Numbered from the stretch's first letter, positions 1 to 64,000 are shown. The stretch is 64,000 bases of DNA from Aquisalimonas sp. 2447 (GCF_012044895.1 NZ_CP050695.1:2882501-2946500), one strand, 5' to 3'. A program made the numbers and translations. Notes: a model not told the origin generated them from the letters alone.

Positions 1-147
1 AGCGCCGGTGACTTCCGCGGCCCCTCCACCGCGTGGATGCGGTACTACCTGATGGATGACGGCGACGCCGCCGCCATGTTCTTTGGCAACGACTGCGTCC
101 TCTGCGAGAGCGGCGACTGGGACGTGGATACCAGCGACATCAACTAA
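1..147 (+). CDS. C-terminal end of a secreted PETase-like alpha/beta hydrolase (5' partial)
   Basis: The window opens inside a reading frame that ends at a TAA at 145-147. The 48 visible residues are nearly the same as the last 48 of the complete gene at 528-1415. They share the SAGDFRGPSTAW and YYLMDDGDAAA stretches and the two C-terminal cysteines (DCVLCESGDWDV here, DCILCQSSDWEV there). The piece is therefore the tail of a tandem paralogue whose catalytic part lies upstream of the window. The two cysteines probably form the C-terminal disulfide seen in PETase-like enzymes (inference). A GC-rich hairpin terminator follows at once, as it also does for the second copy. Confidence 0.85.
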   Translation, partial: SAGDFRGPSTAWMRYYLMDDGDAAAMFFGNDCVLCESGDWDVDTSDIN

Positions 148-164
148 TGTGACGTCCTCCCATG

Positions 165-198
165 AAACCGGCGCCGGGAATCCCCGGCGCCGGTTTTC
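165..198 (+). terminator. Rho-independent terminator of the first hydrolase copy
   Basis: An inverted repeat (aaaccggcgccggg, then its complement cccggcgccggttt) with a short aatc-type loop starts 18 bases after the stop codon and runs into T residues. Its core is the same as in the terminator after the second copy. Confidence 0.8.
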
Positions 199-292
199 CT
201 TGTTCGTCTTTACCCGTCTCTACGCCTAGAGACACCTCCCCCTCATACGCTTGCGTTACCAGGCCGCCACGCAAATAGGTCACGATGCGAGT

Positions 293-321
293 TTGACAAA
301 TCTGGAATAGCAGTCTAAATA
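293..321 (+). promoter_or_regulatory. Possible sigma-70 promoter for the hydrolase gene
   Basis: A perfect -35 hexamer TTGACA (293-298) is followed after 17 bases by TAAATA (316-321), a weak -10. An alternative -10, TATAGT (320-325), fits the hexamer better but the spacing is too long. The transcript would have a leader of about 200 bases. Confidence 0.35.
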
Positions 322-527
322 TAGTCATACAAATGATACATAAACGGTTATCGTTTCTTTCTCACATCACTAAACGCGATTCGGTAGCTTGTACAATGGC
401 CGGCAACCACCGGTCGCCCCTCGCAGTATGGTCTGGCCGCACGCCGTGAGGCGGCCGATCTCCCCCGCGCCGCTGTGCGCAAGTTCACGGCAAACAACGA
501 AAGAAATAGCAAACGAGGAGTAGCGCT

Positions 528-1415
528 ATGCAAAAGGAAACCACGAGGGCAACAACAACCACCACCTGGTTGCTGGCCGCCGCCTTTGCCCTGGGCACCA
601 CCAGTGCCATGGCCTGGAACGGTAACGGAGGTGATGACCCGACCCCGCCCGGCAACGAAACCGGCACCGGCTTCCCGGGCGTCACCGACTTCGCCGATGA
701 CGGTCCCTATAGCACCAGCAGCACCAGTCTGGGCGGCGGCTGGTTCAGCAGCAGTTGCGATGTCCGCTATCCATCCGATATCGGTGGCACCGGCCTGGAG
801 CACCCCGTGATCATCTGGGGCAACGGCACCGGCTCCAGCCCCACCACCTACAGCGGTCTGCTCAACCACTGGGCCAGCCATGGCTTCGTGGTCGCGGCGG
901 CCGAGACGTCCAACGCCGGTACCGGCGAGGACATGCTGGAGTGCCTGGACGCCGTGGAAGAGGAGTTCGGCGGCAACGTCGACATGGACCGCGTCGGCGC
1001 ATCCGGCCACTCCCAGGGCGGCGGCGGCGCCATCATGGCCGGCCAGGACGAGCGGATCACGACCACCGCGCCGATGCAGCCCTATCAGTTGGGCCTGGGC
1101 CATGACACCAGTTCGCAGCGCAACCAGAACGGCCCGATGTTCCTGATGTCCGGCAGCAGTGATTCAATTGCCGGCACCACACTGAACCAGGGCCCGATCT
1201 TCAACCGGGCTAACGTGCCGGTATTCTGGGGCATCCTGCAGGGCGCCGGTCACTTCGAGCCGGTGGGCAGCGCCGGCGACTTCCGTGGCCCGTCCACCGC
1301 TTGGTTGCGCTACTACCTCATGGACGACGGCGACGCCGCTGCCACGTTCTTCGGCAGCGACTGCATCCTCTGCCAGAGCAGCGACTGGGAGGTCGAAACC
1401 AAGGACTTCAACTGA
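528..1415 (+). CDS. Secreted PETase-like alpha/beta hydrolase
   Basis: The product has 295 residues and a Sec signal peptide of about 29 residues ending AMA. The catalytic triad is visible: Ser162 in GHSQGGGG, Asp212 in SGSSDSI and His242 in GAGHFEP. The WASHGFVV segment, the QGGGG nucleophile elbow, SDSIAG and the AW-RYYLMDD stretch line up with Ideonella PETase and related polyester hydrolases (recalled family knowledge). Cys279 and Cys282 near the end may form a disulfide. The substrate cannot be told; polyester, lipid ester or another ester are all possible. A GAGGAG ribosome site precedes the ATG. It is a tandem duplicate of the partial gene at 1-147. The mature protein is acidic, as expected for a secreted enzyme of a halophile. 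Confidence 0.85.
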   Translation: MQKETTRATTTTTWLLAAAFALGTTSAMAWNGNGGDDPTPPGNETGTGFPGVTDFADDGPYSTSSTSLGGGWFSSSCDVRYPSDIGGTGLEHPVIIWGNGTGSSPTTYSGLLNHWASHGFVVAAAETSNAGTGEDMLECLDAVEEEFGGNVDMDRVGASGHSQGGGGAIMAGQDERITTTAPMQPYQLGLGHDTSSQRNQNGPMFLMSGSSDSIAGTTLNQGPIFNRANVPVFWGILQGAGHFEPVGSAGDFRGPSTAWLRYYLMDDGDAAATFFGSDCILCQSSDWEVETKDFN

Positions 1416-1431
1416 GGTAACACCGCTGTAA

Positions 1432-1465
1432 TCCGGCGCCGGGAGAGACCCGGCGCCGGTTTCTT
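1432..1465 (+). terminator. Rho-independent terminator of the second hydrolase copy
   Basis: A ccggcgccggg stem, an agaga-type loop and the complementary cccggcgccgg are followed by TTTCTT, about 17 bases after the stop codon. It is duplicated together with the gene. Confidence 0.8.
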
Positions 1466-1520
1466 CGCTCACGGGCGCAGCTTTACGCAATGGCGACGTG
1501 ACGTGCACACCGAATAGACT

Positions 1521-1610
1521 AGTGTCCTGTCCCCGAAGTGCGTTGCATTTTGAGCGCCTGTGCGGCCCAGAGGACAGGCAAAATACAGCGCACTTCGGGG
1601 ACAGAACACT
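1521..1610. repeat. 90-bp near-perfect palindrome, REP/REPIN- or MITE-like
   Basis: The left arm (1521-1551) and right arm (1580-1610) are inverted copies over 31 bases with three mismatches, and all three would be G-U pairs in RNA. A second 6-bp inverted repeat (gcctgt 1556-1561, acaggc 1574-1579) sits inside the 28-base loop, so the whole unit folds into one long hairpin. The arm begins agtgtcctgtccccgaagtg, like sequences I associate with REP elements mobilised by RAYT (IS200-like) transposases. No transposase is nearby. Sequences with a similar core occur singly at about 4908 and 50765. Confidence 0.7.
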
Positions 1611-1617
1611 CGCCTTC

Positions 1618-3195
1618 ATGCCGCCGATATCTACAGCCGCCATCCCCGCCCCGCTGCGCAGCGGGGGGCTTGCCCTGTGTTCCGGGATCCTGCTGGCACT
1701 TCCTTTCCTGCACCCCCAGTTGTTCCTGGCGGGCTGGGTCGCCTTTGTCCCCCTGTTATTCGCGCTGCGGGGGGCCACCATCGCGCGTGCCTGGCTTCTG
1801 GGCACGCTGACAGGTGTTGCGGCATGGGCCGCCGCCCATTACTGGATGCCGCAAATGGTGGCGAACTTCCTCGGCCATGGGCCAACGGCGAGCTTTGCTG
1901 CGGCCACCGTTTACTGGCTTTACGTCTCCCAGAGCATCGCCCTGGCAGCACTCCTGTTCCGTTGGCTCGAGCAACGCACCGGCTGGCCGGTTCTGCTGCT
2001 TTTCCCGGTGAGTTTCGTTTCCGTTTTCGCCCTTTTCCCGCTCCTTACACCGATAACGCTGGCCGCTGGACAGACGGGGTTCCTGCCCGGGATCCAGGGC
2101 TCCGATCTGGTGGGTGGCCACGGTGTGGACCTGATACTGACGGGGACGTCCGCATTATTGTTTCAGGGCCTTCGTGACGGCAGACGTTGCTGGTTACGTC
2201 CTGCCAGCGTGATTGCCACGACCGTGGTCGTTGCCTGGTTCGGCTACGGCACCGCGGCATTGCTCCAGTGGCAACCGGAAACAACCAACTGGAGCGAGCG
2301 CAGGATCGGTATCGTCCAGCCCAACGACCCGCCAAGCGCGTCCATCCCGCCGGTGGCCGACGGCTACACACGTCTGGCCCCACCGGAGATGGCCATGACC
2401 CGGGAACTCGCCGCCGAGGGGGCGGAGTTGGTGGTCTGGCCCGAAACCCGCTTCAAGGGCTACCACCGCTACCCCTCCGTGCAACAGGCCTACCGGCGTC
2501 AGGTGAGGGAACTGCAGACGCCATTGATCTTCCAGGACAACGAACGCACGGAAACCACCGAGTACAACGCCAGTGTCATCCTGGGAGCGGACGGCACCGA
2601 GACCGCCCGGTACCGCAAGATGCGCCGTATGCCCTTCGGCGAGTTCATCCCCTTGGTCGAGCGGATTCCCCTGCTTGAACGCCCGGCACGAGCCTATTTC
2701 GGTGATGCGGCCGGAGACCTCTCGCGTGGCGTCGAGCACGCCAGCGCGGTCATCGACGGCATACGGATCGTCCCCAAGATCTGTTTCGAGACGGCGATAG
2801 GCGCGCTGGTCGCGGACGCGGTCAATGAACACCCGGAAGGCACCGTGCTGGTGTTCCAGTCCATGAACAACTGGTTCGGCGAAACCCGGCAGCCGTATCA
2901 GCACGCGGCCCAGGCCGTCCTTCGCGGCATCGAGAACCGGGTGCCAGTGGTGCATGCCATGAACAACGGGCCATCGACCATCAGCGGTCCGGACGGCCGC
3001 ATCGTCGCCACCACCGACACCTTCACCCGCACCGCCACCATCCTGCAGCTGCCCCATGACCCGGCCAGCGGTGGCAGTATCTACAGTCGTTATCCGCGGG
3101 TGTTCCTCTTTACCTTGTACGGCGTGCAGGCCATTGTGATATTGGTGGCGCTCACCGCCGGCCGGCGGTATCGCGCCGCCGCAGCCGGGACTTGA
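1618..3195 (+). CDS. lnt: Apolipoprotein N-acyltransferase (Lnt) family membrane enzyme
   Basis: Read from the ATG at 1618, the protein has 525 residues. The frame is open further upstream, but that part is the palindrome at 1521-1610. The N-terminal half is a bundle of hydrophobic helices and the C-terminal half a nitrilase fold. The catalytic triad is complete and close to the E. coli positions: Glu276 (WPETRF), Lys334 (YRKMRRMPFGEF) and Cys389 (KICFETA). Members of this family transfer an acyl chain to the N-terminal cysteine of lipoproteins in the inner membrane. The gene lies alone, without the corC/ybeX or rRNA-processing neighbours often beside lnt, so it could be a second copy or a relative with another amine acceptor. 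Confidence 0.8.
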   Translation: MPPISTAAIPAPLRSGGLALCSGILLALPFLHPQLFLAGWVAFVPLLFALRGATIARAWLLGTLTGVAAWAAAHYWMPQMVANFLGHGPTASFAAATVYWLYVSQSIALAALLFRWLEQRTGWPVLLLFPVSFVSVFALFPLLTPITLAAGQTGFLPGIQGSDLVGGHGVDLILTGTSALLFQGLRDGRRCWLRPASVIATTVVVAWFGYGTAALLQWQPETTNWSERRIGIVQPNDPPSASIPPVADGYTRLAPPEMAMTRELAAEGAELVVWPETRFKGYHRYPSVQQAYRRQVRELQTPLIFQDNERTETTEYNASVILGADGTETARYRKMRRMPFGEFIPLVERIPLLERPARAYFGDAAGDLSRGVEHASAVIDGIRIVPKICFETAIGALVADAVNEHPEGTVLVFQSMNNWFGETRQPYQHAAQAVLRGIENRVPVVHAMNNGPSTISGPDGRIVATTDTFTRTATILQLPHDPASGGSIYSRYPRVFLFTLYGVQAIVILVALTAGRRYRAAAAGT

Positions 3196-3259
3196 CTCGG
3201 CCTCACCGTGCATGGACCCCGGTTGCGACCCGAACATCACAACAACGGGGGGGGACGAT

Positions 3260-4102
3260 ATGCAACGCGTCTGGGTCATCACCGGCGCCTCGAGCGGGTT
3301 CGGCCGCGCACTGGCAGAGGCGGTTCTGCGGGGTGGAGACGCCACGGTGCTCACGGCACGGCAGCAGGAGGCAGTGCAGGATCTTGCCCAGCGCTATCCG
3401 GGCCAGGTCGCCACACTTGCGCTGGACCTCACCGATACGGAAGGGACGGCGGCTGCCGCCGCTGCCACCGCCGAACGCGCCTTCGGCCAGGTGGACGTGC
3501 TGGTGAACAACGCCGGCTTCGGCCTCATCGGTGCCGTGGAGGAAATGACGCCCGCCGAGTACCGCCCCATGCTGGAGGCCAACTTCTTCGGCACCGTGGA
3601 GTTCACCCGCGCCCTGCTGCCGGGCATGCGCCGGCGCCGCAGCGGCCGCATCGTGAATATCTCCTCCGTGGCCGGCATGACGGCGCGGCCCGGTTACGGC
3701 TTCTACGCGGCATCCAAGTTCGCCCTGGAGGGGCTGTCCGAAGCGCTGGCCGGAGAGCTCGAACCACTGGGCATCCATGTCACCCTCATCGAGCCGGGCC
3801 CGTTCCGGACCGAGTTCACCGGGCGCTCACTGCGCCTGGCGGAGCACGTGATCGAAGATTACGCCACCACCAGTGGTGCGAGTCGCGAGACGGTCACCAA
3901 CCGCCATGGCAACCAGCCCGGCGATCCGCAACGCGCAGCCGAAGTCATCCTCGAAGCGGTGGCCATGGACAACCCGCCCATGCGCATTCCGCTGGGACGC
4001 TACGCCTACGGGCGCATCCGCGAGAAACTCGCCGCCGTGACCGCCGACATCGACGCCTGGGAATCCCGCGCCGGCGCGCCCACGGAGTTCCCGGAGGCGT
4101 AA
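3260..4102 (+). CDS. Short-chain dehydrogenase/reductase (SDR)
   Basis: A classical SDR of 280 residues. It has the cofactor motif TGASSGFG (8-15), NNAG (83-86), an active-site serine in NISSVAG, and Tyr149-x-x-x-Lys153 (YAASK). The start at 3260 follows a G-rich ribosome site; the frame extends upstream to 3212 but lacks conserved residues there. The order of motifs and the long C-terminal tail resemble proteins annotated as oxidoreductases or retinol dehydrogenase-like SDRs. The substrate is unknown. It ends 13 bases from the convergent transglutaminase-like gene. Confidence 0.85.
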   Translation: MQRVWVITGASSGFGRALAEAVLRGGDATVLTARQQEAVQDLAQRYPGQVATLALDLTDTEGTAAAAAATAERAFGQVDVLVNNAGFGLIGAVEEMTPAEYRPMLEANFFGTVEFTRALLPGMRRRRSGRIVNISSVAGMTARPGYGFYAASKFALEGLSEALAGELEPLGIHVTLIEPGPFRTEFTGRSLRLAEHVIEDYATTSGASRETVTNRHGNQPGDPQRAAEVILEAVAMDNPPMRIPLGRYAYGRIREKLAAVTADIDAWESRAGAPTEFPEA

Positions 4103-4114
4103 ACGGGCCCGGCT

Positions 4115-4900
4115 TCAGTTCAAGGGACGGACGGTGATGCGCATGTGCTCTGGGATGACCGGGGGACCGAACTGGTTGTAGACCGGGACGTCCGCCGCAT
4201 CCCTGCCCTGGGCCAGGACCACCCGGGCATTGTTCTTCTGGGGCTGGGTCGGGTCGAAGGTGTACCAGCGTCCACCGACCCAGGCCTCGAACCAGGCATG
4301 CAGGTCCATGGGCTCCAGATCCTGGACGTAGCCGGCAATCATTCTGGCCGGAATATTGATGGCCCGGCACAGGGCGATGGCGAGGTGCGTGAGGTCACGG
4401 CAGACACCGTTCCCCCGCGCTCGCACTTCCGTGGCGGACACCGGCGCCGGATCGGAATCCGACCGGTAGCGTATGTGCTGATTCACCCAGCGGGAAATGG
4501 CGGCCACCTGGTCGTAGCCGGGACGCTCGCCACCGACCAGCTCGGTGGCCATGGCACCCAGGCGGTCGGACTCGCAGAAACGGCTGGGCAGCAGGTAGGC
4601 GAGCACCGAATCGGGTAGTTGCGGCACCGGCACGAAAGGCGCACCCGCCGCAACATCCACGCTGGGGACAGTACGCACCCGGGCATGGGTTTCAATCCGG
4701 AAGGCACCGACAGGCGCCACCAGCCGCTGGCAGAGATTGCCGAAGCCGTCCACGTACTCGTCCACCGGCACGTGGGGGTCCAGGACGTAGCGCTCTTCCT
4801 CCACCCACTGCGATACCCCGCTGCGCGGGCGCAACAGCAGAATCAACGGCGTCTGCTGGGGGCAATGCATGCGGATGGAGCAACCCACTTCAAGTCGCAT
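4115..4900 (-). CDS. Transglutaminase-like cysteine protease family protein
   Basis: A cytoplasmic-looking protein of 261 residues with the transglutaminase-like core: Cys167 (GVCRDLTHLA), His201 (DLHAWFEAW) and Asp216 (YTFDPT) form the expected triad. The N-terminal 80 residues match the beta-rich domain that precedes this core in bacterial members. The family includes proteases and amidases, sometimes linked to peptide or proteasome-like systems, but nothing nearby fixes the role. It is divergent from the acyl-CoA dehydrogenase gene, with 179 bases between the start codons. Confidence 0.82.
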   Translation of the reverse strand: MRLEVGCSIRMHCPQQTPLILLLRPRSGVSQWVEEERYVLDPHVPVDEYVDGFGNLCQRLVAPVGAFRIETHARVRTVPSVDVAAGAPFVPVPQLPDSVLAYLLPSRFCESDRLGAMATELVGGERPGYDQVAAISRWVNQHIRYRSDSDPAPVSATEVRARGNGVCRDLTHLAIALCRAINIPARMIAGYVQDLEPMDLHAWFEAWVGGRWYTFDPTQPQKNNARVVLAQGRDAADVPVYNQFGPPVIPEHMRITVRPLN

Positions 4901-4907
4901 TATCTAT

Positions 4908-4942
4908 GTGTCCTGTACCTAGGTTCAGTGCGCTGCAATTGA
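4908..4942. repeat. Possible degenerate single arm of the REP-like sequence
   Basis: The stretch gtgtcctgt, then a diverged centre, then cagtgcgctgcaatt resembles the left arm of the palindrome at 1521-1551. Only one arm is present and the middle differs, so this may be chance. Confidence 0.25.
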
Positions 4943-5079
4943 GCAAGGGAGCACCGGCGACACGCCAGTATGGACGCAGGGTAGCGCGTTCACTTGATCT
5001 GGGTCATCGCCCGGCTGTGCCGTCGCCGGCACGCTGCCTGAATACCACCAACCTTTCCGGACATAACCAGGGAGGCAGC

Positions 5080-6357
5080 ATGGATTTTGCGCACAGCGAG
5101 CGCAGCAGCGCCATCCGTGAACAGGTCTTTCAGTTCATGGAGCAATACGTACTGCCATACAACACACAGTGGCATGCACAAGTCGCCCGCGGCGAATACC
5201 CCGTGGAACTGGTGAACGACATCAAGGCCCTGGCCCGCTGGGACGGCCTGTGGAACCTGTTCCTCCCCGGCCTGCGCGAGGACGAGCCCGGCACCGCCCT
5301 GAGCACCCTGGACTACGCCCCGGTGGCAGAGACCATGGGGCGGGTCCACTGGTCATCGGAGGTGTTCAACTGCTCGGCGCCGGACACCGGCAACATGGAA
5401 CTGCTGCACCTCTTTGCGTCACCCGCCCAGTACCGTAACTGGCTGAAGCCGCTCCTGGAGGGGGAGATCCGCTCCTGTTTCGCCATGAGCGAACCGGACG
5501 TGGCCTCGTCGGACGCCACCAACATCCAGACGTCCATTCGCCGCGACGGCGACGAATACGTCATCAACGGCCGTAAGTGGTTCATCACCGGCGCCAATCA
5601 CCCCAACTGCCGCCTGGCCATCGTGCTGGGCGTCTCCGACGAAGACGCCGGGGCGGAGCGCCATCAGCGGCACAGCATGGTGCTGGTACCCATGGACGCA
5701 CCGGGGCTCGAGATCGCCCGCAACATCCCGATCATGCACTACCACTCCCCCGAGGGCCACTGCGAACTGGTGTTCCGCAACGTGCGGGTGCCCGCGGCCA
5801 ATCTGCTCGGCGAGGAAGGGCACGGTTTCGCCATGGCGCAGGCCCGCCTGGGGCCGGGTCGCATCCATCACTGCATGCGCTCCATCGGTCAGTGCGAGGT
5901 GGCGCTTGAGCTCATGCGGGAGCGCGCGCTGGAACGGCGCAGCTTCGGCAAGCATCTGTCGGAACAGGCGAATATCAACGAATGGATCGCCCACTCGCGC
6001 CTGGAGATCGATCAGGCACGGCTGCTGGTGCTGCAGGCGGCCTGGCAGATCGATCAGCACGGGGCACGGGCCGCGCATACGGCGGTGTCCGCCATCAAGG
6101 TGGTGGTCGCGCAACTGCAGACACGGGTTCTGGACCGGGCCATCCAGGTATTCGGCGCCATGGGCCTGACACCGGACACGCCGCTGAGCTACCTGTGGAC
6201 CTGGGGGCGCGCCATGCGCTTTCTCGATGGCCCCGACGAGGTGCATCTGCGCACGGTGGCCCGGGCAGAACTGCAACGGGCCAGGGAGACCCGGGGCGCC
6301 ATCGCGCCCTATTTCACCCTGACGGAGGATCGGGGAGGATCTTCCCCGGATTCATGA
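5080..6357 (+). CDS. Acyl-CoA dehydrogenase family protein
   Basis: A flavoprotein of 425 residues in the acyl-CoA dehydrogenase superfamily. It would oxidise an acyl-CoA at C2-C3 and pass electrons to electron-transfer flavoprotein. Signature stretches include CFAMSEPDVASSDATN (FAD/substrate region), KWFITGA and the C-terminal QVFGAMGLTPDTP. It is longer than typical short-chain members (about 380) and resembles the ACAD10/11-like group. The start at 5080 has a strong GGGAGG ribosome site; an upstream extension to 4906 is not supported. Its 3' end overlaps the convergent FAD-oxidase gene by 44 bases. Confidence 0.85.
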   Translation: MDFAHSERSSAIREQVFQFMEQYVLPYNTQWHAQVARGEYPVELVNDIKALARWDGLWNLFLPGLREDEPGTALSTLDYAPVAETMGRVHWSSEVFNCSAPDTGNMELLHLFASPAQYRNWLKPLLEGEIRSCFAMSEPDVASSDATNIQTSIRRDGDEYVINGRKWFITGANHPNCRLAIVLGVSDEDAGAERHQRHSMVLVPMDAPGLEIARNIPIMHYHSPEGHCELVFRNVRVPAANLLGEEGHGFAMAQARLGPGRIHHCMRSIGQCEVALELMRERALERRSFGKHLSEQANINEWIAHSRLEIDQARLLVLQAAWQIDQHGARAAHTAVSAIKVVVAQLQTRVLDRAIQVFGAMGLTPDTPLSYLWTWGRAMRFLDGPDEVHLRTVARAELQRARETRGAIAPYFTLTEDRGGSSPDS

Positions 6358-7702
6358 TGCCCTGGGGGTCCAGGGCATTCTTGACGGCACGCATGACTTC
6401 CACGGCGTCGCCATGCTCGTGGGCCAGAAAGCCCCGCTTGCCCAGTCCCACGCCGTGCTCACCGGTGCAGGTGCCGTCCAGGGCCAGGGCCTGTTCCACC
6501 AGGCGCTGGTTGAATGCCTTGGCGGCCGCGTGCTCCTCCTCGCTGTCCGGATCGCAGAGCAGGATCACGTGGAAATTGCCGTCGCCCACATGGCCAACGA
6601 TCGTCCCTGGAACGGGCATGGCAACCAGATCCTCCTGGGCACGAGCGATACAGCCCGCGAGGGCCGATACCGGCACGCACACATCGGTGATCACCGGGAG
6701 GGACCCGGGCCGCAGCTGCATGGCCGCCGGGAAGGCATCGTGGCGCGCCTGCCACAGGCGATTGCGTTCCTCCTCCCGGGTGGACCACTGGAATGCGGTG
6801 CCGCCATGCTCAGCGGCAATGGCCTGGGTAGTCTCCGCCTGCTCGGCGACACCCGCCGGCGAGCCGTGGAACTCCAGGAACAGGTGCGGCGCCTCGGCGT
6901 GATCCAGCCCGGCGTAGGCATTGATGGCCCGCATCTGCAGTTCGTCCAGCAGTTCCACTCGGGCCACCGGCACACCGCTCTGAATGGTCACGCTGGCCGC
7001 CTGCACCGCCGCATCCACGGATGGAAACGCGCACACCGCCGCGCTCACTGCCTCCGGCAGCCCGTGCAGGCGCAGGGTGATGTCGGTGATCACGCCCAGG
7101 GTTCCCTCGGCGCCGATGAGCAGGTGGGCCAGGTCATACCCGGCGGAGGACTTACGGGCACGACGGCCGGTCTCGATGATGCGCCCGTCCGGCAGCACCG
7201 CCGTGAGCGAGAGCACGTTGTGGGCCATGGTGCCGTAACGCACGGCGTTGGTGCCCGACGCCCGCGTGGCGGCCATGCCGCCGATGGAGGCATCCGCGCC
7301 CGGATCCACGGGGAAGAACAGTCCGGTATCACGCAAATGGCGGTTGAGTTGCTTGCGGGTGACCCCGGCCTGGACGGTGCAGTCCATGTCTTCGGGGCTG
7401 ACCCGGAGCACCTGATCCATACCCGCGAGGTCGATGACCACACCACCCCGGACCGCCTGCACGTGTCCTTCCACCGCGGTACCGGTACCGTACGGGATCA
7501 CGGGCACACCATGGCGGGCGCAGAGAGTAACGGCCGTAGCCACCTGTGCACGGTCCTGCGCGAAGACCACTGCGTCAGGCGGCATGACCGGCCAGCCGGA
7601 TTCGTCATGGCCGTGCTGCTCCCGCACCGCTGCCGCGGTGGACACGTACTCACCCAGTTCCCGTCGCAGGTCATCCAGGGCCGCATCCGCTCCGGTAGCC
7701 AT
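6314..7702 (-). CDS. FAD-linked 2-hydroxyacid (D-lactate/glycolate-type) dehydrogenase
   Basis: A protein of 462 residues from the VAO/PCMH flavoprotein family. The FAD-binding motif PYGTGTAVEGH (70-80) lies in the N-terminal domain. The C-terminal cap carries GHVGDGNFH and GEHGVG, typical of D-lactate dehydrogenase (cytochrome) and GlcD. It would oxidise a 2-hydroxyacid such as D-lactate and pass electrons to cytochrome c or quinone. There is no GlcE or GlcF partner here, which favours a single-subunit LDHD-like enzyme. Its start overlaps the stop of the DUF1330 gene by one base, so it is probably the last gene of a four-gene operon. Confidence 0.85.
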   Translation of the reverse strand: MATGADAALDDLRRELGEYVSTAAAVREQHGHDESGWPVMPPDAVVFAQDRAQVATAVTLCARHGVPVIPYGTGTAVEGHVQAVRGGVVIDLAGMDQVLRVSPEDMDCTVQAGVTRKQLNRHLRDTGLFFPVDPGADASIGGMAATRASGTNAVRYGTMAHNVLSLTAVLPDGRIIETGRRARKSSAGYDLAHLLIGAEGTLGVITDITLRLHGLPEAVSAAVCAFPSVDAAVQAASVTIQSGVPVARVELLDELQMRAINAYAGLDHAEAPHLFLEFHGSPAGVAEQAETTQAIAAEHGGTAFQWSTREEERNRLWQARHDAFPAAMQLRPGSLPVITDVCVPVSALAGCIARAQEDLVAMPVPGTIVGHVGDGNFHVILLCDPDSEEEHAAAKAFNQRLVEQALALDGTCTGEHGVGLGKRGFLAHEHGDAVEVMRAVKNALDPQGIMNPGKILPDPPSG

Positions 7703-8007
7703 CAGTCGGCTCCACTGCTCTCGTCGCCATCGAACCGTAACAGAGTGACATCGGCCGCACGATCACGCAGCGGCAGCAGCGCCTGGTAGGCCGCGGAGTC
7801 GTGCCAGCCACGCGCCTCCCGCGCCGTGGGGAACTTCAGTGCCACCACCGCCCGGTGTGGATGGTCTCCGGCCAGCACCTCTGCCAGATGCCCGCGGAAC
7901 AGCAGTTCGCCGAACCAGGGTGCCAGGGTATCGGGCACCCGGGCGCGATACGCGGCCCAGGCCTCCTGGTCGCGTACGGTCACGTGGCCAATGACATAGG
8001 CGCTCAT
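7702..8007 (-). CDS. DUF1330 family protein
   Basis: A protein of 101 residues with the DUF1330 ferredoxin-like pattern: MSAYVIGHVTVRD at the start, a central RGHLAEVLAG, then RAVVALKFPTAREARGWHDSAAYQALLPLRDRAA. The family is small and dimeric with no settled activity. The start codon overlaps the end of the TelA-like gene (ATGA), so the two are translationally coupled. Confidence 0.85.
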   Translation of the reverse strand: MSAYVIGHVTVRDQEAWAAYRARVPDTLAPWFGELLFRGHLAEVLAGDHPHRAVVALKFPTAREARGWHDSAAYQALLPLRDRAADVTLLRFDGDESSGAD

Positions 8008-9149
8008 GAGCGGTCTCCCTCCTGCACGGACCGTAACGCTGCGTCGCCCTGACCGGCGAGCTTTTCCAGGCGGTCGATCTGGGCATCCAGGCGCGGCAGG
8101 GCCTCGCGGCGATAGCGCGCCACCTCGTCGATGGCCGCCATGACATTGGCGAAGGCCCCCTCCAGCTGCTCCATGTCCAGCGACGTGGAGGCGGCACGAT
8201 TCTGGATGGCCACGCCCTGCTGGCGCAGGGTCTCGGCGGTGCCCGCGATCATCGACGAGGTGCTGGCATTCAGCGCCTCCACGCGATCCAGCACCAGGCG
8301 CTGGTTGGCCAGCGCCATGGCCACGGTGACGGCCACGTTGAGGGCCGATACGGTGACGTTGATGGCGCGATCCACGCCGCGGATCAATTCACGGTTGTTC
8401 CGGATGACCACTTCCAGGGCGAGAATCCCCTGCTGCGCGACCACCTGCTGCTGCTGCAGGTCGGTGATGCGCTGGCGCAGCGGAAACAGCAGCTCGTTTT
8501 CCAGAAACGTGCGCTGCGGGTCGTCCTCCCGGAGCTCCGCCGCCCGCTCCTGCAGCCGCCGGTCAATGCGGCGGCCGAGGGCAACCTGGCGTTCCAGGCG
8601 CGTCAGGCTCTCCCGCAGGGCGGTCTGGTCGTCATTGAGGGTGACATTGTCCCGCCGCAGCATGTCCCGGCCGGACTCGAGATCATGGATGATGGCGTCG
8701 ATGGCCTCCTGGGCCGTCTCGAAACGGCGGAAGTAACGCTGCAGGGGGGTGCCGACGCCGGGAATCCTGGACAGCAAGCGCCCGATGCCGTCGCTGGAGA
8801 GCTTGTGCCGGTTCGGGTCCAGCTCGGCCATGCGGGTGCGCAGCTGTTCCAGGGAGTCGGCCACCGGGCCGCCGTCATCCCCCTGGTGGGCCAGCCGGCG
8901 CAGCGGCGTCTCCAGCATGGCGCTGCGGTGCGCCGCCTCCTGCTGTACGTCACGGCCCAGCGTATCCACGGACTCCCGCTGGTGCCCCGCGCTGCTGTCC
9001 CCGGCCTCCAGCAGGGCCTGCACGAAGCTGTCGGCTTCCGCGGCCAGGTCGGCATCCTCTTGCGCTGCACCCGCCTTTTCGTCCGCCAGCTCGTCGACGT
9101 CCGGCACGGACAGGGTCAGCGGCGGCTCGTCTCCTTTGCCCTCGCTCAT
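8004..9149 (-). CDS. TelA-like toxic anion resistance family protein
   Basis: A mostly helical, charged protein of 381 residues. The central and C-terminal parts match the TelA/KlaA family (KLSSDGIGRLLSRIPGVG, then a heptad-rich region with LENELLFPLRQRITDLQQQQ). TelA proteins were first linked to tellurite resistance on plasmids and also occur with stress operons of the TerD type, although no ter genes are here. It has no membrane segment of its own. It begins 11 bases after a gene for a membrane-anchored coiled protein, the usual arrangement of TelA with an XpaC-like partner. A GGAGA ribosome site precedes the ATG. Confidence 0.82.
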   Translation of the reverse strand: MSEGKGDEPPLTLSVPDVDELADEKAGAAQEDADLAAEADSFVQALLEAGDSSAGHQRESVDTLGRDVQQEAAHRSAMLETPLRRLAHQGDDGGPVADSLEQLRTRMAELDPNRHKLSSDGIGRLLSRIPGVGTPLQRYFRRFETAQEAIDAIIHDLESGRDMLRRDNVTLNDDQTALRESLTRLERQVALGRRIDRRLQERAAELREDDPQRTFLENELLFPLRQRITDLQQQQVVAQQGILALEVVIRNNRELIRGVDRAINVTVSALNVAVTVAMALANQRLVLDRVEALNASTSSMIAGTAETLRQQGVAIQNRAASTSLDMEQLEGAFANVMAAIDEVARYRREALPRLDAQIDRLEKLAGQGDAALRSVQEGDRS

Positions 9150-9160
9150 TCGCTTTCTCC

Positions 9161-10090
9161 TCAGCCGGTGTGCCCGTAGCGCCCTGCACCGGCGCTGAAG
9201 CGCTGCAGATCACGCAGCGCCTGCTCGGCATCCACCGACGCGTGCGTACGGCCGGTGTCGATGCGCGCCACAGACACCGATGCGTCGTCCAGGGCGGTCA
9301 TCACCGCCTCAAGCCGTCCGGCGATCCGGCGCAGTTCATCGTCCGTCTCCTGGAGTAACTCCAACCGCCGCTCCAGGGCCCGACGCTCCTCCTTGGTGAG
9401 CGTATCACGGCCGCCCTCCAGCCGACGGCGGACATAGCCGCCATCCACATCACGCACGCTCTCTGCGCGTCGGGCCATGGCCTGGAGATCGTCCAATGCG
9501 CCGCGACACACTTCCGTCAATAGACCCATGGCCCGATCGTGGGTGACTTCGGCAGGGTCGAACCGCGAGCCCAGCAATGACGCAACCCGGGAATAGCGGG
9601 AATAGAGGCGATCCACATGCACGGCGGAGTCACTGCGCCCGGCCTTCAGCAGGCGCCGTTTGACCGTGCACAGCTGTCGTACCAGGGCGTCTGCATCCAT
9701 CGGGGGATTATCGGGATCCAGTTCGGCAACGCCGGACTCGCGGGCGGCGGCTTCCTGCTCCGCGCGGGCCCGCCGCCGGGCGTCGGCATCGCGGCGCTCG
9801 CGCTGCCTGAGTCGCCACCGCCGCCAACCGCGTTCCACTGGCAGCGCCACGGCCACCGCTGCCAACCCGGCGATCCAGCCGGCAAGGGTTGGCCCGAAAC
9901 CGCCCCACAGGGAAGTGAGCCAGAGCACGAACGCCACGAACGGCAGCAGCAGCCAGTACCGGAGCACCACTTGCAGGCGGTTGGGGCGCTCACCCGGTAT
10001 CGCCAGGGCGGGATTGATCATGCCGGCCAGGAACCACGGCGCACAGGAGACGAACAGCCCGTAGGCGAAGCCCTGGAGAAACCCGAACAT
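9161..10090 (-). CDS. Membrane-anchored helical protein, probable TelA partner (XpaC-like)
   Basis: A protein of 309 residues. The first 85 hold two or three hydrophobic helices (FLQGFAYGLFVSCAPWFLAG, YWLLLPFVAFVLWLTSLW, a glycine/alanine-rich third). A basic stretch (WRRWRLRQRERRDADARRR) and a long cytoplasmic helical domain follow. I cannot assign it by a catalytic motif. Its position before a TelA gene and its architecture are like the XpaC-type proteins often paired with TelA. First gene of the four-gene operon. Confidence 0.65.
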   Translation of the reverse strand: MFGFLQGFAYGLFVSCAPWFLAGMINPALAIPGERPNRLQVVLRYWLLLPFVAFVLWLTSLWGGFGPTLAGWIAGLAAVAVALPVERGWRRWRLRQRERRDADARRRARAEQEAAARESGVAELDPDNPPMDADALVRQLCTVKRRLLKAGRSDSAVHVDRLYSRYSRVASLLGSRFDPAEVTHDRAMGLLTEVCRGALDDLQAMARRAESVRDVDGGYVRRRLEGGRDTLTKEERRALERRLELLQETDDELRRIAGRLEAVMTALDDASVSVARIDTGRTHASVDAEQALRDLQRFSAGAGRYGHTG

Positions 10091-10194
10091 GGTGCGTCTC
10101 CCGTGTTGTCCCTTGACCCAGGTTCGTTGGGCCGAAGGACTCTACCCCGGAGCGGCAGGCGATGATGTCACCGGCCCGCTCCGGGGCGGACCGT

Positions 10195-11046
10195 TCACTC
10201 GTAGGTATAGAAACCCCGGCCCACCTTGCGGCCCAGGTAGCCGGCATCCACCATCTGTTGCAACAGTGGGCACGGGCGGTACTTGGGGTCACCCAGGTTG
10301 GTGTGCAGCACCTTCATCACCTCCAGGCAGGTATCCAGGCCGATCAGGTCCGCCAGGGCCAGCGGGCCCATGGGGTGATTGGCCCCCATCTGCATGGTGC
10401 GATCGATGTCCTCCGGCGCCGCCAGGTTCTCGGCGTAGGCGAACACCGCCTCGTTGATCATGGGCACCAGGATCCGGTTGACCACGAAACCCGGGCTGTC
10501 CTTGACAGCGACGGGTTCCTTGCCGAGCTGGCGGGTGAGCGCGTCCACCTGTTCGAAAACGGCATCACTGGTCTGCAGGGCACGCACCACTTCCACCAGT
10601 TTCATCACCGGCACGGGGTTGAAGAAGTGCATGCCGATGACCCGCTCCGGGTTGAAGCTGGCGGCAGCGATACGCGTGAGAGAGATGGACGAGGTATTGG
10701 AGGCCAGTACGACATCCTTGCCCACCAGCCCGGAGAGTTCACGGAAGATCTTGAGCTTGAGCTCCTCGTTCTCGGTGGCGGCCTCCACGATCAGTTCGCA
10801 GTCGGCCAGCTTGTCCAACCCCACCACGCCTTCAAGGCGTTCCAGCGCCGCACCGTGATCGGCCACGGAAATCTTGTCCTTGGACACCAGGCGGTCAAGG
10901 CTCTTCTCGACGGCCTTGCGCCCGCGGTCCACCTGCTCCTGGCCGATGTCCGACATCTTCACGCTGAAACCACTGACCGCGAACGCCTGCGCAATACCGC
11001 TGCCCATGGTCCCGGCGCCGATCACGCCCACTTTGCTGATGCTCAT
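10195..11046 (-). CDS. 3-hydroxybutyryl-CoA dehydrogenase
   Basis: A protein of 283 residues, the usual length for stand-alone 3-hydroxyacyl-CoA dehydrogenases. The NAD-binding motif GAGTMGSG starts at residue 10. The catalytic histidine lies in MHFFNPVPVMKLVEV and the C-terminal domain carries SPGFVVNRIL and NHPMGPLALADLIG. It interconverts (S)-3-hydroxyacyl-CoA and acetoacyl-CoA with NAD(P). Alone here, it could serve fatty-acid oxidation or polyhydroxybutyrate-related metabolism. A GAGGT ribosome site precedes the ATG. Confidence 0.9.
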   Translation of the reverse strand: MSISKVGVIGAGTMGSGIAQAFAVSGFSVKMSDIGQEQVDRGRKAVEKSLDRLVSKDKISVADHGAALERLEGVVGLDKLADCELIVEAATENEELKLKIFRELSGLVGKDVVLASNTSSISLTRIAAASFNPERVIGMHFFNPVPVMKLVEVVRALQTSDAVFEQVDALTRQLGKEPVAVKDSPGFVVNRILVPMINEAVFAYAENLAAPEDIDRTMQMGANHPMGPLALADLIGLDTCLEVMKVLHTNLGDPKYRPCPLLQQMVDAGYLGRKVGRGFYTYE

Positions 11047-11156
11047 GTTCTACCTCGCGTTGGCCCTTTGACGGACATTGGATACATGCAACGGTGGGAA
11101 TACTAGCAGGAGTGATGCCCCGCCGGACACGGGGCGTCGGGCCCGGGCTTGGCCCC

Positions 11157-12289
11157 TCAGGCGTGGTGGCGTCGCGCCGCCAGGTGGGCCAGACGCCGAT
11201 ACTCACGCAACTCCTCACGGATGTGTTCCACCGCCTGATTGGTGAGGTCGCAGCGGGTACCGTCCAGGAGATGCCCCTCCAACTGGTCAGTAAGACGACG
11301 AGCTGCCTCCAGCATCTGCTCGAAGGCGGAGAGTCCATCGAACGGTCCGGGCAGTTGCATGAACAGCGCCAGCCCCGGCGTCTCCAGGGTGTCGGGCTCA
11401 TCCGGGTTCAGGGTGCCCGGCTTGACCATGCTGGCGACGCTGAACATGGGCTGCTGCCCGCGACTGGTGTCCACATGCCGGTGGAAAATGCCGTGCTGAC
11501 CGAAGCGCAGACCGCTGGCCTCCAGCGCTTCCCGCACCGCCGGCGCGGTGAAACACAGGCCTTCACCGGCATGCACGTGCAGCACCACGATCTTCTCGCC
11601 CACCACCTCGCTGATGGTGTCCTCGGTGGCAGCCTGGTCCTGCTGCTGATCGCGGTCATCGCGACCGTGGCCGTCACGCCCCCAGGCCGGCCGGGGAATA
11701 CGCACCGGCCCGAGGTTCCAGGCGTCGTCATCATTGCGGCTGACGCGCGCCGGGCGATCCACGGGCTCGGGCTGAATGGGTGCGTCTTCAGGCTCGTCGA
11801 CGCCCATCTCCGGTTCATCTGCCAGAGGCTCGTCCCAGGCATCCGGTTGCCAATCATCCGGGGCTCCGGCTGCCGCCGTTCGGCGGCAGCCGGACGGGGC
11901 CTGTCGTTCTCGGGCTCACCCACCTGGCGCACGCGCACCGGGCCGACGGACCAGTCACTGTCATCCGGTGTCTCGTGATGACTGACACCGTCAGTGCGGG
12001 CGGGCCGCGACCGTCCCACGGCCTCGTCTTCACCGGTGGTCAGGTCCATTGCGGCAAGGTCGGGCTCGGCATCGCCGTCGACGTCGTCACCGAGGACAAA
12101 GTCATCCATGTCCTCCAGCGCTGCTTCCACGTCGCGATCGTTGCGCGACTTGCGCGCCGTGCTCCGTGATGTTCCCCGCTGGCGCTTCTGCGGCCGTGTT
12201 GCCTGATGCTCCTGCCACTTGTAATAGCCGAACAGCCCGGCGATGACCAGCACACCAACAATCAGCAGTATCCAGCGCAGCGTATCCAT
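11157..12289 (-). pseudogene. zipA: Cell division protein ZipA, interrupted by a frameshift in the linker
   Basis: The N-terminal part (ATG at 12289) is a typical ZipA start: MDTLRWILLIVGVLVIAG as the membrane anchor, a short basic stretch, then an acidic linker. The C-terminal FtsZ-binding domain is read in another frame (about 11157-11860), ending EELREYRRLAHLAARRHHA. The join must lie between about 11913, where a stop appears in the downstream frame, and about 11860, where that frame becomes clearly coding (DDWQPDAWDEPLADEPE). One missing base explains it. ZipA tethers FtsZ to the membrane and is essential in E. coli, so a sequencing error or a frameshift bypassed during translation is as likely as true loss. 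It follows smc, a common gammaproteobacterial order. Confidence 0.85.
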
Positions 12290-12389
12290 CGTATCCGTCC
12301 GCGATGTCATAGGAACCCGACGGCCCTGGCAGGCGATTCGCCCCGGCTCAGTCACCGCACAGGCTCCATGTTGTCAGTACCGGCGTCCA

Positions 12390-12409
12390 GCGTCTCCCCG
12401 TGGAGACGC
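12390..12409 (-). terminator. Perfect 8-bp hairpin between smc and zipA
   Basis: The sequence gcgtctcc-ccgt-ggagacgc forms a perfect hairpin 46 bases after the smc stop. No T-run follows on the minus strand, so it could be a weak terminator or an mRNA-processing or stabilising structure between smc and zipA. Confidence 0.35.
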
Positions 12410-12454
12410 CTCAACGCGTCATTTGTTCCCGCTCAATGAAACACGTTTTTGCCT

Positions 12455-15400
12455 TCACACGGCCACCGCCATTTCTGCGGCTTCATCCACATCCACGGCC
12501 ACCAGTCGCGAAACGCCGGCCTCGTGCATGGTTACACCCATCAGGTGGCTGGCGATTTCCATGGTGGCCTTGTTGTGAGTGATGAGAATGAACTGCACCC
12601 GTGACGACATCTCCTGCACCAGCGTGCAGAAGCGGCCGACATTGGCCTCGTCCAGGGGTGCATCCACCTCGTCCAGCATGCAGAACGGCGCCGGGTTGAG
12701 TTCGAAAATCGCAAAGATCAGCGATACCGCCGTCAGCGCCTTCTCACCGCCGGAGAGCAGGTGGATAGTACTCACCCTCTTGCCCGGCGGCCGCGCCATG
12801 ATGGTGATGCCTGTCTCCAGCAGATCGTCGCTGGTCATCTCCAGGTACGCCTCACCGCCGCCGAACAGCCGCGGATACATGTGCTGGATGCCGGCGTTGA
12901 CCTTGTCGAAGGTCTCCTTGAAACGCTGCCGGGTCTCCCGGTCAATCTTGCGAATGGCCGACTCCAGGGTCTCCATGGCCTCGGTGAGATCGGCGTGCTG
13001 CTGATCCAGATACCCTTTGCGCTCGGAGAGCTGCTCGTGCTCGTCAATGGCGGCCAGGTTGATGGGCCCGAGCCGGTTGATGCGTTGCTCCACCTGATCC
13101 AGCCGCTGCTGCCAGTCCGCCTCCCGGGCCTCCTCGGGCAGATTGGCCTGCAGGGTATCCAGGTCGAAGCCCAGTTCCACCAACTGCTCTGCCTGAGTCT
13201 GACGGCGCACCCGCAACTCCTGGTCGCGCAGTTGCATCTGTTCCAGCTCCTGGCGCAGCACCTCCACCTGTTGTTCCGCTTTCTGCCGCTGCTCCTCGTG
13301 CCCGCGTAGCCGCTCTTCCACCGAGGCCATGCGCTCGCGGGCGTCCTTGAGCGCCTGTTCCGCTTCCAGACGCTGCTCCAGCAGGCGCTCCCGCTCGGCC
13401 TCCAGCTCGGGGACGGGATCGCCCCGGCTGTCCCGCGCTTCCTGCAACTCCTCCTGCCGAGCCTGCAGGCGCTGCTGCTGCTCCGTCAGCCGCCGCAGCT
13501 GTTCTTCCAGGGACTGCTTCGCGGCGCTGGCACTCTCCTGTTTCAGGGACAGTTCGTGCCGTCGTTCGCGGCGTTCACGCATGACCTCCCGGGCCGCGTT
13601 GACCGCCTGCTGGTGTGCCTCCTTCTGTTCCTGCAACCGTGCGCGCTGCTCCTCGTCGGCTTCGCTGCGATCCAGCGCCTCCTGCAGCCGGCCGCGGGCG
13701 GCGCGCACTGATTCATCGGCTTCCTGCGCCTGCTGCTCGAGGGCGCCGATCTCCTGCTGCAATCGCTCCCGACGTTCCCGCAGCTCGTCCAGGCGTTGCC
13801 GCTGGTTCTCCTCCTGGGCGCGCAGCTCGGTGAGCCGCTGGTTCAGATCATCCCGCTCATCGGCAAGCTGGTTGCGGCTCTCCTCGCGGTCCTGGCGGCG
13901 CTCCTCCAGCTCCCGTCGCCGCACCAGCAGGTCCTCGAGCTGCTGGCGCGCCTGCTCCAGCCCCTGGCGCAATTCGTCCATGGCGCGCTCCCGCTCGATG
14001 ACGCCGTCGCCGCTCTGGTCGCCGCCGGTCACCTGCGTCCAGGTCCGGCCACAGAGAAGGCCGTCCGGTGTCACCAGCGTCTCGCCGGCAGCAAGCCGGG
14101 ACCGCAGCTGCTCCGCCTCGACGGAGTCCGCCGCGCAGAATACGCCGTGCAGCAGGTCCTCCAGGGGCCACGACGCCTGCACCTGATCCAGCAGAGGACG
14201 CAGGCCGTCACGGCCCGGGGAGGCTCGGCTGCCCGTTTCATGCCCCGGCGTCAGGAGGGTCACAGCGCCCTGCTCCGGTGCGCCCAGGCTGTCGGCATCG
14301 GGCATGTCCTGCGCCGGCACACAGATCGCCTGCAGCCGCTCCGCCAGCACCGTCTCCACCGCTGCCTCCCAGCCGGACTGCACGGTAAGCGCCTGGGCCA
14401 GGCGACTGCCACCGTCAAGGCCGTGGCGGGCCAGCCATTCCGCCACCGGCCCCTGATCCGCGGCGCCCAGGGCGTCCTGCTGCAGCGTCTCCAGCGAGGT
14501 CAGGCGCGCCTCGCTCTGCTGGATCTCGCCACGCAGGTCGTGGATCCGCTCGTCCAGGTCCTGCTCCTGCTCCGCCAGCTCGCGCACACCCTGCTCGGTT
14601 TCCTCCAGGGACTCCGCCAGGGTCTCCTGGCGCTCTGCGAGCTCGGCCGCCTCCTCGCCCAGTTCCTCCAGACGTTCGGCGGCGGAATCCGGATCCAGCT
14701 GATCGCGCTCCGCGGCAAGGCGTTCACGCCGGCCGGCCAGCTCCTTCTGGCGCTGCTCGAGGCCCTCGATGCGGGTCCGTTCCACCTGCGCCTGTTGCAC
14801 CGCCGCGGCGGCAAGCTCATTGAAGGTATCCCACTCCTGCTGCCAGGCGTCCATGGCCTGCTGCGCCTCGATGACCTGATCCGAGGCGCTCTCTTCCAGG
14901 GCCTGGATTTCCTCGATTTCCGGCGCCAGCTCCTCCAGCCGGCCGCGAGCGGCGGTGAGCTTCTCCTGATCATCACTCAGGGTCCTGTGCAAATCCTCCA
15001 GCGCCTGGCTGTTGGCCGCCAGATCCTCGTCCTGCTGGCGCCTGCGGTCGCGCTCGTGATTGACCTGTTGCTCGATACGGGCAATGTCGCTGCCGAGGGC
15101 ATAGTAGCGACCTTGGGCGGTGTTGACTTCCTCACCCAGCTCGCCCTGCTGTTCGCGCTCGCTCACCAGTTCCCGTTCGGCGGCACGCTGGCGGCTCACC
15201 TCGGCCTCCAGGGTGTTGCGCTTTTCCTCCAGCGCCCGCTCGCCGGTACGCATCTCCGCCACCAGCTCCCGCAACCGCAGCGCCAGTAGCTCGGCGCGCA
15301 GCTGCCGCTCTTCCTGTTTGTACTCCTTGTAGCGCTCGGCAGTACGGGCCTGGCGGCTGAGCTTGTCCAGCTGGGTCGCCACCTCGTCGCGCACATCGTC

Positions 15401-15982
15401 CAGGCGCTCCAGGTTCTCGCGGGTATCGCGGATACGCCGCTCGGTCTCCCGGCGCCGCTCCTTGTACAGGGAAATGCCGGCGGCCTCTTCCAGGTAGACG
15501 CGCAGATCCTCGGGGCGCGCCTCGATGATGCGCGAGATCATGCCCTGCTCGATGATGGAGTAGCTGCGCGGGCCAAGGCCGGTACCGAGGAATACATCAG
15601 TAATGTCGCGCTTGCGGCACCGGGTGCCGTTGAGCAGATACTGCGACTGCCCCTCGCGGTTGACCTGGCGCTTCACGGAGATTTCGCTGTAGCTCGCATA
15701 CTGCCCGCCCAGGGTTCCATCAGCGTTATCGAACACCAGTTCGATGGAGGCCTGGCTCACCGGCTTGCGGCTGCTGGAGCCGTTGAAGATGACATCCGCC
15801 ATGGACTCGCCACGCAGGTGCTTGGCGGAGCTCTCGCCCATGACCCAGCGCACGGCATCGATGACATTGGACTTGCCACAGCCGTTGGGGCCGACAACAC
15901 CCACCAGATTGCCCGGCAGATGCACCGTCGTCGGATCGACGAAGGATTTGAAACCCGCAAGTTTGATCTTCTTCAGGCGCAT
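12455..15982 (-). CDS. smc: Chromosome segregation ATPase SMC
   Basis: The ATG at 15982 gives 1175 residues and the canonical start [18 protein letters not shown]; the frame is open to 16129 but that region is the promoter gap before queF. It has Walker A GPNGCGKS (31-38), two long coiled-coil arms rich in Glu, Gln and Arg, a hinge near residues 525-690, then the signature [11 protein letters not shown] and Walker [16 protein letters not shown] dimers form the condensin ring that organises and segregates the chromosome. Gammaproteobacteria with SMC, rather than MukB, usually place it beside zipA and ligA; zipA follows here and ligA is absent. Confidence 0.95.
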
Positions 15983-16113
15983 CCGAATCGTCCCTGTGCC
16001 GCCACCAAACGGCAATGCATGGCCGAGCGGCGAACCGGCCGGTAGAATGCTGGCTTGGTCGGAATCCACGATCCCGGCGTCATTATCCCGTTCACCACCC
16101 TGATTGGAAAGCC

Positions 16114-16503
16114 ATGTCCACCAAGCCAAGCAGTGCGCTGGAAACCTTCCCGAACCCGCATCCGGACCGGGACTACACCATCCGCATGGAAATCCCGGAG
16201 TTCACCTGCCTCTGCCCCAAGACCGGGCAACCGGATTTCGCCACCATACACCTGGAGTATGTGCCGGACCGGGACTGCGTTGAGCTCAAGTCCCTGAAGC
16301 TCTATATCTGGTCGTTCCGGGACGTGGGCGCATTCCATGAAAAAGTCACCCACGACATGCTCGGCGACCTGGTCGCAGCAACCCAGCCCAGGTTCATGCG
16401 GGTGACCGGCGTATTCAACGTCCGCGGTGGTATCTATACTTCGGTGATCGCGGAACACCGCGCCCCGGGCTGGACCCCACCACAGCCGGTAACGCTACCC
16501 TGA
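16114..16503 (+). CDS. queF: NADPH-dependent 7-cyano-7-deazaguanine reductase QueF (short type)
   Basis: The protein has 129 residues, the length of the unimodular QueF type. It reduces preQ0 to preQ1 in queuosine biosynthesis. The active site is visible: Cys34 in [13 protein letters not shown], which forms the thioimide, and Glu57 in the QueF motif ELKSLKLY. The ATG at 16114 was chosen because the protein aligns from [12 protein letters not shown]; the upstream open stretch has no conserved residues. It is divergent from smc. Confidence 0.93.
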
Positions 16504-16573
16504 TCGGGCTTGATTCGGCACCTGCACGGACGGCTATACTGGCCGGTCAGGCCATAGCCAACGGACGGGTCAC

Positions 16574-16963
16574 ATGAGCGACAAGGAACAGCTGCCACGC
16601 ACCGCCTGGAAGCAGGAAATCCACCTGGTCCGGGCCAATGGCGAATGCATCGTGGCCGTCAGCGAAAGCCTGTTGCAACGGGGGCTGGCGGTCCTGGTGG
16701 ATACGCCGCTGATCGCCGGCGAACACCTGGAGGTTCGGGCGATCCTGCCCAACCACGAGGCGCATCGACTCGAACCCATCAGCCTGGAGTGCCAGGTTAG
16801 TTACCTGGTGGAACTGACCCGGCCGGCGGCACGATTCCGGGCCGGCCTGACCGTGACGCGCCTGCATCCGGCCGACCGTGAACGCCTGGTGGCGTTCATC
16901 CGCCAGGAGGCGCGCCGCCGTCAGGGCGCGGGCCGGCAAAGGACCGGTCAGGCCGGCGAATGA
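16574..16963 (+). CDS. PilZ-like domain protein
   Basis: A protein of 129 residues with a small beta-barrel pattern like PilZ: an N-terminal strand region (WKQEIHLVRANGECIVAVSE), a middle LEVRAILP and a final FRAGLTVTRLHPADRERLVAFI. The RxxxR and D/NxSxxG motifs needed for c-di-GMP binding are not recognisable, so it may not bind the ligand. The stop overlaps the gluQRS start (ATGA), so the two are coupled. A ribosome site is weak. Confidence 0.6.
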   Translation: MSDKEQLPRTAWKQEIHLVRANGECIVAVSESLLQRGLAVLVDTPLIAGEHLEVRAILPNHEAHRLEPISLECQVSYLVELTRPAARFRAGLTVTRLHPADRERLVAFIRQEARRRQGAGRQRTGQAGE

Positions 16964-17850
16964 CACCGGGGGCCGGGCCACCGAAACCCCGCCGCTATCG
17001 CGGCCGCTTTGCACCCAGCCCCACCGGCCCTCTGCACTTCGGCTCCCTGGTCGCCGCACTGGGCTCCTGCCTGGAAGCCCGGCGGCATGGTGGGGATTGG
17101 CTGGTGCGTATTGACGACATTGACCCGGCCCGGGAGCAGCCCGGCGCTGCGGACGCCATCCTCCGGACCCTGGAGCGATTCGGCTTCGAACCCGACGGCG
17201 AAATCGTCTACCAGAGCCGGCGCCGCGCGGCCTACGCCGAAGCTCTGGATGGATTGCGGGCGCGGGATGCGGTTTTCGCCTGCGGCTGCACCCGGAAAGA
17301 GGTGCTGCGCCTGGGCGCCCCCGGAGCCAACGGTGTGGTCTACCCGGGCACATGCCGCAATGGCCTGCCCCCGGGGCGGGAAGCCCGGACCTGGCGGGCG
17401 CGGGCCGACGGGCACATCCGCTTTGACGACGCGTTCCAGGGTCCGGTGGAGTGCGACCTGGCCGGCGAAGTCGGTGATTTCCTCGTCCTCAGGGCCGATG
17501 GCTGGCCGGCCTACCATCTGGCCGCCGCCGTGGATGATGTAGCCAGCCGCATTACCCATGTGGTTCGCGGCCATGACCTGCTGCTGTGCACGCCACCGCA
17601 ACTGCTGCTCATGACTCATCTCGATGCCGCCATGCCCCGGTACGGGCACCTTCCCCTGGCGCTGAACAGCGACGGCCAGAAGCTCAGCAAACAGAACCAC
17701 GCGGCGCCACTCGACGACACAAGACCGGTGCGGCAGATTCATGACGCGCTGCGCTTCCTGCAGCAGAATCCCCCCGACGCGTTGGCGCGGGGCTCGGTTG
17801 GCGACCTCTGGGACTGGGCGCACATGCACTGGGATCCTGCACGCCTGTAA
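16960..17850 (+). CDS. gluQRS: Glutamyl-Q tRNA(Asp) synthetase
   Basis: A protein of 296 residues made of the catalytic half of a glutamyl-tRNA synthetase without the anticodon-binding domain. It attaches glutamate to queuosine in tRNA-Asp. The class I motifs are LHFGS (variant HIGH) and KLSKQ (variant KMSKS). A zinc site is seen as CGC-TRKE with the later YPGTCR. Its presence close to queF fits shared queuosine metabolism. It is distinct from the full-length gltX at 52904-54319. Confidence 0.92.
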   Translation: MTPGAGPPKPRRYRGRFAPSPTGPLHFGSLVAALGSCLEARRHGGDWLVRIDDIDPAREQPGAADAILRTLERFGFEPDGEIVYQSRRRAAYAEALDGLRARDAVFACGCTRKEVLRLGAPGANGVVYPGTCRNGLPPGREARTWRARADGHIRFDDAFQGPVECDLAGEVGDFLVLRADGWPAYHLAAAVDDVASRITHVVRGHDLLLCTPPQLLLMTHLDAAMPRYGHLPLALNSDGQKLSKQNHAAPLDDTRPVRQIHDALRFLQQNPPDALARGSVGDLWDWAHMHWDPARL

Positions 17851-17965
17851 CGCGTCCGCGAAGTCCCCGTCGCCCTGCGCCGCGACTGAGCGACGCCGAT
17901 CCGACCGGGCGTGCCCATACAGGGTGCCGGCAGATCGAAAAGGAATCGCCAGAAGCCAAAGCCTG

Positions 17966-17982
17966 TGCTACCTTCGGTAACA
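17966..17982 (+). promoter_or_regulatory. CbrB-like half-site pair upstream of the cbrX-like gene
   Basis: TGCTAC and GTAACA form an inverted pair separated by 5 bases. The same arrangement (TGTTAC, 5 bases, GTAACG) occurs in the element before acs at 22575-22591. A possible extended -10 overlaps it, so it may mark autoregulation. Only two short half-sites support this. Confidence 0.35.
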
Positions 17983-18018
17983 AAAGAAGAACAACAATCT
18001 GCCCGGAGGAGAACCGCG

Positions 18019-18216
18019 ATGGCTCAGTTTCAGGAAACGAGCGCGGCCGGCCTGAGTGTTCTACTGTTCCTGCTTGGCCTGCTGGTGCTGGCATCCCCCT
18101 TTACCACCTGGTGGATGAGCGTGGGCGCCCCCTGGTACACGGCATGGGTGCTGTGGGCGCTGCTGATCGGCCTCACGGCGGCACTGGCCCGGCGCTCCGG
18201 CCACCATGACGCTTGA
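18019..18216 (+). CDS. Small two-helix membrane protein (CbrX-like)
   Basis: A protein of 65 residues with two hydrophobic helices (about 10-27 and 37-58) around FTTWWMSVGAPWYTAW. GGAGGAG at 18005-18011 fixes the start at 18019. Its 3' end overlaps the kinase gene by 11 bases, so translation is coupled. Pseudomonas carries a small gene, cbrX, at the same place, overlapping cbrA. The A-rich leader aagaagaacaacaa (about 17984-17997) just before the ribosome site resembles an Hfq/Crc target motif (AANAANAA), again as in Pseudomonas. Assignment rests on position and design, not on sequence comparison. Confidence 0.7.
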   Translation: MAQFQETSAAGLSVLLFLLGLLVLASPFTTWWMSVGAPWYTAWVLWALLIGLTAALARRSGHHDA

Positions 18217-21172
18217 TCTCGGATTTCTGTCCGCAGTTGCTGTCGGCTACCTGCTGCTGCTGTTCCTGATCGCCTACATCACGGACCGGCAGTGGCTCCC
18301 GGTATGGCTGACCCGCAATCCGCTGGTCTATGTGCTGTCCTTGGGCGTCTACGCCACCACCTGGAGCTATTACGGCAGCGTTGGCTTCGCTCAGGATCAG
18401 GGAATCAACTACCTGACGATCTATCTGGGCGTCACCCTGGCGTTCGTGCTGACGCCGGTGCTGCTGATGCCCATCCTGCGGCTCACCCGCACCTACCAGC
18501 TCACCTCGGTGGCGGACCTGTTCGCCTTCCGCTTCAACAGCCAGCGGGTGGGCGTGGCGGTGACAGTGCTCATGCTGGCCGGGGTACTGCCCTACATTGC
18601 GCTGCAGATCCGCGCCGTGGCGGAATCCACCCAGGTTCTCACCCGGGAGTCCTCTCCGGAGGTGCTGGCGTTCTGGTTCGTGGTCCTGGTGACGATGTTC
18701 ACCATGATCTTCGGCGCCCGCCATGTCTCGCCCAGGGAACACCACGACGGCCTGGTGGCAGCCATCGCCTTCGAATCCCTGATGAAACTTGCCGCCCTGT
18801 TGCTGGTAGCCGGGGTGGCAGTTGCCATGGCCTTTGGCGGCCTGGGCGGCATGCAGGAGTGGCTCGCAGCCAATCCCGAACGGGTGGACGCGTTCTACGA
18901 GCCTGCCCGCCAGGGGCCCTGGGCGGGCCTGCTGATCCTGGCCTTCGCCGCCGCGTTCCTGCTGCCGCGGCAGTTCCACATGCTGTTCGCCGAGAACCAG
19001 AGCCCCGGCCACCTGAACGTGGCCAGCTGGGCGTTCCCGCTCTTTCTGCTGGTGCTGACACTGGTCATTCCGCCCATTCTGTGGGCGGGCCAGGTCCTGC
19101 AGCCGGGCACGTCGGCGGACTACTACATCCTCGGCATCTCCATGGCCAGCGGCAGCCCCGCCCTGGCACTGCTGGCCTACCTGGGGGGCATCTCCGCGGC
19201 CAGTGCCATGATCGTGGTCAGCACCCTGGCCATCTCGGCGATGACGCTGAACCACCTGGTCCTGCCCATGGCCGGACCACAGCCGCATCGCGACCTCTAC
19301 GGCGCGCTCCGCTGGGCGCGGCGCAGCGTCATGGTCGCGGTGATCGCCGCCGGTTACGGGTGCTATCTCCTGCTCGAACCCACCACCGGCCTGGTGGGTT
19401 GGGGGCTGATCTCCTTCCTGGCCATGGCGCAGCTGCTACCGGGTATCATCGGTCTGTTGTTCTGGCCTCGCGCCACAAGCCACGGTTTCCTCGCTGGCCT
19501 CATCGGCGGCTCGTCCGTATGGCTGTTTACCGTCATGCTGCCGCCGGTCACCGGCGACAGCACCATGGCCTGGCTGGGGCTCGCTTCCCCCGGGGACAGC
19601 GCGTTGGCGCATCAGTCCGCCACCTTCTGGTCCCTGAGCCTCAACGCGCTGCTGTTCGTGGTGGTTTCGCTGCTGACCCGTCCCGACGAGCGCGAACGCG
19701 AGGCGGCAGCCGCCTGCCGGGATCTCAACCCCTCGCTGCCGGTGGGGGATCTCCAGGCCCGCTCACCCAAGCAGTTCGTCAAGCGCCTGGCGACGGTGAT
19801 GGGCAAGACTGCGGCGCGCAAGGAAGTGGAGAAGGCAGTCCGGGAACTGGGGCTGAACTGGGAGGAATCGCGCCCCAATCACCTGCACGGCCTGCGCGCC
19901 CAGATCGAGCGCAACATCTCGGGCATGATGGGGCCGGTGCTGGCGCGCATGATCGTCGACGAACGGCTGCAGATGGATACCGAAAGCCGGACGGCCCTGG
20001 CGCAGAACGTGCGCCTGATCGAGGACCGGCTGGAGACATCGCGCACCAGACTTCGGGGACTTGCGGCGGAGCTGGACCGTCTGCGCCGTTACCACCGGCA
20101 GGTCATCGAAGACTTGCCCCTGGGGGTCTGTGCCGTGGCGCAGGGCGGCCGACTGGTGCGGTGGAACCCCGCTATAGCCGAGCTCACCGGCATCCCCATG
20201 GCGGATGTCATCGGCCGCCGCATGGATGAACTCCCGGGTCCCTGGGGGGCGTTGCTGGGCGAGTTCCTGGCCTCGGACGCCGATCACTGGCATCGCCAGG
20301 AGATCAATACCGACGGGTTGCCGCGCCGCTACAGTCTGCACAAGGCCACCGTCGAGGATCCGGGGCTGACCAGTCGCAGCGACGACACCGTGGTGCTGGT
20401 GGAAGACCTCACCGACATCTCGGTGCTGGAACAGGAACTCGCCCACAGCGAACGACTGGCTTCCATCGGTCGCCTGGCCGCCGGCGTCGCACACGAAATC
20501 GGCAACCCGGTCACCGGTATCTCCTGCCTGGCCCAGGAGCTGCGGGACGAGGAAACGGACCCGGAACGCAGCCACGCCATCGCCGAGGAGGTGCTCAACC
20601 AGGCCCAGCGCATCGACAACATCGTCCAGAGCCTGGTCCGCTATGCTCACGGCGGCGCGGGTAGTCAGCGCCCACCGGAGACGATCCATCTCCGGGCCAC
20701 GGTGGATGAGGCCATGCGCCTGACAACGCTGAGCCGCCGGGCCCGGTTCGTGCGCTTCGACAATGAACTGGACGAGCATCTGGCCATTACTGGCGATCCC
20801 CAGCAACTGGTCCAGGTATTCGTGAACCTGTTCAGCAACGCCGCCGATGCCTGCGCCGACCATGCCGAAGAGGCCGCCATTGGCATCACCGGGGAGCGCA
20901 GCGCCGGCGGCTGGATCACCGTGCGTGTCGCAGACAACGGCAGCGGCATCCCGGACGAGGTGCTGCATCAGGTTCTGGAACCCTTTGTCACCACCAAGCG
21001 ACCGGGTCACGGCACGGGCCTGGGCCTGCCGCTGGTCTACAACATCGTCCGCGAACACGGCGGCGAGGTCACCATCGCCAGCGACAGCACGGGAACCTGC
21101 GTGACCCTGAGACTGCGTGCGACAGAGACGGATGCCGACGACGGCACCGCGCTCCGCGAACACGCGGGATGA
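18206..21172 (+). CDS. cbrA: Sodium:solute symporter-histidine kinase fusion (CbrA-like)
   Basis: A protein of 988 residues. Residues 1 to about 500 are a sodium:solute symporter (SSF/PutP-type) unit with about 13 membrane helices. A coiled region, a PAS domain (about 630-745), a HisKA domain with phospho-acceptor His763 (GVAHEIGNPVTG) and an HATPase_c domain (DNGSGIPDEV, GHGTGLGLPLVYN) follow. The design is that of CbrA and CrbS, sensors that couple nutrient uptake or metabolic state to phosphorylation of a regulator. No receiver domain is present. The NtrC-type regulator follows after 27 bases and acs after that, suggesting control of carbon (acetate) use. Confidence 0.85.
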   Translation: MTLDLGFLSAVAVGYLLLLFLIAYITDRQWLPVWLTRNPLVYVLSLGVYATTWSYYGSVGFAQDQGINYLTIYLGVTLAFVLTPVLLMPILRLTRTYQLTSVADLFAFRFNSQRVGVAVTVLMLAGVLPYIALQIRAVAESTQVLTRESSPEVLAFWFVVLVTMFTMIFGARHVSPREHHDGLVAAIAFESLMKLAALLLVAGVAVAMAFGGLGGMQEWLAANPERVDAFYEPARQGPWAGLLILAFAAAFLLPRQFHMLFAENQSPGHLNVASWAFPLFLLVLTLVIPPILWAGQVLQPGTSADYYILGISMASGSPALALLAYLGGISAASAMIVVSTLAISAMTLNHLVLPMAGPQPHRDLYGALRWARRSVMVAVIAAGYGCYLLLEPTTGLVGWGLISFLAMAQLLPGIIGLLFWPRATSHGFLAGLIGGSSVWLFTVMLPPVTGDSTMAWLGLASPGDSALAHQSATFWSLSLNALLFVVVSLLTRPDEREREAAAACRDLNPSLPVGDLQARSPKQFVKRLATVMGKTAARKEVEKAVRELGLNWEESRPNHLHGLRAQIERNISGMMGPVLARMIVDERLQMDTESRTALAQNVRLIEDRLETSRTRLRGLAAELDRLRRYHRQVIEDLPLGVCAVAQGGRLVRWNPAIAELTGIPMADVIGRRMDELPGPWGALLGEFLASDADHWHRQEINTDGLPRRYSLHKATVEDPGLTSRSDDTVVLVEDLTDISVLEQELAHSERLASIGRLAAGVAHEIGNPVTGISCLAQELRDEETDPERSHAIAEEVLNQAQRIDNIVQSLVRYAHGGAGSQRPPETIHLRATVDEAMRLTTLSRRARFVRFDNELDEHLAITGDPQQLVQVFVNLFSNAADACADHAEEAAIGITGERSAGGWITVRVADNGSGIPDEVLHQVLEPFVTTKRPGHGTGLGLPLVYNIVREHGGEVTIASDSTGTCVTLRLRATETDADDGTALREHAG

Positions 21173-21199
21173 CAACAACACGGGAGGTGAAGCAGCGAC

Positions 21200-22543
<1,344 letters not shown>

Positions 22544-22553
22544 CGCCAGAACT

Positions 22554-22591
22554 GGTAACACTTGTCCCGGGCGGTGTTACCCAGAGTAACG
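22554..22591 (+). promoter_or_regulatory. Upstream activating site for the CbrB-like regulator
   Basis: GTAACA (22555-22560), 14 bases, then TGTTAC (22575-22580) form a perfect interrupted palindrome, and a third half-site GTAACG follows after 5 bases (22586-22591). I recall the Pseudomonas CbrB site as TGTTAC/GTAACA half-sites with a 14-base gap. It sits about 63 bases upstream of the sigma-54 promoter, a usual enhancer distance. Confidence 0.65.
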
Positions 22592-22642
22592 CCAACGGCG
22601 GCGTCGAGACCATAAGTCATTGACTCGTGGCGCGCGGTTCGA

Positions 22643-22658
22643 TGGCATGGCTTTCGCA
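22643..22658 (+). promoter_or_regulatory. Sigma-54 promoter of acs
   Basis: TGGCATG-gctt-TCGCA matches the -24/-12 consensus TGGCACG-N4-TTGCW at all but two positions, with the invariant GG and GC exactly spaced. Transcription would start near 22669, giving a leader of about 150 bases before acs. Confidence 0.65.
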
Positions 22659-22818
22659 GAACACGGAGCAGAGAAGACGCCACCACGGCGCCGGCGCACC
22701 GGCAACGCGCCGATGCGGGCGAGTGGTGCGCCGGCTGCTAGGCTTTCAGGAGAGTCGCCCAGAATACAGCGGCGGGCCATTGCAGTCCGCCGGTCATTCC
22801 TAGAGGAGGAGTTACTTC

Positions 22819-24756
<1,938 letters not shown>

Positions 24757-24765
24757 AGATGTCGC

Positions 24766-24797
24766 GGCGGATTCCGGATAACGCTCCGGAATCCGCC
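24766..24797 (+). terminator. Stable hairpin after acs
   Basis: A 12-bp inverted repeat (ggcggattccgg and ccggaatccgcc) with an 8-base loop begins about 10 bases after the acs stop. No T-run follows; the better terminator is at 24821. Confidence 0.45.
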
Positions 24798-24820
24798 CAC
24801 GCGGCTTTCCCGTCACTGAG

Positions 24821-24854
24821 AACCCGTCCGCGTCCGCGGTCGGGTTTGCTGTTT
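24821..24854 (+). terminator. Terminator between acs and the convergent SDR gene
   Basis: aacccgtccgcg and cgcggtcgggtt pair with one mismatch around a 2-base loop, then TTTGCTGTTT follows on the plus strand. It may act for both converging transcripts. Confidence 0.55.
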
Positions 24855-25626
24855 ACAACGACTTGACCAGGTGTCCGCCGTCCACCGGCAGCGCCACGCC
24901 GTTGACGAACGAACCGGCATCCGAGGCCAGCAGCAGTAGCGGGCCGGAGAGTTCGGACAGATCCCCCAGACGCTGGCTTGGAATCTGCTCGCGGACGTAG
25001 TGCTGTCCCTGCTCGGAGGCGAAGAAGTCCTTGTTCATCTCCGTCTCGAAGTACCCGGGGCAGATGGCGTTGACACGAATCTGGTACCGCATGAGTTCCA
25101 GCGCCATGTGCCGGGTCAGCTGCACCACGCCCGCCTTCGAGGTGGCATACATGGACTCCCCGAACTGCACACCCAGGCCGAGCAGCGATGCGATGTTGAC
25201 GATACTGCCCGGCCGCCCGGCCTTTTTCATGCGCTCGGCACCGGCCCGAGCGACCCGCCACACGGCCTTGAGGTTGGTGTCCATGACGTAGTCCCAGTCC
25301 GTCTCGGTGCTCTTGAGAAAGGAACGGGACTGGGCCACGCCGGCGTTGTTGACCAGCAGGTCCACCGTGCCGAAGGCCTCCTCGGCAGCATCAAATCCGG
25401 CCTGGACACTGTCCGGGTCCGTTACATCCATGGCCACTGCCCTGGCCTCTCCGCCGGCGGCGGCAATACCGTCGGTGAGTTCCCGCAGCCGCTCTACGCG
25501 GCGCGCGGCCACCACGACCCGCGCGCCGTTGCCGGCCAGCACCCTGGCGAAGTGGGCGCCCAGGCCGCTGGATGCGCCGGTCACCAGCGCCACGCGACCG
25601 CTGAGGTCAAAAAGGTGTTCGTTCAT
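24853..25626 (-). CDS. Short-chain dehydrogenase/reductase (SDR), FabG/gluconate-type
   Basis: A protein of 257 residues with the classical SDR order: TGASSGLG near residue 17, NNAG near 95, a serine in NIASLLG, the YATSK catalytic pair and a conserved C-terminal FVNGVALPVDGG. Length and C-terminus match the FabG-like group, such as 2-deoxy-gluconate or 3-oxoacyl reductases. The substrate is not known. The next gene upstream on the same strand ends 25 bases before it, so co-transcription is likely. Confidence 0.88.
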   Translation of the reverse strand: MNEHLFDLSGRVALVTGASSGLGAHFARVLAGNGARVVVAARRVERLRELTDGIAAAGGEARAVAMDVTDPDSVQAGFDAAEEAFGTVDLLVNNAGVAQSRSFLKSTETDWDYVMDTNLKAVWRVARAGAERMKKAGRPGSIVNIASLLGLGVQFGESMYATSKAGVVQLTRHMALELMRYQIRVNAICPGYFETEMNKDFFASEQGQHYVREQIPSQRLGDLSELSGPLLLLASDAGSFVNGVALPVDGGHLVKSL

Positions 25627-25650
25627 GTGTCTCTCCCCCGTATGTGTTGT

Positions 25651-27321
25651 TCAGTCATCCTGCACGGCCGGCCGGAACCTCGCCGAGCGCAGGCGGTTCA
25701 GCACCGCCATGAGTTCCTGCAGCCGCGGACGCACCAGATCGCCGTCGGGACGACGGGTCAGCGCCTCCCAGGGCTGCGCCAGGTAGGCGCGGAACCACCC
25801 AGGCACATCCTCCAGCCCCAGCAGCCCTTCTGCGCCGGGTGCCGGAAGCAGTATACCGATGGCGCGCACCTGGGAGGCGTCCACCAGCTGTTCCAGGGCG
25901 CGCAGGTCAACCACGTCGTCCCCGAACTCCAGGGCGTCCATGCCCCGCGCCTTGATCCGCCGCTTGCCGCGCCGACCGGCGGGGTCCAGGGAGCGCGTAT
26001 CCAGGGTCCGCGGATGCGGCCGCTCCAGCGGCTGCGCAGCTTCGGTGCTGCGAGTGGTCCGATGTTCCCGCGCGATGCGGTGGGCCTCGGTGGTGACGTC
26101 CCGCGGCTGATAATCGTGCATCTGGATGACCGTGTCCGCGGCACCGAAGTAATCCCCGGAACCGCCCATGACCAGCACCGTGGAGACACCAAGCCGGTCC
26201 CGCAGCTCGGCAATGCGGTCTACGAAGGGGGTGATGGGTTCATCGCGCTTGGCCACCAGGGCCTGCATGCGGGCATCCCGGATCATGAAATTGGTGGCGG
26301 AGGTATCCTCGTCCACCAGCAGCGCGCCTGCTCCTAGCTCCAGCGACTCCTGCAGCGCCGCTGCCTGACTGGTGGAACCGGAAGCGAGCTCCGTGGAGAA
26401 CGCCCGGGTGGACTTGCCGAAGGGCAGTTCATTGATGAACGGTGACAGATCCATGGCGTGCACGGCGCGCCCGTCCTCGGCACGGAGCTTGACCGCGTCA
26501 CCGGTGGCAACCACCCGCTCGCGCCCGTCGCCGGGGACGTGATCGTAAACACCGTACTGGATGGCACTCAGCAACGTGGACTTGCCGTGGAAACCGCCCC
26601 CGACCACCAGCGTGATCCCGGCGGGCACACCCAGCCCCGTCACCGTGCCGGCATTGGGCGCCTCCAGGTCGACGGCGAGCGGCTCCGGCACATGCAACGG
26701 CACCGCGTTTTCCAGGGGGCGGTCGTCCACGCCGGAGCGCCGTGGCAGGCAGGCACCGTCGGCGACGAAGGCCACCAGGCCGCGCATCGCCAGCGCTTCC
26801 CGCAGCGCGACCTGGTCCTCGACGGTATCGCAGTGATGGGCGAGCGCCGCCTCATCCCGCTGTTCCGGGCGCAGTGCGCGCCGCACCACCCGCGGCAGCG
26901 TCCGGCAAAGCAGCTCCCGCGCCGTCTTGCCCAGGATGGTGCGCCCCTTGGCCGGCAGGTTGACGGTGAAACGCACCTCCACGCCGGCCTCCGTAAACAG
27001 GACCGAGGTACGATCGAGGACCGTCTGCCGGCCGGCATCGATGCCCACCTCTTCGGTGTCCCGGGCCGCCTGGCGGAAAGCGCGGCCGAGCCAGTCCCTG
27101 GCAGCAACGGCCCGGGGCGCCGGTTCGCGGGCACGATCAGGCAAAGCGATCTCGCTCCACGGCATAACCACGCGCAGACGTGACGGACTCGCGAACGGAT
27201 CCCCCTGGACGTGATCCACCAGCAGGCGGAAATCGTCGAATGCATACTCGCCGGTGATTTGCCGGTACGCCTTATAGCCCTTGCCGTCGATACCCAGCAA
27301 CAGGGACTGCAGCCGCTTCAT
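25651..27321 (-). CDS. Predicted ATPase of the ABC class (ABC_ATPase family)
   Basis: A protein of 556 residues from the ABC_ATPase family of stand-alone, soluble ATPases whose role is not known. The start MKRLQSLLLGIDGKGYKAY at 27321 is the usual family start. The nucleotide-binding loop is GGGFHGKSTLLSAIQYGVYD, and the Walker B-like DEDTSATNFMIRD is characteristic. There are no membrane segments and no permease nearby, so transport is unlikely. A basic region (GRRGKRRIKARG) near residue 440 might bind nucleic acid (inference). Confidence 0.85.
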   Translation of the reverse strand: MKRLQSLLLGIDGKGYKAYRQITGEYAFDDFRLLVDHVQGDPFASPSRLRVVMPWSEIALPDRAREPAPRAVAARDWLGRAFRQAARDTEEVGIDAGRQTVLDRTSVLFTEAGVEVRFTVNLPAKGRTILGKTARELLCRTLPRVVRRALRPEQRDEAALAHHCDTVEDQVALREALAMRGLVAFVADGACLPRRSGVDDRPLENAVPLHVPEPLAVDLEAPNAGTVTGLGVPAGITLVVGGGFHGKSTLLSAIQYGVYDHVPGDGRERVVATGDAVKLRAEDGRAVHAMDLSPFINELPFGKSTRAFSTELASGSTSQAAALQESLELGAGALLVDEDTSATNFMIRDARMQALVAKRDEPITPFVDRIAELRDRLGVSTVLVMGGSGDYFGAADTVIQMHDYQPRDVTTEAHRIAREHRTTRSTEAAQPLERPHPRTLDTRSLDPAGRRGKRRIKARGMDALEFGDDVVDLRALEQLVDASQVRAIGILLPAPGAEGLLGLEDVPGWFRAYLAQPWEALTRRPDGDLVRPRLQELMAVLNRLRSARFRPAVQDD

Positions 27322-27361
27322 CGCGCCTCCATGAACGGGAATCGATAGTCCGCGACGGGTG

Positions 27362-28027
27362 TCACGCGTGGCGGCGCAGCCAGTCCAGGCGCTGGGCGAA
27401 ACGCTCTCGCCATGACTCGGCCAGAGTCTCCAGCTCGGCAAGAAATTCCAGGTGCTCGCGGTCCGGCCGGGTCTCGTTGCGCAATGCCCAGAGGCGGGCC
27501 AGCGTGTACCCATGGTCGGCCACCTCCACGCGCTCGGCCACGTCACCAGGGCCAACGTAACCCGGCTCCAGCACCCGATAGAGCCACCCCGAACGCCCGG
27601 ACTCCGCAATGTGACGGGCCAGCTCCGGGACACCGAGGCGATGGCTCACCTTCCAGCAGGGCTGCCGGGGCTGGCTGACTTCCACCAGAGCGGTGCCCAT
27701 GCGGAAAACGTCACCAACATGCACGTTCCGCTCGGTGAGGCCGCTGGTGGAGATGTTCTCGCCCAGAACACCCGGGCGCAGCATGGCACTCGCCTCGGCG
27801 AAAAGCGCGCCCCAGGTGGCGTAGTGCTCGGCGGGATAGTGGCTGAGGGCGCGATCCGGGCCGCCATGGGCCTTGGGGTCACCCTGGTGATCATCCTCCA
27901 GGCCAGCATCGTCCACGGCCACCGCCTCACGCACGGGCTCCTTGTAGATGCCGGTGGGCCGGCCGTCACCTTCCATCTGGTGTATCTGCCCCTGGAACAC
28001 ACCCGTGATGGTCACCATGTCTGTCAT
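27362..28027 (-). CDS. MOSC domain protein, YiiM type
   Basis: A protein of 221 residues, close to E. coli YiiM (about 224). The MOSC core is visible: a conserved GDPKAHGGPDRALSHYP stretch, LGENISTSGL, and the conserved cysteine in QPRQPCWKV. A C-terminal 3-alpha domain follows (AESWRERFAQRLDWLRR). MOSC proteins bind the molybdenum cofactor; YiiM reduces N-hydroxylated bases such as 6-N-hydroxylaminopurine. The start at 28027 has a GAGAGGG ribosome site. Its frame ends 40 bases before the ABC-class ATPase gene starts. Confidence 0.88.
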   Translation of the reverse strand: MTDMVTITGVFQGQIHQMEGDGRPTGIYKEPVREAVAVDDAGLEDDHQGDPKAHGGPDRALSHYPAEHYATWGALFAEASAMLRPGVLGENISTSGLTERNVHVGDVFRMGTALVEVSQPRQPCWKVSHRLGVPELARHIAESGRSGWLYRVLEPGYVGPGDVAERVEVADHGYTLARLWALRNETRPDREHLEFLAELETLAESWRERFAQRLDWLRRHA

Positions 28028-28107
28028 GCTCGCCCTCTCCTGCACAGGATCGACAACCCCTGCAAGGCTACAACGGCAGCTCGCCTTTTCGGAAGTCAAG
28101 CCAGGTC

Positions 28108-30708
28108 TCAGTGGTTCGGCACCACGGGTTCGGCCCGCAGACACTCGGCGACCGCGGCGGGGTCAAGCGGACGGTGGAAGTAGAACCCCTGCAGTGTCTT
28201 GCAGCCCAGGGCACGAAGCCGCTCGGCCTGCTCCCGGGTCTCCACCCGCTCGGCCACCACGTTGAGGCGCAGCGCCTGGGCCATGGCAATGATGGTGCGG
28301 ACGATTTCCTCGTCCTCGGGGCTGAGCAACATGGCATCAACAAACGAGCCGTCGATCTTGAGTTCGTCGATGGGCAAGCGCCGCAGATAGGCCAGGCAGG
28401 AGTACCCGGTGCCGAAATCGTCGATGGCGAAACGCACGCCCAGCTCCCGCAAGCGCCGCATGCGACCGACCACGGCATCACCCTCATCGGCCAGCAGGCT
28501 CTCGGTGACCTCCAGCAGCAGCGTGGACGGCGGCAGCCCCGTTTGCTCCAGCACCCGGGCGACGATGGCTTCGAACTCCGGATCGTGAAACTGGCGAACG
28601 CTGACGTTGATCGCCAGTGACGGCAGGTGGCGATCAGGGTGGCCGCGATGCCACTGCGCCAGCCACTGGCAGGCGTCGCGCAGAATCTGGGCGCCCATGG
28701 GCCGGATCAGTCCGGACTGCTCGGCGATGGGGATAAAACGTGCCGGTGAGACGGAGGCGCCGTTGTGCTCCCAGCGGGCCAGCACCTCCAGGGAGCCGAT
28801 CCGGCCCTCGCCATCCACCAATGGCTGTAGATGGAAATGCAGGTCACCGTTGCCCACCGCCTGCCGCAGACCCTGCTCGAGTTGCAGACGTTCGCTGGTT
28901 TCCTCCTCCATCCTCGGGGCGAACCAGGCAACCCGGTTGCCACCATGGTGGCGCGCCTGTGCCACGGCAATTTCCGCGCGGGTCAGGAGTCTGGAATCAG
29001 CAGCTCCGTGGCCGCCGGCATCCACAGCCCCCACGCTCACACCGGACTGCACCATCACCCCACCGACCTCCACCGGATCCGCAAAGGCGCCGCGCAGACG
29101 TTCCGCCTCATCATGCAGGTCCGCGACACCATCACCCGCCGCTCCCTCCGCTCCCAGCAGGACGGCGAACTCGTCGGCGCCCACCCGGGCAAGCATCAGC
29201 GCCTCGGGTGCCAGTGCCCGCAACCGCGCTGCCTGCGCCTGCAGCAGGGAATCGGCCACCTCATAGCCCATGCCTTCGTTGACACGCCGGAAACCGTCCA
29301 GATCCATCACCAGCAAGCCCCGTATGGCATCACCTCCGCGCTCGTACCCGTCGTGCTCCAGCCGGGCCAGCATGGCAGCGCGATTGGGCAGCCCGGTGAC
29401 TCGATCCTCGAAGGTCAGCTGACGAATCCGCTCTTCCGCTTCGCGGTGCCAGGTCACGTCCAGGAAGCTGCCCACGTACCTCGCTTCGCGGTCCCTGGCG
29501 CGGTCAAGCGCCGTGACGCTCAACCGGAACAGCCGCTGTTCGCCGTTCTGGTTGCGGGCACGGACGTCCCCGTTCCAGTGCCCGTCTCGAGCCAGCGTGG
29601 CCTGAATTTGCCGACGCACTTCGCCACCGTTGTAGCCACCCAGGAGCAGGCGCAGACCATGCCCCTGCACTTGTTCTGCCGGGTAGCCTGTCAGGCGCCG
29701 GAACGCGTCGTTGACACGGATGAACCGGTACTCGCCATCCAGGATCATGATGGCCGCGTGGGTCTCGAACGCCAAAGCCGCCAGGCGCGTTTCTTCCTCG
29801 GCGCGCAGGCGCTGTACCTCCAGGCGAACGCGCCCGGCCACGTGCTCCAGCGTCCGGCGCACTGCCCCGGCGGGACCCAGCGGCCAGCGCCCGGTCACGG
29901 CCAGCAGGCCCAGGACCTCCCCGGCATCATCATGCAGGAGCACTCCGGCATAGCTCTCCGCCTGCACGGCCACCAGCATGTCGTCTTCAGGGAAACGTTC
30001 CCAGGCATGGTGATTGATTATGCAGGACTCGCTCCGGACCACTTCAGCGCACGGCGTCCCGGCCAGGGGATAACGATCGAAATCGACACGGTGGTGACGA
30101 GCCGCGCTGGCGAGAACCACCGCGTCGCGCCCATCGATGGTCGCCACCAGGGCCGCCTCCCCACCCAGCACGGTGCGGATGCTCTCCAGCAGGTGATCCA
30201 GTTGCGACCAGCCGTCATTGCCGCCGGAAGGACAAGACGCCATCCGATCCATGTAGCGACGAACCAGCGTCTCCTCAGTCACCTCCCGGATCAACGAGAA
30301 ATATCCGGCCACGTCGCCGCCGTGGTCGCGCGTGACCAGGTGCAGCCAGTCACACCATACCGGGACGCCATCGCCACGGCGGCTGCGCGCCAGGTGCTGC
30401 ACATGATCCACCTGGCCGCTGCGCAGTTGTTCCGCGACGGGTATAAACCCTTTGCGGTCCCGCTGCCTGAGCAGGAGTTGCTCGGCATGCATGTCCACGA
30501 GAGCCACCGCCGGGTAGGCCAGCATGCGGCATGCCGCCTGGTTGCAGCGGCGTACATGAAAGTCGGCAGTCCACTCGATCCAGCCGATGGAGCTGTGCTG
30601 AAGGTAGCGACGCAATCCTGCCGGATCCCCGCGCGCATCCTCCGCCGCGGCAATCGCAGGCAGTTGCTGATCTCTCGACGTCCCTGACGCCCCGCGTGCT
30701 CCCATCAA
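28108..30708 (-). CDS. PAS-GAF-PAS-GGDEF-EAL cyclic-di-GMP signalling protein
   Basis: A soluble protein of 866 residues: an N-terminal PAS (about 30-145), a GAF-like region (about 175-310), a second PAS (about 320-430), then GGDEF and EAL domains. The GGDEF signature is GADEF (ARVGADEFAVLL), lacking one glycine, so cyclase activity is doubtful. The EAL domain has EVL in place of EAL but keeps the key residues (NVSVRQF, EVTESLL, DDFGTGYS, ELKIDGSFV, AERVET), so it is probably an active phosphodiesterase. No membrane segment is present. The frame may begin at a later ATG. Confidence 0.88.
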   Translation of the reverse strand: MMGARGASGTSRDQQLPAIAAAEDARGDPAGLRRYLQHSSIGWIEWTADFHVRRCNQAACRMLAYPAVALVDMHAEQLLLRQRDRKGFIPVAEQLRSGQVDHVQHLARSRRGDGVPVWCDWLHLVTRDHGGDVAGYFSLIREVTEETLVRRYMDRMASCPSGGNDGWSQLDHLLESIRTVLGGEAALVATIDGRDAVVLASAARHHRVDFDRYPLAGTPCAEVVRSESCIINHHAWERFPEDDMLVAVQAESYAGVLLHDDAGEVLGLLAVTGRWPLGPAGAVRRTLEHVAGRVRLEVQRLRAEEETRLAALAFETHAAIMILDGEYRFIRVNDAFRRLTGYPAEQVQGHGLRLLLGGYNGGEVRRQIQATLARDGHWNGDVRARNQNGEQRLFRLSVTALDRARDREARYVGSFLDVTWHREAEERIRQLTFEDRVTGLPNRAAMLARLEHDGYERGGDAIRGLLVMDLDGFRRVNEGMGYEVADSLLQAQAARLRALAPEALMLARVGADEFAVLLGAEGAAGDGVADLHDEAERLRGAFADPVEVGGVMVQSGVSVGAVDAGGHGAADSRLLTRAEIAVAQARHHGGNRVAWFAPRMEEETSERLQLEQGLRQAVGNGDLHFHLQPLVDGEGRIGSLEVLARWEHNGASVSPARFIPIAEQSGLIRPMGAQILRDACQWLAQWHRGHPDRHLPSLAINVSVRQFHDPEFEAIVARVLEQTGLPPSTLLLEVTESLLADEGDAVVGRMRRLRELGVRFAIDDFGTGYSCLAYLRRLPIDELKIDGSFVDAMLLSPEDEEIVRTIIAMAQALRLNVVAERVETREQAERLRALGCKTLQGFYFHRPLDPAAVAECLRAEPVVPNH

Positions 30709-31016
30709 TCGTCCCCACCAGGCAGTGTCCCGAGCCCCGGATAACCATGATCATCATGGATCCCGGGCGGGAAGGGTATTCCGGGATTACTGTCTGATCA
30801 TCGATGCGATCTTGTTATTCTTTCCCAGAAGCAATGATAGGTCCTGTCTTCCGGCACCGATGTGACGCAGTTCCGGTTGTGGCAAATGGGGTTGGCGGGA
30901 CTCACCGGGGCATGAAGCAACTCCCGGATGGCACACCGGCCGCCCCGGGGCTCGGCAGACCCACGGGAAATGGGTAGCATGGCGGACCGAACCCCGAGGA
31001 AGCGACGACCCGGCGC
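30709..31016. other. Divergent intergenic region with no recognisable feature
   Basis: This 308-base gap separates two divergent genes. I found no tRNA, hairpin with T-run, clear promoter hexamers or credible short gene. An open frame at 30798-31022 on the minus strand lacks a ribosome site and family features. Confidence 0.5.
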
Positions 31017-32306
31017 ATGCAACTACTCGCAGTGGGAGACCTTCATCTCGGCCGCCTCCCGGCCCGCCTTCCCGCCCAGATCGGGAGCCGGCAGGACGCC
31101 CGCTCGCTGGGTCCATCCGCAGCGCTGACGCGGCTGGTGGACGAAGCCATCCGCCAAGACATCGATGCGGTGGCCTTCGCCGGCGACGTGGTGGAACAGG
31201 ACGACGATTTCTTCGAAGCCTACGCGGAACTGCGCCGGGCCGTCGAGCGCCTGGCTGAAGCCGGCATCGAGGTCGTCGGCGTGGCCGGCAACCACGATGT
31301 ACAGGTGCTTCCACAGCTCGCCCGGGAAGTTCCCGAGTTTCGGCTGCTGGGGGCCGAGGGCGCCTGGGAAGCCATCGACCTTGTCGGTGCCGACGGCACC
31401 GAGGTTCGCCTGTTCGGCTGGTCGTTCCCCCGCCCCCGGGTAACCGAGAGTCCGCTGACCGACGCCGCTTTCGAGCGAGGCGGCCGCCCTGCCATCGGCC
31501 TGCTGCACTGCGACCGGGGTCAACCGGGCAGTTACCACGCGCCGGTGACTGCACGGGAACTCGCCGCCACCGGACTGGATGCCTGGCTGCTTGGCCATAT
31601 CCACAAGCCCGACGCCCTGTCCGCAGAGCAACCCTCCGGCTACCTGGGATCGGTCACGGCCCTGCGTGCCAGCGAGGTGGGAACGCGGGGGCCCTGGCTT
31701 TACGACATCGGCGCCGGCGGCGTCCGCGCCATCGCCCAGTGGCCCCTCGCCCCGCTGCGGTGGGAAGCGCTGGAGGTCGATCTCACCGGCATCGAGGCGG
31801 CAACCGACGCCCGCACGCGCATCCTGGGCGCCGCCAATTCCCTCGCGGACACCCTGGCAACCGCCCGCTTGCACCCCCAGGTTCTCGGCCTGCGTCTGCG
31901 CCTGTACGGGCGCACGGCGCTGCGCAGACAGGTCGCCGGGATGCTCGGCAACCAGGAGCTGGATGACCTGCCCCTGGCAGGCGGAATCCATGGCTTCGTC
32001 GGCCGCTGGCGGCTTGAGACCCGCCCGGAACTGGACCTGGAGGCCCTGGCGCGGCGCCCCGACCCTGTCGGCCTGCTGGCACAGCGACTGCTCTGGCTGG
32101 ACAGCGACGCTGATGATCCACAGGGGCGTGCGCTGCTGGAGCGAGCCCGCGAGCAGCTGGGAAGGGCGCACCGGGAGCCGGCCTGGTCACGACTGGATCT
32201 CCCCGCCGAGCCGGACACCGCCCAGGTGAAGGACTGGCTGCGACGGGGCGCACTGGACTCGCTGGACGCTCTTCTGGAGCAACATGACCGGGAGGCCTCC
32301 GCGTGA
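31017..32306 (+). CDS. Metallophosphoesterase nuclease, SbcD/YhaO type
   Basis: A protein of 429 residues. The calcineurin-like phosphoesterase motifs run in order: GDLHLG (7-12), AGDVVEQDD, GNHDV and GHIHKP, binding two metal ions. The C-terminal 200 residues form the cap region typical of SbcD and YhaO. It would be the nuclease partner of the ATPase encoded by the next gene, whose start overlaps its stop (GTGA). The pair matches Bacillus YhaO/YhaN more than classic SbcCD because the ATPase has membrane segments. Confidence 0.85.
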   Translation: MQLLAVGDLHLGRLPARLPAQIGSRQDARSLGPSAALTRLVDEAIRQDIDAVAFAGDVVEQDDDFFEAYAELRRAVERLAEAGIEVVGVAGNHDVQVLPQLAREVPEFRLLGAEGAWEAIDLVGADGTEVRLFGWSFPRPRVTESPLTDAAFERGGRPAIGLLHCDRGQPGSYHAPVTARELAATGLDAWLLGHIHKPDALSAEQPSGYLGSVTALRASEVGTRGPWLYDIGAGGVRAIAQWPLAPLRWEALEVDLTGIEAATDARTRILGAANSLADTLATARLHPQVLGLRLRLYGRTALRRQVAGMLGNQELDDLPLAGGIHGFVGRWRLETRPELDLEALARRPDPVGLLAQRLLWLDSDADDPQGRALLERAREQLGRAHREPAWSRLDLPAEPDTAQVKDWLRRGALDSLDALLEQHDREASA

Positions 32307-35300
32307 AGCTCGAGGCCCTGCGGATCCAGCGCCTGCCCGGCCTCAACGACGCCATCGCCGTCGAGGCTTTCGGCGACGACATCACCGTCGTCACCGGCCC
32401 CAATGCGTCCGGCAAGAGCAGCCTGGTGCGGTCCCTGCGACTGCTGCTGGCGCCCGGGCGCGGCGACCCACCGGATGTTCTGCTGCAGGCAACATTCGCC
32501 GACGGCGACGAGCGGTGGCAGGTGGAACGATTCGGTCGTGACACGGTGTGGCGCCGCAACGGCGCGCCCGCCGACGCCCCCGTGCTGCCGGATGCCGAGG
32601 CCCTGGGCGGTTACTTTCTGGCCATCGATGAACTCCTCGGGCTCACCCGCGTGGATGAAGCGTTTACCAGGCGGCTACAGCAGGAACTGGCGGGCGGCTA
32701 CGACCTCAGGGTGCTGCATCGTGAAGGTGGTCCTGCCGCTACCCACCCGAACCGGGACCGGGACGCCGGACAACGGCTGCTGGAGGCCGAACAGGCACTG
32801 CGCCAGGCCGAGGCCGGCAACAGCGAACTTCTGCAGCGGCGCCAGCGTCTGCCCTCCCTGGACGAGGACATCGCCCGCAGCGCCGAGGCCCGGCGACGCC
32901 TGTACGACTTCGAAACGGCATCACTGCTGGTCAAGGAAAAGGCGAAAACCCGGGAAGCGAGTCTGGCCCTGGCCCGCTTCCCTGAAACGATGCCGGAGGG
33001 AATCTCCCGGGATGATGTAGAGGCGCTGGAAAGATCGCTGCGCGACTACAACCAGGCGGCGGAGCAGGCCCGGGAACACGCAGAGGCCCAGGAAACCGAA
33101 CTACGCGACACCGGGTTCGAGGACTCGTGCCCAACCGCGGAAGATATCGCCACTCTGCGGCGCAAGGTGGATGACCTGGGAGATCTGGTCAGCCGCCTGC
33201 TGCAAGCCGAGGAACAGCTTGCCGCTGAACAGAAGCGGGCCTCCGCGGCGACCGAAGTCCTGGATGCCATACCAGAGGTCCTGCCCCAACTGACCACCGC
33301 GGAGCTCAAGCGTCTGGACGAGCACGTACAGGCGCTGGCCGCCGCGCAGGCGGACGCCCATGAAGCCGGGGCCGCAGCCCGGCAGGCAGAGCAGGAAACT
33401 GACCACGCCGGGCGCACCGAACTGCGGTCCCACTGGTCCACCGTCGCGGCCACCGCAGCCGGCGCTGCAGGCGGCGCCGTGCTCGCCGTGCGCGCCTGGG
33501 AATCCCCATACTGGTTGACGGCGGCCGCGCTCCTCGTTGTTGCCGCCGGCCTTGGGTGGCTGACGTGGCGGGCAGTGGCGGTCCGCGGCGCTGCCGGCAA
33601 GGATGCCCGGGACGCCATGCGCACGGCCTGGAAACAGCGCGCGCGTGAGGCTGAACAGCGCCTGGAGCAGACGCGGGAGCAGCTGCGCACGGCGGCGAAA
33701 ACGGCAGGTATTGCGCCGACTCCGGATCAGCTGGCCCAGCACTTCCAGCTCTTCCTGCAACGCGTTGCCACCCTGGATGCCGCGCGCCGCGCAGTCGCGG
33801 AGACTGAGGGGCGCGTCAACTACCTGAGCGGACAGGCGGAGGAACTGGGGCGGACCATTCACGCGGGTCTGGCGCAATGGCAGGCAACCCCGGAGCACAC
33901 CGACCACCCCGGCCTGAGGCACGCCCTGGATGCTCTGGACCGTCGCCGCCAACACGCGGAAAGCCTGCGCCAGGAGATCCGCCGATTCCGCGACCAGGAG
34001 CAACAGGCAAGCAGCCGCGCCCGGGAAGCCGATCAACGCCTGCAGGCCCTGTACCAGCAGGCGGACCTGGAACCCGGCGACCGGGACACCCTGCTGGCCC
34101 GCATTCGCGACCTGCCGGAATGGCAGGCTGCAAGCAACGCATTACGCGATGCGGAAGCACGCGAGCACGCCGCCCGCGAGAGTCTGCAAAAGACCGACGA
34201 CCCCGAACTCCTGGCCCGCGCGGAAGCCGAGGACGCCGCCTGGATCGAGGAGCAGCGGGACCACGCCCGCGCAGAAGCGGACAACCATCAGGCGTTGATC
34301 GAGGAGAAGACCGGTATCGAACACGCCATCCGCGACGCCGAACGCGCACTTCGCCTGGAAGAGGCCCGCGCCCGGCGCGATCAGGCCGAGGACGCGCTGA
34401 CCCAGCGCTACGAACAGCGGATGGTGGCCGAGGCAAGCCAGTTCCTCCTGGGTGAGGTAGAACAGGCCCATCGCCGGGAGCATCAGCCCGAGGCGATTCG
34501 CGTCGCCGACCAGCGGCTGCGGCAGTTCACCCATAACGCCTTCAGCCTGGTCATGGCGGATGACGGCTCGCCCTGCGCGCAGGACAGCCAGAGCCGGGAG
34601 GTCCGCCCGCTGGAGGCATTGTCCGTGGGCACGCGCATGCAGCTTCTGGTGGCACTGCGCATGGCCTGGGTCGAGCGCCGCGAACGTCACCACGCCGCAC
34701 TGCCGCTGATCCTGGACGAGGCGCTGAGCACCACGGATCCGCACCGCTTCGAGGCCGTTGCCACGGCTCTGCACAGCATCACCCGCAGTGAGGGCCGCCA
34801 GCTCATTTACCTCTCGGCGCAACCGGAGGATCTGGAGCGCTGGAAACGGGCCACCGGCGCTGAACCGATGGTCGTCTCGCTGGGCCACGCCCGGGGAGCG
34901 CCGGCGGCAATGGACGCACTGCCGCTTCCCGAGGCGGAGCAGGTTCCCGCCCCGGACGGCCATACCGCGGCGAGTTACGCGCAGGCGCTGGGCGTTGCTG
35001 CCATGGAGCCGACCGTCGATGCCGGGCACATTCACCTGGCCTACCTGCTGCCGGACGACCTGGCGCTGCTGTACCACCTGCTGTCGGACCTTCGCCTAGG
35101 GAACGTGGGCCAGGCGGAGACGTTCCTGGAAGGGGCGGCTGCGCAGCGTCACCTGGACAGCGACAGCCGCCGGCGCCTCGACACCCGGATCACGGCCGCC
35201 CGCGCATGGATGGAGGCGGCGCGCATCGGCCGCGGCACGCCGCTGGACAGGCCCGCCCTGGAGCAGGGAGCCGTGGGCAACTGGAAACAACTGGACGCCC

Positions 35301-35602
35301 TGGTCGAACGCGCGACCCGGGTGGACGGTGATCCGGAGGCATTCCTGGAATCCCTGCGCATGGAGCGCATCAGTGGCATCGGCGAGGGCAAGATCCAGCA
35401 GATCGCGCAGTGGCTGGAGGACGCCGGCTTCCTGGACCCCCGCCCGCGGCTGGATGCGAGCGGGCGTTATCACCACGTCCTGGCGCGGCTCCCGGACCAT
35501 GCGGACTCCCTGCGGGAGGCGCGGACGGTGGTGGACGCTCTGGAACGTGCCACCGGCGTCGACGACGATCAGTCGGGAGCCACCGTCATCGCGGGCTGGT
35601 AG
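32303..35602 (+). CDS. SbcC/YhaN-like AAA ATPase with membrane anchor and C-terminal extension
   Basis: A protein of 1099 residues. Walker A GPNASGKSS (32-40) is followed by a coiled coil, two membrane helices (about 378-396 and 402-425, ending LGWLTWRAVAV), a second coiled coil, the signature LSVGTRMQLLVAL (about 773) and Walker B LPLILDEALSTTD (about 803). The last 270 residues continue past the ATPase head and include a helix-hairpin-helix-like stretch ISGIGEGKIQQIAQWLEDAG near 1022, possibly for DNA binding. YhaN proteins have membrane segments within the coiled coil; the long tail is less usual. The GTG start overlaps the nuclease stop. Confidence 0.82.
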   Translation: MKLEALRIQRLPGLNDAIAVEAFGDDITVVTGPNASGKSSLVRSLRLLLAPGRGDPPDVLLQATFADGDERWQVERFGRDTVWRRNGAPADAPVLPDAEALGGYFLAIDELLGLTRVDEAFTRRLQQELAGGYDLRVLHREGGPAATHPNRDRDAGQRLLEAEQALRQAEAGNSELLQRRQRLPSLDEDIARSAEARRRLYDFETASLLVKEKAKTREASLALARFPETMPEGISRDDVEALERSLRDYNQAAEQAREHAEAQETELRDTGFEDSCPTAEDIATLRRKVDDLGDLVSRLLQAEEQLAAEQKRASAATEVLDAIPEVLPQLTTAELKRLDEHVQALAAAQADAHEAGAAARQAEQETDHAGRTELRSHWSTVAATAAGAAGGAVLAVRAWESPYWLTAAALLVVAAGLGWLTWRAVAVRGAAGKDARDAMRTAWKQRAREAEQRLEQTREQLRTAAKTAGIAPTPDQLAQHFQLFLQRVATLDAARRAVAETEGRVNYLSGQAEELGRTIHAGLAQWQATPEHTDHPGLRHALDALDRRRQHAESLRQEIRRFRDQEQQASSRAREADQRLQALYQQADLEPGDRDTLLARIRDLPEWQAASNALRDAEAREHAARESLQKTDDPELLARAEAEDAAWIEEQRDHARAEADNHQALIEEKTGIEHAIRDAERALRLEEARARRDQAEDALTQRYEQRMVAEASQFLLGEVEQAHRREHQPEAIRVADQRLRQFTHNAFSLVMADDGSPCAQDSQSREVRPLEALSVGTRMQLLVALRMAWVERRERHHAALPLILDEALSTTDPHRFEAVATALHSITRSEGRQLIYLSAQPEDLERWKRATGAEPMVVSLGHARGAPAAMDALPLPEAEQVPAPDGHTAASYAQALGVAAMEPTVDAGHIHLAYLLPDDLALLYHLLSDLRLGNVGQAETFLEGAAAQRHLDSDSRRRLDTRITAARAWMEAARIGRGTPLDRPALEQGAVGNWKQLDALVERATRVDGDPEAFLESLRMERISGIGEGKIQQIAQWLEDAGFLDPRPRLDASGRYHHVLARLPDHADSLREARTVVDALERATGVDDDQSGATVIAGW

Positions 35603-35655
35603 AGCGCATCACGCACCTCTCTGCCGAGGCGTCCCGGTCAGGTGGGCAGTCCGGC

Positions 35656-37227
35656 TCAGATGAAGTCGAACAAGGACAACTGCTGCACCTGGGCGTAGCT
35701 GCGCTGGGCGGCCTCCAGGCCAACGCTCTGCTGATTGAGGCGGGAGACGGCCTCGGCAACGTCCAGATCCTCCACCCGGGAGAGTTCGGTCTGCAGGTCC
35801 AGCTTCGCCACCTCGTTGGCCTCGAACTCCGACTCCAGGGCGTTCAGGCGCGCCCCGGTCTGGGCGCGAATGTCCGAGAAGGAGTTGATGGCCTGATCCA
35901 GGTTCTCCAGCGCCTGGAAGCTCTCCGTGGCCAGCCGGGCGCGGCCGGCATTGCTGTCAGGCCGCTCCTCGAAAGCCTGGATGACGTCGTCGACGGTGTC
36001 GAAGATGGACTGGCTGCCGACTTCACGCACCTCGAAGGAGTCCCCCGGCTCGGGGTTGCCATCAATGGTGACGGTACGGCCGTCGAAGCTGAATCCCTCG
36101 TTGGCCTGGTAGGGGCCGGCTTCGATCAGACTGCCCAGGGAACCTGCCTGGGTGAAGGTCCCGCCCTGGTCGTCTTCAAGATTGATGCCCACGCGGACGG
36201 GATCGTCGCCATCGTATCCGAAGTCAAGTTCACCACCTTCGTCATCAATGACGAGATCGCCGGCTGGCGCGGCATCCCCTGTCAAGCCGTTGACGAACTC
36301 GGACACTGCTTCAGCCAGATCCTCGACACTGCTGACACCACCAGTTACGTCATCCAGATCGAGGACAGAACTCTCCTCGCCCACCTCGATACTGACTTCA
36401 CCGGTCCACGGACCCTCATCCGCATCCACGCCAGCATCGAGACCGTCGGTAACGAAGCCCGTTTCCGGCACTTCACCGTCCTCGTCGACAAAGTCACCGG
36501 CTACCACCCGTTGCTCCAGTTCGCCGGTGGCAGGATTCTCCGCGAAACGAATTTCATAGGGGCCACGAAACGGCGCGTCCGCGTCCGTGACCGCTGCACC
36601 GGCGAGACGCCCCGACCCCGTGTTGCCATCATCGGTGAACACGCCGAAGTCGCCGTTGCCCGCGGGGATCTTCATGAAGGTCTCGAAACCGTTATGGCTA
36701 CTGTCCACCTGACGGTTCGGGCCCACCTGGATGGAGCGCTGCCCCTGATCGCCCTGGTACTGCACCTGCCCGCCCTCGCTGACGAAGGGCTCCGTTTTCG
36801 TCTTCAGGCCGGAGAAGAGGAATTCGCCGTTGCCGTCCTGGGTGTTGGCCAGATCCACCAGCTCGTCCCGCCGCTCGCGCAACTCGGAGGCAATGGCCCG
36901 CCGATCCGACTGGCTCTGGGTGCCGTTGCTGCCCTGCACTGTGAGCTCACGGATCCGGTTGACCACGTTGGAGACTTGGTCGAGGGTGGAGTCCTCCTGC
37001 CTGAGGCGCAGCTCGGCCTGCTCGTTGTTGCGTTGCAACTGCTCGGTGCTCTTCACCGCCTTGTCCATGTCCAGGGCGCGGGCCGCACCGGAGGGATCAT
37101 CCGACGGCGTGAGTATGCGCCGGCCGGTGCCGAGCTGATTCTGGGTTTTCAGCAGCTGCGACTGCTGATCCAGGATGGTGTTGGTGCTCGCTTGCTGGAA
37201 CTGACTCGTCGAGACTCGCATGGACAT
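35656..37227 (-). CDS. flgL: Flagellar hook-associated protein 3 (FlgL)
   Basis: The second hook-filament junction protein, secreted through the flagellar export system. The N-terminus MSMRVSTSQFQQASTNTILD and the C-terminus (AVSRLNQQSVGLEAAQRSYA, ending LSLFDFI) are the conserved helices. At about 523 residues it is much longer than the E. coli protein (317) because of a large acidic middle domain. The ATG at 37227 overlaps the flgK stop (TGATG); the next ATG (37221) gives the more canonical MRVST start, so either may be used. Confidence 0.93.
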   Translation of the reverse strand: MSMRVSTSQFQQASTNTILDQQSQLLKTQNQLGTGRRILTPSDDPSGAARALDMDKAVKSTEQLQRNNEQAELRLRQEDSTLDQVSNVVNRIRELTVQGSNGTQSQSDRRAIASELRERRDELVDLANTQDGNGEFLFSGLKTKTEPFVSEGGQVQYQGDQGQRSIQVGPNRQVDSSHNGFETFMKIPAGNGDFGVFTDDGNTGSGRLAGAAVTDADAPFRGPYEIRFAENPATGELEQRVVAGDFVDEDGEVPETGFVTDGLDAGVDADEGPWTGEVSIEVGEESSVLDLDDVTGGVSSVEDLAEAVSEFVNGLTGDAAPAGDLVIDDEGGELDFGYDGDDPVRVGINLEDDQGGTFTQAGSLGSLIEAGPYQANEGFSFDGRTVTIDGNPEPGDSFEVREVGSQSIFDTVDDVIQAFEERPDSNAGRARLATESFQALENLDQAINSFSDIRAQTGARLNALESEFEANEVAKLDLQTELSRVEDLDVAEAVSRLNQQSVGLEAAQRSYAQVQQLSLFDFI

Positions 37228-39314
37228 CACCGCTGGATTGCGCCGAGGAGGCTCTGGAAAACCTCATCCGCCACCGCGGTCACCCGCGCGGCGGCCTGGA
37301 AGCCCTGCTGGAAACGCAGCATGTTGGCGGCCTCTTCCTCCAGGTTGACCCCGGAGACCGACTCGCGGTCGGCTTCGGCCTGCCGCAGCAGGCTCTCCTG
37401 GGCATCCCGGGCGCTCTGGGCGCGCTGGGTGTCGGTGCCGATCTGACCCACCATGGCGCTGAAGAAGTCCTGGGGGGAATCGTTGCCATCGTTCAACAGC
37501 CCCTCGTCAGCGACGGCGGCCAGCTTCTGGGCGTTGCGATTATCTCCGCTGGCGTCCTGGTTCTCGGCGATGAAGAAGCTGTCGCCGACATCCGGCGCTC
37601 CGGCCATGGTGAACTCGACACCGGCCAGGGGATTTTCGTCTTCATCCAGATCGAAATCCGTGCTCAGATCGTCGCCGGAAAAGGTTTCTCCGGCATTATC
37701 CTCGGCCGGGTTGAACGGGAAAAACACGGGTTCGTCATTGTTATCCAGTAGCGCTTCGAACCCTCCTTCCCCCCCATCAGCATCAGAATCGAATACTTCG
37801 ATTGTGAACCCAGTTTGATCTTCATCGGCCCCCAACCCCTCCTCGAAGAACAGACGCACCTCTTCACCGAAAGGCACGTTCTCTCCGGAGGTCACGCCGA
37901 CATCAGCGATCTCACCGCTGCCGCTATTGCCGGCCTGTCCACCGGGGGCGACTTCGCCGGACGTTACAGGTGCAGCCGCGGCGATCTGATTGGCGTTGCG
38001 CAGCTCCACCCCCATGCCCAGGGCGGCGTCGCGAGTCGGCTGGATCTCGAAACTGTCCCCGTCCTCGGCCTCGGCCAGATCACCGACGTCAACCTCCAGA
38101 CCGTCGAAGCGCAACATGCCGTCGACCGCTTCCAAGGGTTCCGGCTCGCTCCCCGTGCCCAGGTTCGTCACCGTCCAGTTTGCCGCGTCATCTCCGCCAT
38201 CATCCGGGCCGTCATAGGTCAGCCGGTAGTCATTGCCGGTCAACTCTCCCGAGGCGTCCTCGATGATGGCCACCTCAGGGGTGCCGGTGAGCCCCTCACT
38301 ATTGCGACTGGACGGCAGCACCCGGGGCTCGCCGACACGGAAGAAGTCCTCGCCCTGGTTGCCATTGGGCTGGATGCCCTGGCGGTGCTGCGCGTTGAAG
38401 GCATCGGTCATGCCCGTGGCGAGCTGGCCCAGCTCATTGCGGGCAGGGTTGAGGATCTCGTCACGGAACTCCAGCATTCCGCCAATGGAACCACCGCTGA
38501 GGGTGCTGGTGATGGTCTGATTGCTCGAGCCACCAGCGAAGGCGATCTCGCTGCGGCCGGGATCGTACTCGTTGCGCTCCACGGCGAGTTCATTGGCACT
38601 GTTGCCGGTGACCAGCGGCTGACCGCTGCCCACGAACACGTTCACGGCCCCATCGTCCTGTGCCACGATCTGGGTACCCACCTTCTCGGAGAGCTTGCGG
38701 ATCTGCAGGTCGCGCTGGTCCAGCAGATCATTGGCAGGCTGCCCGGTGCGGCCCTCGGCCTCGCGAATCTCGCGGTTCAGGCTGGCGATGGACTCGGCGT
38801 ACTGGTTGATCTCCTCCACTTCCGAGGCCAGCTGGTTATTCACCTCGCTGTCCAGGTCCCGGAAGCGGCGGTCCAGCAGATCGAAGCGGCTGACCAGGTT
38901 ATCCGCCTGAGCCAGCGCCACTTCGCGGGCGGAGCTGGAGGCGGGGTCATTGGCCACGTCCTGAATGCTGTCGAAGAACCCCTGCAGCGCCGGCGACAGA
39001 CCCGCTTCCTTGTCCGCCAGCAGGTTGTCGATGCGCCCGGCGTAATTGGCCAGGGTATCCTTCTCCTCGAAGTCACCACCGGCCTGGCGCAGGGCGTTTT
39101 CCAGATTCTGATCGAACAGCCGCCGCACGGTGCCGGTCTCGACACCATTGCCGATGAAGCCGTTGCCCATTTCCGTGGGCGGCCGCGTCTCGAACTCCGC
39201 GCGCTGACGGCTGTACCCCTCGGTGTTGACGTTGGAGATGTTATGCGAGGTCGTCGCCAGGGCCCGCTGGAACGCCTGAAGGCCGGAGACGCTGGTACCG
39301 AGTATGTCCGCCAT
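37227..39314 (-). CDS. flgK: Flagellar hook-associated protein 1 (FlgK)
   Basis: The first hook-filament junction protein. The N-terminal helix MADILGTSVSGLQAFQRALA with HNISNVNTEGYSRQ and the C-terminal SGVNLEEEAANMLRFQQGFQAAARV are the conserved ends that polymerise. With 695 residues it exceeds the usual 550 or so through an acidic, variable middle. The part around 37700-37830 is less GC-rich than the rest of the gene. It precedes flgL with overlapping stop and start codons. Confidence 0.95.
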   Translation of the reverse strand: MADILGTSVSGLQAFQRALATTSHNISNVNTEGYSRQRAEFETRPPTEMGNGFIGNGVETGTVRRLFDQNLENALRQAGGDFEEKDTLANYAGRIDNLLADKEAGLSPALQGFFDSIQDVANDPASSSAREVALAQADNLVSRFDLLDRRFRDLDSEVNNQLASEVEEINQYAESIASLNREIREAEGRTGQPANDLLDQRDLQIRKLSEKVGTQIVAQDDGAVNVFVGSGQPLVTGNSANELAVERNEYDPGRSEIAFAGGSSNQTITSTLSGGSIGGMLEFRDEILNPARNELGQLATGMTDAFNAQHRQGIQPNGNQGEDFFRVGEPRVLPSSRNSEGLTGTPEVAIIEDASGELTGNDYRLTYDGPDDGGDDAANWTVTNLGTGSEPEPLEAVDGMLRFDGLEVDVGDLAEAEDGDSFEIQPTRDAALGMGVELRNANQIAAAAPVTSGEVAPGGQAGNSGSGEIADVGVTSGENVPFGEEVRLFFEEGLGADEDQTGFTIEVFDSDADGGEGGFEALLDNNDEPVFFPFNPAEDNAGETFSGDDLSTDFDLDEDENPLAGVEFTMAGAPDVGDSFFIAENQDASGDNRNAQKLAAVADEGLLNDGNDSPQDFFSAMVGQIGTDTQRAQSARDAQESLLRQAEADRESVSGVNLEEEAANMLRFQQGFQAAARVTAVADEVFQSLLGAIQR

Positions 39315-39332
39315 GACGTGATGACTCCGTGG

Positions 39333-40313
39333 TTATGCTTCGGTTGTCGGCCGATCCGGCGCCGGCTTGAGTGGATCCAGCGCCGCTTCCAGCACATCGC
39401 CACCGAGGATGCTGCGGATCTTCTCGGCATAGGCAGGGTCAGTGGCGTACCCGGCATCCTGAAGTGCCTCGGCCCATGCGGCCGGATCACCGCTTTGCTC
39501 CAGAGCCTCGCTGTAGCGGGGGTTGTCCTCCAGGAAGCGCACATAGTCCTGAAAGCTCTCTTCCAGGGAGTCGTAAGCGCGGAAGCTGGCCATTTCCCGC
39601 TGCGGCACACCGTCGCGGAACTCCAGCGTCGGAACCCGCACCGTGTCACCCTCCCAGCCGTTATGCGCCTTGATGCCGAAGAGGTTATGGCTGGGTTCGC
39701 CGTCACCGTCACGGATGACGTGCTGGCCCCAGCCGGTCTCCAGGGCCGCCTGGGCAACCAGCACTCTCGGGTCGGCCCCCAGGCGGTCGGCCGCCTTCTC
39801 CGCCGCCGGCCAGACGTCGCGCACGAATTCTTCGGGGTTGTCCCAGCCGGCACCCTTGCCCCCGGGCGCCACGGGTTCCGCGGCTCCCGCCTTCGGTGCC
39901 ACCTCGGATTCGGGCTCTGCCACGTTCATGCGCATGGGCGGCAGCCGGCGATCGTAGTCTTCCAGGCCGCGGTCGCGGATAGCACCGGCATCGGTCTCGA
40001 ATCCGGCCTGCTCGCGCAACTGGCGCTCCACCATGTCGGCGATCCCGAAGCCGCCCTGGCGGCCGATGCTGGTGGCCAGCTGCTGGTCGTGGAGCTGCTC
40101 GTACTGCTCCATGGCGTTGCCCCCGAACAGCTCGTCACCCGGCGTCGCCGCACGCATGCTCTTGAGCATGATGCCCACGAACACCGTCTCGAACTCCTCG
40201 GCCACCTGGCGCAGATCACTCTCGCCGGGATCCTGCAGCCCATGGCGCAGACTCTGCAGCGAGCTGGTGTCGAAGATGTTGGCTTCCGGTGCCTGGGGCG
40301 TGCTGATTGCCAT
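39333..40313 (-). CDS. flgJ: Flagellar rod assembly muramidase (FlgJ)
   Basis: A bifunctional protein of 326 residues. The N-terminal rod-capping domain contains LRQVAEEFETVFVGIMLKSM; the C-terminal glucosaminidase domain contains the catalytic glutamate in QAALETGWGQHV and HNLFGIKAHNGW. It caps the growing rod and opens the peptidoglycan. It lies between flgI (4-base gap) and flgK. Confidence 0.95.
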   Translation of the reverse strand: MAISTPQAPEANIFDTSSLQSLRHGLQDPGESDLRQVAEEFETVFVGIMLKSMRAATPGDELFGGNAMEQYEQLHDQQLATSIGRQGGFGIADMVERQLREQAGFETDAGAIRDRGLEDYDRRLPPMRMNVAEPESEVAPKAGAAEPVAPGGKGAGWDNPEEFVRDVWPAAEKAADRLGADPRVLVAQAALETGWGQHVIRDGDGEPSHNLFGIKAHNGWEGDTVRVPTLEFRDGVPQREMASFRAYDSLEESFQDYVRFLEDNPRYSEALEQSGDPAAWAEALQDAGYATDPAYAEKIRSILGGDVLEAALDPLKPAPDRPTTEA

Positions 40314-40317
40314 GGCG

Positions 40318-41442
40318 TCAGATCACCACCAGTTCCGCGCGCAGGGCGCCGGCCTGCTTCAGGGCTTCGAGAATGGCCACCAGGTCCCCGGGCGCCGCGC
40401 CCACGCGGTTCACCGATTCCACGATCTCTTCCAGGCGCACGCCCGGGCCGAACAGGAACATGGGGTTGTCCTCCTGTTCCACCTGGATGTCTGTATCCGG
40501 CGTGATCACGGGCTGACCGTCGGTGAACGGCGGTGGCTGGTCCACGTCGAAATCCTCCGTGATGGTGACCGTGAGGCTGCCGTGGGTGACCGCTGCCTGG
40601 CGCACGCGCACCTCGCTGCCCACCACCACGGTGCCGGAGCGGGAATTCACGATGACCCTTGCGGGGGCCTCACCCGGCTCCACCCGGATGTCTTCCAGGT
40701 AGGCCATGAAACCGACGCGCTGGTCCGGATCCTGCGGTGCCTGGACGCTGATCTGTGTGGCATCCTCCGCCCGCGCGGTCTCCGGCCCGAGTTCCTCGTT
40801 GATGGCGTCGGCCACGCGTCGCGCGGTGGTGAAATCACCCGTGTTCAGATTGAGCTCGATGGTGTTGCCGGTGTTGAACGGTGAACTGACCTCCCGCTCC
40901 ACCGTGGCGCCATTGGGAATACGGCCGGCGCTGGGGATGTTCACGGTGATACTGGAGCCATCCGCCCCCTCGGCGCCGAAGCCGCTCACGGTGAGGTTGC
41001 CCTGGGCCATGGCGTAGACCTCGCCGTCGGCGCCGCGCAGGGGGGTCATCAGCAGCGCGCCACCCCGGAGGCTGTCGGCATTGCCGATGGACGCCACGGT
41101 GACGTCCACTTCCTGGCCCGAGCGGGCGAACGCCGGCAGGTCGGCGGTGACCATGACGGCGGCGACATTCTCCGTCTGGAAGTTCACGTCCGGCGGCACC
41201 TGCACGCCCTGGGCACTGAGCATGCTGCGGATGCTCTGCACGGTGAACGGGGTCTGCGTGGTCTGGTCACCGGTGCCATCCAGACCGACCACCAGGCCGT
41301 AGCCCACCAGCTGGTTATCGCGCACGCCGGCCACGGAGGCGAGATCCTTGATACGCTCGCCTGTCCAGTTCTGCGCCTGGAGGGACGTGCCCGTCCAGGC
41401 CAGGACCAGGGCAAGCATCAGTACGGTGACATGACGCAACAT
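40318..41442 (-). CDS. flgI: Flagellar P-ring protein (FlgI)
   Basis: A protein of 374 residues with a signal peptide ending about SLQAQ, then the conserved start [30 protein letters not shown]. It forms the periplasmic ring around the rod in the peptidoglycan layer. The C-terminus [21 protein letters not shown] is typical. Second half of the flgB operon. Confidence 0.96.
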
Positions 41443-41461
41443 GGCGTTTCCTCCGATTCGA

Positions 41462-42133
41462 TCAGAACGGCCACAGGGGGCTGTTGAGAATGCGTTGCCC
41501 CCAGCCCATCTGGTTGGACTCCGCCAGGGTGCCGGTGCCGGTGTAGGCGATCTGCGCGTTGGCGACCCGTTCGGACGACACCGTGTTATCCGGGGCCACG
41601 TCGTCCGGGCGCACTAGGCCAGTCAGCGTGATGTATTCGTCGCCGTGATTGATGGTGAGCTTCTTGCGCCCCTGGACCACCAGGTTGCCCGACGGATGCA
41701 CATCTACCACCACCGCGGTAAGGGTGCCGGTGAGCTCGTTGCCCTGATCCACATTGCCGGAGCCGTCGAAGCCACTATCCGAACTCGCGCCGGCCGACAG
41801 CGGATTACCGCCAACGGTGGCCTCCCGGCCGAAGAGTTCCGGGACGCCCATGTCCACGTTGCTGCCACGGTTGATGCTGGTGCTGGCGTTCTTGCTGGCA
41901 CCCGTCTGCTCGTCCAGCTGGATGGTGATGATGTCACCGGCACGCAGGGCAGTACGGTTCTCGAACATGCGGGTGCCCTGGGACGCCTGGTAGATGGCAC
42001 CGTTATCCTCCCGCTCCGCCTCGGTGACCACGGGCTCCGGCAGCGCCGGCGGATCTTCGTATTCCGGCGGCGTCGTGGTGGCACACCCGGCCAGGGCCAG
42101 GACGCCGGTTGCAGCGAGTAACAGTGAACGCAT
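41462..42133 (-). CDS. flgH: Flagellar L-ring lipoprotein (FlgH)
   Basis: The outer-membrane ring lipoprotein. A signal peptide with lipobox LAGC ([17 protein letters not shown]) is followed by the conserved [20 protein letters not shown] and the ending [17 protein letters not shown]. The ATG at 42133 was chosen over an upstream GTG (42142) because a GAGGTG ribosome site lies at the right distance only for the ATG. This gives 223 residues. Confidence 0.95.
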
Positions 42134-42162
42134 GGTCGTCACCTCTGGGTCCTCCCCGCCGG

Positions 42163-42948
42163 CTACAGGTTCTGGGTAATGAACTGCAGCATCTGGTCGG
42201 AGGTGGAGATGGACTTGGTGTTGGTCTCGAAGGCCCGCTGGGTCTCGATCATGTTCACCAGTTCCTCTGCAATGTTGACGTTGGAGGACTCCAGCGCCCC
42301 CTGCATCACGCTGCCGAGACCGTCCAGCCCCGGATCCCCCACCTGTGGCGCACCGCTGGCTGCGGTTTCCTGGAACAGGTTGCCGCCGATGGGCTCCAGA
42401 CCGGCCGGATTGACGAACTCGGCCAGCTGGATCTGCCCGATTTCCTGGACGTCTGCCTGCCCGGCAACACTCACCGTGACGGTGCCGTCGCGGCCAATGG
42501 TGACCTCCTGGGCGTTGTCGGGAACGTTCAGCGGCGGCTCCAGACCGAAGCCGCTGGAGGTCACCACCTCGCCATCGCTGTTGACCTGGAAAGACCCATC
42601 ACGGGTATAGCCGACGGTGCCGTCGGGCCGCAGCACCTGGAAGAAGCCGTCCCCTTCGATGGCAACGTCCAGGGAGTTCCCGGTCTGCTGCAGGTTGCCC
42701 TGGGTGTGCTCCTTCTCCGTGGCCACCACGCGCACGCCGGTGCCCAGGGACAGCCCCGTGGGCAGCTGCGCGTCCTGGGTGTTCTGCGCGCCCGCCTGGC
42801 GCACGTTCTGGTAGACCAGATCCTCGAACACCGCCCGGTCCTGCTTGAAACCGGTGGTGTTGACGTTGGCCAGGTTATTGGAAACCGTCTGCATGCGCGT
42901 CTCCTGCGCGTCCAGACCGGTCTTCGCCACCCAAAGTGCGGGATTCAT
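42163..42948 (-). CDS. flgG: Flagellar distal rod protein (FlgG)
   Basis: A protein of 261 residues, nearly the E. coli length. The conserved start MNPALWVAKTGLDAQETRMQ leads into NNLANVNTTGFKQDRAVFED, and the end carries SNVNIAEELVNMIETQRAFE. It forms the distal rod. Located between flgF and flgH. Confidence 0.96.
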   Translation of the reverse strand: MNPALWVAKTGLDAQETRMQTVSNNLANVNTTGFKQDRAVFEDLVYQNVRQAGAQNTQDAQLPTGLSLGTGVRVVATEKEHTQGNLQQTGNSLDVAIEGDGFFQVLRPDGTVGYTRDGSFQVNSDGEVVTSSGFGLEPPLNVPDNAQEVTIGRDGTVTVSVAGQADVQEIGQIQLAEFVNPAGLEPIGGNLFQETAASGAPQVGDPGLDGLGSVMQGALESSNVNIAEELVNMIETQRAFETNTKSISTSDQMLQFITQNL

Positions 42949-42984
42949 GGCACCCTCCCTGCCGCTGCTGCGGCGTTATTCGGT

Positions 42985-43728
42985 TCAGCCCTGCATGCGC
43001 AGGAGCTGGCTGCTCGTGGAATCGTTCTCTTCGGCCTTGGTGAGCATCTTCACGTGGGTCTCGAACTGGCGCTGGTTGTCGATGAGCTCCACCATCGCCT
43101 CCACCGAGTTCACGTTGCTGCCCTCCAGCGCCCCGGACTGCAGGCGCATCTGACCATCCGCCGGCGCGATGTCGCCGTCGGCAAGGCGGAACAAGCCGTC
43201 CTGCCCCTTCTGCAGTTCGTCGGTGGGCGGATTCACCAGCTTGATCCGGTCGATCACCGCCAGTTCGTCGGCCTGGGCTCCGGGGGGCACGATGCTGATG
43301 GTGCCGTCGTCACCAATCTCCACCTTGTCCGCCGGTGGCACGGCCACGGGTCCGTTCTCACCCATGACCAACTGCCCGGCGCCGTTTTCCAGCATGCCCA
43401 CGTCCGACACGCGCAGGTCGCCGCGCCGGCTGTAAGCCTCATCGCCGTTGTCACCCTGCACGGCGATGAACCCCTCACCGCGCATGGCCACATCCATGTC
43501 GCGCCCGGTGTTCTGGATGGGGCCGGGGCGGAAGTCCGCGCCAACGCTGGACTCCGCCGAGTAGGCCCGGCTGTCGAAGCCGGGACCGTTCACCGGGTGG
43601 GTAATGAGCTGATCCAGATCCGCCCGGAACCCCGGCGTGTTGGCATTGGCCAGGTTGTGACTGGTGTGCTGCTGCGCCTGCAGGGCGTGCTTGGCACCCG
43701 TCATGGAGAGATACGCGAAATTGTCCAT
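42985..43728 (-). CDS. flgF: Flagellar proximal rod protein (FlgF)
   Basis: A protein of 247 residues with the rod/hook family ends: HNLANANTPGFRADLDQL near the start and GSNVNSVEAMVELIDNQRQFE near the end. It forms part of the proximal rod. Located between flgE and flgG. Confidence 0.95.
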   Translation of the reverse strand: MDNFAYLSMTGAKHALQAQQHTSHNLANANTPGFRADLDQLITHPVNGPGFDSRAYSAESSVGADFRPGPIQNTGRDMDVAMRGEGFIAVQGDNGDEAYSRRGDLRVSDVGMLENGAGQLVMGENGPVAVPPADKVEIGDDGTISIVPPGAQADELAVIDRIKLVNPPTDELQKGQDGLFRLADGDIAPADGQMRLQSGALEGSNVNSVEAMVELIDNQRQFETHVKMLTKAEENDSTSSQLLRMQG

Positions 43729-43757
43729 GGCTTGTTTCCCCTGCGCCGATCAATGGA

Positions 43758-45029
43758 TCAGCGGATATTGAGGATCTCCTGGGTCACCTGGTCCTGGGTG
43801 CTGATCATCTGCGCATTCGCCTGGAAGTTGCGCTGCGCCGTGATCATGTTCACCAGCTGCTCGGTGATATCCACATTGGACTGTTCCAGGGCGCCGCCCT
43901 GAATTCCGCCCAGGCTGGAGGTGCCCGGCTCGCCGATGATGGGCTCACCGGATTCGGCGCTCTCCACCCAGAGGTTGTCACCGATTTCCGTCAGGTTCTG
44001 CTCGCTGGGGAAGCGCGCCAGGGCGACCTGGCCAAGCGCACGGGATTCGCCGTTGGTGTAGCGGCCGAAGATGGTGCCGTCTTCTTCCACTTCCAGGCTG
44101 GAGAATTCACCGGCCTCGAAACCGTTCTGGCGCAGCTCGCTCACCGCGGAGGGTGTACCGAACTGGGTCATGGACGAGTAATCCACGTCGATGTCCAGAT
44201 CGTCCGCCCCCGCCAGGGCATCGATGTCGTCGGCAGCGAACTGGTAGGGCCCATCAGCAGCGTCGCCATCACCATCGGTGACCGAATCGAAGGAGCCGTC
44301 CGTACCGAAGTTCAAGTAACGCGGACCATCGACGACACCACCGACCTCCAGGTTGACCGCCCAGGTGTTTTCGCCGCCGTCGATGCCATCAATGGCGTCG
44401 TCGTCCGGATCCATCTTGCTGAAGAAGAAGTTCGCCGTATGGGAACCGCCCTGGGTGTCGTACACCGTGGTCGCCGTAGAGAAGTTGTAGCTCTCCGGGT
44501 CATCAACGTCGAAATCCGCTTCCGGGGGCTCGGCCGACGACTGCAGGTTGGCATTGACGTCGATTTCGTCCGTCGCCCGGGGTGGGACATTACCGGTATT
44601 CACCTGCAGCGGGCCGGTCTCACCGCCAATGTTGCCGTCGTCATCCGCCGGATAGCCGGTGAGCTGCAGCCCGTCGGCATTGACGATCTGGCCCTCGTTG
44701 TCGAGCTGGAAGGCACCGTTGCGGGTATAGGACACCGCGCCTTCCTCGTCGCTCATGCGGAAGAAGCCTTCGCCGTTGACGCCCAGATCGAGACTGTTGC
44801 CGGTGAAGTCGAACTGTCCCTGGGTGAACTGCTGGGCCACGTTTTGCAGCCGCACACCCTGGCCAATGGCGTTGGAGGCCACGCCGAGCTGGGAGCTGGC
44901 AAACACGTCGGCGAATTCAGCGCGGGAGCCCTTGAAACCCACCGTGGCGCTGTTGGAGATGTTGTCGCTGGTCACATCCAGGTCGGATGAGGCGGCATTG
45001 AGTCCCGAGAGCGAAATGTTGAAAGACAT
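43758..45029 (-). CDS. flgE: Flagellar hook protein (FlgE)
   Basis: A protein of 423 residues that polymerises into the hook. The N-terminus MSFNISLSGLNAASSDLDV with NISNSATVGFKGSRAEF and the C-terminal SNVDITEQLVNMITAQRNFQ are the conserved regions. The middle domain is strongly acidic, in keeping with a surface structure exposed to salt. Confidence 0.96.
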   Translation of the reverse strand: MSFNISLSGLNAASSDLDVTSDNISNSATVGFKGSRAEFADVFASSQLGVASNAIGQGVRLQNVAQQFTQGQFDFTGNSLDLGVNGEGFFRMSDEEGAVSYTRNGAFQLDNEGQIVNADGLQLTGYPADDDGNIGGETGPLQVNTGNVPPRATDEIDVNANLQSSAEPPEADFDVDDPESYNFSTATTVYDTQGGSHTANFFFSKMDPDDDAIDGIDGGENTWAVNLEVGGVVDGPRYLNFGTDGSFDSVTDGDGDAADGPYQFAADDIDALAGADDLDIDVDYSSMTQFGTPSAVSELRQNGFEAGEFSSLEVEEDGTIFGRYTNGESRALGQVALARFPSEQNLTEIGDNLWVESAESGEPIIGEPGTSSLGGIQGGALEQSNVDITEQLVNMITAQRNFQANAQMISTQDQVTQEILNIR

Positions 45030-45043
45030 GACTGCACCCCTTT

Positions 45044-45721
45044 TTATTGAATGTGACGAACCGAATCGAGATCGAACTCACCGGCGCCTTCCAGACTCAG
45101 CTTCGGACTGCGCCCGTCGCCTTCGAGGCTGACGCTGTTCACCGGTGCGGAAGCCAGGGTGTCAACGGCCGTGCTGGACTCACCGCTCCCGATCTCCGCA
45201 CGCACCCGGTAATTCCCCGGAGGCAGCTGCTGGCCGCTGTCATCCAGGCCGTCCCAGTGGAAAGGCACTTCGCCCTCGTTCTGCCGCCCCAGCGCCATCT
45301 CGTGGACGGTCTGCCCAGCGCTGTCCTGAATGGTGATGTTCAGGCTTTCCGTGTTCCGCGGCACCTGCGCAAGACCGCTGAGCCCCTCCTCACCCAGGGG
45401 CATGGTGTCGCTGTTCACCAGCACGTTGCGCCCCACCAGGGACGCGGCGCGCAAGGCCTGATCCTTGTTCATGTCGTCAGCGAACCGCTCGAAGGATCCC
45501 TGCAGCTCGGAGACACCATTGGCAGTGGAGAAATGCGCCATCTGCCCCATCATCTCGCCGCTCTCCATGGGCTCGAAGGGGTCCTGGTTCTGGAATTGCG
45601 CGATCATCAGCTGGAGGAAATCCTCCGAGCCGAGTTCGTCCACCGTCTGCCCCCGGGCATCGTCCGGCTGCTCGATCTTCGAGCTGTCGTTGCCGCCCAT
45701 CAGCGCATCAAGTCCCATCAT
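45044..45721 (-). CDS. flgD: Flagellar hook assembly scaffold (FlgD)
   Basis: A protein of 225 residues that caps the hook during assembly. The conserved N-terminal motif LGSEDFLQLMIAQFQNQDP is followed by the FlgD tudor/Ig-like core (HWDGLDDSGQQLPPGNYRV). The gene lies directly before flgE. Confidence 0.95.
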   Translation of the reverse strand: MMGLDALMGGNDSSKIEQPDDARGQTVDELGSEDFLQLMIAQFQNQDPFEPMESGEMMGQMAHFSTANGVSELQGSFERFADDMNKDQALRAASLVGRNVLVNSDTMPLGEEGLSGLAQVPRNTESLNITIQDSAGQTVHEMALGRQNEGEVPFHWDGLDDSGQQLPPGNYRVRAEIGSGESSTAVDTLASAPVNSVSLEGDGRSPKLSLEGAGEFDLDSVRHIQ

Positions 45722-45732
45722 GGCGTTCGCCC

Positions 45733-46161
45733 TCAGTTCTGGCCGAGCTGCAGGGTCTGCAGCGCAAGTTCCTTCGAGGTATTCATGACCTCGACGTTGT
45801 TCTGGTACGAGCGGGAAGCGGAGATCATGTTCACCATCTCCTCCACCGTGTTGACGTTGGAGCGGTACACGTAGCCGTTCTCGTCCGCTTCCGGATGCCC
45901 CGGCATGTGCAGCGGCTTGTTCGGCGCGTCGCTCTCCACCACATCCCGCATGGCAACGCCGGTTGCAGCACGCTCGGAGGGATTGCCCCCCTGCACCGCC
46001 TGCATGGCGGCGGCAAAGACAGGCTGCTTGGCGCGGTACGCTTCGTCCGGGTTGCCGGCAACGGTTTCCGCGTTGGCCATGTTGCTGGCGGTCATGTTCA
46101 GGCGCAGGGACTGCGCGTTCATGGCCGAGCCGGCAACGTCGAATACCTTGAATACGGACAT
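45733..46161 (-). CDS. flgC: Flagellar proximal rod protein (FlgC)
   Basis: A protein of 142 residues. MSVFKVFDVAGSAMNAQSLR leads into the rod signature ASNMANAETVAGNPDEAYRA, and the C-terminal motif SNVNTVEEMVNMISASRSYQ is typical. It begins 3 bases after flgB. Confidence 0.96.
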   Translation of the reverse strand: MSVFKVFDVAGSAMNAQSLRLNMTASNMANAETVAGNPDEAYRAKQPVFAAAMQAVQGGNPSERAATGVAMRDVVESDAPNKPLHMPGHPEADENGYVYRSNVNTVEEMVNMISASRSYQNNVEVMNTSKELALQTLQLGQN

Positions 46162-46164
46162 GGC

Positions 46165-46578
46165 TTATTCCCCTCGGATGGCGCCCACCAGGGACGAGAT
46201 GCGGCCGCCCAGGAAATCCAGCGAGGCCCGATACTGCACCGTGTTTTCCGCGAACTTGGCCTGCTCCACCTGTGTTTCCACGGTATTGCCATCCAGGGAG
46301 GGGCTGTGAGGCACGCGGTAGAGCGCATCCGCACTGCCCGGCCCCTGGGCTTGACCGGGCAGATGGTTGGCATGGGTGGAGGCCATCTGCAGCCCGCCGC
46401 CCTGGCCGCCCTGGCTGTTCCGGGCCTGCTCCAGGGCGCTGGCGAAATCCATGTCCCTGGCCTTGTAGTTCGGCGTATCGGCGTTGGCCAGGTTCTCCGA
46501 GAGCATCTGGTGACGCTCACCCCGGAGTTTGAGCGCGGCCGGATGGACCCCCACTGCATTGTCAAAGGAAAGGCTCAT
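46165..46578 (-). CDS. flgB: Flagellar proximal rod protein (FlgB)
   Basis: The first gene of the flgBCDEFGHIJKL operon. The ATG at 46578 has a GGAGG ribosome site and gives 137 residues starting MSLSFDNAVGVHPAALKLR, with SENLANADTPNYKARDMDF. A frame open to 46629 overlaps the promoter and was not used. A consensus sigma-54 promoter ends about 35 bases upstream. Confidence 0.95.
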   Translation of the reverse strand: MSLSFDNAVGVHPAALKLRGERHQMLSENLANADTPNYKARDMDFASALEQARNSQGGQGGGLQMASTHANHLPGQAQGPGSADALYRVPHSPSLDGNTVETQVEQAKFAENTVQYRASLDFLGGRISSLVGAIRGE

Positions 46579-46612
46579 CGGTCTGCCTCCTGCTGTTGTT
46601 GCCTGACAACCT

Positions 46613-46628
46613 AGCAAGGGGCGTGCCA
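46613..46628 (-). promoter_or_regulatory. Sigma-54 promoter of the flgB operon
   Basis: On the minus strand TGGCACG-cccc-TTGCT matches the full -24/-12 consensus without a mismatch. Transcription would start near 46601, just before the flgB ribosome site. It implies control by a FleQ/FleR-type activator, not encoded in this window. Confidence 0.88.
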
Positions 46629-46772
46629 TGGGTTCGGAAGCGCCTTCCGCGACGGGGATGGACTGGGTGTGAGCGAATTGCCGGGGGCGGCTGACGCGTT
46701 GGATTCAAGGTTCACCGCCGCCTGCCGATCACGATCGTGACGGAATTCCGGCACCGGCAGAGCGGCAAAGGT

Positions 46773-46790
46773 GCGGCAACGGGTTGCCGC
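46773..46790 (-). terminator. Perfect hairpin after cheR
   Basis: gcggcaa-cggg-ttgccgc is a perfect 7-bp hairpin about 40 bases after the cheR stop, without a T-run. A 12-base perfect palindrome (tcacgatcgtga, 46729-46740) lies next to it and could be a protein-binding site. Confidence 0.35.
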
Positions 46791-46828
46791 CCGGGCAGTG
46801 GTTTGCCGCTACTGGCGCGTTGCCCGGA

Positions 46829-47764
46829 TCATCGCTCGCGTAGCCTGTAGATGACACCACCGTGGCTGCGGATCATCTGCAAATCACCGGTATGGCGCGC
46901 CAGCGACTCGGAGGCACCGACGATGAGATAGCCACCCGGCCGCATCTGCTGGATCATGCGGTTGAGAATGTTCTCGCGGGATGTGGCAGAGAAGTAGATC
47001 AGCACGTTGCGACAGAAGATGATGTCGAAACGCCCGAGGCTGGCATAGCTGTCCAGCAGGTTATGGACCATGAACTGGCCACGGCGACGGATCTCCGGCC
47101 GGACGACCCAGCTCTCGCCACTGGGCTGGAAGTAACGGTCGCGTCGTTCGGGGCTGAGCCCACGGTTGATCGTGGACGCGGGGTATTTCGCTTCCTTCGC
47201 CTGGGCGATCATGGCCGGGGAGATGTCGGTGCCGACGATCTCGGCCTCGATACGCGCCCCGCGCGCCCGGTACTCCTCCAGGGCGATGCTCAAGGAATAG
47301 ACTTCCTGCCCCGAGGAGCACGCCGCCGACCAGATGCGCAACTGCTGCTGCCCCCGTTTGACGAACTCCGGCAGCAGGGTGTCCTGGAGAATAGTGAAGG
47401 GGTAGGTGTCCCGGAACCACTGGGTTTCATTGGTGGTCATGGCCTCGATGACCATGCCGCGAAGGCGCTGGCCACCCGGCTGTTGCACCCGGTAGACCAG
47501 CTCGCCCAGATCCTTGATGCCCTCGCGCTCCATCAGGTGCCCCAGCCGGCTGGACACCAGGTACTGCTTGTTGTCGCCCAGAACGATCCCGCAGGACTGC
47601 TCCAGGAAGGCACGGAACGCCTGGTAATGCTCCGGCACGATTTCTCGGGAGGCCACCAAACGTTGTCCCTCTCTAGCGGGTCGCAAAGCACGGCCGGGCG
47701 ACGCCGGCATGACACAGGCTGCGCCGATTGTAGCCCGACCCATGCCTGCAGGACCAAGCACCAT
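46829..47764 (-). CDS. cheR: Chemotaxis protein methyltransferase (CheR)
   Basis: S-adenosylmethionine-dependent enzyme that methylates glutamates of chemoreceptors. The helical N-terminal domain (SREIVPEHYQAFRAFLEQSCG, LTTNETQWFRD) precedes the methyltransferase fold (RIWSAACSSGQEVYSLSIAL, FDIIFCRNVLIYF). The ATG at 47764 overlaps the cheV stop (TGATG), but its first 35 residues are not typical. A TTG/GTG at about 47656-47659 has an AGAGGGA ribosome site and gives the more usual start. Confidence 0.92.
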   Translation of the reverse strand: MVLGPAGMGRATIGAACVMPASPGRALRPAREGQRLVASREIVPEHYQAFRAFLEQSCGIVLGDNKQYLVSSRLGHLMEREGIKDLGELVYRVQQPGGQRLRGMVIEAMTTNETQWFRDTYPFTILQDTLLPEFVKRGQQQLRIWSAACSSGQEVYSLSIALEEYRARGARIEAEIVGTDISPAMIAQAKEAKYPASTINRGLSPERRDRYFQPSGESWVVRPEIRRRGQFMVHNLLDSYASLGRFDIIFCRNVLIYFSATSRENILNRMIQQMRPGGYLIVGASESLARHTGDLQMIRSHGGVIYRLRER

Positions 47765-48705
47765 CAGGCACTGACCTGCTCCATGCGCACCTGAACCCGC
47801 TCCGCCAGCTCGTTGGCGGCAAACTTCGCCAGAAATTCGTCGGCACCCACCTGCTTGACCATGTCGGTGTTGAACGTACCACTCAGTGAGGAGTGCAACA
47901 GGATGTAAGCGCCCTTGAGAGCATCATCACGACGAATTTCCGTCGCCAGCGTATAACCATCCTTGCGCGGCATTTCCAGATCGGAAATGACCATCAGCAG
48001 ATGGTTCCAGGGAGACTCATCGGGTCGTGAGGCCCAGTCCCGCAGCGTTTCCAGTGCTTCTTCACCGTCCTTCGCCATGGTGCTCTGCAGACCCAGCTCG
48101 TTCAGGGTGTCACGAATCTGACGCCGGGCGACACTGGAATCATCCACCACCAGCACATGCCAGTCGCCGGCGTCGGCGGACTGGTTCAACCCCTTGTCGT
48201 CCAGGCCCGGGAGCCCACCGAGGCCGCCCGCCCGGTTGAGTTCGTCCATGACCTTCTCGACGTCGATGATCTGCACCATGCGCTCATCAACCCGGGTCAC
48301 ACCGGTGAGATACGCCGTACTGGACCAGTTGCTCGGCGGCGGCATGATGTCCTTCCAGTTGACGTTCACGATGCGATCCACTGCCCGCACCATGAACCCC
48401 TGCACACTGCGGTTGTACTCGCTGACGATCACCGATGCACCGTCGCGGTCTTCCAGCGGCCGCCCCGTGATCGCCCTGGCAAGATCGAGAATCGCGATGG
48501 TGCGGTCACGGATGTAGCACACCCCGGCGACCGTGGGGTCGGCATGCGGCAGCTGCACCAGCCGCGGCACCGGAATGACCTCCCTCACCTTGAAGACGTT
48601 GATGCCGAACAGTTGCGCACCGGCAAGCTGGAACAGCAGCAGCTCCATGCGGTTGGTTCCCGCCAGCGTCGTGCGTTGATCAACGGAATCCATGATGCCC
48701 GCCAT
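47764..48705 (-). CDS. cheV: Chemotaxis coupling protein CheV
   Basis: A protein of 313 residues made of a CheW-like coupling domain (about 20-165, GINVFKVREVIPVPRLVQLP) and a C-terminal receiver domain (VLVVDDSSVARRQI, phospho-acceptor in VISDLEMPRKDGY). It couples chemoreceptors to CheA and can take up phosphate. It is followed by cheR with overlapping codons. A sigma-28 promoter lies 64-90 bases upstream. Confidence 0.94.
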   Translation of the reverse strand: MAGIMDSVDQRTTLAGTNRMELLLFQLAGAQLFGINVFKVREVIPVPRLVQLPHADPTVAGVCYIRDRTIAILDLARAITGRPLEDRDGASVIVSEYNRSVQGFMVRAVDRIVNVNWKDIMPPPSNWSSTAYLTGVTRVDERMVQIIDVEKVMDELNRAGGLGGLPGLDDKGLNQSADAGDWHVLVVDDSSVARRQIRDTLNELGLQSTMAKDGEEALETLRDWASRPDESPWNHLLMVISDLEMPRKDGYTLATEIRRDDALKGAYILLHSSLSGTFNTDMVKQVGADEFLAKFAANELAERVQVRMEQVSA

Positions 48706-48768
48706 ATGTGCTCTCTCCCGAGGGGCTGCCGCCCGTGTCGCCGCGATCTCGATTGCTGTCCGGGCTGG

Positions 48769-48795
48769 GTGTCGGCAGATGGGCCGACAACTTGA
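48769..48795 (-). promoter_or_regulatory. Sigma-28 (FliA) promoter of cheV-cheR
   Basis: On the minus strand TCAAGTTG, 11 bases, GCCGACAC matches the FliA consensus TAAAGTTT-N11-GCCGATAA at 12 of 16 positions with exact spacing. Confidence 0.6.
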
Positions 48796-48831
48796 CCCGG
48801 TCGGTTGTGGCCTCCCGAACGGGGGAGGAGC

Positions 48832-48847
48832 TGGCCCGGTTCATGCA
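48832..48847 (+). promoter_or_regulatory. Probable sigma-54 promoter of flgA
   Basis: TGGCCCG-gttc-ATGCA has the invariant GG and GC at the correct spacing and two mismatches to the consensus. It lies 64 bases before the flgA start. Confidence 0.5.
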
Positions 48848-48910
48848 TAAATCACGGGGCAAACAACTGCATCCACTCGAACCGAGGGCGCAGCGTAGCG
48901 CGAACGCCAC

Positions 48911-49669
48911 ATGCACATCCGGACTCGCTTCACATCTGCAGAGATCGACCGGCGCCGGTTGCGGGTTATCGTCCGCGCCATCACGGCGGCCTGCTGCGTA
49001 CTGGCCGGCCTGATCACGGCAGGCCCGACGGTTGCCAACGAGCGCCAGTCCCTGGACGAGATTCGCGACGCCGTCAGAGCCCACACCGAGGCCAATCTGC
49101 CCGCGGAGGGCAATGGCAGCGTCGAGGTGGGGCGCATTGACTCGCGACTCCGGCTGGCACGCTGCGAGGAGCCGCTGGAGACCTTTGACCCGCCCGGCCG
49201 CTCGGGGAGTCAGCGATCCACGGTGGGAGTGCGCTGCGATTTCCCCTCGCCCTGGACCCTGTATGTCTCCGTTCGGGTGGAAATGCTCAAGGAGGTCTAT
49301 GCTGCCGCCCGGACCATTCCGCGGGGCAGCCGGATCGGCGAAGAGGACATCATGCGGGTGGAAATGGATGTGAACCGCATGACGCGGGGCTATTTCACCA
49401 GCGCCGAGCAGCTTCTGGGAATGGAGTCGCAGCGCGCGCTGCGCGAGGGCGATATCATCACCGCCTCCCGGGTGGGCGCGCCGCAACTGGTGGAACGCGG
49501 CCAAACCGTGCTCATTACGGCGGAGAACGGCAGCACACGCATCAGCATGAACGGCGAAGCACTGCAATCGGGGGCACTGGGCGAGCGCATTCGGGTCCGC
49601 AACTCATCCTCGGAGCGCGTTGTCGAAGGCGAAATCGTTGCGGACAGCCGCGTGCGCGTCTCGTTCTAA
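48911..49669 (+). CDS. flgA: Flagellar P-ring assembly chaperone (FlgA)
   Basis: A periplasmic protein of 252 residues needed to assemble the FlgI ring. A signal peptide (about residues 18-43, ending TVAN) is followed by the FlgA domain and a C-terminal SAF-like part: RTIPRGSRIGEEDI, ALREGDIITASRVGAPQLVERGQTVLI. The end ERIRVRNSSSERVVEGEIV is diagnostic. Confidence 0.93.
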   Translation: MHIRTRFTSAEIDRRRLRVIVRAITAACCVLAGLITAGPTVANERQSLDEIRDAVRAHTEANLPAEGNGSVEVGRIDSRLRLARCEEPLETFDPPGRSGSQRSTVGVRCDFPSPWTLYVSVRVEMLKEVYAAARTIPRGSRIGEEDIMRVEMDVNRMTRGYFTSAEQLLGMESQRALREGDIITASRVGAPQLVERGQTVLITAENGSTRISMNGEALQSGALGERIRVRNSSSERVVEGEIVADSRVRVSF

Positions 49670-49722
49670 CGGTTTATGACGAGCGCCAGTCGCCGTACCA
49701 TGAAAAAAAGTGCATCCGAGGC

Positions 49723-49749
49723 TAAAGTTCTGCCAACAATGGCCGATGA
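49723..49749 (+). promoter_or_regulatory. Sigma-28 (FliA) promoter of flgM
   Basis: TAAAGTTC, 11 bases, GCCGATGA matches the FliA consensus at 14 of 16 positions. It lies about 54 bases before the flgM start. Confidence 0.82.
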
Positions 49750-49802
49750 TCTTCCGGAAGGGGAAGACCTCCCCAACCAGGACGAATGACAGGAGCGAAA
49801 AC

Positions 49803-50123
49803 ATGGCTAATCCAATCGACGGCAGCGGACGCCCGGCCAGCAACCCGATGCAGGACGCCCGGGACAGTCGCCAGCTCCGCGAGACAGTATCCGAGCCGAA
49901 CCGCGGCGACGAGCGCAACCAGGACGCGGCCGCCGGGTCCACCTCCACGGCGGGCGAATCCGAGCGACTGCAGTCGCTGCGTGAGGCCGTCGACCAGACG
50001 CCGGAAGTTGACCGCGGCCGCGTGGACGCACTGCGGGAGCAGATCGCCAACGGCGAGTACCCGCTGAATGCGGACAGTATTGCCGACCGCTTTGCGGAAC
50101 TGGAAGGCCTGCTGGAGGGCTGA
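49803..50123 (+). CDS. flgM: Anti-sigma-28 factor (FlgM)
   Basis: A protein of 106 residues that holds FliA (sigma-28) until hook completion lets it be exported. The N-terminal half is disordered and acidic; the C-terminal half has the sigma-binding helices (VDQTPEVDRGRVDALREQIA, GEYPLNADSIADRFAELEG). The ATG at 49803 gives the typical MANPIDGS start; the FliA promoter upstream makes a feedback loop. The flgN start follows 4 bases after the stop codon. Confidence 0.92.
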   Translation: MANPIDGSGRPASNPMQDARDSRQLRETVSEPNRGDERNQDAAAGSTSTAGESERLQSLREAVDQTPEVDRGRVDALREQIANGEYPLNADSIADRFAELEGLLEG

Positions 50124-50126
50124 TCG

Positions 50127-50612
50127 GTGACCGACTCATCCACGGGGCTGACCGAACTGCTTGCCGAGCAGAACGCCCGCCTGCAGGCACTTGAAACCCT
50201 GCTGATGGAAGAACAGCAGGCGCTGGTTGCCCGTAACATGGAGACGCTCCAGGGGCTACTCAGCCGCAAGGTGGAGTTATTGGGCGCCGTGGAAGCTGCC
50301 GAACGCCAGCGCAATACGCTGGTGACGGAAATCACCAGTGAACAGAATCCTGCACGTGCCATGGAGGCCTGCATCGAACGCCTCCCCGACGCGGATAAGG
50401 CCCGGGAACTCTGGACAACCCTTCTACAGGCACTGGAGCGCTGTGGCTCAGTCAATGAAGCCAACGGCACCGTGATTGAACGCCGGCGCGCCGGTGTGCA
50501 GCGCACCATGGAACTGCTGCAGGCCGATTCCACTCCCGCTGCCGGCGGTTACGGCCCGGGGGCGGACTCAACGCCCTCAAACAGCGGCGGCCGCGAGATC
50601 AGCCAGGCCTGA
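50127..50612 (+). CDS. flgN: Flagellar export chaperone FlgN
   Basis: A helical protein of 161 residues, starting at a GTG. It is a chaperone for FlgK and FlgL export. Features are LTELLAEQNARLQALETLL near the start, repeated Glu/Leu helices and a poorly conserved Ser/Gly-rich tail. The gene order flgA-flgM-flgN is the usual one. Confidence 0.88.
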   Translation: MTDSSTGLTELLAEQNARLQALETLLMEEQQALVARNMETLQGLLSRKVELLGAVEAAERQRNTLVTEITSEQNPARAMEACIERLPDADKARELWTTLLQALERCGSVNEANGTVIERRRAGVQRTMELLQADSTPAAGGYGPGADSTPSNSGGREISQA

Positions 50613-50734
50613 TTCCCTTCAATGCAACGCTCCCGCCGGGCGTGATTGGTTACCCGCTTGGCCTCCGCCCCCTACCCTCCCCGCGACTGGACACACCTCC
50701 AAGGCCTGCAAACCCGAACGATGGACAAAAAAAA

Positions 50735-50758
50735 CCCGGCCGCAATGGATGGGCCGGG
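50735..50758 (-). terminator. Rho-independent terminator on the minus strand
   Basis: cccggcc and ggccggg form a hairpin and, read on the minus strand, are followed by eight T residues. It ends the transcript of the MFS pump and the small membrane protein. Confidence 0.75.
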
Positions 50759-50761
50759 AGG

Positions 50762-50782
50762 CGCAGATCGGGGACAGGATGC
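50762..50782 (-). repeat. Possible single arm of the REP-like sequence
   Basis: On the minus strand the core TCCTGTCCCCGA, then two bases and TGCG, is identical to part of the arm of the palindrome at 1521-1610. No partner arm is visible, so it may be a remnant or chance. Confidence 0.3.
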
Positions 50783-50829
50783 GCCAACGCGAGAAGACCT
50801 TCAGCTCAAGGGCAATACCTGCTTCCTTT

Positions 50830-50845
50830 ACCTTGAGTACAAGGT
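50830..50845. promoter_or_regulatory. Short palindrome (accttg-agta-caaggt)
   Basis: A 16-base palindrome with a 4-base centre in the otherwise empty stretch between flgN and the next gene. It could be an operator, but no promoter is placed around it. Confidence 0.2.
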
Positions 50846-50885
50846 TAGTACAGGAAATCGCATTGTGCAACCCCTGTACATCACT

Positions 50886-51128
50886 TCACCGCGAGGCGCC
50901 GCGCAGGCAACGCCAGGTACGCCGGGCAAGTATCATCACGGCCGTCAACGACACGAACCAGACCCCCAGGGAGATCACGGAGGTCCAGAACACGTACGAC
51001 TCCACGGTGAACCCGACGCCGTAAACGATGACCACTTCCGGCCAGGTACGCGCCAGCCAGTCCATGAACGTGCCACCGGGCCACAGGAGCAGACGCTGCC
51101 AGGGCGACAGGGGTAGCGTGTCAAACAC
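50886..51128 (-). CDS. Small membrane protein downstream of an MFS pump
   Basis: A protein of 80 residues starting at a GTG with a GAGGT ribosome site. Two or three hydrophobic stretches are seen (about 9-22, WPEVVIVYGVGF and SVISLGVWFVSLTAVMIL), ending in a basic tail (RRTWRCLRGASR). It begins 56 bases after the MFS stop and the joint transcript probably ends at the terminator near 50735. I do not recognise a family. Confidence 0.55.
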   Translation of the reverse strand: MFDTLPLSPWQRLLLWPGGTFMDWLARTWPEVVIVYGVGFTVESYVFWTSVISLGVWFVSLTAVMILARRTWRCLRGASR

Positions 51129-51184
51129 GGGCCAACCTCAGATTGACGAGAACACCATGATATATGGTCATGCGATCGCCGTCC

Positions 51185-52651
51185 TCAGTAGCGGGCGAAA
51201 CGTGCGGCGGCCAGCAGGGCCAGCAGGAACACCACCCCCAGGCCGATAAAGCTCCACTGGAAGGCCACCGTATAGACGTCCCGGTACAACGCCTCGGGCA
51301 GGCCGGACAAGGCGCCTTCGGCGCGAGCCAGCGCGTCCGGACTGACCGCGGCGGCCTCCCGCAGCGCCCGCCAATCCAGCACCACGGACAGCGTCGTGAC
51401 GCCGACCGCGCCACCGAGTTGCTGGGCAAAATTCAACGCCCCCGCCCCCTGCGCCGTGTGGTGCAGCGGCAGCCGGGACAGCGAACCGGTGTGGATCGAG
51501 GGCATGCCCAGCCCGAGGCCCACGCGGCCCAGCGCCACCCAGAACATCACCAGCAGCAGCCCCGTCTCAGGCCCCACGAATCCGAGAGCGACGCAGGAGA
51601 CCGCCATGATGAGCAGCCCGCCGGAGATCGGTACCACGGCGCGCAGACGATCCGCCAAATGCCCTCCGAGCGGGAACATGGCCGCCATGACCAGCCCTGC
51701 AGGCATCAGCACCACACCTGCCGCCGTCGGCGTCATGCCCTGCACTTCCTGGACGAACAACGGAATCAGATAGGTGGAGCCGAACAAGCCCACACCGAAC
51801 AGCAGCGCGATCACCGATCCGGCCGCAAAGGCAGGCGCCCGATAGAGGCCCGGGTCCAGCAACGGCGCGCGGGCGAGGAGTTGCCGCAACACGAAGGCCA
51901 CCAGTAACGCCGGGACCACGATGAGCGCCGGCAACACAGGCCACTCCAGCCAACCCAGGCGCTGACCGCTGACCATGACCCACAACAACCCGGTAATCCC
52001 GGCAGCGAGCAGCAGCACACTGAACCAGTCCAGCGCCAACCGGCCACCACTGGCGCGCCCCAGCGGCACGAAGCGCAGGGCCAGCAAGCCACCCAGCACC
52101 GCCGTCGGCACTGGCAACAGCATCACCGCACGCCAACTGGTCAGATCCACCAGCACACCCCCCAGCGCCGGCCCGACCGCTGGCCCGAGGATCACTCCCA
52201 GCCCGAACAGACCCACACCCAGGCCACGCTGGCGCTCCGGAAACACCTGATAGATCAGCGTGATTGCCAGCGGCTGCAGCAACCCGGCGATTGCTCCCTG
52301 GAGGATCCGCGCAACGATGACCAGCTCCAGCGTCACCGCCCAGGTGCCGAGCAGCGAGGCAGCGGTGAACACCACCATGCCGGCGACATACACCCGCCGC
52401 ATCCCGAACCGCTGCAAGGCCCAGGCATTGAGCAGTATCGCCGTGGTCATGGCAGCGAGAAAGCCGGTGGACAGCCAGTGGGCGTCCTTCTGTCCCACGC
52501 TGAAGGCGGTCATGACATCGGGGATTGCCACGTTGACCACGGTGGTGGCCACGGCAGTGGACAGGGTCCCCAGCATCACCGTCAGCAAGGCCTGCCACTT
52601 GTAGCGCGAACCGTACTGCTGGAACAGACGCTGAACTTCGTGCTGCACGCC
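51185..52651 (-). CDS. MFS drug efflux transporter, DHA2 (14-helix) family
   Basis: An inner-membrane proton-driven antiporter of 488 residues with about 14 membrane helices. The start is set at a GTG (52651) with GGAGG six bases upstream. Typical motifs: VVNVAIPDVM in helix 1, WLSTGFLAAMTTAILLNAWA, motif C GLGVILGPAVGPALGGVLVD in helix 5. It resembles EmrB and related multidrug pumps. No membrane fusion partner (EmrA) is adjacent. It would export drugs or other compounds, but the substrate is unknown. Confidence 0.88.
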   Translation of the reverse strand, partial: GVQHEVQRLFQQYGSRYKWQALLTVMLGTLSTAVATTVVNVAIPDVMTAFSVGQKDAHWLSTGFLAAMTTAILLNAWALQRFGMRRVYVAGMVVFTAASLLGTWAVTLELVIVARILQGAIAGLLQPLAITLIYQVFPERQRGLGVGLFGLGVILGPAVGPALGGVLVDLTSWRAVMLLPVPTAVLGGLLALRFVPLGRASGGRLALDWFSVLLLAAGITGLLWVMVSGQRLGWLEWPVLPALIVVPALLVAFVLRQLLARAPLLDPGLYRAPAFAAGSVIALLFGVGLFGSTYLIPLFVQEVQGMTPTAAGVVLMPAGLVMAAMFPLGGHLADRLRAVVPISGGLLIMAVSCVALGFVGPETGLLLVMFWVALGRVGLGLGMPSIHTGSLSRLPLHHTAQGAGALNFAQQLGGAVGVTTLSVVLDWRALREAAAVSPDALARAEGALSGLPEALYRDVYTVAFQWSFIGLGVVFLLALLAAARFARY

Positions 52652-52729
52652 GCCTCCAGGGGCCCTTTTCAACCTTTGCGGAAGTTATGTCGGAGCTCAG
52701 GCACGCATCAACGGGGCAGGACCGGATAC

Positions 52730-52755
52730 AAAAAAGCCCCGTCAAGCGGGGCTTT
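52730..52755 (-). terminator. Rho-independent terminator after tRNA-Ala
   Basis: aaagccccg and cggggcttt form a perfect stem around tcaag and are followed by T residues on the minus strand, 15 bases past the tRNA. Confidence 0.82.
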
Positions 52756-52770
52756 GATGCGTTACTTGTT

Positions 52771-52846
52771 TGGTGGAGCCAGGCGGGATCGAACCGCCGA
52801 CCTCCTGCATGCCATGCAGGCGCTCTCCCAGCTGAGCTATGGCCCC
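52771..52846 (-). tRNA. tRNA-Ala (GGC)
   Basis: A 76-base cloverleaf on the minus strand beginning GGGGCCATAGCTCAG and ending in an encoded CCA. The anticodon stem CCTGC/GCAGG holds the loop ATGGCAT, with anticodon GGC reading GCC and GCU. The T arm has GGTTCGATCC. Confidence 0.95.
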
Positions 52847-52903
52847 GTGAAGTCGCTGCGCATGATAGGCAGCCCCGGCCGGATTGTCAAACGTCGGCCG
52901 CCC

Positions 52904-54319
52904 TCACCCGGCATCCTGCGCCTGGCGATCAATATACCGCAGTGCGGCGTCGATCCGCTCCAGGCTGCGCTGGCGGCCGAGCAGCTCCAGCGTTTCGTCG
53001 ATGGACGGCGACACCGGGCCGCCGGAGAGAGCGACCCGCAGGGGCTGCGCCACCTTGCCGAGCTTCAACCCCTGGTCCTCGGCCACAGCGACCACGACCT
53101 CGTGCAGACGCTCCCGCTGCCATTCCGCCACCCCCGCAAGCGCCTCGCGGAGACCGGCAAGCGCCGGCCGCGTCTCTGCCTTCAGGTTCTTGCGCGCCGC
53201 CTTATCGTCGTACGCCTCGGGCATGCGGTAGAAGAACAGGCTGTTCTGCGCCATCTCGGCCAGCGTGTGCGAACGGTCCCTGTAGGCGACCACCACATCG
53301 CTCAGGGGCGGGCCGTCGGCGGGGTCGACATCGAACCGGCCCATGTGCCAGCTCAGGTGCCGGGCCACGTGGGCCGGATCCATGGACTTCATGTACTGCT
53401 GGTTCAGCCAGTCGAGTTTGGACGGATTCAGGGCCGAGGCCTTGGCGTTGAGATCATCGATATCGAACTTCTCGACCATCTCGTCCAGGGTGAAGATCTC
53501 CTGGTCACCGTAGGACCACCCGAGACGCACCAGGTAGTTCAGGACCGCCTCGGGCAAATACCCCTGGTCGCGGTAGTTCATCACGCCCACGGCGCCGTGA
53601 CGCTTCGACAGCCGCTTGCCGTCCTCGCCCAGGATCATGGGCACATGCGCGTAAACCGGCGGCTCAACGCCCAACGCCCTGAGAATGTTCACCTGGCGCG
53701 GGGTATTGTTGAGGTGATCATCGCCGCGGATGACGTGGGTGATCCCCATGTCCATGTCGTCCACTACCACCGTGAGATTGTAGGTGGGCGAGCCGTCGGT
53801 ACGGGCGATGATGAGATCGTCCAGTTCGGTGTTGCTGAACGCCACCCGCCCATGGACACGATCATCCACCACCACCTGGCCGTCCAGCGGGTTGCAGAAG
53901 CGGACGACGTACGGCGCGTCCGGCGACGGCGCTTCGGCGAGATCACGGCAGTGGCCGTCGTAACGCGGCTTCTCCTTGCGCCGCAGCTGCTCTTCACGCA
54001 CTGCATCCAGGCGCTCCCGCGAGCAGTAGCACTTGTAGGCCTTGCCCTCGTCCAGCAGGCGCTGGATCACTTCGCGGTACCGGCCGAACCGCTGGGTCTG
54101 GTAGAAGGGACCCTCATCGTACTCCAGCCCCAGCCAGGTCATGCCTTCCAGGATCGCGTTGACGGACTCCTGGGTTGAGCGCTCCTGGTCGGTATCCTCC
54201 ACCCGCAACACGAACCGTCCGCCGTGCTTGCGTGCGTACAACCAGGAAAACAGCGCCGTACGGGCGCCGCCGATGTGCAGATAACCGGTCGGGCTGGGTG
54301 CAAAACGCGTCTTCAGCAT
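52904..54319 (-). CDS. gltX: Glutamyl-tRNA synthetase
   Basis: The ATG at 54319 gives 471 residues, the same length as in E. coli, starting MLKTRFAPSPTGYLHIGGAR. A TTG at 54352 would add 11 unconserved residues. The class I motifs are HIGG and GKRLSKRHGAV; the C-terminal anticodon-binding domain follows. It charges tRNA-Glu with glutamate. It lies between two tRNA genes and downstream of none of the protein genes, so it is probably transcribed alone, possibly with tRNA-Ala behind it. Confidence 0.96.
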   Translation of the reverse strand: MLKTRFAPSPTGYLHIGGARTALFSWLYARKHGGRFVLRVEDTDQERSTQESVNAILEGMTWLGLEYDEGPFYQTQRFGRYREVIQRLLDEGKAYKCYCSRERLDAVREEQLRRKEKPRYDGHCRDLAEAPSPDAPYVVRFCNPLDGQVVVDDRVHGRVAFSNTELDDLIIARTDGSPTYNLTVVVDDMDMGITHVIRGDDHLNNTPRQVNILRALGVEPPVYAHVPMILGEDGKRLSKRHGAVGVMNYRDQGYLPEAVLNYLVRLGWSYGDQEIFTLDEMVEKFDIDDLNAKASALNPSKLDWLNQQYMKSMDPAHVARHLSWHMGRFDVDPADGPPLSDVVVAYRDRSHTLAEMAQNSLFFYRMPEAYDDKAARKNLKAETRPALAGLREALAGVAEWQRERLHEVVVAVAEDQGLKLGKVAQPLRVALSGGPVSPSIDETLELLGRQRSLERIDAALRYIDRQAQDAG

Positions 54320-54439
54320 GGTTGTGCTGGTTCCTGATCCGTCGCCATTCAAAGACCGCGTATACTACCAGAGCGTCGGCCGACACCGCATGCCGGCGTT
54401 GACAGTGGCAATGGCCAGCCCTAGAATCCATAACGTTTT

Positions 54440-54514
54440 GGGCGCGTAGCTCAGCGGGAGAGCACTGCCTTCACACGGCAGGGGTCGCTGGTTCAATCCC
54501 AGCCGCGCCCACCA
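54440..54514 (+). tRNA. tRNA-Val (CAC)
   Basis: A 75-base cloverleaf starting GGGCGCGTAGCTCAG and ending in an encoded CCA. The anticodon stem CTGCC/GGCAG surrounds the loop TTCACAC, with anticodon CAC reading GUG. The T arm has GGTTCAATCC. Confidence 0.94.
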
Positions 54515-54523
54515 GAATGACTC

Positions 54524-54555
54524 AGGGCTTACGGCATTGCCGTAAGCCCTTTTTG
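54524..54555 (+). terminator. Rho-independent terminator after tRNA-Val
   Basis: agggcttacggc and gccgtaagccct form a perfect 12-bp stem with a 3-base loop, followed by five T residues, 9 bases past the tRNA. Confidence 0.92.
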
Positions 54556-54616
54556 TTTGCTGAGCAGGAGTAGCCTCTGGCCAGAGGCTACTGCAGCCCG
54601 CCAAGACTGTGTTTCC

Positions 54617-55165
54617 CTAAAACCCGAGTCGCAGTTCCAGCGACTGAACGTCATAACCCTGATTGGGGGAGCGCAGGCCGGCGTTGGATGTGTGCTGAAT
54701 GCGGTAGCCGACGCTGATGTGATCGCCAAGGCGCAGCCGCAAGGCCGCGTGGGAGGTGAACTGCCAGTGTCCGCCGAACTCACGTTCGCCCAGGCGCCGC
54801 TCGGAGATGTAGGTCGGCCCGGTGCCGAGGCCGAAACTGATCGGCTGCGCGGGACTGGTCAACCAGCCGCCAACACTCACGCCACCGGTATGCATGGCAT
54901 CACCACCAAGGCTGACGCGGGCTGCATTGAACTCGGTAAAGCCCGCCAGGTGCCAGCCACGACGGTCACCAAGGCGGGGCGCCAGAGCCGCGGGGCGCCA
55001 GTAAATCTCCCGGGAGTTGTAGTCGTGCCCATCGGCGCCGACCCCGACGCGAACGCCGAGCTCGCCAGCGACGACGACCACCTGCGGAACTGCCAACGCC
55101 GGTAACGCGACCAGCGCAAAACCCTGCAATAGCCGGACGGGGCGCAGTCCCTTGAATCGATGCAT
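54617..55165 (-). CDS. pagL: Lipid A 3-O-deacylase (PagL-like)
   Basis: A protein of 182 residues with a signal peptide (about 1-33) and alternating beta-barrel strands ending in LELRLGF, with a C-terminal aromatic residue as in outer-membrane proteins. The PagL active-site stretch is present: His158 and Ser160 in YRIQHTSNAG. The residue at the place of the catalytic glutamate (12 after the serine) is Asp172 in NQGYD, a conservative change. PagL removes the 3-linked acyl chain from lipid A. The start is the ATG at 55165, after an AGGGA ribosome site. Confidence 0.8.
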   Translation of the reverse strand: MHRFKGLRPVRLLQGFALVALPALAVPQVVVVAGELGVRVGVGADGHDYNSREIYWRPAALAPRLGDRRGWHLAGFTEFNAARVSLGGDAMHTGGVSVGGWLTSPAQPISFGLGTGPTYISERRLGEREFGGHWQFTSHAALRLRLGDHISVGYRIQHTSNAGLRSPNQGYDVQSLELRLGF

Positions 55166-55285
55166 CAATCGTCCCTGTTCTTTGTCACCAACTCCCGTTG
55201 GCGAGCGTCCGCGGTGCCGGCAGTAGCCTCTTTAGAACGTACACGCCAGCACCTGGTGCCGAAGTCGGCGTCGCCGGGATACTGG

Positions 55286-55315
55286 CAGCCGCACTGCCCA
55301 CTGGCAGTGCGGCTG
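55286..55315 (-). terminator. Perfect 13-bp hairpin after the sugar dehydrogenase gene
   Basis: cagccgcactgcc and ggcagtgcggctg pair perfectly around a 4-base loop, starting 8 bases after the stop. There is no T-run on the minus strand, so it may stabilise the transcript 3' end or terminate weakly. Confidence 0.5.
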
Positions 55316-55323
55316 TATCGCAG

Positions 55324-56607
55324 TTACTCGGCAGTCAGCCGATAAATGTCGCCCTCATCCTGGGCGATGTACAGATCACCTTCCGGCCCGAGCACCACAG
55401 ACCGGAAACGGCCATTGGACATGGGCAGGGACATGGTGGTCACGTCCCGCACCCGGGAGCCGTCCTCGGGGATGTCCAGTACGTCGATGCGCTGCCCCAC
55501 CGGCGTATCGCCGAAGCCGATCCCCAGGAAGCCGACCACCATCCGGCCTTCCCAGCCCTTCCACTGCGATCCGGTGAGGAACTCGGCGGAAGACATGCCC
55601 TGGGACAGCCCGTCGTTGGTCCAGGCCGGCTTGATGGCGTAGGGGTAAAGGTCCAGATCCGTCATGGGCATAAAGGCCATGCGCTCGTCGGGATCCATAC
55701 CCTCCATCTGGTTCGGCTGGTACCCACAGTAGTCATCGGGGCAATCGTCACGCCCGCTGATGTTGGGCCGCGGATCCCAGCCGGCATTGGCACCGGGAAT
55801 CAGGATCTTGACCTCATCGGAGTGCCACGGCCCGTGCTCCGCCACGAACGGCCAATGGGTGTTGGCGTGGAAGGCGATGCCCTGCACGTTGCGATGCCCG
55901 TAGGTGTAGATCCGCGGATCGAAACCTTCAGCGACGTTGTTGCCCGGGGCCCCGTTGCCGTCCCGATCAATACGCAGGACCTTGCCGCCGAGGCGCTCGG
56001 GATCCTGCGGAAGGTCACCCTGGTGGTTGTCGCCGGTGGTCACATAGAGAAAGCCATCCCGCGGGCTGAAGCGGATACGGCCGCCGTTGTGCGCACCAGC
56101 ATCACCGAACGGGTGATCGCTCTCCGCCATCTTGTACGGAATGTCATCAACGATGTCAGTGCGGTTCGAGACCTCGGTGAAATCGTCGTTGACCCGCAGC
56201 CGGAGCACGCGGTTCTTGTGGGGCGTGGTCTGGTTCGACGCCGAGTAGACGTACACGAAGCGGTTATCCTCGAAGTTCGGGTCCACCGCAACGCCGTTCA
56301 TCCCCGCCTGGCCGTGACAGAACAGATCGTCGGCGGTTGCGGCGTATCCGTCGGTGTCCTCCATGCCGAGCAGCCGATTGACTTCGCCGTCCGGGAGCCG
56401 GACGGACAGGCCATTGCACTTCTCGGTGAAAAACATGGTGCTGTCCGACAGAAATGCCATATCCCAGGGATCGTCAAGGTCTGACAACACCGTGGAATAA
56501 CTCAACTCTGGGGCGTCTTCGCCGGAGTCCGAGGCAACCGCCAGACCGTGGGTCATGGCAGAGGCCAGTAGCGCGTAAAAGGAGAATCTGGTTACTTGCC
56601 TAATCAT
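55324..56607 (-). CDS. PQQ-dependent aldose sugar dehydrogenase (soluble, YliI/Asd type)
   Basis: A secreted beta-propeller protein of 427 residues with a signal peptide ending about ASDS. It matches the glucose/sorbosone dehydrogenase family: the catalytic His173 in DAGAHNGGRIRF, YVTTGDNHQGD, GHRNVQGIAF and AEHGPWHSDEVKIL are signature positions that hold PQQ and calcium. It oxidises aldoses in the periplasm. Cysteines in the GRDDCPDDYCGY loop are extra. A cytochrome c and a PqqU-like receptor precede it, which would supply an electron acceptor and the cofactor. No pqqABCDE genes are in the window. Confidence 0.87.
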   Translation of the reverse strand: MIRQVTRFSFYALLASAMTHGLAVASDSGEDAPELSYSTVLSDLDDPWDMAFLSDSTMFFTEKCNGLSVRLPDGEVNRLLGMEDTDGYAATADDLFCHGQAGMNGVAVDPNFEDNRFVYVYSASNQTTPHKNRVLRLRVNDDFTEVSNRTDIVDDIPYKMAESDHPFGDAGAHNGGRIRFSPRDGFLYVTTGDNHQGDLPQDPERLGGKVLRIDRDGNGAPGNNVAEGFDPRIYTYGHRNVQGIAFHANTHWPFVAEHGPWHSDEVKILIPGANAGWDPRPNISGRDDCPDDYCGYQPNQMEGMDPDERMAFMPMTDLDLYPYAIKPAWTNDGLSQGMSSAEFLTGSQWKGWEGRMVVGFLGIGFGDTPVGQRIDVLDIPEDGSRVRDVTTMSLPMSNGRFRSVVLGPEGDLYIAQDEGDIYRLTAE

Positions 56608-56730
56608 GGGTGCTCCTCCTCATAGAAGTCTTGATTCTTGCTTCTTTTCGGGCTCCCTTGAAACGCCCCACCGCATGATGGGACGAGGACACCAGGCCGT
56701 CATGGCCGGGCGCTCCCAGTAACGCTGGGG

Positions 56731-57048
56731 TCACTGGAATTCCGTTGAGATATAAGCGGAGAGATTGGCGATATCGTCGTCCGAGAGATCCCGGGCGGCG
56801 GGTGCCATCAACCCGGTGTTGCTTCCCACCCTCTCGCCTTCGCGGTACTGCCTGAGCCTCTTGGTGACGAAGTCTGCATCCTTGTCCTGGAGCGAGGGAA
56901 AACTGCCCGCACCCCGTCCCGACGCCCCATGGCACTGGGCACACGCATTCTCGTACTTCGTCTGCCCCGCGGATGCATCTCCGGCCTGCACCTGAGTGAA
57001 TCCAGCGGCAAACCACACTGCAGCAATGAGAAACAACGCTCTTGTCAT
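56731..57048 (-). CDS. Periplasmic mono-heme cytochrome c (c5/c553 type)
   Basis: A protein of 105 residues with a signal peptide ending VQAGD. The heme-binding motif is CAQCH, the distal ligand is probably the methionine in GLMAPAARDLSD, and the end IANLSAYIS is usual for class I cytochromes. The ATG at 57048 has a GGAGG ribosome site. By position it is the likely electron acceptor for the neighbouring PQQ dehydrogenase. Confidence 0.9.
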   Translation of the reverse strand: MTRALFLIAAVWFAAGFTQVQAGDASAGQTKYENACAQCHGASGRGAGSFPSLQDKDADFVTKRLRQYREGERVGSNTGLMAPAARDLSDDDIANLSAYISTEFQ

Positions 57049-57209
57049 CAACCCCTCCACCTGATTGTTATCAATTTTGGATGCATCTCGGCAGGCCCAT
57101 GGCAAGAGAGAGCGGTGCGCCTGGCACCCGCCTGAGCCCGCAGTCCATTCTGGACCAAGTCGTCCAGTCCGGTATAAGCCCCATGAACCGGACCGTCAAT
57201 ACCGGACTG

Positions 57210-59258
57210 CTAGAACCGGGCGCGCACGCCGGTGAAGAAATTGCGCTCGGGTGCGGGCTCGAAGAATCGGCCAAAGCCCGCGTTGACCCGCACATTGCTG
57301 AAGTACTCCTGGTTGGTGATGTTGTTCACCGCCACGAAGGTCTCCACCCGGCCGCGCTGCCAGTGGTGTTCCGTCCCGACTCGGGCATTCAGCACGCCGT
57401 AGCCGGATACGCGCTCGTCGTTGGCGTTGTCGGCATAGACGTTACTGACGATCAGGGCATCGGCAATGGCGTAGAAGCCCTCGGCTTCCCGCCAGGCGAC
57501 TTCGAGGAAGACATTGTGCTCGGGGAGCCCCGGGAGACGATTGCCGCGGAATTCGTTGCCATCTTCGTCTTCGAATCGACGGAACCGGTAGTCCGACCAC
57601 GTGTAGCTGCCAGTGAATGAAAGTTCCGGTGTGGCGAAATACTCCATCCCCGCCTCGATACCTACCCGGCGGGTACGACCGGCATTGTCGAAACGGTCAG
57701 GGTCAGTATCCACCTGAACGATTTCATCGCGTGAACGCACACCGAAAACGGCAACATCGTACTGAGCCCGGTCGCCAAGAAACCCCTTCAGGCCAGTCTC
57801 AACGTTGACGGCCCGTTGCGGGCTCAGCCCCGGATCAAACCCTTCGTCCGGCTCATTGGGATCATAGAACTCGGTAAAGGTGGGAGTTTCGAAGGCAGTG
57901 CCCACATTGGTGTACCAGCGATGATTCGGATGAAGCTGGAGGCCGGTCCCGATGGTGCCACTCACCTCATCGAACCGCTGGCTGCCCGACGCATCACCGT
58001 CACCATCAGACCGGCGATCATCGATCTCGAAACGCACCCGGTCGTAGCGGCCTCCCAGGGTAATATCCAGAGCATCGGTGACAGCGATGTCCGTCTGCGC
58101 AAATACGCCGTAGTCCTCGGCTTTCTCCACGGCATCCTGCGTCTGTTCATCCGGACCGCCATTAGCCTCAACGTTAAAGCGCTCCCGCGCATCCCGTTGC
58201 CAGGCGCTCTCCACGCCCGCCACGAAGGTGGCCGGACGCCCGGCCAGTGTGTACTGATCCGTGTACTCGCCACCGATGCCGAAGAAATCCCGGTCATACT
58301 CGATCAGGCTCGGGCCCTCGAACGGCAACTGCTGGCGGAAATCCCTGCGTGTGTAAAACCCCCGCAGCGTCAGTTCTCCGGAATACGTCGCCCCATCCCG
58401 GTAGATCAGGCCAAGGCGCTGCTGCTCGACCTCCTGGCCAGCATCCAGATTCTCCGCGTTCGCCGTCGCCTGTCGCCGATTGTCGCGCACCTCGGCCCGA
58501 TTCAGCCCGGCGGGATCCTGTCCCAACGGCTGATCGAGAGCAGTAAACACCGTGGTGACGCTGCGCTGGTCATCAATGGCGTAGGTGGCCTTGGCGTTGG
58601 CCATGCGCTTTTCGGTACGGCTCTGGTCCCGGTAGCCCTCGTACTGCATGTCCCAGGCGCTGACATGGGCATTCCACGGGCCGGACTGCCCGCCGCCCAT
58701 GACCCCGTAGCGCTGGAAATCGTAGCTGCCCACGGTGCCGCGCACCTCCGCGTAGGGCTCGGCGGGGCCGTCCTTGGTGCGGATATCCACCACACCCCCG
58801 GCGGCATTGCCGTACAGCGCCGATGACGGACCACGGATCACCTCGATGCTTTCCGCTGTCTCCAGGTCGATGGCGTCCACCTGGGACTGGCCATCCGGCA
58901 GCGTCTCCGGGATGCCGTCCACGAGGATGCGAATACCGCGCACACCGAATGGCGCCCGGGCACCGAAACCACGAATGGACAGCCGCAGGTTCTGGGCGAA
59001 GTTATAGCGGTTCTGGAAGAACACGCCGGGGACACGATTGAGGGATTCATCCAGTTGCAGCTGCTGACGCCCCTGCTGGAGTTCGTCTTCGTCGACAACA
59101 CCCACGGCCGCCGGCGTCTGCTGGAGATCCCGCTCCAGGCGTGGGGATGTCACCGTGATCGGCTCAAGCCGAGCCCCATCATCCGCCACGGCCCCCAGGG
59201 GCATCATGGCCACCACCACCACGGGAATAAACGGTACTCCTCGCCACTTTTTTATCAT
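57210..59258 (-). CDS. pqqU: TonB-dependent outer membrane receptor, PqqU (YncD)-like
   Basis: A protein of 682 residues read from the ATG at 59258, with a signal peptide (MIKKWRGVPFIPVVVVAMMP). The plug domain closely resembles E. coli YncD/PqqU, compared from memory: TPAAVGVVDEDEL, NYNFAQ-like NFAQNLRLSIRGFGARAPFG, GIRILVDGIPETLPDGQSQ and EVIRGPSSALYGNAAGGVV. The barrel ends in a phenylalanine. PqqU imports the cofactor PQQ with energy from TonB-ExbBD. The next genes encode a cytochrome c and a PQQ-dependent dehydrogenase. An iron-siderophore role is the main alternative. Confidence 0.8.
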   Translation of the reverse strand: MIKKWRGVPFIPVVVVAMMPLGAVADDGARLEPITVTSPRLERDLQQTPAAVGVVDEDELQQGRQQLQLDESLNRVPGVFFQNRYNFAQNLRLSIRGFGARAPFGVRGIRILVDGIPETLPDGQSQVDAIDLETAESIEVIRGPSSALYGNAAGGVVDIRTKDGPAEPYAEVRGTVGSYDFQRYGVMGGGQSGPWNAHVSAWDMQYEGYRDQSRTEKRMANAKATYAIDDQRSVTTVFTALDQPLGQDPAGLNRAEVRDNRRQATANAENLDAGQEVEQQRLGLIYRDGATYSGELTLRGFYTRRDFRQQLPFEGPSLIEYDRDFFGIGGEYTDQYTLAGRPATFVAGVESAWQRDARERFNVEANGGPDEQTQDAVEKAEDYGVFAQTDIAVTDALDITLGGRYDRVRFEIDDRRSDGDGDASGSQRFDEVSGTIGTGLQLHPNHRWYTNVGTAFETPTFTEFYDPNEPDEGFDPGLSPQRAVNVETGLKGFLGDRAQYDVAVFGVRSRDEIVQVDTDPDRFDNAGRTRRVGIEAGMEYFATPELSFTGSYTWSDYRFRRFEDEDGNEFRGNRLPGLPEHNVFLEVAWREAEGFYAIADALIVSNVYADNANDERVSGYGVLNARVGTEHHWQRGRVETFVAVNNITNQEYFSNVRVNAGFGRFFEPAPERNFFTGVRARF

Positions 59259-59304
59259 CGATCTCAAGCCCCCGTGCAGTGAAATGGACACCCTGCTTTC
59301 GAGG

Positions 59305-60034
59305 CTAACCCGCTTGCGGTGGCCTGGGAAGGACGGGAGAGCGTTTGGGAATCAGCCATCGCGGCACCCAGTGCAGGTACGCCACCATGCCGAAGAGTTC
59401 CACCAGGGACTGGAACACGATGACGACCACCGCGGCCTGCAGCGCGTCCCCCAGGGTCAGGGCCAGCGGCAGCACCACGAAGGAGTTCCGGGTGCCCAGA
59501 CTGAACACCAGCGTCCGCGCACCGGCCACCGGCAGTCGGAATACGCGGCCCAGCCCCTTGCCTACCAGCGCGGCGCCCAGCAGGAACAGGATAAACACCA
59601 GCAACACCTGACCGAGCACCTCCAGTGTGTCCATCACCAGATGCACCTGAGAGGCCGCAATCAGAAACACCACCACCGCCCAGGTGAGTGAAGCTGATGA
59701 ACCAATCGGTGCACGGCAACAGCAGGACCAGCATGACCCCCAACCGGATCGCCGGCGTGTCGGGCAGCAAGAACAGCAGCCCCCACACCAGCAGGGGCAG
59801 CACGAGAAAATTGCCCGTACACAGCGCAGCGAGAAACCGCCAGTCCCGGAGCGCCGAGGGCAGCTGCACCAGGGGCACCTGGGCAAAAGTGGCATAGAGC
59901 AGTGCCCCCAGGGCCGGCCAAACCAGCACCTCCAGCGCCTCCCCGGCGGTGGGGGCGCCCGCTCCCAGCGCGAGGCCGACGCCAATGGCCAGCACGTAGA
60001 CCCACACCTGGTGGCGTTCCAGTTGCTCCCGCAT
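59305..60034 (-). pseudogene. Broken BASS/arsenite-type transporter with internal deletion and frameshift
   Basis: The first part (60034 to about 59690) encodes four or five membrane helices ending CTDWFISFTHLGGG. The rest (about 59690-59305) continues in another frame as AVVVFLIAASQVHLV, GLGTRNSF-like FSLGTRNSFVVLPLAL and a last helix. Together they give about 243 residues, whereas family members I know have about 320; the segment that should follow the CTDW motif is missing. The join lies in the GC-rich ctgggcggtggtggtg, suggesting deletion by short-repeat recombination. The intact gene was probably a BASS-superfamily (ACR3-like) efflux or anion transporter. A sequencing error alone would not explain the missing length. 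Confidence 0.75.
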
Positions 60035-60121
60035 GTGCGTGGATCCCCTCCCCGTGAGCCAGAGATACTGGGCAAAGCCTGGTACGGGATCAACCAGTTA
60101 CCGGAAGCGGCCATTGCTCAA

Positions 60122-60144
60122 AAAATGTATTTTCTATACATTTT
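60122..60144 (+). promoter_or_regulatory. NsrR-like nitric oxide-responsive operator upstream of nnrS
   Basis: AAAATGTAT-TTTCT-ATACATTTT has perfect 9-bp arms. The first half (AATGTATTT) fits the known NsrR half-site RATGYATTT completely and the second matches at 7 of 9 positions. A -10-like TATACA is inside. The nnrS start (60151) is only 7 bases downstream. Confidence 0.6.
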
Positions 60145-60150
60145 AAAACC

Positions 60151-61290
60151 GTGATCCACGCCAGCACTGTCAAACCAGGCGCCCGGCGCCAGCGAACACC
60201 GCAGCACGCCGCCGAAAAGATCTTCTTCCCGGCGGCCGCCATTTATGGGGGTGCAGCGGTCCCGTTGAGCGTCCACGGCATGCTCTCCGGAACGGCCCTG
60301 GCCCCCGGCTTCGCCACCGTGGCCGGTCACGCCCACGAACTGCTGTTCGGCTTCGCCCTGGCGGTGGCCGCCGGTTTCCTGATCAACCGCACATCCACCG
60401 CACGCCTCGCGGCGCTTTTCACCCTCTGGCTACTCGCCCGAACGCTTCACATTACGCTGCCCGGCAGCACGCTCTCCCTCATTGCCAATGCCGGGTTTGC
60501 CGTCATGCTCGCCTGGATGACCGTGCCCCAGTTCCTGCGCGGTGCGAAGAAGTGGCGCAACAAGGCCATCGCACCCATCCTCCTGGGTCTGTGCGCAATG
60601 GCAGCGCTGTTCCAGTTCACCAGCGACAGCACCCAGGCGTGGCTGCCCTTTTTCGCCCTGCAACAAGCCGTGCTACTGCTGACCCTGCTCATGCTGTTCA
60701 TGGGCGGACGCATCATCGCACCGGCGGCAGCCGGGGCCATCGAGCGCGCCGGCGGTCACCTGGAGGCCCGGGTGCAGCCCCGCATGGAGGGCGCGTTGCT
60801 GCTGCTCATGGCTGGTGTCATCGTCACCGTGGCCCTCCCCGGGGGCGCGCCCGTCACCGGGCTACTGACCCTGGTCGCGGCCGTGCTGGCTGCCGTGCGC
60901 CTGATGCGCTGGCGGCTCTGGGCGGCCCAGGGCCGGCCGGATCTGTGGTGTCTCGGCCTCGGTTATGGCTGGCTGGTCGCCGGTCTTGCGCTGCTGGCCC
61001 TGTCCTGGCTCACACCCCTGTTGGCCCCGGGGACCGCCACTCACGCCATCACCGTCGGCGCCCTGGGCACGCTCACCACCGGCGTGATGGCGCGGGTACG
61101 ACTCAACCGTGCCAGGCGCGACCCGGCCGCATCCTGGGTCATCCCCGTCGCGACCCTGCTGATGGGAACCGCCGCACTGGTCCGCCTGTTCTTCCCCGTG
61201 GAGGCCCCTGCGCTGGCTCTGGCCAGCGGCCTGTGGGCCCTGGCCATGGCCGCACTGGTGGCCCTGTTTCTGCAGGTTCCGGCACGCTGA
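60151..61290 (+). CDS. nnrS: NnrS family heme-copper membrane protein
   Basis: An integral membrane protein of 379 residues with about 12 helices, starting at a GTG. NnrS features are GHAHELLFGFALAVAAGFL, repeated histidine-containing helices, HAITVGALGTLTTGVMARV, and a hydrophobic C-terminus. NnrS proteins are induced by nitric oxide and protect against nitrosative stress; they are typical NsrR or DNR targets. An NsrR-like box precedes the gene at once. No ribosome site is visible before the GTG, so it may be leaderless. Confidence 0.85.
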   Translation: MIHASTVKPGARRQRTPQHAAEKIFFPAAAIYGGAAVPLSVHGMLSGTALAPGFATVAGHAHELLFGFALAVAAGFLINRTSTARLAALFTLWLLARTLHITLPGSTLSLIANAGFAVMLAWMTVPQFLRGAKKWRNKAIAPILLGLCAMAALFQFTSDSTQAWLPFFALQQAVLLLTLLMLFMGGRIIAPAAAGAIERAGGHLEARVQPRMEGALLLLMAGVIVTVALPGGAPVTGLLTLVAAVLAAVRLMRWRLWAAQGRPDLWCLGLGYGWLVAGLALLALSWLTPLLAPGTATHAITVGALGTLTTGVMARVRLNRARRDPAASWVIPVATLLMGTAALVRLFFPVEAPALALASGLWALAMAALVALFLQVPAR

Positions 61291-61395
61291 ACCGCCCGCG
61301 GTGACATGCTCCTTGAGGTGCATCAAGTCCCGCAGCCACCGGCACGGCTAAGATCGGTCATCGCATCGACGGTGGGCCTGACATCCGGAGGAGCC

Positions 61396-62550
61396 ATGCC
61401 GAGCAGCACCGCAACAGACCACTGGGCCCCGCACGCCGAGGGTGTGCAGAAGAACCAGCGCCGGGCCTACGACGGCATGCGTGAGCAGTGCCCGGTGGCC
61501 CACAGCGCAGCCCAGGGTTGGACCGTATTCCGCCATGCCGATGTGCAGCGCATCCTGCATACGCCGGAGACCTTCAGCAACGTGGTCTCGCGCCATCTGT
61601 CGGTGCCCAACGGCATGGATCCGCCGGAGCACACTGTGTTCCGGGAACTGATCGAGCCGTACTTCGCCACCGCACGGGTCCGGGCCTTCGAACCGGAGTG
61701 CCGGCGCATCGCCAGACAACTGATAACCAGTGCAGCGGCATCCGAAACGGTGGAGATCATGGACGCCTTCGCACGTCCCTTTGCCGCCCGGGTGCAGTGT
61801 GCCTTCCTCGGCTGGTCCGAGGAAACGGCCCCCGCCCTGGCGAGGTGGACCCTGGCCAACCAGGCAGCCACTCTGCAGCAGGACCGCGAAGCACTGAACC
61901 AGCTCGCCACCGAATTCGAGGGCATGGTACAGGACGCCCTGGAGGGCCGCCGGGCGCAGGATGTCAGCGGTCAGGACACCACCAGCGAGCTCATGCGCGA
62001 GGTGGTGGATGGCGACAGGCTGGACGACGCCGAGATCGCCTCCATTCTGCGCAACTGGACCGTGGGCGAGATCGGCACCATTTCCACCTCGGTGGGGATT
62101 CTGCTCCACGCCCTGAGCGAGCACCCCGATCTGCAGCAACACCTGCGCACCCGCCCGCGCCGCATCGGCGACGCCATCGAAGAGGTGCTGCGCTGGCACG
62201 GGCCGCTGGTGGACAACCGGCGCGTCACCCTGCAACCGGTCTCCGTGGGTAGGCAACCACTGGCCGCAGGTGAGCGCGTCACCATCAACTGGATCGCCGC
62301 CAACCGCGACCCCGAGGCTTTCACTGCGCCGGACACGCTGGACATCCATCGCGACCAGTCGGCCAGCCTGCTGTGGGGCGCAGGCATCCACGTCTGCCCG
62401 GGGGCACCGCTGGCGCAGATGGAGTTGCGGGTGGTTCTGGAGGAGTTCCTGGGACGAACGAGCAACATCATCCTGGCACCGGGGGACGAACCCGAGCTGG
62501 CCCGCTACCCGGCCAGTGGCTTCAGTCGCCTCCCGGTGCGGCTGGAATGA
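61396..62550 (+). CDS. Cytochrome P450
   Basis: A soluble bacterial P450 of 384 residues; GGAGGA fixes the ATG at 61396. The heme-binding loop is LLWGAGIHVCPG with Cys334 as ligand, and the K-helix ExxR is Glu263-Arg266. In the I helix the usual AGxxTT is replaced by VGEIGTIST (223-231); the acid and threonine are present but shifted. The first glycine-rich position has Trp in place of Phe. No ferredoxin or ferredoxin reductase gene lies beside it, and the substrate is unknown. Confidence 0.88.
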   Translation: MPSSTATDHWAPHAEGVQKNQRRAYDGMREQCPVAHSAAQGWTVFRHADVQRILHTPETFSNVVSRHLSVPNGMDPPEHTVFRELIEPYFATARVRAFEPECRRIARQLITSAAASETVEIMDAFARPFAARVQCAFLGWSEETAPALARWTLANQAATLQQDREALNQLATEFEGMVQDALEGRRAQDVSGQDTTSELMREVVDGDRLDDAEIASILRNWTVGEIGTISTSVGILLHALSEHPDLQQHLRTRPRRIGDAIEEVLRWHGPLVDNRRVTLQPVSVGRQPLAAGERVTINWIAANRDPEAFTAPDTLDIHRDQSASLLWGAGIHVCPGAPLAQMELRVVLEEFLGRTSNIILAPGDEPELARYPASGFSRLPVRLE

Positions 62551-62621
62551 TTTTCAGCCTGTCCGGCCCCTGAAACCGGGACAGCCATCGAGACGGCTGC
62601 CCCAGCCGAATGTGGGTTGCG

Positions 62622-62651
62622 CTCAAAACTGTATATTTATACAGTTTTGAG
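62622..62651. promoter_or_regulatory. LexA (SOS) operator of dnaE2
   Basis: The 30-base palindrome has 14-bp perfect arms (ctcaaaactgtata and tatacagttttgag) around a 2-base centre. Inside it CTGT-N8-ACAG (62629-62644) is a full LexA box with the E. coli-like core CTGTATATTTATACAG. It ends 1 base before the dnaE2 start codon. Confidence 0.9.
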
Positions 62652-62652
62652 C

Positions 62653-64000
62653 ATGTCCTACGCGGAACTCCACTGCCTTACCAACTTCACCTTCCTGCGC
62701 GGTGCCTCGCACCCCGAGGAGCTGGTGGAACAGGCCGCTACCCTCGGTTACCGGGCGCTGGCGATCACCGACGAGTGCTCCGTGGCCGGCGCCGTGCGTG
62801 CCCACCAGGCCGCCCGCGCGCACGAACTGCATCTGCTGGTCGGCACGGAGATCCGCCTGGCCGACGGTCCGGCCCTGGCCCTCCTGGCCCCCTGCCGCCG
62901 CGCCTACGGCCAGATGGCCGCACTCATCAGCCTGGGGCGGCAGAACGCCGCCAAGGGCAGCTACCGGCTGCACCGGGATGACGTGGCAGGTGCCGCCCCG
63001 GACTGCCTCGCCCTTCTGCTGCCGGGCACCCCCGCCGATCCAGAGCATGCCGCCTGGTTCGGGGCCCATTTCCGCGGCCGCGGCTGGATTGCCGTGGAGC
63101 TGCTGTGCGGCCCGGACGATGCCGCCCGGCTCGCGGAGCTGGAGGCCCTGGGCGCCATGCACGGGCTGCCGCTGGTGGCCGCCGGCGACGTGCACATGCA
63201 CCGGCGCGGCCGGCGGGCGCTGCAGGACACCGTCACCGCCATCCGTCACAACCGGCCCGTGTACGAGCTGGGTTACGCCCTGCTCGCCAACGGTGAGCGT
63301 CACCTGCGGCCGATGCCGCGGCTGCAGCGGCTCTACCCGCAGTCGTTGCTGGAGGAAACCGTGGCCATTGCCGTCCGCTGCCATTTCTCCCTGGGCGAGC
63401 TGCGCTACGAGTACCCGGAGGAGCTGGTCCCGGATGGCACCACGCCCGCGGCACGCTTGCAGCTTCTGGTGAATGAAGGGGCCGCCCGCCGCTGGCCGGG
63501 GAGCACCCCTGCGGCGGTGCAGCGGCAGCTGGAGCGGGAGCTGGCGCTGATCCACGAGCTCAACTACGAGGCGTACTTTCTCACGGTGCACGATATTGTC
63601 GCCTTCGCCCGCCGCCGCGGCATTCTCTGCCAGGGCCGGGGCTCGGCGGCCAACTCGGCGGTGTGCTACGCCCTGGGCATTACCGAGGTGGACCCGGGCA
63701 CCTCGCAGCTGCTGTTCGAGCGCTTCATCTCCCGGGACCGGGGCGAGCCCCCGGACATCGACGTGGACTTCGAGCACGAACGCCGGGAAGAGGTGATCCA
63801 GTACATCTACGCCCGCTACGGCCGCCACCGCGCCGCCCTGGCCGCCACGGTGATCAGCTACCGCCCGCGCAGCGCCCTGCGCGACGTGGGCCGTGCCTTG
63901 GGCCTGGAGACCCACCAGACCGATCAGCTTGCCGGCGCCATGCAGTGGTGGGACGGCGGCCACATGGCACCCGAGCGGGTGCGCGAGGCGGGCTTCGACC
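62653..64000 (+). CDS. dnaE2: Error-prone DNA polymerase DnaE2 (3' partial)
   Basis: The first 449 residues are visible; the family has about 1030-1080. The N-terminal PHP domain starts MSYAELHCLTNFTFLRGASH with GYRALAITDECSVAG. The polymerase core contains GRGSAANSAVCYALGIT and the catalytic aspartates D368, D370 and D372 in PDIDVDFEHERREEV. DnaE2 is a C-family polymerase used in SOS-induced mutagenesis, usually with ImuA and ImuB. A P450, not imuAB, precedes it here. The ATG is immediately after the LexA operator, with only a weak GAG before it. Confidence 0.95.
   Translation, partial: MSYAELHCLTNFTFLRGASHPEELVEQAATLGYRALAITDECSVAGAVRAHQAARAHELHLLVGTEIRLADGPALALLAPCRRAYGQMAALISLGRQNAAKGSYRLHRDDVAGAAPDCLALLLPGTPADPEHAAWFGAHFRGRGWIAVELLCGPDDAARLAELEALGAMHGLPLVAAGDVHMHRRGRRALQDTVTAIRHNRPVYELGYALLANGERHLRPMPRLQRLYPQSLLEETVAIAVRCHFSLGELRYEYPEELVPDGTTPAARLQLLVNEGAARRWPGSTPAAVQRQLERELALIHELNYEAYFLTVHDIVAFARRRGILCQGRGSAANSAVCYALGITEVDPGTSQLLFERFISRDRGEPPDIDVDFEHERREEVIQYIYARYGRHRAALAATVISYRPRSALRDVGRALGLETHQTDQLAGAMQWWDGGHMAPERVREAGFD

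Follow-up and report, generated by a model that had tools for sequence, protein, structure and literature searches.

A predicted PQQ-scavenging oxidation module in Aquisalimonas sp. 2447: a PqqU-type receptor gene adjoining genes for a cytochrome c and a PQQ-type sugar dehydrogenase

Gene content and the predicted module

How could a bacterium that makes no PQQ keep a periplasmic PQQ-type enzyme supplied, and which enzyme would its outer-membrane PQQ receptor serve? The question is raised by a locus in Aquisalimonas sp. 2447, whose genome, with a completeness rating of 100%, is a single 3.97-Mb contig. The host is a salt-loving bacterium. Within the 64,000-nucleotide stretch of this genome that we analysed (the window), the locus and its flanks contain the following genes:

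57210-59258, minus strand: PqqU/YncD-type TonB-dependent outer-membrane receptor, predicted PQQ importer (682 aa; NF041535, PDB matches, signature residues)
56731-57048, minus strand: monohaem c-type cytochrome, predicted electron acceptor (105 aa; PF00034, one CxxCH)
55324-56607, minus strand: six-bladed PQQ-type sugar dehydrogenase, predicted to be periplasmic (427 aa; PF07995 subfamily)
54617-55168, minus strand: PagL-like lipid A 3-O-deacylase gene, outside the module (PF09411, 6.2e-19)
59305-60034, minus strand: SBF-like symporter gene of doubtful membership (PF01758; apparently frameshifted near 59680)

The receptor, cytochrome c and dehydrogenase genes are contiguous and follow one another in that order, with gaps of 161 bp between receptor and cytochrome c and 123 bp between cytochrome c and dehydrogenase. 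A preliminary description had placed these three genes on one strand, which is correct, the strand being the minus strand. The range that it gave, 54617-59258, holds all three, but its low end takes in the PagL-like gene (55168-54617) because it begins at 54617. We excluded this gene from the module since no homologue of it adjoins the orthologues in the host's order. The SBF-like gene was also rejected as a member, since no counterpart of it precedes the receptor gene in the Aquisalimonas relative L032; PF01758 matches only its first half, and its stop lies about 47 bp ahead of the receptor ATG. The gene order suggests that the three genes may be co-transcribed, and a search of the locus sequence for promoters and terminators found no support for a single transcript. 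A hairpin at 54524-54550 was discarded as the module's terminator: it comes after a tRNA-Val gene of the plus strand, and its T-run is on that strand too.

Our preferred reading, to which we give a probability of about 0.8, is that the three genes form a periplasmic oxidation module supplied by PQQ scavenging. Its TonB-dependent receptor would bring external PQQ across the outer membrane, and in the periplasm PQQ and Ca2+ would bind to the six-bladed dehydrogenase, which would oxidise an aldose-like substrate. The neighbouring monohaem cytochrome c would then re-oxidise the reduced cofactor and hand the electrons to the respiratory chain. Because the cell makes no PQQ, the dehydrogenase would have to obtain it through the importer, or by diffusion when external PQQ is high. 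The preliminary description had proposed much the same, PQQ import serving a periplasmic dehydrogenase and its cytochrome c, and this stands as a well-supported prediction from sequence.

Searches of the complete genome found no pqqB, pqqC or pqqE. The only pqqE-like match of note, far below cut-off, was MoaA, which was rejected as pqqE on its sequence. On these three genes the genome is classed as that of a non-producer. The preliminary description had reported no PQQ biosynthesis genes in the window and had named a complete pqq operon elsewhere as grounds for abandoning its reading; for pqqB, pqqC and pqqE the absence extends genome-wide. PF01011 matches are confined to one 391-aa frame of BamB size, and PF07995 has five matches, namely three canonical paralogues at other loci (449, 428 and 418 bits), the window enzyme and one weak match.

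Linkage to PQQ supply in other genomes

The three canonical enzymes lend weight to the strongest alternative, that PQQ import is general: the receptor would mainly feed these YliI/Asd-type enzymes, and its position beside the cytochrome c/dehydrogenase pair would be incidental or a matter of loose co-regulation. PqqU is also unlinked in one genome of the same genus (G001) and in most PqqU-positive genomes, and E. coli pqqU likewise does not lie beside yliI. We regard this explanation as possible, with the odds somewhat against it.

Of five Aquisalimonas genomes, three (G000, G002, G003) have receptor and pair side by side; in G001 PqqU is present with the dehydrogenase not beside it, and G004 carries the dehydrogenase and pqqC with PqqU absent. 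A scan of named genomes returned 379 relatives of the dehydrogenase, and among the best 80 only five have PqqU within 8 kb. A window-type dehydrogenase adjoins PqqU in L066, L106, L107, L122 and L132, the first being the same locus as that of Aquisalimonas G003. The cases outside Aquisalimonas come from a Marinobacter and three Burkholderiales and differ in layout: the two genes are divergent in Marinobacter zhanjiangensis and a Burkholderiaceae MAG and convergent in Polaromonas, and Noviherbaspirillum aerium has dehydrogenase, cytochrome c and PqqU in that order on one strand. The check on co-occurrence of the three-gene set that had been proposed at the outset thus finds it in three Aquisalimonas genomes, with equivalent clusters in other families and in Burkholderiales.

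Window-type enzymes are also found near PQQ biosynthesis genes (L064, L121, L139, L141). In a relative from the order (G047) the dehydrogenase lies back to back with pqqBCDE, as listed for L064, and the other such neighbours occur in a Rhodobacteraceae MAG, a Bosea and a Boseaceae strain. All nine genomes of the order with a window-type enzyme carry PqqU or pqqC, against 34 of 54 overall (P=0.01), an association that weighs against general import; one genus of the order (g9) lacks both and possesses canonical PF07995 enzymes.

PqqU keeps company with further enzyme families as well. The order AA12-like dehydrogenase, cytochrome c, PqqU is found in G006, G034 and G134, these enzymes having been recognised by comparison with residues in PMC6881789 (HAANL/HAADL, RNSVG and HGSWN/RGSWN). 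The last motif reads HGSWN in G034, which alone retains the His corresponding to H560, and RGSWN in G006. Other PF07995 enzymes, YliI-type among them, adjoin PqqU in G083, G196 and G305, and eight-bladed PQQ alcohol dehydrogenases do so in G007, G010, G012 and G020.

Since canonical PF07995 enzymes are near-universal in the order, their co-occurrence with PqqU within it was dropped as uninformative, and a class-wide sample with PqqU-negative controls was used. Among 281 Gammaproteobacteria of at least 95% completeness, 28 carry PqqU at E≤1e-85; leaving out the host's own genome gave 27, most from different genera, which were compared with 50 PqqU-negative genomes. A strong PF07995 match (E≤1e-40) was present in 25 of the 27 and in 18 of the 50 (Fisher P=8e-7). 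Ten of the 27 have no quinoprotein in the sense of PF01011, the one eight-bladed family searched, and every one of these ten has a strong PF07995 enzyme. Gaps of 1 kb or less between PqqU and the dehydrogenase were observed four times where 0.08 were expected (P=2e-6). The P values serve only as guides because the sampled genomes are related. Because no more than four candidates in each genome were scored in the initial PqqU scan, carriers may have been overlooked among the PqqU-negative genomes, and the contrast is to that extent conservative. A linkage that arose repeatedly, with varied gene orders and enzyme families and at this excess over expectation, argues against a receptor that came to lie beside the pair by accident.

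These counts bear on a puzzle from the 2025 survey of PqqU, in which about one-third of carriers had no recognisable PQQ-dependent enzyme and an unrecognised enzyme or an antioxidant role was proposed for them (Munder et al. 2025, PMC12124388). The survey searched with PF01011, PF13360, PF13570 and a further HMM, all for eight-bladed families, and neither PF07995 nor YliI nor Asd is mentioned anywhere in its text (PMC12124388). Its PqqU set comprises 1861 genomes, and it names Nitrosomonadaceae, Ectothiorhodospirales and Arenimonas (PMC12124388). NCBI taxonomy places Aquisalimonas in the Chromatiales/Ectothiorhodospiraceae, outside the order Ectothiorhodospirales. The PF07995 enzyme is a strong candidate for the survey's unrecognised enzyme, and the 10 of 27 carriers above, some with this enzyme right next to the importer, supply named genes on which the survey's question can be tested. 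We lean slightly towards a wider proposal, that PF07995 (and AA12-like) enzymes, each partnered by a c-type cytochrome of its own, are the main overlooked clients of PqqU in the many carriers for which no PQQ enzyme has been reported, and that evolution has repeatedly linked them to the cell's PQQ supply, be it import or biosynthesis.

The dehydrogenase and its cytochrome

The dehydrogenase matches PF07995 at 9.4e-59 (199.8 bits against a gathering cut-off of 25), a membership that by itself is no proof of PQQ use, and scores 103.6 bits with the NCBIfam model for glucose/sorbosone PQQ dehydrogenases, TIGR03606, below its cut-off of 434.55. An AlphaFold2 model built from 24 relatives (pLDDT 79.5, pTM 0.84) has the six-bladed fold. 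Its top PDB matches are PQQ sugar dehydrogenases, namely 3a9g (E 8.5e-28, TMt 0.87), 2ism, 3das (PQQ-bound), 1c9u (with PQQ) and 2g8s; AA12 is matched at about 1e-13, which puts the enzyme closer to the Asd side.

In an alignment with E. coli YliI, to which identity is about 29%, the enzyme retains the catalytic His and the C-terminal R-x-R as well as the R-N-x-Q motif and the G-P calcium carbonyls. The reference sites of sGDH/Asd, which we take to be His144, Arg228, Asn229, Gln231, Gly247/Pro248, Arg406 and Arg408, have as counterparts H173, R239, N240, Q242, G259/P260, R400 and R402, and all of these are invariant in the 24 relatives, together with Q100 and R373. This reference numbering comes in part from PMC6881789, where Lys377 of sGDH is reported to bind the C-7 carboxylate of PQQ. 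The Lys377 position is lost in the subfamily of the window enzyme, where the loop is longer and contains an invariant Arg (R373) that may stand in for it; for want of the Lys, the enzyme is not filed as a canonical sGDH/Asd. Four invariant cysteines (64, 97, 289 and 294) further mark the subfamily.

The loss of Lys377 is what a degenerate or cofactor-free PF07995 propeller might display, and related propellers, HHIP among them, that are not PQQ enzymes also match the fold; on such an explanation the cytochrome c would serve another oxidoreductase. We consider this improbable, given the invariance of the cofactor and calcium residues, the position of these enzymes back to back with pqqBCDE or near pqq genes in the four loci given above, and a cytochrome c adjoining the dehydrogenase in most relatives. 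The window enzyme probably uses PQQ, with Ca2+, to oxidise sugars.

The cytochrome c, which matches PF00034 at 1.6e-11 (45.8 bits), is best started at the ATG at 57048, preceded by GGAGGGG, and a longer TTG frame runs from 57105. The order has nine orthologues of the dehydrogenase gene, and the cytochrome c gene lies directly upstream of every one. Among the best 80 of the 379 relatives, which are spread across Proteobacteria, 45 have a homologous cytochrome c no more than 1.5 kb away in the same orientation; one homologue lies on the opposite strand and four elsewhere in 1.17 Mb. Some small CxxCH frame occurs on the dehydrogenase strand within 1.3 kb in 60 of the 80. This pairing points to the cytochrome c as the predicted electron acceptor of the dehydrogenase.

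The receptor and comparison with known systems

The receptor reads from the ATG at 59258 to a stop at 57210 and has Plug and TonB_dep_Rec_b-barrel domains (Pfam). Its best NCBIfam profile is PqqU, NF041535, at 409.5 bits, followed by a siderophore model at 199.6 bits. The curated cut-off of NF041535 is 1200 bits, which E. coli alone passes among the control genomes, and the receptor is therefore not filed as an equivalog. In a sequence search of the PDB the nearest chains are those of E. coli YncD/PqqU, 6v81 and 9c4o (1.8e-97 and 8.8e-97), and the next match is a metallophore receptor at 5e-15. The preliminary description had called the receptor PqqU(YncD)-like and had looked to a better siderophore-transporter match as the finding that would overturn this; both searches come down on the side of PqqU by a wide margin.

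PqqU has been defined as a receptor with Y/F/W99, R304 and R365 in E. coli numbering (Munder et al. 2025, PMC12124388). The window receptor has Q84, F99, Q121, R304 and R365, and F99, R304 and R365 are kept in its 20 orthologues of the order as well. At the K274 position the receptor has Gln, where other clades of the order have Glu; opposite R536 stands a residue other than Arg, with an Arg next to it. The host's own TonB receptors were taken as negative controls for the signature and give it weak support, as the fetched frames aligned poorly. That the receptor imports another ligand, such as an iron chelate, and has its neighbours by coincidence is the least likely of the alternatives: the changes at K274 and R536, the score below the PqqU cut-off and the ease with which TonB receptors switch substrate speak for it, but K274 and R536 vary in the published survey itself (PMC12124388), the import signature is retained, siderophore receptors are 80 orders of magnitude worse in the PDB search, and the neighbours of PqqU are PQQ enzymes of three families. 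We thus predict that the window receptor is a PQQ importer.

The putative dehydrogenase family would add sugar dehydrogenases that have cytochromes of their own to the known clients of PQQ scavenging. The recurrence of the pairing in unrelated bacteria suggests which enzyme many PQQ-importing bacteria supply with PQQ, and a putative PQQ sugar dehydrogenase family with natural cytochrome partners would be useful for electrodes and sensors. The parts belong to known families. Our search of the open literature found no description of the importer-client-cytochrome linkage, and within that scope the clustering, the fact that it recurs and what it means for the PqqU puzzle all appear to be new.

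The closest known system is that of E. coli, in which PqqU (YncD) imports PQQ for Gcd and YliI/Asd (Hantke & Friz 2022; Munder et al. 2025, PMC12124388). The two systems have in common the receptor family, the signature residues, a PF07995 enzyme in the genome and a host that does not make PQQ; they differ in that pqqU of E. coli lies apart from yliI, whereas the Aquisalimonas genes for predicted importer, cytochrome c and dehydrogenase lie side by side. Soluble aldose sugar dehydrogenases and sGDH (3A9G, 3DAS, 2G8S, 1C9U) have the same six-bladed fold and most of the same PQQ/Ca2+ and catalytic residues, but the window enzyme has Lys377 replaced, the longer loop with its invariant Arg, the four invariant Cys and a separate cytochrome c gene next to it. 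A six-bladed PQQ sugar dehydrogenase paired with a cytochrome is also known from Coprinopsis, whose AA12 pyranose dehydrogenase CcPDH combines an AA8 cytochrome b with the AA12 PQQ domain (PMC6881789); the fungal cytochrome b is fused to the enzyme, and here a cytochrome c is encoded separately. Finally, pqq operons adjoin PqqU in four Burkholderiales (Munder et al. 2025, PMC12124388), and there too PQQ supply genes cluster with PQQ-related genes; those clusters join importer and biosynthesis, whereas the Aquisalimonas locus joins the predicted importer to a client enzyme and its cytochrome, without biosynthesis.

Neighbours of the window module

Immediately 5' of the PqqU-type receptor lies an SBF/bile-acid-symporter-like gene that is apparently broken across two frames near 59680, either by a genuine frameshift or through a sequencing error. 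Between the PagL-like gene and gltX, a tRNA gene is followed by a strong hairpin with a T-run.

Window features
59305-60034, - strand, SBF/bile-acid-symporter-like gene
54440-54514, + strand, tRNA-Val (cac)
54524-54550, hairpin and T-run

Predicted PQQ enzymes in other settings

PqqU also adjoins PQQ enzymes in comparison genomes, one of which (G083) measures 1.1 Mb and retains the receptor with its neighbouring PF07995 dehydrogenase, so that the pair persists in a small genome. The PqqU-like receptor of G020 is read as two overlapping frames, possibly a frameshift or a pseudogene. Canonical PF07995 enzymes occur without PqqU and without pqqC in genus g9 of the host's order (G018, G021, G026, G028, G032 and others), where they either obtain PQQ by diffusion or have a PQQ-independent role.

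Loci in comparison genomes
L147:4813-8515 (G083), PqqU, PF07995 dehydrogenase
L058:7630-9698 (G020), two-frame receptor adjoining PQQ alcohol dehydrogenase
L064:5075-10394 (G047), cytochrome c-dehydrogenase pair and pqqBCDE, back to back, then two M16 peptidases

Predicted AA12-like importer-client clusters

In three genera, an AA12-like dehydrogenase, cytochrome c and PqqU share a single strand, a set that is an independent, second type of predicted importer-client cluster.

AA12-like clusters
L026:5263-9157 (G034)
L029:4069-7969 (G006)
L148:6254-10168 (G134)

The best-known source of AA12 enzymes is the fungi.
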